This document shows, one piece after another, positions 1-31,883 of a stretch of 31,883 nucleotides of DNA. This DNA is from a virus. Under the pieces are notes generated by a model. It searched no databases. It saw nothing but the letters and a program-made list of their open reading frames with translations, and was not told the DNA's origin. Where the stretch lies: positions 1 through 31,883 of the IMG/VR virus record IMGVR_UViG_3300042554_000190. One strand, given 5' to 3'. Position 1 is the stretch's first letter; each line of letters begins with the position of its first letter. The translations under genes were made by a program, and so were the position numbers.

Positions 1-20
1 ATCCATTACAGGAGACTCAG
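1..20 (+). promoter_or_regulatory. Ribosome binding site and leader of the first gene
   Basis: The 20 bases before the first complete gene hold AGGAG at 10-14, six bases ahead of the ATG at 21. No stop codon can be assigned to an upstream gene in so short a stretch. Whether this is intergenic or the end of another gene (a capsid gene would be the usual neighbour, by inference) is unknown. Confidence 0.6.
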
Positions 21-326
21 ATGGGTATGCAAACAGATGTCCTTGCTAGTAAGGTCCGCACTGATGCAGGTCAGTTGTTGGACCAGAATAGCCTCGTTAT
101 TGGCCGTGCCCGTGTAAAGGCGATCTATATCGTCCCTGATTCGGGTGCTGGCACCGTTACATTCATCGACGGTGGCGCAAGCGGCGCTACCAAAATCGTC
201 GTCAACACCAAGGCAAGTTCAACTGCGGCGGACTACATCCTGATGCCGGGTGAAGGTTTACTTTTCCAAACCAACATCTACATCATTCCGTCAGCCGTGG
301 TTTCGACGATGGTGATTTATGGCTAA
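21..326 (+). CDS. Small beta-rich phage protein, unknown function
   Basis: A 101-residue protein with no charged tail, no cysteine and no membrane segment. It is rich in Gly, Ala, Thr and Val with alternating hydrophobic residues (VKAIYIVPDSGAGTVTFIDG), which suggests a small beta-sandwich. Such proteins often lie just after the major capsid gene in podovirus-like phages, so a head decoration or minor structural role is possible, but this is inference. The ATG at 21 has AGGAG six bases upstream; an in-frame ATG at 27 is a less well placed alternative. The gene overlaps the next one by eight bases, which suggests translational coupling. Confidence 0.8.
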   Translation: MGMQTDVLASKVRTDAGQLLDQNSLVIGRARVKAIYIVPDSGAGTVTFIDGGASGATKIVVNTKASSTAADYILMPGEGLLFQTNIYIIPSAVVSTMVIYG

Positions 327-573
327 AACCCCAGCATGGCAGCGCAAAGAAGGCAAAAACCCTGCTGGCGGTTTAAATGCTAAAGGTCGTGCGTCGTACA
401 ACGCGGCCAATCCCGGTAAGCCGGGGTTGAAGCGGCCTCAGCCTGAAGGCGGCGCTCGCAAAAAATCATTCTGCGCGAGAATGTCCGGAATGAAGAAAAA
501 GCTGACTAGCGCGAAGACAGCCAATGACCCGAATAGTCGTATCAACAAGTCCCTACGAGCATGGAATTGCTGA
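319..573 (+). CDS. Conserved small basic phage protein (DUF6321-like)
   Basis: An 84-residue, strongly basic protein. Its composition of short conserved blocks is distinctive: WQRKEGKNPAGGLNAKGRAS near the N terminus, then KPGLKRPQPEGGARKKSFCA and MSGMKKKLTSAK, ending in a conserved SLRAWNC. From memory this matches a family of short proteins common in aquatic phages that I believe Pfam calls DUF6321; the number should be checked. The function is not known. The high Lys/Arg content and lack of hydrophobic segments fit a soluble nucleic-acid-contacting or virion-associated protein, but nothing in the sequence proves it. It starts inside the end of the previous gene and is followed after one base by the next start. 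Confidence 0.85.
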   Translation: MAKTPAWQRKEGKNPAGGLNAKGRASYNAANPGKPGLKRPQPEGGARKKSFCARMSGMKKKLTSAKTANDPNSRINKSLRAWNC

Positions 574-574
574 T

Positions 575-814
575 ATGGAAATGGTTGTTTGGAACATGGT
601 CCTCACGGGGATCGTTGCTATTTTGGGCTTTGTCGTGAAAGAGAAGTTTGCCGAGCTTCAACGTCTTGGCATCCTGCTCAACAGGACACGTGAAGAAGTG
701 GCTCGTGAACACGTGACTCGTGCCGAAGTACGGGCTGATGCCCAGATGCTCCTCGACCGGCTTGACCGGTTGGAGCAAAAGATTGACCGATTGGTAAATC
801 ACAATGCCAAGTAA
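575..814 (+). CDS. Membrane-anchored coiled-coil protein, possible lysis accessory
   Basis: A 79-residue protein with one N-terminal transmembrane segment (about residues 5-21, WNMVLTGIVAILGFVV). A long charged helix follows, with heptad spacing of Leu/Ile in its second half (LLDRLDRLEQKIDRLV). One anchor plus a periplasmic or cytoplasmic coiled coil recalls small spanin-like or holin-accessory proteins, but no signal or lipobox identifies it as a spanin. I place the start at ATG 575, one base after the upstream stop, because an earlier in-frame ATG at 524 would lie deep inside the previous gene and add a tail that looks unrelated. The 3' end overlaps the next gene by 11 bases. Function is uncertain. 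Confidence 0.75.
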   Translation: MEMVVWNMVLTGIVAILGFVVKEKFAELQRLGILLNRTREEVAREHVTRAEVRADAQMLLDRLDRLEQKIDRLVNHNAK

Positions 815-1574
815 ATCAGCCAAACAACATAGGCTGATGGCGGCAGTCGCCAACAATCCTGCTTTTGCCAAGAAGGTTGGCATCTCACAATCTGTAGGAC
901 AGGAATTTATGAAAGCAGATAAGCGTAAGGCAAAGAAGTTCCAGCTTGGCGGTCCTACGGACTATTCCGAGTCGGGTAGTGCTGGCGGTACCAACAGCTT
1001 TAAAGATGCTTTTAGGGCTGCTCGTAAAGCTGGTCAAGACACATTCACTTGGCAGGGCAAGAAGTACACGACAGAAATGGCTGGCGCGTCTAAACCCGCC
1101 GCTTCCAAAGTCGAAGTTGAAAAAACTGAGACTAAGGTTGAGATGCCTGCTGTTTCACGTGGTCGTGGCGGTGCCGGTGAGAAGCCGAGCAAGTCGATTG
1201 CTGAGCAGCTTGATGCGCGTCCGGGTAGCGGTGCAGGTTTCCGTAACTTGATGGCTAACCTCGGCACGAGCAGTCAGCGTGCGCGTATGAAAGCTATGGG
1301 TTACGGCGACGATGAAGAGGACAGCGACGAGAGTCCTGCCATGAAGCGCATTCGTCTTGCCCGTGAGGTTGCTGAGAGCAGCCGTGGTCCGGGCCGTCGT
1401 TATACGCCGGTTCAAGGCATGAGCACCGCAGAGCGTCGTATGTTTGAGGCTGGCCGTGGCATGAAGCGCGGTGGCGACGTTAAAAAGTACAAGTCTGGCG
1501 GCGCTGTGTCGTCGGTTTCCAAGCGTGCAGACGGCATTGCCAAGAAGGGCAAGACCCGCTGCAAAATCGTCTGA
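804..1574 (+). CDS. Basic phage protein with C-terminal RADGIA-GKT motif
   Basis: A 256-residue, very basic protein. The N terminus (MPSKSAKQHRLMAAVANNPA, then VGQEFMKADK) is a block I recall from many aquatic phage proteins of unknown function. The middle (about 65-200) is low-complexity, rich in Lys, Arg, Ala, Ser and Gly, and probably disordered. The last 26 residues carry SKRADGIAKKGKTRCKIV, and closely related sequences end or nearly end the next two genes. Its place in a run of small basic genes before the adaptor genes suggests a virion or DNA-associated role; no enzyme motif is visible. The start overlaps the previous gene by 11 bases. Confidence 0.8.
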   Translation: MPSKSAKQHRLMAAVANNPAFAKKVGISQSVGQEFMKADKRKAKKFQLGGPTDYSESGSAGGTNSFKDAFRAARKAGQDTFTWQGKKYTTEMAGASKPAASKVEVEKTETKVEMPAVSRGRGGAGEKPSKSIAEQLDARPGSGAGFRNLMANLGTSSQRARMKAMGYGDDEEDSDESPAMKRIRLAREVAESSRGPGRRYTPVQGMSTAERRMFEAGRGMKRGGDVKKYKSGGAVSSVSKRADGIAKKGKTRCKIV

Positions 1575-1589
1575 CAGGAGTAACTTCAA

Positions 1590-1895
1590 ATGATGAGCAT
1601 GAAAAACCCCCGTCCTCGCGGCATCATGGCTGACCGTATGGGTCGTGCTATGGCTGCGCCAATGGGAATGAAGAAAGGCGGTAAGGCTGAGTCGAAAGAG
1701 ATGATGAAGAAGGAAGTCTCTTTCATGAAGAAGAAAGGCGCGCCGAAGTCCATGATCAAGCATGAGATGAAAGAAGCCGGAATGAAGAAGATGGCCGGTG
1801 GCGGTTCTGTCTTCCGCAAGGCTGCTGATGGCGTTGCCAGCAAAGGCAAGACCAAGGGCAAGATGGTCAAGATGAACTACGGCGGTAAGTGCTAA
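1590..1895 (+). CDS. Met/Lys-rich small protein with ADGVA-GKT motif
   Basis: A 101-residue protein of unusual composition: Met and Lys together make up a large share of the first 70 residues (for example MKKEVSFMKKKGAPKSMIKH). A Gly-rich hinge (MAGGGSV) follows, then KAADGVASKGKTKGKMV, the same motif that ends the flanking genes, and a short tail NYGGKC. AGGAG at 1576-1580 precedes the ATG by nine bases. No enzyme or membrane feature is seen. A virion-associated, DNA- or protein-binding role is plausible from charge and position only. The stop codon shares one base with the next start (TAATG). Confidence 0.8.
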   Translation: MMSMKNPRPRGIMADRMGRAMAAPMGMKKGGKAESKEMMKKEVSFMKKKGAPKSMIKHEMKEAGMKKMAGGGSVFRKAADGVASKGKTKGKMVKMNYGGKC

Positions 1896-2188
1896 TGAAG
1901 AAGTACGCTGTTGGCGGCAGCGCCGATGAAGAAGCTGATCTTCAGGCTTTGAAGACGCTCAAGCAGGGTGACTACGATGTAGGTGGCCCGAAGCGTCGTT
2001 TCGCCCGTGGCAAGGTTAATAGAATGAAGAGTGGCGGTATGCCTGACCTAACGGGTGACGGCAAAGTTACTCGTGCTGACGTTTTGAAAGGTCGTGGCGT
2101 CTTCAAAAAAGGCGGTTCGGTTGGCTCTGCTTCTAAGCGTGCTGACGGTATCGCTATTCGTGGCAAGACTCGCGGGAAGATGGTCTGA
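1895..2188 (+). CDS. Small protein with EF-hand-like loop and RADGIA-GKT motif
   Basis: A 97-residue protein counted from ATG 1895, which overlaps the upstream TAA by one base; a GTG six bases earlier is possible but less natural. Residues 51-62 read DLTGDGKVTRAD. This matches the spacing of a calcium-binding EF-hand or dockerin-type loop, with acidic residues at loop positions 1, 5 and 12, Gly at 6 and a hydrophobic residue at 8. After a KKGGSV hinge, the C terminus is SKRADGIAIRGKTRGKMV, shared with the two genes upstream. One loop alone does not prove calcium binding. A structural or virion-associated role is inferred from context. Confidence 0.8.
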   Translation: MKKYAVGGSADEEADLQALKTLKQGDYDVGGPKRRFARGKVNRMKSGGMPDLTGDGKVTRADVLKGRGVFKKGGSVGSASKRADGIAIRGKTRGKMV

Positions 2189-2484
2189 TGATGCCCTCCC
2201 GAGGCATGGGTGATATCAACCCCAAAAAGGTGCCACGAGCAAAGCGGCGCGGGGATAGTAAACCTGTGATCGGGACGGGCAAGCCCATCCGTACCTTCAA
2301 AAAGGGTGGCGAGAGCAAGGTCAACGAGGCCGGTAACTACACCAAGCCCGGTATGCGTAAGAAGTTATTTGAGTCAATCAAGGCTTCAGCAACGCAGGGT
2401 ACGGCGGCAGGGCAGTGGTCGGCGCGTAAGGCTCAGCTTCTAGCCAAGCGGTACAAGGAGAAGGGCGGTGGATACCGGGACTGA
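2188..2484 (+). CDS. Conserved small basic phage protein (QWSARKAQ family)
   Basis: A 98-residue basic protein. Its second half holds a recognisable conserved block, KVNEAGNYTKPGMRKKLFES, followed by AAGQWSARKAQLLAKRYKEK and a GGGYRD end. From memory this block recurs in small proteins of T4-like cyanophages and other aquatic phages, with no assigned function. The first half is Pro/Lys/Arg-rich and probably disordered. The start ATG overlaps the upstream TGA (ATGA), so translation is likely coupled. The next gene begins 17 bases before this one ends. Confidence 0.85.
   Translation: MMPSRGMGDINPKKVPRAKRRGDSKPVIGTGKPIRTFKKGGESKVNEAGNYTKPGMRKKLFESIKASATQGTAAGQWSARKAQLLAKRYKEKGGGYRD
2455..2460 (+). 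promoter_or_regulatory. Shine-Dalgarno deciding a GTG start
   Basis: AAGGAG at 2455-2460 lies seven bases before GTG 2468. The competing ATG at 2492 has no comparable purine run at the right distance. This favours the GTG as start of the membrane protein gene, inside the end of the previous gene. Confidence 0.6.
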
Positions 2485-2881
2485 TATCGAGATGTTCAAG
2501 GCGCAGGTTCAGGCCGAGTTAAATCGGCTTGAGGCTAAGTCGTCTGCCAAAGAAGTCGCTGGCAAAGCCATCGGCAAGGATGGCTTAAAGTACATCACGA
2601 TTATCGTTGTCATCGGCGTTGCGTCCAGTCTGGTGCTGGACTCTGAGAAGATCGCTGCTGTGATGGGGTTGCTCGGCGCGTCTCTGACTGCACTGATCTC
2701 TATGCTGAACGGTATTGCCGGTGCCAGCGAGAAGGAAGAGAAGCCTGAATTTGCGGTCATCAAGGAACTCATCGCCAAACTCGATAAACTGGATCGGAAG
2801 GAAATGCCGATGCGAGTCGATGTTGAGGGCGATCATGTGGTCGTTACCAAGGGTGACGATGTGGTGAAGGCGAGCCGATGA
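2468..2881 (+). CDS. Two-TM membrane protein, holin candidate
   Basis: A 137-residue protein. A charged helix (residues 8-36) is followed by two hydrophobic segments, about 39-58 (LKYITIIVVIGVASSLVL) and 62-86 (IAAVMGLLGASLTALISMLN), joined by a very short turn. A charged C-terminal region follows with a short coiled coil (IKELIAKLDKLD). Two closely spaced membrane segments with charged ends fit a class II holin or other small phage membrane protein, but the protein is longer than typical holins and no endolysin gene is adjacent. A stronger holin candidate lies beside the endolysin at 12843. The start is GTG 2468 because of a well-spaced AAGGAG. The gene overlaps the next by four bases (ATGA). 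Confidence 0.75.
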   Translation: MDTGTDIEMFKAQVQAELNRLEAKSSAKEVAGKAIGKDGLKYITIIVVIGVASSLVLDSEKIAAVMGLLGASLTALISMLNGIAGASEKEEKPEFAVIKELIAKLDKLDRKEMPMRVDVEGDHVVVTKGDDVVKASR

Positions 2882-3123
2882 AAGCGCCACAGCAGTCTCT
2901 AAAGGCTTGGACCGCGCAGAAGTGGAGGACGAAGAGTGGTAAACGATCTTCTGACACGGGTGAAAGATACCTTCCAGAGGCTGCGATCAAAGCTCTCAGC
3001 CCTGCTGAGTACGCCCGAACGACTGCCGCCAAGCGCAAAGGAAAAGCCCAAGGCAAACAGTTTGTCGCGCAGCCCAAAGGCATCTCGCAAAAAACCCGTG
3101 CGTATCGTCAAAAAGGTAAGTAA
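2878..3123 (+). CDS. Conserved small basic protein (DUF5872-like)
   Basis: An 81-residue basic protein with a clear conserved core: QSLKAWTAQKWRTKSGKRSS, DTGERYLPEAAIKALSPAEY and KRKGKAQGKQFVAQPK. I recall this block as a widespread phage and algal-virus domain that I believe is Pfam DUF5872; the number needs checking. No catalytic residues are apparent. The Lys/Arg content suggests nucleic acid or virion binding. It overlaps the upstream gene by four bases (ATGA) and ends two bases before the adaptor-like gene. Confidence 0.85.
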   Translation: MKAPQQSLKAWTAQKWRTKSGKRSSDTGERYLPEAAIKALSPAEYARTTAAKRKGKAQGKQFVAQPKGISQKTRAYRQKGK

Positions 3124-3125
3124 AA

Positions 3126-3851
3126 GTGGTTGATAAAACTACAGCTACTACAGACTTCAACCTCGACCTCAACACGATTATTGAAGAGGCGTACGAGCGT
3201 TGCGGTGCTGAACTGCGTACGGGTTATGACTTTCGTACGTCGAAGCGTAGTCTGTCGCTGCTGCTGATGGACTGGGCTAACCGTGGCATCAACCTCTGGA
3301 CGTTGGAGCAAGGTACGCACACTCTGACGTACAACGTCGGTACGTATGACTTGCCGGTAGATACGGTGGACCTGCTCGACCACGTGATCCGTACGGGTAG
3401 TGGCACGAATCAGCAAGACATCAATATCAGCCGTATCTCGTCCAGCACCTACGTATCTATCCCAAACAAAAACGCGACGGGTCGCCCGATCCAGATCTGG
3501 ATCAATCGGCGTACGGGCGCCACGGGTGCTGATAACGCTGTGGTCTATCCGCAGTTCACGGTTTGGCCGAAGCCAGATAACAGTACGACTTGGACGCTGT
3601 ATTACACCCGCCTGCGACGTATGTTCGATGTGGGTACAGGCGTGAACGGACAAGACATACCGTTTCGGTTCCTGCCGTGTATGGTGGCAGGTCTAGCTTA
3701 CATGCTGTCCATGAAGATACCCGGCGCTGAGGCGCGTACGCAGATTCTGAAAGCCCAGTACGACGAGGCTTGGGACTTGGCGGCTGGCGAGGACCGGGAA
3801 AAGGCGGCGGTGCGTTTTGTTCCACGTGAGAGCTTCTTGGGTGGCTACTAA
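3126..3851 (+). CDS. Head-to-tail adaptor / tail tubular A-like protein
   Basis: A 241-residue soluble protein. The N-terminal half is helical with DLNTIIEEAYERCGAELR and LLLMDWANRGINLWTLEQG. A beta-rich middle follows (TLTYNVGTYDLPVDTVDLLD, then PQFTVWPKPDN and a WTLYYTRLRR strand), and the C terminus is helical again (FLPCMVAGLAYMLSMKIPGA). This arrangement is typical of podovirus adaptor proteins of the T7 gp11 (tail tubular A) or P22 gp4 type, which connect the portal to the tail. The assignment is from remembered relatives in HTVC010P-like phages, not a search. The start is GTG 3126, preceded by an AAGG; no ATG is available near the N terminus. A second adaptor-like protein lies at 4620. 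The stop overlaps the next start by one base. Confidence 0.75.
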   Translation: MVDKTTATTDFNLDLNTIIEEAYERCGAELRTGYDFRTSKRSLSLLLMDWANRGINLWTLEQGTHTLTYNVGTYDLPVDTVDLLDHVIRTGSGTNQQDINISRISSSTYVSIPNKNATGRPIQIWINRRTGATGADNAVVYPQFTVWPKPDNSTTWTLYYTRLRRMFDVGTGVNGQDIPFRFLPCMVAGLAYMLSMKIPGAEARTQILKAQYDEAWDLAAGEDREKAAVRFVPRESFLGGY

Positions 3852-4228
3852 TGCCAAACAGGTTTGCAAGTGGCAAGAACGCAATCGCCATGTGCGACCG
3901 GTGTGGGTTTCAGTACAAACTGCGCCAGTTGAAGTCGATTGTGATCAAGACCAAGAACGTGAATATCTTGGTCTGTCCGGAGTGCTGGGAACCCGATCAG
4001 CCGCAGTTGTCGCTGGGTTTATATCCGGTGGACGACCCGCAGGCATTACGGAACCCAAGACCGGACACGAGTTATTTTGCGGTAGGTAATGACGGTGCCA
4101 ATGGTAGCCGTCAGATACAATGGGGTTGGAATCCGGTTGGAGGCTCACAGTCCTTTGATGCGGCACTAACTCCGAATACGCTGGCTCCGGCTGGCGAAGT
4201 AGGAACGGTGACGGTCGTTACGACCTAG
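3851..4228 (+). CDS. Zinc-ribbon phage protein
   Basis: A 125-residue protein with a four-cysteine zinc ribbon: C15-x2-C18 (CDRCGF) and C42-x2-C45 (CPECW), separated by a basic strand region (KSIVIKTKNVNILV). After the ribbon comes a conserved block EPDQPQLSLGLYPVDDPQAL. The family recurs beside adaptor genes in related podovirus-like phages; its role (DNA or virion contact) is unknown. The last residues, GEVGTVTVVTT, match the repeat unit of the protein at 5968, which is unusual. The gene starts on the last base of the adaptor stop codon (TAATG). Its own stop TAG overlaps the ribosome binding site of the next gene. Confidence 0.85.
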   Translation: MPNRFASGKNAIAMCDRCGFQYKLRQLKSIVIKTKNVNILVCPECWEPDQPQLSLGLYPVDDPQALRNPRPDTSYFAVGNDGANGSRQIQWGWNPVGGSQSFDAALTPNTLAPAGEVGTVTVVTT

Positions 4229-4240
4229 GAGATTGAGATG
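4227..4240 (+). promoter_or_regulatory. Initiation cassette, copy 1 (AGGAGATTGAG-ATG)
   Basis: AGGAG at 4227-4231 overlaps the upstream TAG stop and lies six bases before ATG 4238. The whole stretch AGGAGATTGAGATGGC is nearly identical to those before the genes at 5499 and 12469. Confidence 0.65.
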
Positions 4241-4420
4241 GCGAAAAGCAAACTTGAAAAACACGCGGAGCTTCCGGCGAGCAAGGCTCATGGTCCGGGT
4301 CGTGTGAAAAATCTGCGTGCTGGTGGCAAAACCAACAGCGACATGAAGAAGTACGGTCGCGGTATGGCGAAGGTGATGAACCAGCGCAGCCCGATGCGCG
4401 GCTCTTCTGGCCCGAGGTAA
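4238..4420 (+). CDS. Small basic phage protein, unknown function
   Basis: A 60-residue, highly basic protein (MAKSKLEKHAELPASKAHGP, then GRVKNLRAGGKTNSDMKKYG, ending in MRGSSGPR). It has no hydrophobic core or cysteine and is probably extended or nucleic-acid-bound. It is supported as a gene by its strong ribosome binding site (AGGAG, six-base spacing), by its fit in a gapless gene row, and by its similarity in style to short proteins found here in related phages. Function is unknown. Confidence 0.75.
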   Translation: MAKSKLEKHAELPASKAHGPGRVKNLRAGGKTNSDMKKYGRGMAKVMNQRSPMRGSSGPR

Positions 4421-4425
4421 GTGCC

Positions 4426-4623
4426 ATGAAAGAATTGAATCCCGGCAAGATTAGGCCGAACACCGACTCGACGGGGCGTAATGGCTACCCGGAGAAGGAT
4501 GTGAACAAGGGCGTCACCCACATGGATATGAAGGGTGCTGGTGCTGCGACGAAAGGCAAAAAGTTTGTCTCGCAGATCAACCTTGAGAACAACGCTAAAT
4601 ACAGGTCAGGCTGGTCTCCGTGA
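4426..4623 (+). CDS. Conserved small phage protein (NGYP...GAGAATKGKKF)
   Basis: A 65-residue protein with blocks I recall from related aquatic phages: DSTGRNGYPEKDVNKGVTHM and DMKGAGAATKGKKFVSQ. It is soluble and rich in Lys, Gly and Asn. Function is unknown. It starts five bases after the previous stop. Its TGA overlaps the GTG start of the next gene (GTGA), so the two are likely translated together. Confidence 0.75.
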   Translation: MKELNPGKIRPNTDSTGRNGYPEKDVNKGVTHMDMKGAGAATKGKKFVSQINLENNAKYRSGWSP

Positions 4624-5258
4624 ATTACTCTCAGCTTTCTACACTGATTCAGGACTATTGTGAGTCCACGGAGCAGAGCTTCGTGGCGAACATTCCTACG
4701 TTTGTGCAGTTGGCTGAAGAGCGTATTTACAACTCGGTTCAGATCCCGGCCATTCGTAAAAACGTGACCGGTACGATGACGCAGGACTTTCAGTACTTTC
4801 AACTGCCGTCCGACTGGCTTTCGACGTTTTCGTTAGCGGTGATTGACGGTACGACCGGTGAGTACGAGTACCTGCTAAACAAAGATGTGAACTACATCCG
4901 AGCGGCGTATCCGTACCCAACCAGCAAAGGTAAACCCAAGTACTACGCTATTTGGAACAATACCTCGATGATTCTGGGGCCGACCCCTGACTTGGCGTAT
5001 ACGGCGGAACTGCACTATTACTACTACCCGGCGTCGATTGTCGGTGCGGGTACGTCATGGCTTGGTGATAACTTTGAAACGGTATTGCTGTACGGCTCGC
5101 TACGTGAGGCATACACGTATTTGAAGGGTTCCGAAGACATGATGGCGAATTACGAAAACAAATATCAGGAGGCGTTGGCGCTTCTGAAACGTCTTGGCGA
5201 TGGTCTTGATCGTCAGGATGCGTATCGTTCTGGGCAAGCGAGGGTTGCGGTCACATGA
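4620..5258 (+). CDS. Second head-to-tail adaptor-like protein (SU10 adaptor type)
   Basis: A 212-residue protein. The N terminus (MNYSQLSTLIQDYCESTEQS, then IPTFVQLAEERIYNSVQIPA) is a helical pair typical of phage adaptor or neck proteins. A beta region follows (FQYFQLPSDWLSTFSLAVID; PKYYAIWNNTSMILGPTP). The C terminus is a helical segment (NFETVLLYGSLREAYTYLKG and ENKYQEALALLKRL). The architecture resembles the adaptor of podovirus SU10 and other gp6/gp11-like connectors that attach below the portal ring; this is a recalled similarity. The start is GTG 4620, overlapping the upstream TGA. Together with the 3126 gene it gives two adaptor-type proteins in one neck module. Confidence 0.7.
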   Translation: MNYSQLSTLIQDYCESTEQSFVANIPTFVQLAEERIYNSVQIPAIRKNVTGTMTQDFQYFQLPSDWLSTFSLAVIDGTTGEYEYLLNKDVNYIRAAYPYPTSKGKPKYYAIWNNTSMILGPTPDLAYTAELHYYYYPASIVGAGTSWLGDNFETVLLYGSLREAYTYLKGSEDMMANYENKYQEALALLKRLGDGLDRQDAYRSGQARVAVT

Positions 5259-5497
5259 TGAATGGAAGTGTCGAGTTAGGTGCTGTGAAAGTGTTCACCA
5301 CGGACAGCCGTGGATTTACACCGGAAGAAATGGCAGATCGTGCCGCATACCGACTCCTTCGCATCAACAATCGTTCGGAACTCAAGCGGGTTTTGGAACA
5401 GTACTTTAAAGAAGCTCAGGACTCCGAACGGATGAACCTGCGGCGTAAATTGGATGAAAACGGTTATTCTGACGCTGCAAAGCTTTTAGGAGATTGA
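5255..5497 (+). CDS. Small helical phage protein, unknown function
   Basis: An 80-residue protein. A short beta start (GAVKVFTTDSRGFTPEEMAD) is followed by helices (MADRAAYRLLRIN, LKRVLEQYFKEAQDSERMNL). The VKVFTTDSRGFTPEE block recurs in small proteins beside adaptor genes in related phages, from memory; no function is known. The start is one of two adjacent ATG codons (5255 or 5258), the first overlapping the upstream TGA. The gene ends inside the initiation cassette of the next gene. Confidence 0.75.
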   Translation: MMNGSVELGAVKVFTTDSRGFTPEEMADRAAYRLLRINNRSELKRVLEQYFKEAQDSERMNLRRKLDENGYSDAAKLLGD

Positions 5498-5501
5498 TAT
5501 G
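5488..5501 (+). promoter_or_regulatory. Initiation cassette, copy 2 (AGGAGATTGAT-ATG)
   Basis: AGGAG at 5488-5492, inside the end of the previous gene, lies six bases before ATG 5499. It is nearly identical to the stretches at 4227 and 12458. Confidence 0.65.
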
Positions 5502-5954
5502 GCTATTTCTCAAGCAATGACCACTTCGTTCAAGGTCGAGATCCTTGATGGAGTGCATAACTTTGGCGTTGGCGTTGTTCGCGCTTCGACTGCTGCGGAC
5601 GTGTTCAAGATTGCTTTGTACACGTCGTCTGCCACGTTGGATGCTACGACCACGGTCTATAGCAGCACGAACGAAGTGTCTAACTCCGGCACGAACTACG
5701 TGACGGGCGGCAAGACGCTCACGATCTCTCAGGCTCCGACCTTTACCAGCACGACTGCGTGGTTGGACTTTGATGACATCACGTGGGACTCGGCTACGAT
5801 CACGGCAAACGGTGCGTTGATTTATAACGCCACGCAGAGCAACAAGGCTGTTGCAGTTCTGGCCTTTGGTGGTGACAAGACCTCCACGGCTGGTAACTTC
5901 ACCATCCAGTTCCCGGCTGCGACTTCGACCACCGCCATTCTTCGTATCGCCTAA
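5499..5954 (+). CDS. Beta-rich phage structural protein
   Basis: A 151-residue protein rich in Thr, Ser, Ala and Val. The N terminus is MAISQAMTTSFKVEILDGVH. Alternating strands follow (VFKIALYTSSATLDATTTVY; TTAWLDFDDITW; KAVAVLAFGGDKTSTAGNFT), ending in TTAILRIA. I recall very similar proteins as minor virion components in many podovirus-like and cyanophage genomes. The fold is probably a beta-sandwich. It opens the fibre region of the window and has a strong ribosome binding site. A head decoration or tail role cannot be decided from sequence. Confidence 0.75.
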   Translation: MAISQAMTTSFKVEILDGVHNFGVGVVRASTAADVFKIALYTSSATLDATTTVYSSTNEVSNSGTNYVTGGKTLTISQAPTFTSTTAWLDFDDITWDSATITANGALIYNATQSNKAVAVLAFGGDKTSTAGNFTIQFPAATSTTAILRIA

Positions 5955-5967
5955 CTAGGTTAATCCC

Positions 5968-6888
5968 ATGCCGCTCCCTATTGGTTGGGGTGAACAAGGC
6001 TGGGGTGAGCTAGGCTGGGGATCAGTTACTAACGTTACCGTTGCCCTCGGTGGCTTCGGTTCTTCGGTAAGTGGCTGGGGCGAAGAAGGCTGGGGCGAGA
6101 CCTATTACCGCCTCACTGGAACGGGTGAGGTAGGGACGGTCTTTGTCGTCACAGACCAGAACATTGATGTAACGGGGCTTCAAGCTGCCGCACAACTAGG
6201 CGATGTTGTAGTCGATACCAACACGGTTATTTTGATAACCGGGTTGCAAGCTCAAGCCATCTTGAGCGACGAAGTAGTTGTTGCTGATGCTGTTGTTATC
6301 GAGACGGGAGTCGAAGGTACAGGGCAGCTAGGTACGGTCGAAGTATTCTCGGTTTACTCGGTAAGTGGGGTATCTGCTTCTGGGCAAATCGGAACTGTAT
6401 CGGTAGTCACAGATCAGGTTCTGGTAGTAACCGGGCTTGAAGCTACTGGTCAGCTTGGTGAAGAGTTCGTCGTATCTGGCGTAATAGCCAAGCCTGACGG
6501 TGTGCAGGCTACAGGCGAAACGGGTGACGTATCTGTCTTCACCGATCAGGTTCTGGCAGTCACCGGAGTGGCGGGAACCGGCGAAGTTGGAACTGTATCT
6601 CTTGTCCTTGATTGCGTGTTCCCGGTCACTGGAGTTGCCAGCACTGGAGAAGTCGGCACGGTCACGGTCTTCCTTGAGAAGATTGTCCCGGTCACGGCGG
6701 TCACGGGTACCGGTCAGGTTGGCACAGTTACAGCAGCGGCGGGTGCTAATGTTATAGTTGTCGGCGTATCGGCAACGGGCACGATAGGGAAAGTAAACGT
6801 TTGGAGTCAGATAAATCCTGACCAGAATGCAAATTGGCAAAACATCAATTCTTCCCAGTCTGCAAACTGGGTGCCGATAGCGGCGTGA
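5968..6888 (+). CDS. Repeat-rich structural protein, fibre-like
   Basis: A 306-residue protein in three parts. Residues 1-47 contain Trp-Gly repeats (GWGEQGWGELGWG and GWGEEGWGE). Residues 50 to about 279 consist of about eleven tandem units of 22 residues, with consensus TGVxxTGxVGTVxVxxDxVxV. The last 20 residues hold a degenerate pair, QNANWQNI and QSANWVPI. Regular beta repeats of this kind suggest an elongated beta-solenoid or stacked-strand fibre. There is no enzyme motif. Its place between a structural protein and tail-fibre-like genes supports a role in the fibre or tail. The same repeat unit also ends the zinc-ribbon protein at 3851. Confidence 0.75.
   Translation: MPLPIGWGEQGWGELGWGSVTNVTVALGGFGSSVSGWGEEGWGETYYRLTGTGEVGTVFVVTDQNIDVTGLQAAAQLGDVVVDTNTVILITGLQAQAILSDEVVVADAVVIETGVEGTGQLGTVEVFSVYSVSGVSASGQIGTVSVVTDQVLVVTGLEATGQLGEEFVVSGVIAKPDGVQATGETGDVSVFTDQVLAVTGVAGTGEVGTVSLVLDCVFPVTGVASTGEVGTVTVFLEKIVPVTAVTGTGQVGTVTAAAGANVIVVGVSATGTIGKVNVWSQINPDQNANWQNINSSQSANWVPIAA
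6115..6804 (+). repeat. About eleven tandem 66-base (22-residue) coding repeats
   Basis: Inside the 306-residue protein. Units begin at T50 of the protein and repeat every 22 residues; the Gly-Val/Leu and TGxxGTV positions are the best conserved. DNA copies have diverged (for example at third positions), so the repeat is old at the DNA level but conserved at the protein level. Unit count is by eye. Confidence 0.75.
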
Positions 6889-6898
6889 GGTAAATAAA

Positions 6899-7909
6899 AT
6901 GGCTAGTACATATTCAACTAACCTTGCAATCGAACTGATCGGAACGGGAGATCAGGCTGGTGCGTGGGGTAATACCACGAATACCAACCTTGGAACGTTG
7001 ATCGAACAGGCGATCTCAGGGTACGTCACTCAGGCCGTATCAACTGGTACTGACACGACCATCACAATCCCGAACGGTGCGACCGGTGTTGCCCGTAACA
7101 TGTTTATTGAACTGACGGGTACGGGTGGAGCAAGTACGAACCTAATCGTCCCATCTAACAGAAAGCTGTACTTCATTTATAACAACAGCACTGGCGCGGT
7201 AACGGTCAAAGTTGCTGGTCAGACGGGTGTTTCGTTTGCCGCTGGCGAGAAGAAAATTCTGGCTAGTAACGGCACAGACGTTATTGAAGCAACTACTTAC
7301 CTCACGGCAGTCCCTGCCAGCGTGACCGTCACGACCTTGACGGCGACTTCAGCCAGCATTACTACGCTGTCCGGAACTACGCTGGGTTATTCCAGTGCCA
7401 ATATTACGACGCTCTCTGGAACGTCGGCCAACATCACGACCATCAACGGTACCTCGGCCAACATCACGACGGTCACAGGTACGACGGGTGGCTTTACTAG
7501 CGCCAACATCACGACGCTGAGTTCAACCTCGGCCAACGTCACTACACTTACTGGTACGAGTGCGACCATCACGACTATTCTGGATGGCGCGGGCAATGTT
7601 CGTGACATCCCATCAGCGGGTGCCGCAAAGACATCTCTTTACACGCTGGCTATTACTGACGTTGGTGAATTTGTCACGGTGGGCGCAAGCGGCGCGATTG
7701 ATGTGCCAAACGGTGTATTTGCAGCCGGAAATGCGGTATCAATCTTCAATAACACCGCAAGTAACGCGACGATCAGTCTTACGATCACAACTGCATATCT
7801 TGCGGGTACGGACTCGGATAAAGCGAGCGTGACTCTAGCAACCCGTGGCGTAGCTACGGTTCTGTTTATTTCCAACTCGGTCTGTGTTCTGACGGGGAAT
7901 CTGACCTAA
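6899..7909 (+). CDS. Tail-fibre-like protein with SANITT repeats
   Basis: A 336-residue protein. The N-terminal block (YSTNLAIELIGTGDQAGAWG, then NTTNTNLGTLIEQAISG) is one I recall as the virion-attachment end of many phage tail fibre proteins. Residues 40-140 are beta-rich. Residues about 145-225 hold short repeats of the form ITTLSGTSAN, spaced by 10 or 15 residues, which would stack as a beta-solenoid or triple beta-helix. The C-terminal part (about 235-336) is a distinct beta domain. It probably acts as a fibre or fibre adaptor. Its stop overlaps the start of the glycine-rich gene (TAATG), suggesting partners in one fibre. Confidence 0.75.
   Translation: MASTYSTNLAIELIGTGDQAGAWGNTTNTNLGTLIEQAISGYVTQAVSTGTDTTITIPNGATGVARNMFIELTGTGGASTNLIVPSNRKLYFIYNNSTGAVTVKVAGQTGVSFAAGEKKILASNGTDVIEATTYLTAVPASVTVTTLTATSASITTLSGTTLGYSSANITTLSGTSANITTINGTSANITTVTGTTGGFTSANITTLSSTSANVTTLTGTSATITTILDGAGNVRDIPSAGAAKTSLYTLAITDVGEFVTVGASGAIDVPNGVFAAGNAVSIFNNTASNATISLTITTAYLAGTDSDKASVTLATRGVATVLFISNSVCVLTGNLT
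7345..7590 (+). repeat. Short coding repeats (ITTLSGTSAN type)
   Basis: Seven or so near-identical segments of 30 or 45 bases containing variants of gccaacatcacgacg. They encode ITTL/ITTI/ITTV plus a Gly-Thr-Ser-Ala-Asn turn. DNA similarity between copies is high, so slippage or recombination could change the copy number. Confidence 0.75.
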
Positions 7910-10900
7910 TGAGCGGAATAATGATGCTTCTGCTGGCGCGTGTCGTCGGCGGTAATAGGTTCGTTGAAGTCAAAATCTTCACGGCTACAGGGTCGTGGAC
8001 TGCCCCAACTGGCGTGAGCGAGGTTGAGTATCTCGTTGTCGCTGGTGGTGGCGGCGCAGGATACGGTTCAGCAGGTGGTGGTGGCGCAGGTGGATTCCGT
8101 ACTGGTACTGGGTTTTCAGTAACAGCAGGAACTTCCTACACAATTACTGTTGGCGGCGGTGGCGCTGGCAAAACCGGTTCACCTTACGGTACGGGCAATC
8201 CCGGTAACGATTCCGTATTTAGCACTATTACTTCTACTGGCGGCGGCGGTAGCGGAGGTAACGACGGCAGTCCACTTGCGACTGGTGTAAACGGATTAAA
8301 TGGTGGATCTGGCGGTGGCGGTGGATTTAGCGAAAATGCTCCGGGGTATACCGGCACTGGCGGATCTGGAAACACACCGTCAGTAAATCCGTCACAAGGT
8401 AACAACGGCGCAAACGCAATCCGTCCCGGTAGCGGTGCTAAATACGGCGGCGGTGGCGGTGGCGCTAGTGAGGCCGGTAATACAGACGGCAGCGGTCACG
8501 GCGGTGATGGCACGGCATCTGTTATTTCTGGATTTTCTACGACCTACGCTGGCGGTGGCGGCGGATCAATGAAAGACGGCGTTCTTGCGCCGGGTGGTGA
8601 TGGCGGCGGTGGAAACGGCGGTAATTTGCTTGGCGGTTATTCTGGAACCTCTGGCACAGCAAATACTGGTGGTGGGGGCGGTGGAGGTACTACTAGCGGT
8701 AACTCCGGCGGCTCCGGCATTGTAGTTCTTCGCTACGCAGTTCCTGTCCAGACCGTAGTTCAGTCCTATACCTCATCCGGAATCTTTGTTCCGCCGACTG
8801 GCGTGACCGAGGTTGAGTACCTTGTTGTTGCTGGTGGTGGCGGAGCTTCGACTGGTGGTGGAGCAGGTGCGGGTGGATTCCGTACTGGTACTGGCCTTGC
8901 TGTAACAGCTGGCACTTCTTACACCGTCACAGTAGGTGCTGGTGGTGCTGGTGGTAATAATACCGATGTCCCCGGCTCTCAAGGAAATTCGTCGGTATTC
9001 AGTACCATCACTTCTGCTGGCGGCGGATCTGGGTCGTACACACAAGGATCATCTTCAGGCGGTAATGGTGGTTCTGGCGGTGGCGGAAACGGATTTGGTT
9101 CTGGTGGACTGGGCAATACACCTTCAGTAAGTCCATCGCAGGGCAATAATGGCGGTAACGGAAATACATCTTTCCCCTATCGCGGTACCGCTGGCGGCGG
9201 CGGCGCATCGGCTGTTGGAGTTAATGCAACGTCAGATGTTGGTGGCGCTGGTGGTGCTGGTACAGCGTCAAGTATTTCTGGCTCTTCTGTAACTTACGCT
9301 GGCGGCGGTGGCGGTAGTCGCGGTAACGCCGTTACTCCAAGTGGCACTGGCGGTCTTGGTGGCGCTGGTGGCGGTGGAAATGGTGGCGAAAGTGGTATTG
9401 CGACACCGGGTACTGCTAATACTGGCGGTGGCGCAGGTGGTGGTACGGTTCCGGGCCAAACAGGTGGCTCTGGCATCGTCTTCATCAAGTACACACTGGG
9501 TACTGCTTCGATCCTGACGTTCAACTCAACCACCAACTTTGTAATGCCTGCTGGCGTGACGAGCGTGGACTACCTCGTTGTTGGAGGTGGCGGTGCAGGA
9601 GGTAGAGGGCAGGCTTCGGCTGGTGGCGGTGGCGCTGGCGGGTTTAGAACCGGAACTGCATTAACTGTTACGCCCGGATCTACGTACACCATTACTGTTG
9701 GTGCTGGTGGGGCAGCAAGCCCAAATTATTCAGCCGTGGGCGGTTCTGGCGGTGACTCTGTTTTTGGAAACATTACTTCTACTGGCGGCGGCGGTGGCGC
9801 TGGCGAAAGCACTACTTCTGGCGGTTCCGGCGGATCAGGAGGCGGCAGTTCTAGACTTAGTGCTGCTGGCGGTGCAGGTAATACTCCAAGCGTATTCCCA
9901 TCTCAGGGGAATAATGGAGGCGCAGGAAGTCCAAACACGTTAGCCGGTGGAGGCGGTGGTGGCGCGTCTCAAGTTGGTGAAACAGCACCCGCTAATAGAG
10001 ATGCGGGTAACGGCGGAAATGGCACAGCATCCTCCATCTCTGGTTCGTCTGTAACTTACGCTGGTGGCGGCGGCGGGTCTGCCACAACGCCTGCTGGTGG
10101 CGATGCGGGTGGTACTGGCGGCACAGGTGGTGGCGGTAATGGAGTTGGAACCAACCCCGGAACAGGTGGTAGCGGAACTGCTAACTTAGGTGGCGGCGGT
10201 GGCGGCGCGATTGATGCTGGTAACGGCGGCTCCGGCGTAGTCATCCTGAAGTTGAATCTTGGAAACTATTTGGTCTACACCTTCACTTCCACAACTTCGT
10301 GGACGGCTCCGGCTGGTGCGGTGAGCGTGGATTATTTGGTTGTAGCCGGTGGTGGAGCGGGAGGCGGTGCTATCAATCCATCTCTCGGTGGCGGTGGTGG
10401 AGCAGGTGGATTCCGTACAGGTACTGGCTTAGCTATTACGGCTGGTCAGTCATACACCATTACGGTCGGTGGCGGCGGCAGTGGTAATACCAGCAACGGA
10501 AGTAATGGTAGTGACTCTGTATTTAGCACCATCACTTCTACAGGCGGTGGAAGAGGGTCTAATAACGGTAATGGCGCGGCGGGTGGTTCTGGTGGCGGCG
10601 TAGGCAGTAACGGTACAGGTGGTGCTGGAAATACTCCATCTGTTAGTCCATCTCAAGGCAATAATGGCGGTAATTCGAGTAGTGACGCCCCTGCGTACGG
10701 TTCTAGCGGCGGTGGCGGCGCTTCTGCTGCTGGATCAAATGGTAGTGGATCAGGCGGCGGAAACGGCGGTGCTGGGCAAGTAAGTGCTATCACCGGAACA
10801 TCTACTGCATATGCTGGCGGTGGGGGTGGTGGTAGTGTTGCTCCGGGCACACTAGGTACCGGTGGAACTGGCGGCGGCGGAAGCGCCGCTACGCAGCCAG

Positions 10901-11034
10901 CAGCAAGAGGAGGTAGTGGCACTTCTAATACCGGTGGCGGTGGCGGAGGAGTGCGCAACGCATCTGGACCGTCAGGTGCTGTTGAAGGTGGTAATGGTGG
11001 TTCAGGTATCGTAATTCTTAGGGTGAATTTCTAA
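7909..11034 (+). CDS. Giant glycine-rich four-module tail protein
   Basis: A 1041-residue protein made almost wholly of four modules of about 250 residues (approximately 21-280, 284-530, 535-780 and 787-1041). Each begins with an aromatic strand and a VEYLVVAGGGGAG or VDYLVVGGGGAGG core, then GGFRTGT, YTITVG, a GNTPSV-x-PSQGNNG block, TYAGGGGGS and an SGIVVLRY-type end. This is the glycine-rich domain seen in phage tail and receptor-binding proteins (Pfam Gly_rich_2, from memory). Polyglycine stretches in phage adhesins form sandwiches of polyglycine II helices. It is probably the main fibre tip or receptor-binding protein. Module number may vary by recombination. No signal peptide is seen; the short hydrophobic start (MSGIMMLLLARVV) is unusual. 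Confidence 0.8.
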   Translation: MSGIMMLLLARVVGGNRFVEVKIFTATGSWTAPTGVSEVEYLVVAGGGGAGYGSAGGGGAGGFRTGTGFSVTAGTSYTITVGGGGAGKTGSPYGTGNPGNDSVFSTITSTGGGGSGGNDGSPLATGVNGLNGGSGGGGGFSENAPGYTGTGGSGNTPSVNPSQGNNGANAIRPGSGAKYGGGGGGASEAGNTDGSGHGGDGTASVISGFSTTYAGGGGGSMKDGVLAPGGDGGGGNGGNLLGGYSGTSGTANTGGGGGGGTTSGNSGGSGIVVLRYAVPVQTVVQSYTSSGIFVPPTGVTEVEYLVVAGGGGASTGGGAGAGGFRTGTGLAVTAGTSYTVTVGAGGAGGNNTDVPGSQGNSSVFSTITSAGGGSGSYTQGSSSGGNGGSGGGGNGFGSGGLGNTPSVSPSQGNNGGNGNTSFPYRGTAGGGGASAVGVNATSDVGGAGGAGTASSISGSSVTYAGGGGGSRGNAVTPSGTGGLGGAGGGGNGGESGIATPGTANTGGGAGGGTVPGQTGGSGIVFIKYTLGTASILTFNSTTNFVMPAGVTSVDYLVVGGGGAGGRGQASAGGGGAGGFRTGTALTVTPGSTYTITVGAGGAASPNYSAVGGSGGDSVFGNITSTGGGGGAGESTTSGGSGGSGGGSSRLSAAGGAGNTPSVFPSQGNNGGAGSPNTLAGGGGGGASQVGETAPANRDAGNGGNGTASSISGSSVTYAGGGGGSATTPAGGDAGGTGGTGGGGNGVGTNPGTGGSGTANLGGGGGGAIDAGNGGSGVVILKLNLGNYLVYTFTSTTSWTAPAGAVSVDYLVVAGGGAGGGAINPSLGGGGGAGGFRTGTGLAITAGQSYTITVGGGGSGNTSNGSNGSDSVFSTITSTGGGRGSNNGNGAAGGSGGGVGSNGTGGAGNTPSVSPSQGNNGGNSSSDAPAYGSSGGGGASAAGSNGSGSGGGNGGAGQVSAITGTSTAYAGGGGGGSVAPGTLGTGGTGGGGSAATQPAARGGSGTSNTGGGGGGVRNASGPSGAVEGGNGGSGIVILRVNF
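7969..11031 (+). repeat. Four tandem glycine-rich modules of about 750 bases
   Basis: Module starts are near 7972, 8758, 9511 and 10267. The repeated landmarks YLVVAGGGG, GGFRTGTG, GNTPSV-PSQGNNG and YAGGGGGS occur once per module in the same order. DNA copies are clearly related but diverged, and dominated by GGT and GGC codons. Confidence 0.8.
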
Positions 11035-11282
11035 TGAAAGCGTATCAAATCATGGGTATTGACACGGCGATGCACTTGCTTCGTCCGGGTGCTAAGTGGG
11101 AAATCAGCAATCGTGAGATCACGCGGTGGGAAGATCCGCGCCCGAAGCCCTCGTGGGAAGAGATCATGTTCACGATTGAAAAGATCAAGGAACTGGAAGA
11201 TGCGGTTCCCACAATCTTGTTGCCGGAGCAGCAGAAGGCTTTTGACGAGTACGCCAAACAAATCGAACAGGCGGCTGCATGA
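11034..11282 (+). CDS. Small phage protein next to fibre genes
   Basis: An 82-residue protein (MKAYQIMGIDTAMHLLRPGA, then KWEISNREITRWEDPRPKPS, a WEEIMFTIEKIKELEDA helix and a C-terminal helix). The block HLLRPGAKWEI with RWEDPRP is one I recall from small phage proteins beside tail fibre genes, with no known function. A fibre accessory or chaperone is possible from position. It overlaps its upstream neighbour by one base (TAATG) and its downstream neighbour by four (ATGA). Confidence 0.75.
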   Translation: MKAYQIMGIDTAMHLLRPGAKWEISNREITRWEDPRPKPSWEEIMFTIEKIKELEDAVPTILLPEQQKAFDEYAKQIEQAAA

Positions 11283-11878
11283 TTCTGCACGGGATATTTC
11301 CCACACCGGTTGCCCGGTTCAATCTCGACCGTGAGTTCACGGAGCGGGAGTTGGAGTTTGTGCTGAAACAAAGCCAGCATAACAACGAAGGCAACACGAC
11401 AAGCGACGATAACTACGTCTTCAACAACATTGAGTTGAAGGGCTTGAGCGATTTTTGTGAGGCTTCTGTTGCGACGTACCTGAAGGAAATCCATGCCCCG
11501 AGCAAGGACGTAAACCTTCGGATCACGCAGTCATGGCTCAACTACACCAAGCCCGGACAGTGGCACCACAAACACGCTCATCCGAACTCGTTCATCTCTG
11601 GTGTGCTGTACATCAAAGCCAACAAGGAATCGGACAAGATCTACTTCTACAAGGACGGCTACAAGCAGATCAGTCTGCCGACCGAGAACTGGAACTTGTA
11701 CAACTCCGAGTCTTGGTGGTTTGAAGCAGTTGCAAAAGAGTTGATCCTGTTCCCGTCTAGTCTCACGCACATGGTTCAGACCGTGCAGGGTGAAGACACT
11801 CGGATCAGTTTGTCGTTTAACACGTTCCCAGTTGGCTATGTTGGAGATGAAAAATCTCTGACGGGGTTGCATGTTTGA
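11279..11878 (+). CDS. Putative 2OG-Fe(II) oxygenase (TIGR02466-like)
   Basis: A 199-residue protein of the expected length for the family of phage and marine bacterial putative 2-oxoglutarate/Fe(II) oxygenases (TIGR02466, from memory). Visible signatures are the iron-binding start WHHKHAHPNSFISGVLYI (residues 95-112; H99-x-H101), the distal PSSLTHMVQ with H164, and the 2OG-binding R175 in DTRISLSFN. These enzymes hydroxylate or otherwise oxidise substrates using 2OG and O2; the substrate here is unknown. Position directly after fibre genes suggests modification of a fibre or of a host surface component, by inference only. It overlaps the previous gene by four bases (ATGA) and ends three bases before the next oxygenase. 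Confidence 0.8.
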   Translation: MILHGIFPTPVARFNLDREFTERELEFVLKQSQHNNEGNTTSDDNYVFNNIELKGLSDFCEASVATYLKEIHAPSKDVNLRITQSWLNYTKPGQWHHKHAHPNSFISGVLYIKANKESDKIYFYKDGYKQISLPTENWNLYNSESWWFEAVAKELILFPSSLTHMVQTVQGEDTRISLSFNTFPVGYVGDEKSLTGLHV

Positions 11879-11880
11879 AC

Positions 11881-12450
11881 ATGTTCAACACGCCGTTGAA
11901 AGACTACGTAAAGGTCTACAAAGGCTTTTATGACGCTGAATTTTGTAAAACAGTTGTAGGTCAAATTGAAGGTATTAACTGGACTGAACACACTTTTTAT
12001 AATCCGGTGTCAGACGAGCTAAAGTCGTATGACCACGAATTGTCGATTTCTTACGATGCGGTACCGTCCAAGAAAGACTTAGATTTAAAAATTTGGCATG
12101 CAATAAACAGATACGTAAATGAAGATTTTGCGTATATGAAAGATTGGTACGACGGCTGGAATGGTTACTCGTATTGTAGATTTAATCGGTACAACCCTGA
12201 AACCAAAATGAAACTTCATTGTGACCACATCCAGTCCATATTTGACGGTAACAAAAAAGGTATACCTACGCTTACCGTGCTTGGTGCGTTGAATGAAGAT
12301 TATGAAGGTGGTGAGTTTGTACTGTGCGATGAACAGATAGATTTCAAAACTGGGGATGTGATGATCTTCCCTAGTAATTTTTTATATCCACATGAAGTCA
12401 AACCCGTAAAATCGGGAGTTCGGTATAGCTTCGTTTCATGGGTTTGGTAA
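11881..12450 (+). CDS. 2OG-Fe(II) oxygenase, prolyl 4-hydroxylase type
   Basis: A 189-residue protein from ATG 11881; an in-frame TTG six bases earlier is less likely. It has the P4H/2OG-Fe(II) features: H113-x-D115 (KLHCDH), the EGGEFVL strand, TGDVMIFPSNFLYPHEV with distal H171, and R181 in SGVRYSFVSW. It is not closely similar to the oxygenase upstream, so the pair is not a recent duplication. The DNA is clearly AT-richer than its neighbours (12061-12120 has 19 G+C in 60), which suggests separate acquisition. Substrate is unknown; fibre or virion protein, or a host component, are possible. Confidence 0.85.
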   Translation: MFNTPLKDYVKVYKGFYDAEFCKTVVGQIEGINWTEHTFYNPVSDELKSYDHELSISYDAVPSKKDLDLKIWHAINRYVNEDFAYMKDWYDGWNGYSYCRFNRYNPETKMKLHCDHIQSIFDGNKKGIPTLTVLGALNEDYEGGEFVLCDEQIDFKTGDVMIFPSNFLYPHEVKPVKSGVRYSFVSWVW

Positions 12451-12457
12451 GACTGAT

Positions 12458-12471
12458 AGGAGATTGAGATG
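12458..12471 (+). promoter_or_regulatory. Initiation cassette, copy 3 (AGGAGATTGAG-ATG)
   Basis: AGGAG at 12458-12462 lies six bases before ATG 12469, in an 18-base gap after the oxygenase. It matches the stretches at 4227 and 5488. Confidence 0.65.
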
Positions 12472-12840
12472 GCTCACTTTGCAGAAATTGATTCAAACAA
12501 CGTTGTGCTGCGCGTCATTGTCGTAGCTAACAAGGATACTGCTGACGCTAACGGCAACGAAGTCGAGAGTATCGGTATCGCATTCTGCCAGCGTTTGCTG
12601 GGCGGTAACTGGGTACAAACTTCGTATCACGGCAACATCCGTAAGAACTATGCGGGTATCGGCTACACCTACGATGCTGCTATTGACGCATTTGTTCCGC
12701 CGCAGCCGTATCCGTCATGGGTTCTGAATACGAACACCGCCCAGTGGGAAGCCCCAGTGCCATATCCGACTGACGGTAAAAACTATACGTGGGATGAAGC
12801 CACGCAGTCGTGGGTTGAGGTTGTTGCTCCGGGGGCGTAA
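12469..12840 (+). CDS. Trp-rich conserved phage protein, fibre-associated
   Basis: A 123-residue protein. The N terminus is MAHFAEIDSNNVVLRVIVVA. The middle holds IGIAFCQRLLGGNWVQTSYH and NIRKNYAGIGYTYD. The C terminus carries Trp/Pro motifs (PSWVLNTNTAQWEAPVPYP, DGKNYTWDEATQSWVEV). I recall this family from cyanophages and other aquatic phages near tail fibre genes. Function is unproven; a fibre or virion component is likely. It has the strong initiation cassette and closes the fibre region before the lysis genes. Confidence 0.8.
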   Translation: MAHFAEIDSNNVVLRVIVVANKDTADANGNEVESIGIAFCQRLLGGNWVQTSYHGNIRKNYAGIGYTYDAAIDAFVPPQPYPSWVLNTNTAQWEAPVPYPTDGKNYTWDEATQSWVEVVAPGA

Positions 12841-12842
12841 TC

Positions 12843-13328
12843 ATGATGACAATGATCTCAACCTTCCTGTCTTTTTTGGCAGGTGGGCTACCCAAGATCC
12901 TGCAAATCTTCCAAGACCGGCAGGATAAAAAGCATGAGTTGGCCCTCGTCGCTGCTCAGAAGGAGCGTGAATTGGCTTTGGCCGAACGAGGCTTTATTGC
13001 TCAGGCACGGGTAGAAGAGATCAAGCTAGAGCAGGTTCAGGTGCAGTCCGCAGCCGAGGAGCGTGTGGCCCTGTATCAGCACGACATGGAAATCGGCAAA
13101 GGCGCATCGCAGTGGATGATTAATCTACGTGCATCGGTTCGCCCGGTCGTCACTTACATCTTCGTGCTAGAGCTGGTCGCCATCAACATCGCTGGCGTAT
13201 GGTACGCCTACAACACGGGTGTGCCGTTTGCCGCTGCGATGGCAGAAGTGTTCTCGGATGACGAGATGCTGATCCTATCCTCCATCATCGCCTTCTGGTT
13301 CGGGACACAGGCTTTTGGCAAGAAGTGA
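12843..13328 (+). CDS. Holin of the 3TM (GTA holin) type
   Basis: A 161-residue protein. An N-terminal hydrophobic/amphipathic stretch (ISTFLSFLAGGLPKILQIF) is followed by a long charged coiled coil (about 24-88, rich in Glu, Gln, Ala) and two strong transmembrane segments (VVTYIFVLELVAINIAGVWY at about 107-126, and MLILSSIIAFWFGTQAFG near the C terminus). This pattern matches the holin superfamily found in gene transfer agents and phages (Pfam GTA_holin_3TM, from memory). It would make lesions in the inner membrane to release or activate the endolysin. It lies directly before the endolysin gene and overlaps it by four bases (GTGA), a classic lysis cassette. The start may be ATG 12843 or the next ATG at 12846. 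Confidence 0.85.
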   Translation: MMTMISTFLSFLAGGLPKILQIFQDRQDKKHELALVAAQKERELALAERGFIAQARVEEIKLEQVQVQSAAEERVALYQHDMEIGKGASQWMINLRASVRPVVTYIFVLELVAINIAGVWYAYNTGVPFAAAMAEVFSDDEMLILSSIIAFWFGTQAFGKK

Positions 13329-13813
13329 AAGTCAGCCCTGCCGCCATTCAGATGATCAAGCACCACGAAGGGGTGAGGACTAAGCCTTACCGCTGTCCGG
13401 CGCTTTTGTGGACGGTGGGCGTGGGTCACGTGATTGATCCAAAACACACTGCTATCCCATTTAATGAACGTAAAGATCTACCGATACCCGCAGGCTGGGA
13501 CCGGGTTCTCACGATGGACGAGGTGGACCGGATACTTTCTCAAGACCTTGGCCGGTTTGAGCGTGGTGTGGTTCGACTTTGCCCTGCTGCTGTTGGCAGT
13601 CAAGGAATCTTCGATTCTCTCGTCAGTTTTGCCTTCAACGTGGGCCTTGGCAATCTCCAACGCTCTTCCCTTCGGATGAAGACCAACCGGGGCGAGTTTG
13701 AAGAGGCGGCAGACGAGTTTCTGAAATGGACGAAGGCGGGTGGTAGAGTATTGCCGGGTCTGGTCAAACGGCGTAATGACGAACGTGCGCTGTACCTGTC
13801 GGGAGTCTCCTGA
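13325..13813 (+). CDS. Endolysin, GH24 lysozyme (muramidase)
   Basis: A 162-residue protein of normal size for phage lysozymes. Near the N terminus, IKHHEGVRTKPYRCPALLWT holds E15, C24 and T30. These have the E-8aa-(D/C)-5aa-T spacing of the GH24 catalytic triad, here with Cys instead of Asp. VGVGHV follows. The C-terminal part has the usual LVSFAFNVGLGNLQRSSLR and GLVKRRNDERALYLSG blocks. It cleaves the glycan backbone of peptidoglycan. No signal peptide or SAR anchor is visible, so release should depend on the upstream holin. The start is GTG 13325, overlapping the holin stop. Its TGA overlaps the next ATG. Confidence 0.92.
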   Translation: MKVSPAAIQMIKHHEGVRTKPYRCPALLWTVGVGHVIDPKHTAIPFNERKDLPIPAGWDRVLTMDEVDRILSQDLGRFERGVVRLCPAAVGSQGIFDSLVSFAFNVGLGNLQRSSLRMKTNRGEFEEAADEFLKWTKAGGRVLPGLVKRRNDERALYLSGVS

Positions 13814-16110
13814 TGCCACTTACAAAACTTGAATTCCGCCCCGGCATTAACAAAGAGTCCACGAGCTACGCCAACGAGGGCGGTTACTTTGCCTGTGACA
13901 AGGTGCGGTTTCGCTCTGGCTATGCCGAAAAGCTAGGTGGCTGGGTCAACCAGTCGTCCAACACCTTTCTTGGTATCTGCCACACCTTGTGGAACTGGAT
14001 CACGTTCGGCGGCAGCAACCTTCTTGGACTTGGCACTAACTCCAAGTACTACATCGAGAACGGTGGCATCTACTACGACGTAACCCCGATCTACTCATCC
14101 GGTGTTATTGGGTCAAATCCATTTACGACCACAAATGGTAGTTTGCTTGTTACGGTATCGCAGACTGGACATGGCTCAACGATTGGTACGTACGTCACGT
14201 TCTCGGGTGTAGCCAACAGCGGTGTCATCAACGGTATTAACTTTGACGGCGAGTTTGAGATTGTTGGCGTTCCAACCTCAGACAGTTATCAGATCGTTGC
14301 ACCAAACCCAGCGACCTCGACCGGATCAGGCGGTGGTTCGCTCGTGGTATCGCAGATGCAACTTCCTGCGGGCCTATCCACGTTTGGTGGCGGCGTCGGT
14401 TGGGGTAAACCGCCTTGGGGATCAGGTGGCTGGGGTTCTGCTACGGCAGTGGGTACTGACCTGCGTTTGTGGTCACAAGACAACTTCAATGATGACTTGA
14501 TATTTAACTACCGGCGCGGCCCGATCTATTACTGGACGTTGGATCTGGCTAATTACGCTCGTGCCAAATTGCTCTCTACCATCGCCAACGAGACTATCCG
14601 AGCCACTACTACAGCTACGGTGTCGGCTTCAGTCACGACAATTACGGTAGCAGATCCGACTGGCATTGAGTCCGGTGCGGTCATTACTGGTAACGGCATC
14701 GCGGCAGGCACGTACGTCACGACGGCTTATGACGGTGGCTTTTCTGTTCCGTTGTCGGCTACGACGACCGGCTCGTTTACGATCTCTACTCTGACCATTA
14801 GCTACGCTGGTCGGCACATCCCCGAGCAGACCAACCAAGTCCTGACTTCTAGCGTCAGTAACTTCACGATTTGTTTTGGTTCAAACCCGTACAGCCCAGC
14901 CACGTTTACGGCTGACTTTGACCCGATGTTGGTTCGCTGGTCAGATGCTGATAATCCGTACGACTGGGTACCAACTGCTACCAATCAATCGGGTGAGCAA
15001 CTTCTATCGCACGGCTCGTTTATTCAGTGTGCGCTAGATACTCGTCAAGAAATCCTGATCTGGACTGACGCTGCGCTGTTCTCGATGCAGTACCTTGGTC
15101 CGCCGTATGTGTGGGGTATTAATCTTTTGATGGACAACATCTCCATCATCTCCCCGAACGCAGCTATTGCGGTCAACAACGTCACGTACTGGATGGGTGT
15201 CGATAAGTTCTACATGTACTCCGGTCGTGTGGAGACTCTGCCTTGCACCCTTCGTCAGTATGTTTATACCGATATCAACACGAGCCAGTACGGTCAGATC
15301 GTGTGTGGTACGAACGAAGGTTATAACGAGATTTGGTGGTTCTACCCCTCGGCTGATAGTCAGGTAAACAACCGATACGTCATCTATAACCATCTGGAAC
15401 GTATTTGGTATTACGGCACGATGGACCGTACCGCGTGGCTAGATTCGCCGGGTTTGCGTACGTATCCGCTTGGCGTGTTCAGTATTCAGAATTCGTATCT
15501 GGATACGGCCATCAATTCTTCTGTCACCACGATATCGTTGCTCGATGCTGCGTCATACCCGAACTCGGGGGTCATCACGATTGGTACGGAACAGATCAGC
15601 TATACCGGCAAAACTAACAATACTCTTACTGGTTGTACCCGTGGCGTTAATAGCACTACTGCTGCAAGTCATATTCAGTACAGTCCGGTCACTTATAAAG
15701 TCCCGAACCAAGTAATGCTTCATGAGTTTGGTAATGACGACGTGTCGCAATCGCCGTCGCTGCCAATCGAGGCATACATCGAGTCGTCGGACTTTGATAT
15801 CTCTGACGGTGAGACCTTTGGATACGTCTGGCGTATGTTGCCGGACTTGACCTTTGCTGGCTCTAATGCCAACAGTCCGTCTATCACTTTGACGGTCAAA
15901 CCTCGCCAGAATTCAGGTAGTAACTACACGGCTGCAGATCAACCGACCGTGACTCGCACAGCGACCATACCGGTTCAACAGTTTACGGGTCAGGTCTATA
16001 CCCGCATCCGTGGTCGTCAGATGTCGTTCCGGTTGGACTCAGTAGACAAGGGCGTGGCTTGGCAGATGGGTGCCATGCGTATTGATGTGCGTCCAGATGG
16101 CCGTCGCTGA
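13813..16110 (+). CDS. Tail nozzle-like structural protein (tail tubular B-like)
   Basis: A 765-residue beta-rich protein. The N terminus (KLEFRPGINKESTSYANEGG, then DKVRFRSGYAEKLGGW) is a hallmark I recall from virion proteins of HTVC010P-like podoviruses. The body has propeller-like Trp/Tyr strands (MLVRWSDADNPYDWVPT; EILIWTDAALFSMQYLG; NEIWWFYPSADSQ). Three segments look like inserted modules: about 101-178 (VTVSQTGHGSTIGTYVTFSG), 265-330 (GAVITGNGIAAGTYVTTAYD) and 563-627 (GTEQISYTGKTNNTLTGCTR). It probably forms the distal tail nozzle, like T7 gp12; this is inference from composition, size and context. It overlaps the endolysin gene by one base and the next gene by one base. Confidence 0.7.
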   Translation: MPLTKLEFRPGINKESTSYANEGGYFACDKVRFRSGYAEKLGGWVNQSSNTFLGICHTLWNWITFGGSNLLGLGTNSKYYIENGGIYYDVTPIYSSGVIGSNPFTTTNGSLLVTVSQTGHGSTIGTYVTFSGVANSGVINGINFDGEFEIVGVPTSDSYQIVAPNPATSTGSGGGSLVVSQMQLPAGLSTFGGGVGWGKPPWGSGGWGSATAVGTDLRLWSQDNFNDDLIFNYRRGPIYYWTLDLANYARAKLLSTIANETIRATTTATVSASVTTITVADPTGIESGAVITGNGIAAGTYVTTAYDGGFSVPLSATTTGSFTISTLTISYAGRHIPEQTNQVLTSSVSNFTICFGSNPYSPATFTADFDPMLVRWSDADNPYDWVPTATNQSGEQLLSHGSFIQCALDTRQEILIWTDAALFSMQYLGPPYVWGINLLMDNISIISPNAAIAVNNVTYWMGVDKFYMYSGRVETLPCTLRQYVYTDINTSQYGQIVCGTNEGYNEIWWFYPSADSQVNNRYVIYNHLERIWYYGTMDRTAWLDSPGLRTYPLGVFSIQNSYLDTAINSSVTTISLLDAASYPNSGVITIGTEQISYTGKTNNTLTGCTRGVNSTTAASHIQYSPVTYKVPNQVMLHEFGNDDVSQSPSLPIEAYIESSDFDISDGETFGYVWRMLPDLTFAGSNANSPSITLTVKPRQNSGSNYTAADQPTVTRTATIPVQQFTGQVYTRIRGRQMSFRLDSVDKGVAWQMGAMRIDVRPDGRR

Positions 16111-16712
16111 TGAGCAGTAGTAACAAAAGACGAAACATCGTCAACCCGAGCTTGCCTGTGGCTCCGGTCAGTTACGAACAGCGTTTTATGGATCAATACA
16201 GCAACGTAATGCGGCTGTACTTCAACCAAGTTAGCAACGGTAACAACGCGCCCAGACCGTACGGGTCTTTTTATAGCGACGTAGATCAAACTAATCCTGT
16301 TGCCGATGCCGTCAATAAAATGACGTATAACCAAACGGTTGATTTCTTCAACGTTAGTATCGGGGCTGTCAACTCTCGCGTGTACGTAGCGGAAGAAGCT
16401 ATCTACAACATTCAGTTCTCTGCTCAGTTAGACAAGTCCGGCGGTAGTGCATCTGCTGTATATATCTGGCTGATGGTGAACGGAGTCAACGTTGCAAACA
16501 GTGCAACCAAAGTAGTTATTGACGGACCTAACTCAGAGATCGCGGCTGCTTGGAACTTTGTGCTGCCGTTGGCTGAGAACGACTATTTTGAATTGGCTTG
16601 GCAGTCGTCAGATACCAACGTATTTTTGGCAGAAGAACCCGCCTCGGGTAATGTTCCCGAAATCCCGTCCGTCATCTTGACCGTCACGTGGGTGTCCAAT
16701 GTGTCGGTATGA
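16110..16712 (+). CDS. Virion protein with C1q/TNF-like jelly-roll
   Basis: A 200-residue protein. After a basic start and SYEQRFMDQYSNVMRLYFNQ, the C-terminal domain (about 70-200) reads like a TNF/C1q-type jelly-roll: NQTVDFFNVSIG, VYVAEEAIYNIQFSAQLDKS, VYIWLMVNGVNVANSATKV, NFVLPLAENDYFELAWQSSD, TVTWVSN. Such domains are common in cyanophage and podophage virion proteins and may trimerise. It is probably a tail- or capsid-surface component. TGATGA joins it to the upstream gene. A 39-base gap follows. Confidence 0.75.
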   Translation: MSSSNKRRNIVNPSLPVAPVSYEQRFMDQYSNVMRLYFNQVSNGNNAPRPYGSFYSDVDQTNPVADAVNKMTYNQTVDFFNVSIGAVNSRVYVAEEAIYNIQFSAQLDKSGGSASAVYIWLMVNGVNVANSATKVVIDGPNSEIAAAWNFVLPLAENDYFELAWQSSDTNVFLAEEPASGNVPEIPSVILTVTWVSNVSV

Positions 16713-16751
16713 AGTGTTAATATCCACGAAACTTGACCCCTTGGGGGCACT
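16713..16751 (+). other. 39-base intergenic gap, possible promoter or leader
   Basis: This is the largest gap between plus-strand genes in the window. It contains a TTAATAT stretch (16718-16724), TTGACC at 16733-16738 and the small palindrome CCCCTTGGGG at 16737-16746. The gene that follows has no AGGAG, only a G-run at 16743-16747. The order of the -35-like and -10-like words is wrong for a simple sigma-70 promoter, so a promoter is not established. It may be a leader or a phage-specific signal. Confidence 0.3.
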
Positions 16752-19379
16752 ATGAATCAGAACCCATCTATGGCAGGACTCGCCTCCCTCGTGCAGTCAC
16801 GAGGTCGGAACGGCGACTCTGTGCTTGTTCACATGGCTCCCGAAGAAGTTGCCGGGTTGCAAAGCTTGGCTCTTGCTGCTGGTGGTAGCCTGACCTTGAA
16901 CCCGGATACTGGCCTGTATGAGGCCAACTTCCTTAAGAAACTTCTGCCGACCATCCTTGGTTTTGGGTTGAACTTCCTGTTCCCCGGCCTTGGCGCGTTG
17001 GGTAGTGGTCTTCTAGTTGGTGCTGGTGAAACCATCCGTACCGGCGGTGATCTTGGCAAGGGCCTTATGGCCGGTCTCGGTGCGTTTGGTGGTGCCGGTA
17101 TCGGTAGCGCCCTATCTGGTGCTGCTAAGGCAGGCAGTGAAGCCGCCCTGCAAGAAGTTACTACGACCGCTGCCCAGAAGGCCGCTACTGAAGCTGCCAA
17201 GACGGCTGGTACTCAAGCCGCTACCGAAACTGCTAAGCAAGGTTTGTTTAGCCTAAACCCGAACATGTCGGGAACCTTGCAAAGTTACGGTCAAGGCATA
17301 AAAGCTCTAGGTAATCAGTTTGGCCGCGAAGGCTTCATGAACGCCATACCGGGTGGCACGATTGGCAAGGGCGCTATGATCATGTCCGCTGCCAATGCCT
17401 TGACTCCTGAGATGGAAATGCCGGAGGGCGGCGGTTACAACATAGACGATTCGTACTACGAATCTATGGGGTACAGCCCTGAACAAGGCCGGTTCCTCGG
17501 CGGTCAATGGCGTAAAGGCTATCCGGGCTTTCCCGGCTATGCTGAGGGTGGCGCTGTCATGCCCCGCCCAAACTATGACTATCCGCAGGCAGGAATCACC
17601 AAATCAAATTACGCACAAGGTCTTGATTTTACCAAGCCGCGAGAAATTCTCGATGGCTACGACACCAAGATTGACCCGTTTACGGGCGAAGAACGTTTTG
17701 CGGAAGGTGGTGAAGTGGCGTATGCCGCGCCACCTGAGTTGTTGCTGAAGAGATACTCGGAAGAGTATGACACTCCTCCAATACTTGAGTCTTTGCCGCC
17801 TACGGTTGATTTTGGTCCAACTGATATCGGCAGACGCCCGCCGGATTTAATGTTGCCGCCGGAAGAGCCAATCTACGGTGGTTTTAATCAAGTAGGCGTA
17901 GCCCCACCGCGTAATGTTCAAGCCCAGATGGGTCCGCAATCGTTGGAGCAGTATTACCAAGGTCTCTTGTCTGCTCCGCAGCAACAGGCGTATGACCCGT
18001 CGTTCTTCAACTACATGCAGTCGCTAAATAACTTTGCGACTTCTCCGGTGGCTCCGCCTCCTGCGCCTCCTCCGCCTCCTGCTCCTCCGGGCGGCGGTAC
18101 TAATACTGGTGGCGGCACGACCACGAATCCGGGCGGCACTACAGGTGGAGTAACCACGGGTGGTAGCAATACTAGGTGGGACCCGAACCAAGGCAGGTTC
18201 GTATCAACCGGCGGTAGTCCGGGCGACACCGGTACGGATCTGGATGAGCTTAGGAATTTAATCAATTCCGGTATGTTCCCCGGTTTTAATTTTGGTGATC
18301 TAAGTAACTACTTGCAAAACGGCGGGTATGGCGATACCTCTGGTATGGTTTTCGATCCTGCTACGGGCACGTTCCGTCAGCCGGGAAGTCAAACTACGAC
18401 CACGCCTCCGGGTACGGATACGACCGGCGGGGATCAGTTTAAATTTGATCCCAACAACTATCAGTTCAATCCGTTTGTTGATGGGTTCGATATAAATTCG
18501 TTGCCAGAATACCAGCAGAATCAAAACATGCCCGTTGGCAACCTGACCGGCATCGACCAGTTTGCTGATCCTAATTACTCCACGGGTATGCAGTTCGACA
18601 TGAGTCAGTTGATGCAGCCCGGAAAAGGTCCGGATATTGGCTCTCCGATGTATGGCGGGGACATTCAACCCTTCCAGTACGACTTCTCTGGTATGGGCCA
18701 GATGGGTGACATGGGCGGGTACGGTCAGCAGTTCCAAGGGTTCCAGCCGCTTTCGACTGACTTCGGTTCGACCTATCAGGCTCCTGCCATGCAGACGCCG
18801 ACATTTGACGCTTCGGCCTACAACCCGCAGCAGTTTGATCTGGGCAGCATGGGGTACGGACTTGGTAGCCTCCCGGCTATCTCTTCAACCTATCAGGCTC
18901 CCACGGTACAAACTCCGACGTTTGATACCTCGGCGTTCCAAATGCCAGCCTACCAAGCCCCGATGATGACGGGCGGCGACATGGGTATGTCTAACGTTGC
19001 CACGGCTCCACAGTTTGGGTTTGGTAACTCAGATGTGCTTTACGGTCGCAGCAATTTTGATATGGGCGGTGGCGAAGGCAACATCTTTGGCTTTGCTGGT
19101 GGTGGCGCTATCCAAAAGGCTGCGGCAGGCAAACTCGTGACCGGCGACGGTGATGGTATGTCCGACGACATCCGTGCCAATATCAACGGTAATCAAGAGG
19201 CGCGGCTTGCTGACGGTGAGTTTGTGATCCCTGCCGATGTCGTGTCGCACTTGGGTAATGGCTCGACCGATGCTGGCGCAGACCGTTTGTACAGCATGAT
19301 GGATCGTATCCGTAAGGCTCGTACTGGACGCAAGCAGCAAGCCCCAGAGATCGAAGCTGAGAAGTATTTGCCCGCATGA
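16752..19379 (+). CDS. Large internal virion / ejection-type protein 1
   Basis: An 875-residue protein. The N terminus (MAGLASLVQSRGRNGDSVLV, then HMAPEEVAGLQSLALAAGG) and a Gly/Ala-rich hydrophobic region (about 60-135, LLPTILGFGLNFLFPGLGAL) could be membrane-active. The middle is low-complexity and rich in Pro, Gly, Gln and Asn, with a proline run (about 434-446). The C terminus has a block I recall from many podovirus internal proteins: GDGDGMSDDIRANINGNQEA, RLADGEFVIPADVVSHLGNG, and a terminal helix (DRLYSMMDRIRKARTG). It carries repeated GG motifs (YAEGGAV at 263, FAEGGEV at 316, FAGGGAI at 781). It is probably packaged and ejected with the DNA, like T7 internal core proteins; this is inferred from gene order. 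It overlaps the GNAT gene by four bases. Confidence 0.7.
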   Translation: MNQNPSMAGLASLVQSRGRNGDSVLVHMAPEEVAGLQSLALAAGGSLTLNPDTGLYEANFLKKLLPTILGFGLNFLFPGLGALGSGLLVGAGETIRTGGDLGKGLMAGLGAFGGAGIGSALSGAAKAGSEAALQEVTTTAAQKAATEAAKTAGTQAATETAKQGLFSLNPNMSGTLQSYGQGIKALGNQFGREGFMNAIPGGTIGKGAMIMSAANALTPEMEMPEGGGYNIDDSYYESMGYSPEQGRFLGGQWRKGYPGFPGYAEGGAVMPRPNYDYPQAGITKSNYAQGLDFTKPREILDGYDTKIDPFTGEERFAEGGEVAYAAPPELLLKRYSEEYDTPPILESLPPTVDFGPTDIGRRPPDLMLPPEEPIYGGFNQVGVAPPRNVQAQMGPQSLEQYYQGLLSAPQQQAYDPSFFNYMQSLNNFATSPVAPPPAPPPPPAPPGGGTNTGGGTTTNPGGTTGGVTTGGSNTRWDPNQGRFVSTGGSPGDTGTDLDELRNLINSGMFPGFNFGDLSNYLQNGGYGDTSGMVFDPATGTFRQPGSQTTTTPPGTDTTGGDQFKFDPNNYQFNPFVDGFDINSLPEYQQNQNMPVGNLTGIDQFADPNYSTGMQFDMSQLMQPGKGPDIGSPMYGGDIQPFQYDFSGMGQMGDMGGYGQQFQGFQPLSTDFGSTYQAPAMQTPTFDASAYNPQQFDLGSMGYGLGSLPAISSTYQAPTVQTPTFDTSAFQMPAYQAPMMTGGDMGMSNVATAPQFGFGNSDVLYGRSNFDMGGGEGNIFGFAGGGAIQKAAAGKLVTGDGDGMSDDIRANINGNQEARLADGEFVIPADVVSHLGNGSTDAGADRLYSMMDRIRKARTGRKQQAPEIEAEKYLPA

Positions 19380-19831
19380 TTCTTCGTGAACTGAAAAGCG
19401 GTAACGAAGACTTGAGGGAGGTTATAAGCCTTCTTGTTGAGCACTTTGTGCCTGAACACAAGATGGGTCCGTTGAGCGCAATCAACGTCAATCTTGAGAA
19501 AGGCGTAAAGTGGGTCATATTTAATATGGACCAAGTAGCGTTTGGTGTCGAAGATGAAGGCAAGCTAGTCGGCTCGCTTGGTCTGCACCGTACGTCACCT
19601 TGGTATTCTGATTCCGAGTATCTGGCAGATGGCTGGTTTTATGTTCTGCCCGAATACCGCAAAACCGGTGTAGGTAAGATGCTGGTTGATGCAGCTAAGA
19701 AATATGCTGCCGAAGCAAACCTCCCGCTCATCATTGGAGTCTTCACCAGCGAAGACGCGGATACTAAAGCTCAGGTCATGCAAAGACTTGGCCTGACTAT
19801 GGTTGGCGGCTTGTTCGCCACAGGAGTTTAA
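19376..19831 (+). CDS. GNAT-family N-acetyltransferase
   Basis: A 151-residue protein with the GNAT layout. The N-terminal helix is followed by strands (KWVIFNMDQVAFGVEDEGKL, VGSLGL), then motif A, FYVLPEYRKTGVGKMLVDAA, with the acetyl-CoA-binding R95-x-x-G98-x-G100 loop. The remaining beta-alpha-beta region ends in MQRLGLTMVGGLF. It transfers an acetyl group from acetyl-CoA to an amine; the substrate cannot be told from sequence. Its position between two presumed virion proteins, overlapping one by four bases (ATGA), means it is expressed with them. It might acetylate virion proteins or host targets. Confidence 0.85.
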   Translation: MILRELKSGNEDLREVISLLVEHFVPEHKMGPLSAINVNLEKGVKWVIFNMDQVAFGVEDEGKLVGSLGLHRTSPWYSDSEYLADGWFYVLPEYRKTGVGKMLVDAAKKYAAEANLPLIIGVFTSEDADTKAQVMQRLGLTMVGGLFATGV

Positions 19832-19833
19832 CT

Positions 19834-22404
19834 ATGTGCGGCGGCGGTGGCGGTTCATCTCAACCGAGTCAACAAACAGTCACTCAGGTAACAATTCCAC
19901 CTGAGATTATGCCGTATGCCAAGAAACTCCTTGGCACGGCTGAAAACCTTGTCTACAACCAACCCTACCAAACCTTTGGTGGTCAGCGCGTTGCGGGTCT
20001 TAATCCGCTTCAGATGCAGGCCATGCAGCAAGTTCAGCAGCAACAAATTGCGCCGCAAGTAGGACAGGCTACGGGGTTTGCAGGTCTTGCTGGTCTTCAG
20101 GCTCAAAAACTCGGGAACTATAACCCTGCTCAGTATCAGGGTATGGACGTGTCGTATCTGGGTGCCAACGCTCCTCAGTTGCAGCAGTACCAGATGGAGG
20201 GGCCTGAGCGTGTAGCGGCAGAACGACTGACTGCTCCCGAACTTGAACGCTTATCGATGCAGGGTCCAACTGATGTAACTGCCCCACAGTTGCGTGACCT
20301 TCAAATGGGTCCGGCTGAGCGCGTTGCTGCTCAACAAATTACGGCTCCTCAGTTACAACAATTCCAGATGGCTGGACCTCAGCAGGTACAGTCACAGCAG
20401 CTTCAAAACTTTTTGATGGCTGCGCCGCAGATGATTCAAGCGCCTGATGTTGAGGCGTTTCGAATGGGTCCTGTGGGTAATGTTTCGGCTCAAACTGACT
20501 TTGGCACGATTACGGCTCCTGAACTTCGTGATCTTGAGATGGCTGCGGCACGCGATGTTACGGCACCGACCGATCTTGAACGACTTCAGATGGGTCCGGC
20601 CGAGCGTGTTGCTGCCCAGCAGCTTCAACAATTTGAGATGGGTCCTGCCGAACGTGTGCAGGCAGAGCGTTTTGGACTTTCTTCGCTGCAACCCTACATG
20701 TCTCCGTATATGCAGGACGTTGTTCAGTTTCAGAAAGATCAAGCAATCAAAGATTACGCTCGGCAGATACCGGGACTACAAGCTCAGGGAGTTCGGTCTG
20801 GCGCTCGTGGCGGCACTCGTGAAGCTATTCTTCAGTCTGAAGCCCGACGCAATCTCCAAGAAGGACTGCGTGGCATACAGGCCGCAGGTACACAACGTGC
20901 GTTTGAACAAGCGCAACAGCAGTACGGCGTTGACCGTGCTCAAGCATTGCAAGCGGGTCTGGCAAATCAGGCCGCAGGTCTCACAGTTGGACAGCAAAAT
21001 CTGGCCGCTCGACTTGGTGTTCAGCAGTTAGGCGCACAGCAAGGGCTACAAGCAGCACTAGCAAATCAGGCTGCGGGTTTGACCACAGGTCAGCAAAACT
21101 TGGGTGCGGCTCAGGCTCGTCAGCAGTTGATGGCTCAGCAAGCGTTGGAGGCTTCGCGGCTTAATCAGGCTGCGGACCTTACGCGTGGTCAAGCCAATCT
21201 TCAGTCTGGACTTCAGACGCAGGGTCTTCGTGCTCAAACGGGTATGCAGGCTCAGTTGGCTAACCAACAGGCTCGTGTACAAGGCGCACAAATGCAGCTT
21301 CAGGCGGGACTTGCCAATCAGCAGTCTCAACTTGCTCAAGCCTCGGCCAACCTTCAGTCGCAAATGCAGGCTCAACAGCTTCGCGTTCAATCTGCGATGG
21401 AGGCTGCGCGACTTAATCAGGCTGCAGGACTTAGCACTGAGCAGGCCAATCAACGTGCCCAAATGGAAGTGCAGCAGCTTCAGGCAATGCAAAACCAGCA
21501 GGCTCAGATTGCCAATCAACAGGCTGGGCTTCAGACGGCTTCGCAGAATCTGCAAGCGCAACTTCAGACGCAAGGTCTTGGTGCTCAAATGGGTATGCAA
21601 GCCCAGCAGCTTAATCAGGCAACGGGTCTTCAGGCTGCATTAGCTAACCAAGCGGCTGGCTTGACGACGGGTCAGCAGAACCTTGCTGCGGCTCTGCAAA
21701 CGCAGGGACTCGGCGCTCAACAAGCGATGCAGGCTCAACTGGCTAATCAGCAAATGGGCTTCAACGTCGGTCAGCAGAACCTTGCTGCGGCGATGCAGAG
21801 ACAAGGGCTTGGCGCTCAACAAGCGATGCAGGCTGGGCTTGCTAACCAGCAGACTGGGCTTCAGGCGGCTCTGGCTAATCAGCAGGCAGCGCAGCAAGCG
21901 GCGTCTCAGAACCTCCAAGCACGGCTCGGTGTGCAGCAGTTGGGTGCCCAGACGGGTATGCAGGCGCAGTTGGCTAACCAGCAGGCGCAGCTTCAGGCTC
22001 AGCAGCAGGCATTGGCGCAACGTCAGTTCGGCGCTCAGTTTGGCGAGCAGTCTCGTCAGTTTGGTGCGAACCTTGGCTTGCAGGGTATTCAACAGCAGCT
22101 GGCTGCAGCAGGTATGCTCGGTAATCTCGGCCAGCAACAGTTTGGTCAGCAGCAGGCAATCAATCAGTCGCAGATGGCGGCTGGTGCCCAGTTGCAGCAG
22201 ATGGAGCAGGCTCGGTTGCAGGCGGCGTACGAAGACTTCCTCAACCGTCAGCGTTATCCGTATCAGCAGCTTGGTTTCATGTCAGACTTGATTCGTGGCA
22301 CGCCCACGGCTGGCGGTATCCAGTCCATCTACGGTTCGCAGTCTAGCCCGCTTGGCGCGTTGGCGGGACTTGGCGGCCTCTACATGGCTGGCAGACAGGG
22401 TTAA
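19834..22404 (+). CDS. Large Gln-rich coiled-coil internal virion protein 2
   Basis: An 856-residue protein with extremely high Gln and Ala. It starts MCGGGGGSSQPSQQTVTQVT, followed by a conserved IPPEIMPYAKKLLGTAENLV and QPYQTFGGQRVAGLNPLQMQ. Residues about 118-286 hold roughly 20-residue repeats containing MGPAERVAAQQ and TAPQLQQFQM. SPYMQDVVQFQKDQAIKDYA and VRSGARGGTREAILQSEARR precede residues about 365-770, a long heptad-like Gln/Ala/Leu repeat (LANQQAGLQAALANQ, QNLQAQLQTQGLGAQ). The C-terminal part ends GALAGLGGLYMAG. The long helices suggest a rod or channel in the ejection apparatus. AGGAG at 19822-19826 precedes the ATG by seven bases. Confidence 0.75.
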   Translation: MCGGGGGSSQPSQQTVTQVTIPPEIMPYAKKLLGTAENLVYNQPYQTFGGQRVAGLNPLQMQAMQQVQQQQIAPQVGQATGFAGLAGLQAQKLGNYNPAQYQGMDVSYLGANAPQLQQYQMEGPERVAAERLTAPELERLSMQGPTDVTAPQLRDLQMGPAERVAAQQITAPQLQQFQMAGPQQVQSQQLQNFLMAAPQMIQAPDVEAFRMGPVGNVSAQTDFGTITAPELRDLEMAAARDVTAPTDLERLQMGPAERVAAQQLQQFEMGPAERVQAERFGLSSLQPYMSPYMQDVVQFQKDQAIKDYARQIPGLQAQGVRSGARGGTREAILQSEARRNLQEGLRGIQAAGTQRAFEQAQQQYGVDRAQALQAGLANQAAGLTVGQQNLAARLGVQQLGAQQGLQAALANQAAGLTTGQQNLGAAQARQQLMAQQALEASRLNQAADLTRGQANLQSGLQTQGLRAQTGMQAQLANQQARVQGAQMQLQAGLANQQSQLAQASANLQSQMQAQQLRVQSAMEAARLNQAAGLSTEQANQRAQMEVQQLQAMQNQQAQIANQQAGLQTASQNLQAQLQTQGLGAQMGMQAQQLNQATGLQAALANQAAGLTTGQQNLAAALQTQGLGAQQAMQAQLANQQMGFNVGQQNLAAAMQRQGLGAQQAMQAGLANQQTGLQAALANQQAAQQAASQNLQARLGVQQLGAQTGMQAQLANQQAQLQAQQQALAQRQFGAQFGEQSRQFGANLGLQGIQQQLAAAGMLGNLGQQQFGQQQAINQSQMAAGAQLQQMEQARLQAAYEDFLNRQRYPYQQLGFMSDLIRGTPTAGGIQSIYGSQSSPLGALAGLGGLYMAGRQG
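20185..22150 (+). repeat. Two families of Gln-rich coding repeats
   Basis: The first family (about 20185-20690) repeats a 60-base-like unit with MGPAERV and TAPQLQ landmarks. The second (about 20940-22010) repeats units encoding LANQQAGL and QGLGAQQAMQAQ. Copies share long identical stretches (for example around 21665-21725 and 21775-21840), so recombination within the gene is possible. Confidence 0.7.
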
Positions 22405-22418
22405 TGAGGGTATAGATC

Positions 22419-23927
22419 ATGGCAAATAACATGATGTATGGCATATCGGCACTCGACCCTCGGGTTGCTGCTACCGACAAGTTCATTCAAGAGAAGAAGA
22501 TTCCGCCCAATCAAGTGGAAGATTTCTTGTTGTCGATGGGCGCTGACCCCAAGTTGGCTAGTCTAGTATTTAAATATAGGAAGGTGCGGGAAGCCGCTGA
22601 AAAACAACCGCAAGCTCCGCCCTCGACTACCAACGTCGATCAAGATATTTCTAACCAATACGCTCAGCTAAAGCAACGAGAGCGTATGCAACGTGGCATC
22701 GCCGCCATGCCGGTTCCTGCTATTGCTAACGCACCGATGCAGGGCGGTATTACTGGTCAGCCTATGCAGCAAATGGCTGGTGGCGGTATCGTGGCGTTTG
22801 ACGAAGGCGGGTCTATCCCGCGCAATCGTTCCATCGTGCCGTACAAAGCCCCGTTCTATAAGCGTGCTGGCAGCGCGGCTCTTGGTTTTGCTAGACGGCA
22901 TCCGCTTGGTCTGGGTCTTGGTGCGCTGCTTGGCATGGGTTTGCTTGGCGACGAAGAAGAGCAGGCAGCAATGCCTGAAGGCGTACAGATTGAGCAACTT
23001 CCAGAAGGTTTGTCTGATGAGGACGTCAAACTCCTTGCCGGTGTAGACGCAGAGCGTCCCGCTGTTGGTGCAGGCTCTCAGGCGACTGCGCTACCTGCTG
23101 CGCCAAGATTCAAACGACCGGATCTTTCGGCGTTTACTGAGGCTATTGACGAAGCCAAGAAACGCGCACCCAAGAACGAACAAGAAGCCATTGATGCTGA
23201 AATGAAAATGCTCAAGGAAGCCGGGGCTTTTGAGGGCATCGAAGCGCGTCGTAAAGAACTTGCTGGGCAGAAAGAAAAAGCCGTCACTTCACCCGAGAAG
23301 AAGTTTTGGTTGGCGTTTGCTCAGGCTGGCTTTGCCGCTTCTGCCAAGGGTGCCCGTAACCTTTGGGAAACCCTGTCCATGGGCGGTGTCGAGGGCATGA
23401 AAGCCTATGAAGGCATGAAAGAAAAAGAGAAGGAAACGCTTGAGAAGATTGCTGACAGGCAGTTCCAACTTGATGAGATGCTTTCTAACAAGAAGTTGAC
23501 TGCTACGCAGGCTGGTCGCAAGCGGTTTGATGATGCTCGTAGAGATTTGCAGTCGCTTCAGTTGCAACATGCGGCTCAAGAAGCCTCTATTACCAATGCT
23601 GAGAATACGTTTGGTGCGAACATTTACGGCACTCAGGCTCAGGTTGCGGCGGCTGATCGCCGTGCCGCTACGGCACTTGCTGGTAGAAGGGGCAAGGACA
23701 CTCTCCTTCAGCAGTACTACGCTGATATCGCTGCGGCACAGCGTACTACCGATCCGAAGCTCAAAGCCGCATTGCAACGGCGTGCTAAAGACACTAAGGA
23801 TGCTATAGCCGAAATTGAAAGAACCGAGTCTGGTTATCAATCGCAAGCGGCAAGGCTTGACGCTAGAAATGCTTTGCTAAATAGAGGAATGGGCGATGAC
23901 GGGTTTGGCGATATTCAAGTAGAGTAA
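22419..23927 (+). CDS. Internal virion protein 3, helical
   Basis: A 502-residue protein. The N terminus (GISALDPRVAATDKFIQEKK, then IPPNQVEDFLLSMGADPKLA) is a conserved helical block I recall from related phages. Residues 119-131 contain MAGGGIVAFDEGG, a motif shared with the large protein at 16752. A hydrophobic Gly/Leu segment follows (about 162-184, HPLGLGLGALLGMGLLG), possibly a membrane segment. Then comes an acidic stretch (EGLSDEDVKLLAG) and a long helical C-terminal part rich in Ala, Lys and Arg with coiled-coil potential. Its place between the other large proteins supports an ejection or internal role. GAGGG at 22405-22411 serves as a plausible ribosome binding site. Confidence 0.7.
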   Translation: MANNMMYGISALDPRVAATDKFIQEKKIPPNQVEDFLLSMGADPKLASLVFKYRKVREAAEKQPQAPPSTTNVDQDISNQYAQLKQRERMQRGIAAMPVPAIANAPMQGGITGQPMQQMAGGGIVAFDEGGSIPRNRSIVPYKAPFYKRAGSAALGFARRHPLGLGLGALLGMGLLGDEEEQAAMPEGVQIEQLPEGLSDEDVKLLAGVDAERPAVGAGSQATALPAAPRFKRPDLSAFTEAIDEAKKRAPKNEQEAIDAEMKMLKEAGAFEGIEARRKELAGQKEKAVTSPEKKFWLAFAQAGFAASAKGARNLWETLSMGGVEGMKAYEGMKEKEKETLEKIADRQFQLDEMLSNKKLTATQAGRKRFDDARRDLQSLQLQHAAQEASITNAENTFGANIYGTQAQVAAADRRAATALAGRRGKDTLLQQYYADIAAAQRTTDPKLKAALQRRAKDTKDAIAEIERTESGYQSQAARLDARNALLNRGMGDDGFGDIQVE

Positions 23928-23931
23928 AGCC

Positions 23932-26900
23932 ATGCCACGATACAGAGTGACAATGCCTGATGGTCGTACCTACACCATCAACGGCCCTGCTGGTGCGTCT
24001 CAGGCTGAGGTCATTGCTGCCGTACAACGTCGCATAGGCGCGGCACAGCAGGAAGAAGAGACCACTCTTGGCGGGGAACTGAAAGAAGCGGCTAAAGGCA
24101 TCATCCCCGGCGCGGCTGGACTTCTTGAAACGGCGGCTACCGGTGCCGCTGCGCTCCTGCCTGAAGAACAGGAGATGGCTGTACGGGCCAAGGCCGCAGA
24201 AATGGCTGGTGCTGCTCGTGAAGCATTTGCCGCCGAACCCGGTTACGAAGAATCTGTTGGCCGCAAGTTTGGTGAAGCCCTTGGCTCAACCATACCGTTC
24301 TTTGGCCTTGGACCTCTTGGCGTTGCCGGTCGTGTTGCAGCCACTGGACTTGGTGTTGGAGCAGGTGCGGGTGAGGCACGGCAGCGTGCTGAGACTGAAG
24401 GTGGCGAAGAGGATAAAGGTCTTGCCACTGCGGCAGGTGCCGTTGTCGGTGCCACTGAAGCCATACCGGTATTTAACTTTGTAAAGCGTCTACCCCGTGG
24501 GGCACAGTTAGATATTGCTGACCGTGTTCGCCGTGCATTTCAGGCCGGTGGTGAGGAAGGCGCACAGGAAGCCGCCGCACAGATCGCTCAGAACTTAATT
24601 GCCCGAGGCTTATACAAGCCAGATCAGGCGTTGATTGAAAGCGTCGGTGAAGAAGGCGCGTACGGCGCAGGTGTTGGTGCGTTTATCCAAGTCTTAACTG
24701 ACATGGCGCTGGGTCGTCGTGCCCGTACTGCTCCGCCTCCTGAGCCTCCCACTGCACAAGAAAGACTAACTGAACCTGAAACACCGCCCACTGCACCGCC
24801 CGGAACGCAGGCAGCGGCAGCCGAAGAAGTGGCAAAACAGGTCAATACTGAAGCCACTGTTAGACAAGCTATTGACGAAGAGATCAGTGCAGAGGAAGAA
24901 GCCCGTCTTGAGCGCGAGGCGATCCAAGCCTATGAGCGTGAGCAGGCCGAACTTGCTGCTGCCGAACGTCGTCAATACGACGAAAGAACTCTGCGCGAAG
25001 CGGCGGAGGCTGAAGCACTTGCTCCGGTAGACGAAGACATTCCGTACATGCCGCCTGCGCGTGGGGAAGAAGTTGCCCAACCCGTAGAACCACCTGTAAC
25101 TTGGGACAGCATACAGCCGGGACAACAAATTACTTTGTACCGTGGAGAAAATGCTGACAATCAAAAAAATGGTGAGTGGTGGACAACTGATATAAATCAA
25201 GCAGAAAAGTTTGGTGAAGTTACATCAGTCACTTTGCCGTCTGAAATAGTTGGAGCGCACTCTGTAAGAGGTCAAGGCGGTCCACAAGAATTTGTTTTTC
25301 CTACGCCTGAAAATAGACCGATCCAACTTTTAAATAAGTTAGAAACAACTGCTCCCACCGTCGAACCCGCTCCCGTAGAAGAACTTCCTGCGGTAGAAGA
25401 ACCCGAATACACAATGCGGGACGCTGCCCTTGAAGTGTTCCGTGAGACAGGCAAGACTAACGTTGACACATTACGTGATCGGCTGGCTATTCCGTTGCCG
25501 GAAGCCAAGCAACTGCGTCAGTCATTTATTGATGAAGGATTACTTGTAAGGCGTGGCAACACCTACATATTGCAGGAACCGACCGAAGAGGCTCCGTCTG
25601 CCAAGGCAGAGGTGGAAGATGCAACAGTACGCCCCAGAGATATTGAAACAGTTGACGTTGGAGCAGTTGGAAGAGGCGATGTATTGCCTCCATCACGACC
25701 TGTATCCGAGGGACCTGCTGTTACAGAGCCTGCAACTGCCGCAGTGGAACGAGTTGGCGAACCTGTTAGCACTCTTGCTGAAGGAGAGGCAGCAACAGAC
25801 GCTGCACTAGCAGAGTTAGAAGCCGAGCAAACGGCAGAACCGGCTGCGCGTGGTAAAAGCATTCGTGCCGCTGCGTTAGATTTTGTTCGTGCTACTGGCA
25901 AAGCAGACCCCATCAGCTTGCAACAAGCCCTTGGTATAAAACTTTCTGATGCCAGAACGTTGCGTGAAGCTCTGATTGGTAGTGGCGCTATTGTTCCTCG
26001 TGGTAGAGAACGCTTTGCTGTCTTTGAAGAACTCAAAACTACGCCGCAGGCACCGGTTCGTGAGGGCAGGATTGAAGGCGAGTCGCTAAGCGAAACTCGT
26101 CCTGAAGTGCTTCAGTTCGCACCGCGTCCCGCCAAGAAAGAAGCTCCGATTGATCAGCGTTCGGAACAAGATCGCGTAACTGCGATTGCTCAGCGTCGTC
26201 AGGAACTTCAGCAAGAAGTTGATGACATCAAGTCTTCGCTGCGTGATCTTATCGTTGCGCCGGGTGTACAGCAGTTTGGCTTGGACCTGACTGGCGGCGA
26301 AGCCCGCAAAGTCACACGTAAAAAACTTTCTCCGGCAGAAGTTAATAACGCCACGTCGCTTGGTGTTAACCGCGAGGCACTTGCGTATTCATCTGACCCG
26401 ACTAACCCGGACAATCGCCGTGCATTGCTTGAAGCGTTAGAAGCCAAACGTAAAGAAATTACGTCGCGTGTATTTGCATTGCGTGACGCTGAGATTAAGA
26501 ACCGACGTAACCGTAGAGAGACGTTAGTCAAAGACGCGTTCTTCCGTAGCGCATATAACAATCTACGTGATCCGCAACTAAATCTACAAGGTCTTGTTGC
26601 GGTAGATAAAAGGCTCAAGGAAGCTGAAGCCAAGTACAGCGGTGTTCAGCAGGCTGCTATTCCGGAGCAGGCAAGGATTCAGGATGACTCAGCACAGTTT
26701 GCTGAAGCAGTAGAACGCGCCAAGGAGCGCGAAGCCGCCGAGAAGGCTGCTCGTAAGGCTCGACCCAAGCGTGAGCGTGATATCGGTCTTCGGTTTGAGC
26801 GCGGACCCGGTATCGGCATGGGTGCGGATCGCGTCCAACAGATTGCTGATAAGGCTGCCGCCAACTGGAAGAACAAGCCTCGCATCATTGCCGTTCAGTC

Positions 26901-29900
26901 AATCAACGAAGTGCCTGATTCAATCCGTGACAAGGTTCCGGATGATGCACGTGGCTTCTACATTGCTGGCGATGTATGGCTTATTGGTGATAACGCCACG
27001 ACTGAAGCGGGCGTCCGTGCCACTCTGTTCCATGAGTCGCTTGGTCACTACGGCCTGCGTAGCATGTTTGGGCGGCGTCTCCGTGAGGTCATGCTCGACA
27101 TCTACCGTACCAATCCTGCCATGCGTAAGGCGGCGGATAAGTGGTTGGGCGATGCTCAGAACGCTACTACGTATGACTATATGGACCGCGACGGCCAGAC
27201 CGCCATGGCTGTCGAAGAAGTTCTTGCTGAAGCGTCGTCGCAAGGTGAGATCAAGAACGCCGGTATCCGTGCTGCCTTTAACCGTGTTGCTGCCCTTATC
27301 CGCAGGTTCCTGCGCGGCATGGGTATTCAACTCAACTACAGCAACAACGATGTCCGTCAGGTTCTAATCGAAGCACACAGCACGGTTATTACTCGTGAGC
27401 GTGAGGCTCGGCTTGGCGATGGCACGATTGCCTTCCAACGAAAGAAGGCTGAGAACCGTCTTAGCAAGGTTTTCGATGTCAATCTGACCGCACCCAAGTA
27501 CGACAACAAGATTGGCGACGGTGTGCGTGGTTCACTTAGTAGCGTGTATGACTCGCTACGTGAAGGTGCGGTCGGCTTCCTAGGCATCGACCACATTGCC
27601 GAGGTGTGGGCTAAAGAACTTCCCGCTGTTGAGACGTTGGATAGAATTCTCAGCGCACGTGGCGCTACTGAGATGAAGCGGCGTGAGCACGTTAGCAAGA
27701 ACGTGACTGACTGGTTTGAACTGTCCAATAAACACGCGCCTGAAACGCTTGATAAATTTTTCCGCGTAGCCAACATGACTACGATTTATCAGGTTGATCC
27801 GTTGGATAGTTCGGTACAGGCAGTATTAAAGAAGCCAGTTACTGCCATGACGCCGTTTGACAAGGTCTCGTATGACATTGTCAAAGAGTACAACAGCCTG
27901 CCTGCTGACCTTCGCAAAGCCTACAAGGACATGCGCGAAGAGTATGAAACTTCGGCCAAGGAGTTTGAAAAGCTGCTTGAGCAGCGCCTTGGCAAGGACG
28001 CGCTTGATCGTATCAAGAACAAATACGACAAGAAGAAGCTTCAGGTTTACCTGCCCTTATGGCGTGACGGCCAGTACTGGATGACGTACACCGACAAGAA
28101 CGGTGAGACGATTAGCTCTGCGTACGCCACCGACATAGATAGGCAGCGGGCGAAGGAAGCCGCGTTGGCCGAAGGTGCCAAAGAGATTCAAGAGTTCTCA
28201 CGCCTGCGCGATGCTCGACTTGGCGCACCGCCTACCGGGTTCTTGGGCGATGTTGTTAAAGAACTTGAAGACAAGGGCGTGCCGCCTGATGCCATCGACG
28301 CCGTGTACGAGGCATATCTAAATTACTTACCTGCTGAGTCTATTCGGCAGCTACGTCGTCCTCGTGAGGCATCATTTGATTTGACCACAGGCGTAGATCG
28401 TTACGGTGTGTTTGGTTTTGAGCCTGACATTTTCCAGTCTTACGCTAACGTCGCGCCGCGCATCGCCAATCAGTTGACCAATCTGGAGTACGCTATTCCC
28501 ATCGAAGAGACGATGAGAGAGTTGTACAAGCAGACTGGTGGCGAACGGGTACGCGATCCGATGCTGGCTGCGGTCTATCGGAACCTGCAGAAGCAGGTCA
28601 ACTTTATCCGTAATCCCGAGAATAATTGGCTCGTGGACGGTGCAAGCTACTTCAGCTACTTGTGGTTCATCGCGGGTAATATTTCTTCTGCATTGATCAA
28701 CTTGACCCAACTACCGATGGTGGTCGCGCCGCTACTTGGCGGTAAATATTCTTATGGGAAAGCGACAGCCGCGATAGATAGAGCTATGTCCACCTACTTC
28801 AACGGTGGATGGGATACCAACAATGGTGGCAGAGGCGCGTTCCCGTCTGACTTCACGTTCGGCGCTGCTGATAACTTGCCATCCCGTTACAAGAGACTGT
28901 ACAACCGTGCTGTTGCTCAGTCGATTATTCGCCGCTCAACGGGCTACGAAATCACTGAAGCACAGCGGTCTGGTGTCAAAGACTTTGTGGGAACACGGGC
29001 ACGGCTTGAACACGGCCTTGGCTGGATCTTCCAGAACTCAGAGCGTTTCAACCGTGAGGTGACACTGCTCGCTGCGTTTGATCTTGCCTACGAAGAAACC
29101 AAGAATGTAGACAAGGCGATTGATGAAGCCCTGAAGTTGGTGAAGGCGGCGCACGGTTCTGCTCTTGCCGAGACGGGTCCGCGTCTGTTCCAGCAAGGTT
29201 TCGGTAAGGTGATGTTCACCTTCAAACGCTTCGCTCAGGCACAGATCTACCTGCTGTCTAAGTTGTTTAAACAATCCTTTGGCGATGCTGACCAACGCAC
29301 CCGCGAGATTGCACGTAGCCAGTTGATTGGCATCTTCGGGTCATCATTTTTGATTGCAGGCATCCAAGGCATGCCAATGTACGGCGCGGTCGAGATGCTG
29401 GCTAACTTGCTGCTTGGTGACGATGACGAGCCGTATGACTTTGAAGCCTACATCAACGAGAAGTTTGGTGACATGGGGCAAAAGGGTCTGCTCAATAAGA
29501 TCATTCAGCTAGATGTTGCTTCGCGTACCGGCTTCAACGGCTTGATTTGGAAAGACGATCCGCAGCGCATGGCTGAAGTTGGCCCGTTCTTGTACACACT
29601 GGAGCAGGCAATGGGTCCTGCCTACGGCGCGTTCTTGAGTGGTCAGCGTGGCGTTGAGTTGTTCAAAGAAGGCGAATACCAACGTGCCATCGAAGCAATC
29701 ACGCCGTCGTTTATCCGTAACGGATTCAAGACGCTTCGTATGGCCGAAGAAGGCGTACGTAACAAAGACGGCACTCCGATTGTCGAAGACATCAGCAACT
29801 ATAACCTGATGATGCAGGCTGTCGGCTTCACTCCCGCCAAAGTCGCAGAGGCTCGTGAGAGCGCGGGCGTAGATAGAAAGATCCAGCAAAAACTTGAGAA

Positions 29901-30150
29901 GCGCAGAGATAAACTTTTGGATCAGTACTACGCTGCATGGCAAGAGAAAGACCGTAAGGAAATGTTAGAACTCAGAAAGAAAATGTATGAGTTCAGCGTC
30001 AAGAACCCGCAGCCGGGTTTGGCTATCACTGATGAAACACTTGAGCGATCCATCATAGGTAAGCTGGAACGTCAGGCTCAGTCAGTGAACGGTTTGTATA
30101 TGCCGATGCCGGTACGTGCCAGAATAGAAGAAATACGAGAAGGTGGTTAA
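23932..30150 (+). CDS. 2072-residue multidomain ejection / polyvalent protein
   Basis: By far the largest gene here. Visible parts in order are: a conserved N-terminal MPDGRTYTINGPAGAS block (about 8-23); Gly/Ala-rich, possibly membrane-active helices (about 45-180); a Glu/Ala-rich linker; an ADP-ribosyltransferase-like segment (389-472, LYRGE); two winged-helix repeats (493-549 and 643-700); a long coiled region; an HESLGH metallopeptidase-like motif (1034-1039) with EEVLAE at 1095-1100; helical parts; hydrophobic segments near 1578-1605 and 1795-1830; and a C-terminal region like the PLxRFG / LPD38 type of phage polyvalent proteins (from memory). Such proteins are thought to be injected with DNA. 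It starts five bases after the previous stop. Its TAA shares the TTAA of the convergent stop. Confidence 0.75.
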   Translation: MPRYRVTMPDGRTYTINGPAGASQAEVIAAVQRRIGAAQQEEETTLGGELKEAAKGIIPGAAGLLETAATGAAALLPEEQEMAVRAKAAEMAGAAREAFAAEPGYEESVGRKFGEALGSTIPFFGLGPLGVAGRVAATGLGVGAGAGEARQRAETEGGEEDKGLATAAGAVVGATEAIPVFNFVKRLPRGAQLDIADRVRRAFQAGGEEGAQEAAAQIAQNLIARGLYKPDQALIESVGEEGAYGAGVGAFIQVLTDMALGRRARTAPPPEPPTAQERLTEPETPPTAPPGTQAAAAEEVAKQVNTEATVRQAIDEEISAEEEARLEREAIQAYEREQAELAAAERRQYDERTLREAAEAEALAPVDEDIPYMPPARGEEVAQPVEPPVTWDSIQPGQQITLYRGENADNQKNGEWWTTDINQAEKFGEVTSVTLPSEIVGAHSVRGQGGPQEFVFPTPENRPIQLLNKLETTAPTVEPAPVEELPAVEEPEYTMRDAALEVFRETGKTNVDTLRDRLAIPLPEAKQLRQSFIDEGLLVRRGNTYILQEPTEEAPSAKAEVEDATVRPRDIETVDVGAVGRGDVLPPSRPVSEGPAVTEPATAAVERVGEPVSTLAEGEAATDAALAELEAEQTAEPAARGKSIRAAALDFVRATGKADPISLQQALGIKLSDARTLREALIGSGAIVPRGRERFAVFEELKTTPQAPVREGRIEGESLSETRPEVLQFAPRPAKKEAPIDQRSEQDRVTAIAQRRQELQQEVDDIKSSLRDLIVAPGVQQFGLDLTGGEARKVTRKKLSPAEVNNATSLGVNREALAYSSDPTNPDNRRALLEALEAKRKEITSRVFALRDAEIKNRRNRRETLVKDAFFRSAYNNLRDPQLNLQGLVAVDKRLKEAEAKYSGVQQAAIPEQARIQDDSAQFAEAVERAKEREAAEKAARKARPKRERDIGLRFERGPGIGMGADRVQQIADKAAANWKNKPRIIAVQSINEVPDSIRDKVPDDARGFYIAGDVWLIGDNATTEAGVRATLFHESLGHYGLRSMFGRRLREVMLDIYRTNPAMRKAADKWLGDAQNATTYDYMDRDGQTAMAVEEVLAEASSQGEIKNAGIRAAFNRVAALIRRFLRGMGIQLNYSNNDVRQVLIEAHSTVITREREARLGDGTIAFQRKKAENRLSKVFDVNLTAPKYDNKIGDGVRGSLSSVYDSLREGAVGFLGIDHIAEVWAKELPAVETLDRILSARGATEMKRREHVSKNVTDWFELSNKHAPETLDKFFRVANMTTIYQVDPLDSSVQAVLKKPVTAMTPFDKVSYDIVKEYNSLPADLRKAYKDMREEYETSAKEFEKLLEQRLGKDALDRIKNKYDKKKLQVYLPLWRDGQYWMTYTDKNGETISSAYATDIDRQRAKEAALAEGAKEIQEFSRLRDARLGAPPTGFLGDVVKELEDKGVPPDAIDAVYEAYLNYLPAESIRQLRRPREASFDLTTGVDRYGVFGFEPDIFQSYANVAPRIANQLTNLEYAIPIEETMRELYKQTGGERVRDPMLAAVYRNLQKQVNFIRNPENNWLVDGASYFSYLWFIAGNISSALINLTQLPMVVAPLLGGKYSYGKATAAIDRAMSTYFNGGWDTNNGGRGAFPSDFTFGAADNLPSRYKRLYNRAVAQSIIRRSTGYEITEAQRSGVKDFVGTRARLEHGLGWIFQNSERFNREVTLLAAFDLAYEETKNVDKAIDEALKLVKAAHGSALAETGPRLFQQGFGKVMFTFKRFAQAQIYLLSKLFKQSFGDADQRTREIARSQLIGIFGSSFLIAGIQGMPMYGAVEMLANLLLGDDDEPYDFEAYINEKFGDMGQKGLLNKIIQLDVASRTGFNGLIWKDDPQRMAEVGPFLYTLEQAMGPAYGAFLSGQRGVELFKEGEYQRAIEAITPSFIRNGFKTLRMAEEGVRNKDGTPIVEDISNYNLMMQAVGFTPAKVAEARESAGVDRKIQQKLEKRRDKLLDQYYAAWQEKDRKEMLELRKKMYEFSVKNPQPGLAITDETLERSIIGKLERQAQSVNGLYMPMPVRARIEEIREGG
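25096..25350 (+). other. ADP-ribosyltransferase-like domain, AT-rich insert
   Basis: Residues about 389-472 of the giant protein. LYRGEN, EWWTTDINQAEKFG, VTSVTLPSEIVG and GGPQEFVFP are arranged like the R, S/T-x-T/S-like and late-acidic elements of ART-fold toxins. The exact catalytic residues are uncertain: the tentative R is R404 and the tentative acidic residue is in PQEFVF. The DNA is AT-rich (25141-25200 has 22 G+C of 60) against GC-rich flanks (24061-24120 has 37 of 60), suggesting insertion by transfer. Confidence 0.45.
25408..26031 (+). other. Two winged-helix repeats resembling FtsK gamma
   Basis: Residues 493-549 (AALEVFRETGKTNVDTLRDR, then EAKQLRQSFIDEGLLVRRGN) and 643-700 (AALDFVRATGKADPISLQQA, then DARTLREALIGSGAIVPRGR) share the same pattern: helix, TGK turn, LQ/LRxxLxI helix, recognition-helix-like stretch and beta wing. 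The order and the ATGKA-LQ-A-G-V landmarks recall the FtsK gamma DNA-binding domain. They are related to each other, about 95 residues of linker apart. Confidence 0.5.
27031..27231 (+). other. HESLGH metallopeptidase-like motif region
   Basis: Residues 1034-1039 read HESLGH, followed by YGLRSMFG, and EEVLAE follows at 1095-1100. The HExxGH with a later Glu resembles zinc peptidase-like domains in phage polyvalent proteins. The spacing is HExxxH rather than HExxH, so activity is unproven. Confidence 0.45.
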
Positions 30151-30156
30151 GCCACC
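30142..30156. terminator. Possible hairpin at convergent gene ends
   Basis: GGTGG and CCACC flank TTAAG, which contains the overlapping stop codons of both genes. The stem is only five pairs (plus one wobble), with no U-run on either strand. It is a weak terminator candidate, and a bidirectional one by position. Confidence 0.25.
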
Positions 30157-30353
30157 CTCCATACCCTGACGCCAAGGTGTCCTTCCTTGGACGAAGTGTA
30201 AGCCTTCACTTTAACCTTGGCTTGCTTGGCGCAGGTATCTATCTTGTAGAGCATCTCTGCCGGTCTGACGGTAGGCACGAAGAACGAATCTCCGACTTCC
30301 ATACCGTCAAACGGGAAAACCCACTCAGGCTCCTGAAGCCTTATCTCCGTCAT
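30147..30353 (-). CDS. Conserved small phage protein (MEVGDSFFVPT)
   Basis: A 68-residue protein on the minus strand: a short start, EWVFPFDGMEVGDSFFVPT, a helix (AEMLYKIDTCAKQAKVKVKA) and a C-terminal strand with GHLGVRVWRV. I recall this arrangement as a common small protein of T7-like and other phages, probably DNA-associated or regulatory; function is unknown. It starts inside the DUF927 gene (29-base overlap), and a GGAG lies about ten bases before its ATG. Its stop shares the TTAA with the end of the plus-strand giant gene. Confidence 0.8.
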   Translation of the reverse strand: MTEIRLQEPEWVFPFDGMEVGDSFFVPTVRPAEMLYKIDTCAKQAKVKVKAYTSSKEGHLGVRVWRVA

Positions 30354-31883
30354 TCTTCATCTTCTCCAAGAATTCTTTTGTAACTTCCGGATCAGCGTGG
30401 AAGGCGTATACCCAGATCGGTGCGGTCACGCCGCCCTTCCAACCCTTCGACAGTCGCATCTTCTTGGCATCAATCAACGAGCCTTTCGCCTTCAGCACCG
30501 TCTCCATCTCTTCCGTGCTGACATTGCACTCGTTCACCAAGAACTTTCTTAACTCAGTCTTGGAGATGTACTGCGTGCCGTTGTCTATCTCGATACGAGC
30601 GACGATTGCGCCGTACGCATCTGACACCTGCCTGCCTTCGTTAAAGACAAGTATGCCGTTCTGATACTTCATCAAGAACTCGGTGATCAACGCATCGTAG
30701 TCAACTTCGCCGTCCTTCACTGTCTTATCCCTCACCATAATGGATTGCAGCAGCACATAGTTGAACAACCGGTCGAGGTCATAGCTGACAATGTCAGCAC
30801 GACCGGCAATCTCCAACCCTGCAAACGATGCCGCCAAGCCGTTCTCGTAAAAACGATACGATGCGTCAGTCCCAAATCGGGACTCTCTTATCCGGTTGTG
30901 CCACTTGTCAAGGACTTCTGCGGCAGCTTTGTCACCCATCTTCAACAGGTATTTAATATATTCATACCCGGCCCAACCGTAGTTGGTATTAAACGGGTCG
31001 AAGATTTCCTCGCCTAGCCTTGGGTTAGTAGCCATAGCAGCGGGACGGGCTATGCGGAACTCCATGTACCGCGCCATCTCACCAGTCGGGTTGCGCTTGG
31101 AGGCAAAGATCTTGTCCCGCATGGACTCGTTCGATGTCATCAAGCACAGTTGTGCCGCAGTCAACTCCTGCTCACGCTCCGCGTTCACGTTGGATCTCAA
31201 ACGGATCTTGCCTTTACCCTGTGAGATAGAGTGGATCAGGTTGGACAGTTCCTTTGGGTCTTTGTCCTTGACTTCATCCAATCCTAAAAGAATGTTCTTG
31301 AGGTTAAGAGCACGCTGTACAAGTCCGTTGTCGGTCGCTTTGTATACGCTGACATCCTTCGGGTTGGCAAAGACACTACTAGCAGCAAGCAGCGCACCAG
31401 TCTTACCGCCGCCTGTGTTGCCGGTGTAGCAGAACGTCATGCCGCTCGTGGTGCAGTAACGCATCAATGGAGAGCCAAACGCCATGCCGACCGCGAAGGC
31501 GTGCATCTCAAAACCCGGCATATCGAGTTTGTTGGCGCACTCCTTCCACTTCTCGAACGAGCCTTTCGGCTCAAGCATCTTGGCGATGCTCTTCACCAAC
31601 GGTGATACCGGAGCAGGCCGTTCTTCACCCGACCGCGTGATCTCGGTCGTGCCAATCACGAATACATCGTTCTCAGGTGTCCATCCCATCTGGCTGCGTA
31701 CTTGTTCGGCAGCGTCTTGTGCTTGTAAGTAATGTGCCCATTTAGTCATATAGTCCACCAATTTCGGCCATTGTGCTTGTGTGGGCGGTGATACACCTGC
31801 CCTGCCTAGTGTGCGTTTGAATTCGTCCAAGGACTGCACCGACTCGTTCGACAGATCAACTTCACGAGTCTCGTGCGACAGCA
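30325..31883 (-). CDS. DUF927-type ATPase/helicase, 5' part outside window
   Basis: The 3' end of a minus-strand gene that stays open to the window edge (LSHETREVDLSNESV precedes the GTG at 31837-31839), so the true start lies to the right. In the 504 residues counted from that GTG, the Walker A motif is GNTGGGKT (140-147) and the Walker B-like motif is LLGLDE (184-189). These are followed by SNLIHSISQGKGKIRLRSN and CLMTSNESMRDKI, consistent with a P-loop ATPase of the DUF927 family (phage primase-helicase-like replication proteins). The C-terminal part (STEEMETVLKAKGSL, SKGWKGGVTAPIWVYAF) is characteristic of that family in phages, from memory. It probably unwinds DNA in replication, opposite in direction to the structural genes. 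Confidence 0.8.
   Translation of the reverse strand, partial: LSHETREVDLSNESVQSLDEFKRTLGRAGVSPPTQAQWPKLVDYMTKWAHYLQAQDAAEQVRSQMGWTPENDVFVIGTTEITRSGEERPAPVSPLVKSIAKMLEPKGSFEKWKECANKLDMPGFEMHAFAVGMAFGSPLMRYCTTSGMTFCYTGNTGGGKTGALLAASSVFANPKDVSVYKATDNGLVQRALNLKNILLGLDEVKDKDPKELSNLIHSISQGKGKIRLRSNVNAEREQELTAAQLCLMTSNESMRDKIFASKRNPTGEMARYMEFRIARPAAMATNPRLGEEIFDPFNTNYGWAGYEYIKYLLKMGDKAAAEVLDKWHNRIRESRFGTDASYRFYENGLAASFAGLEIAGRADIVSYDLDRLFNYVLLQSIMVRDKTVKDGEVDYDALITEFLMKYQNGILVFNEGRQVSDAYGAIVARIEIDNGTQYISKTELRKFLVNECNVSTEEMETVLKAKGSLIDAKKMRLSKGWKGGVTAPIWVYAFHADPEVTKEFLEKMKNDGDKASGA

Follow-up and report, generated by a model that had tools for sequence, protein, structure and literature searches.

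2OG-Fe(II) oxygenases of cyanophages have been interpreted as enzymes acting on 2OG/nitrogen metabolism or DNA repair (PMC3037559, PMC9602691, PMC10611076), and a count of 24 has been reported for one cyanophage (PMC9602691). Among the closest described arrangements is the 2OG oxygenase/'ferrochelatase' pair of HTVC023P-type pelagiphages. PMC9599517 notes this pair as co-located auxiliary metabolic genes and reports that, in the phages treated there, a phage-encoded ferrochelatase always has an adjacent 2OG oxygenase; the passages on the pair draw no link to fibres. In HTVC023P and 023Pt_psg01, the pair comes immediately behind Gly-rich fibre genes and a gene of the phrog_7759 type. We found no proposal tying these oxygenases to fibre modification in the main texts of the open-licence literature. 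From the analysis below we propose that phage-encoded hydroxylases tailor a Gly-rich fibre or its assembly, a reading to which we assign a probability of roughly 0.6.

The window, meaning the whole 31,883-nucleotide stretch of viral DNA that was analysed, contains the following features.

7909..11034, + strand: Gly-rich fibre gene, 1041 aa, with four Gly_rich_2 (PF21722) domains
11034..11282, + strand: u82, 82 aa, between the fibre gene and OX1; phrog_21526 (E 2.1e-19)
11279..11878, + strand: OX1, a 199-aa 2OG-Fe(II) oxygenase; PF13759/TIGR02466/phrog_81
11573-11581, 11768-11770 and 11801-11803: OX1 catalytic codons for H99xH101, H164 and R175
11873..12468, + strand: insertion containing OX2, where the close relative L001 has 14 bp instead (L001 8595-8608)
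11881..12450, + strand: OX2, a 189-aa prolyl-hydroxylase-like 2OG-Fe(II) oxygenase; PF13640/phrog_61
12217-12225, 12391-12393 and 12421-12423: OX2 catalytic codons for H113xD115, H171 and R181
12469..12840, + strand: fibre-chaperone-like gene, 123 aa, phrog_7759 (E 1.3e-48), the downstream border of the cassette

Profile searches placed OX1 in Pfam PF13759 (E 1.5e-20; 73.9 bits against a cut-off of 27) and in NCBIfam TIGR02466 (73.6 bits against a cut-off of 62.5), and the protein has the conserved HxH...H...R pattern and the DSBH-type fold of that family. Residues H99xH101...H164...R175 showed no variation across 23 OX1 relatives. The AlphaFold (AF2) model had a mean pLDDT of 92.4, and its nearest folds were 2RG4/3BVC (Z 19.9), followed by OGFOD1 (Z 16.8) and then PHD2 and P4H. 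OX1 shares its fold with the solved members of PF13759/TIGR02466 (2RG4, 3BVC; phrog_81), and the HxH...H...R residues are also present in the 2RG4 alignment; those members are uncharacterised proteins, whereas OX1 falls in a phage clade linked with Gly-rich fibres. A protein-hydroxylase role would be a reasonable reading of the OX1 model, a fold by itself showing no substrate. A cellular origin of OX1 was considered and rejected: a scan of 84,980 cellular genomes, which detects close relatives, returned no OX1 relative.

OX2 scored 54.6 bits against PF13640 (cut-off 27; E 2.3e-14, profile search) and combines the HxD...H...R residues with the fold of the prolyl-hydroxylase-like enzymes; H113xD115...H171...R181 did not vary across 31 relatives. 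Its AF2 model (mean pLDDT 90.5) found the viral collagen prolyl hydroxylase vCPH of PBCV-1 as the best Foldseek match, followed by P. putida P4H, PiuC-type enzymes and PHD2, and its profile matches the sequences of PiuC, prolyl 3-hydroxylase 1 (P3H1) and P4H. P4H, P3H1/leprecan, PHD2 and PBCV-1 vCPH, all PF13640, are thus like OX2 in motif and fold, but at identities of only 14-20%. At the sequence level the top PDB match is the PKHD-type hydroxylase PiuC/YbiX (9GHL, 9QN1, 3DKQ), whose gene context is unlike that of OX2; assignment of OX2 as a PiuC/YbiX equivalog was rejected, the scores lying far under the cut-offs (39.9 vs 143 bits and 21.9 vs 399). The relatives and fold matches of OX2 are mainly protein hydroxylases, and a role of this kind would be the natural reading of its model.

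The original prediction for this locus, made from the sequence alone, named two oxygenase genes a few bases apart, the second AT-rich, together with their catalytic residues. Both open reading frames are intact at the positions given, the residues are exact, and the gap is two bases if OX2 starts, as is most likely, at ATG 11881; the listed alternative start, TTG 11875, would overlap OX1. The GC content of OX2 is 38.8% (GC3 41.6%) vs 50.0% in OX1 (GC3 69.0%). Two other statements need correction. The pair was placed directly after the fibre gene, but u82 intervenes, its stop codon overlapping the ATG of OX1. The enzymes were also called unrelated. No BLASTP similarity was detected between them, but profile comparison gave 90% probability and both models match prolyl-hydroxylase-type folds, and we therefore regard OX1 and OX2 as separate families within one superfamily. 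In the profile alignment the HxH of OX1 is not cleanly registered on the HxD of OX2, and H101 is at most a candidate iron ligand in place of the usual carboxylate.

The fibre gene matches PF21722 in four stretches (E 3.9e-96) as well as phrog_2295 and phrog_863; the protein is 34.4% Gly and contains four copies of the motif N[TS]PS[VT]xPSQGN. Despite its high Gly content, the longest strict Gly-X-Y run is 3 triplets; the fibre is therefore not a collagen, and a collagen-like substrate or collagen hydroxylation system was rejected. We also examined the fibres for a mark of the oxygenases. The motif NTPSVxPSQGN was discarded as a mark of OX1, since lineage and secondary fibres both confound its distribution (84/152 with oxygenase vs 1/15 without), and the fibre C-terminus showed no consistent difference. 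Fibres adjoining OX2 were enriched in Pro-Gly at cluster level (p 0.0025, rank 3 of 98 dipeptides), the freshwater subset not being significant; after correction for relatedness this link is only suggestive. Upstream of the fibre gene, window 5968-6888 encodes a protein of short degenerate repeats (VTGVxGTGxxGTV) that matches no Pfam or PHROG family. The two small genes that flank the oxygenases have relatives in the cultured cyanophage S-SSM5, u82 at 43% identity and the phrog_7759 gene at 42%. Judged from position alone, u82 is probably a fibre-assembly accessory. The 123-aa phrog_7759 protein has a weak match to the tail-fibre family phrog_27959 and its homologues adjoin Gly-rich fibres in many phages; its chaperone role is putative. 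Elsewhere in the window, at 19376-19831, an ORF resembling a GNAT acetyltransferase by eye lies amid late structural genes.

The gene order is conserved in freshwater relatives. A viral-contig scan with OX1 as the query returned 80 loci, and nearly all those of sufficient length have the order fibre - u82 - OX1 - phrog_7759 gene. When only loci with at least 2.5 kb of upstream sequence were counted as assessable, a Gly-rich and/or chaperone-like neighbour was present in 113/113 contigs (57/57 with the OX1 query, 56/56 with a marine query). With u82 as the query, for which the loci are close relatives at 88% identity or more, a Gly-rich ORF precedes u82 in 59/59 assessable loci and OX1 follows it in 58/58. 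The phrog_7759 query recovered OX1 in 43 of 51 loci; among the exceptions, at least four distinct phages (L240/L241, L272, L292, L300) carry the fibre, u82 and the phrog_7759 gene at a site empty of OX1. OX1 is thus itself an optional member of the cassette, and the modification would not be essential. In 28 whole contigs, a Gly_rich_2 domain is found no more than 2.6 kb from 30 of 33 PF13759 matches, at a median distance of 517 bp, the mean random probability of such proximity being 0.09, although these contigs are related and the 33 matches are not independent of one another. Where a contig has two fibre modules, each can have its own OX1-type gene (L029, L281 and the L086 contig). Marine phages have the same parts in a permuted order, fibre - chaperone-like gene - OX2 - OX1.

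Cultured phages carry the cassette in permuted form. The SAR11 phage HTVC023P, reached through a structural gene and not through an oxygenase, has four Gly-rich fibres followed by a phrog_7759-type gene, an unknown gene, OX2-type and OX1-type genes, the 'ferrochelatase' and tail genes, beyond which a Gly-rich gene and an OX1-type gene occur once more. In the cyanophages S-SSM5, P-RSM4 and S-SM1 the surroundings are comparable. The genes in S-SSM5 and P-RSM4 are a Gly-rich gene (PF21722 was confirmed in that of S-SSM5), a carbamoyltransferase, a PF13640 oxygenase, a 'ferrochelatase', the phrog_7759 gene and the u82 homologue, after which come four more 2OG oxygenases. S-SM1, whose virion proteomics was published in 2010 (PMC3037559), has a fibre, a Gly-rich gene and a phrog_7759-type gene together with several oxygenases in a row. 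The association is common to T4-like and podovirus-like phages. Among cultured phages, HTVC025P, Bellamy and Melnitz-3 have the phrog_7759 gene with no recognised oxygenase nearby.

A potential concern is whether proximity to fibres is a property of these oxygenases in general. In the OX1 tree, a clade of 45 rows (support 96/92) contained 40 fibre-linked genes, whereas in the rest of the superfamily 4 of 25 were linked and 21 were not; because the label is neighbour-based and many tree loci were found through cassette genes, the OX1-query sets and whole-contig distances are fairer measures. Distant PF13759 and PF13640 genes sit elsewhere, some flanked by uvsY and uvsW and others in the vicinity of psbA/talC, and the superfamily as a whole is therefore not dedicated to fibres. 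Fibre linkage is a trait of the OX1 clade.

The distribution of OX2 differs from that of OX1. By blastn, window 11035-11872 corresponds to L001 7757-8594 at 95% identity and window 12469-12822 to L001 8609-8962 at 84% identity, leaving OX2 in the intervening insertion. OX2 did not follow OX1 in any of 16 contigs with 97-99% OX1 identity, and PF13640 was above cut-off in 5/34 whole contigs compared with 33/34 for PF13759. The co-occurrence with fibres expected from the original prediction is strong for OX1 and partial for OX2, which is rare yet repeatedly found beside OX1. The further proposal, that the two act as a two-step pathway, finds no general support: OX1 is the sole oxygenase of the pair in most fibre cassettes, and OX2 is missing from phages that share 95% identity across u82-OX1. 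The rarity of OX2 argues against an obligate pathway, and its candidacy as an essential partner was rejected. OX2 does adjoin OX1, in both orders, in L021, L031/L083, L081, L082, L289, L088 and the marine set, and in a tree the freshwater and marine OX1-adjacent OX2s fall into different clades with non-linked OX2s in between. OX2, though rarer than OX1, has joined it in several separate lineages, and the repeated pairing supports a functional link. Elsewhere the slot after OX1 is occupied by an HNH gene or by a ParB-like 126-aa gene. The latter (L081:5555-5932 and about 40 other matches) has no Pfam or PHROG match and resembles ParB/sulfiredoxin N-terminal motifs by eye.

Other enzymes occur sporadically in these islands, where neighbours are mostly structural. 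Four marine islands (L331, L334, L364, L365) have a PF13469 sulfotransferase, which in three stands between the chaperone-like gene and OX1 (L331:4773-5525, L334:4075-4812, L364:4677-5489). In L380 (L099 contig), an island at 7398-13392 next to a fibre module adds a carbamoyltransferase, a DUF6445 gene and a pair of tryptophan halogenases after fibre-chaperone-OX2-OX3-OX1-OX2. A PF04488 glycosyltransferase lies upstream of the fibre in L071, and glycosyltransferases and a PF13640 gene are located downstream in the L292 contig. The presence of sulfotransferase, carbamoyltransferase, halogenase and glycosyltransferase genes in some islands fits virion tailoring. In the uncultured viral contigs L137, L140, L151 and L155 we also noted several PF13640-like genes arranged in tandem in a stretch of about 10 kb.

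Several names in public annotation bear on this family. PSSM2_169 of P-SSM2 (L308:5989-6582), named 'ferrochelatase', matches none of the ferrochelatase families but does match PF13640, which is also reached by PSSM2_163 (L308:3772-4341), named 'DNA endonuclease V'; by these matches both names look like misannotations, the families concerned being phrog_3531 and phrog_274. The HxD...H pattern is present in phrog_274 proteins. It was also seen in the phrog_2954 'ferrochelatase', for which the profile match to a 2OG oxygenase was only 32%. Such misannotations may affect counts, for example the seasonal enrichment in PMC11561400.

Taken in this setting, OX1 would be the core enzyme of a fibre-tailoring cassette, encoded between a Gly-rich fibre and a chaperone-like gene, and would most likely hydroxylate the fibre polypeptide, or its precursor bound to the chaperone, ahead of assembly or in the course of it. 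OX2 would be an optional addition, a prolyl-hydroxylase-like enzyme gained at the position behind OX1, that probably contributes a second, independent hydroxylation. The benefits may include fibre stability or altered receptor recognition. The gene order and its conserved linkage, the intact catalytic residues, the folds, the optional nature of both enzymes and their repeated pairing are observed; we infer the fibre as the substrate, and likewise the residue modified and any consequence for adsorption, for host range or for the stability of the fibre.

The main rival explanation is that the oxygenases are metabolic or regulatory cargo, acting on 2OG/nitrogen status, on succinate supply or on proteins of the host (EF-Tu or ribosomal proteins, for example), and lodged in an insertion hotspot behind the fibre. 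This is the published interpretation for cyanophages (PMC3037559, PMC9602691) and for DSL-LC04 (PMC10611076). OX2 is an AT-rich insert missing in close relatives, and P. putida P4H, one of its close fold matches, was solved with EF-Tu. The slot also accepts HNH and ParB-like genes, so that part of the pattern may reflect a hotspot. We nevertheless consider cargo an unlikely account of the whole, because it leaves unexplained the clade-specific linkage, the separate OX1 genes for separate fibre modules, the permuted order with constant partners, and the association shared by T4-like and podovirus-like phages.

Modification of host surface glycans or lipids, for instance as a block to superinfection, with the fibre neighbourhood reflecting receptor co-evolution, appears improbable. 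Fibre genes and receptor-modifying genes can adjoin, and a few of these islands do contain glycosyltransferases, but the enzymes that OX2 resembles act on proteins (PHD2 and the prolyl 3- and 4-hydroxylases), the genes sit amid assembly and lysis genes and not host-takeover genes, and OX1 overlaps u82, itself always beside the fibre in the surveyed loci. The tight linkage of OX1 to u82 through the overlapping ATG, and its adjacency to phrog_7759 genes, could instead mean that OX1 acts on one of these small proteins, or is a non-catalytic folding factor, and that the fibre itself is not hydroxylated. We hold this to be very improbable: the invariance of all the expected OX1 catalytic residues argues for catalysis, and u82 and the chaperone-like gene are also found without OX1. 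Tailoring of the fibre or of its assembly is the reading that we prefer.

Few unexplained genes are as common in aquatic phages as those for 2OG-Fe(II) oxygenases. The conserved linkage to Gly-rich fibres and chaperone-like genes, cultured phages included, offers a specific alternative to the metabolic reading, one within reach of virion mass spectrometry. We suggest tentatively, with the odds somewhat against so broad a claim, that virion tailoring is the role of many 2OG-Fe(II) oxygenases that are now counted as auxiliary metabolic genes of phages, and that Gly-rich receptor-binding fibres are decorated by means of modular islands. Such islands, combining hydroxylases with optional sulfo-, carbamoyl- and glycosyl-transferases and halogenases, would extend fibre chemistry beyond the 20 amino acids. 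If this is true, the count of such auxiliary metabolic genes would change, and phage-host recognition would gain a post-translational chemistry.
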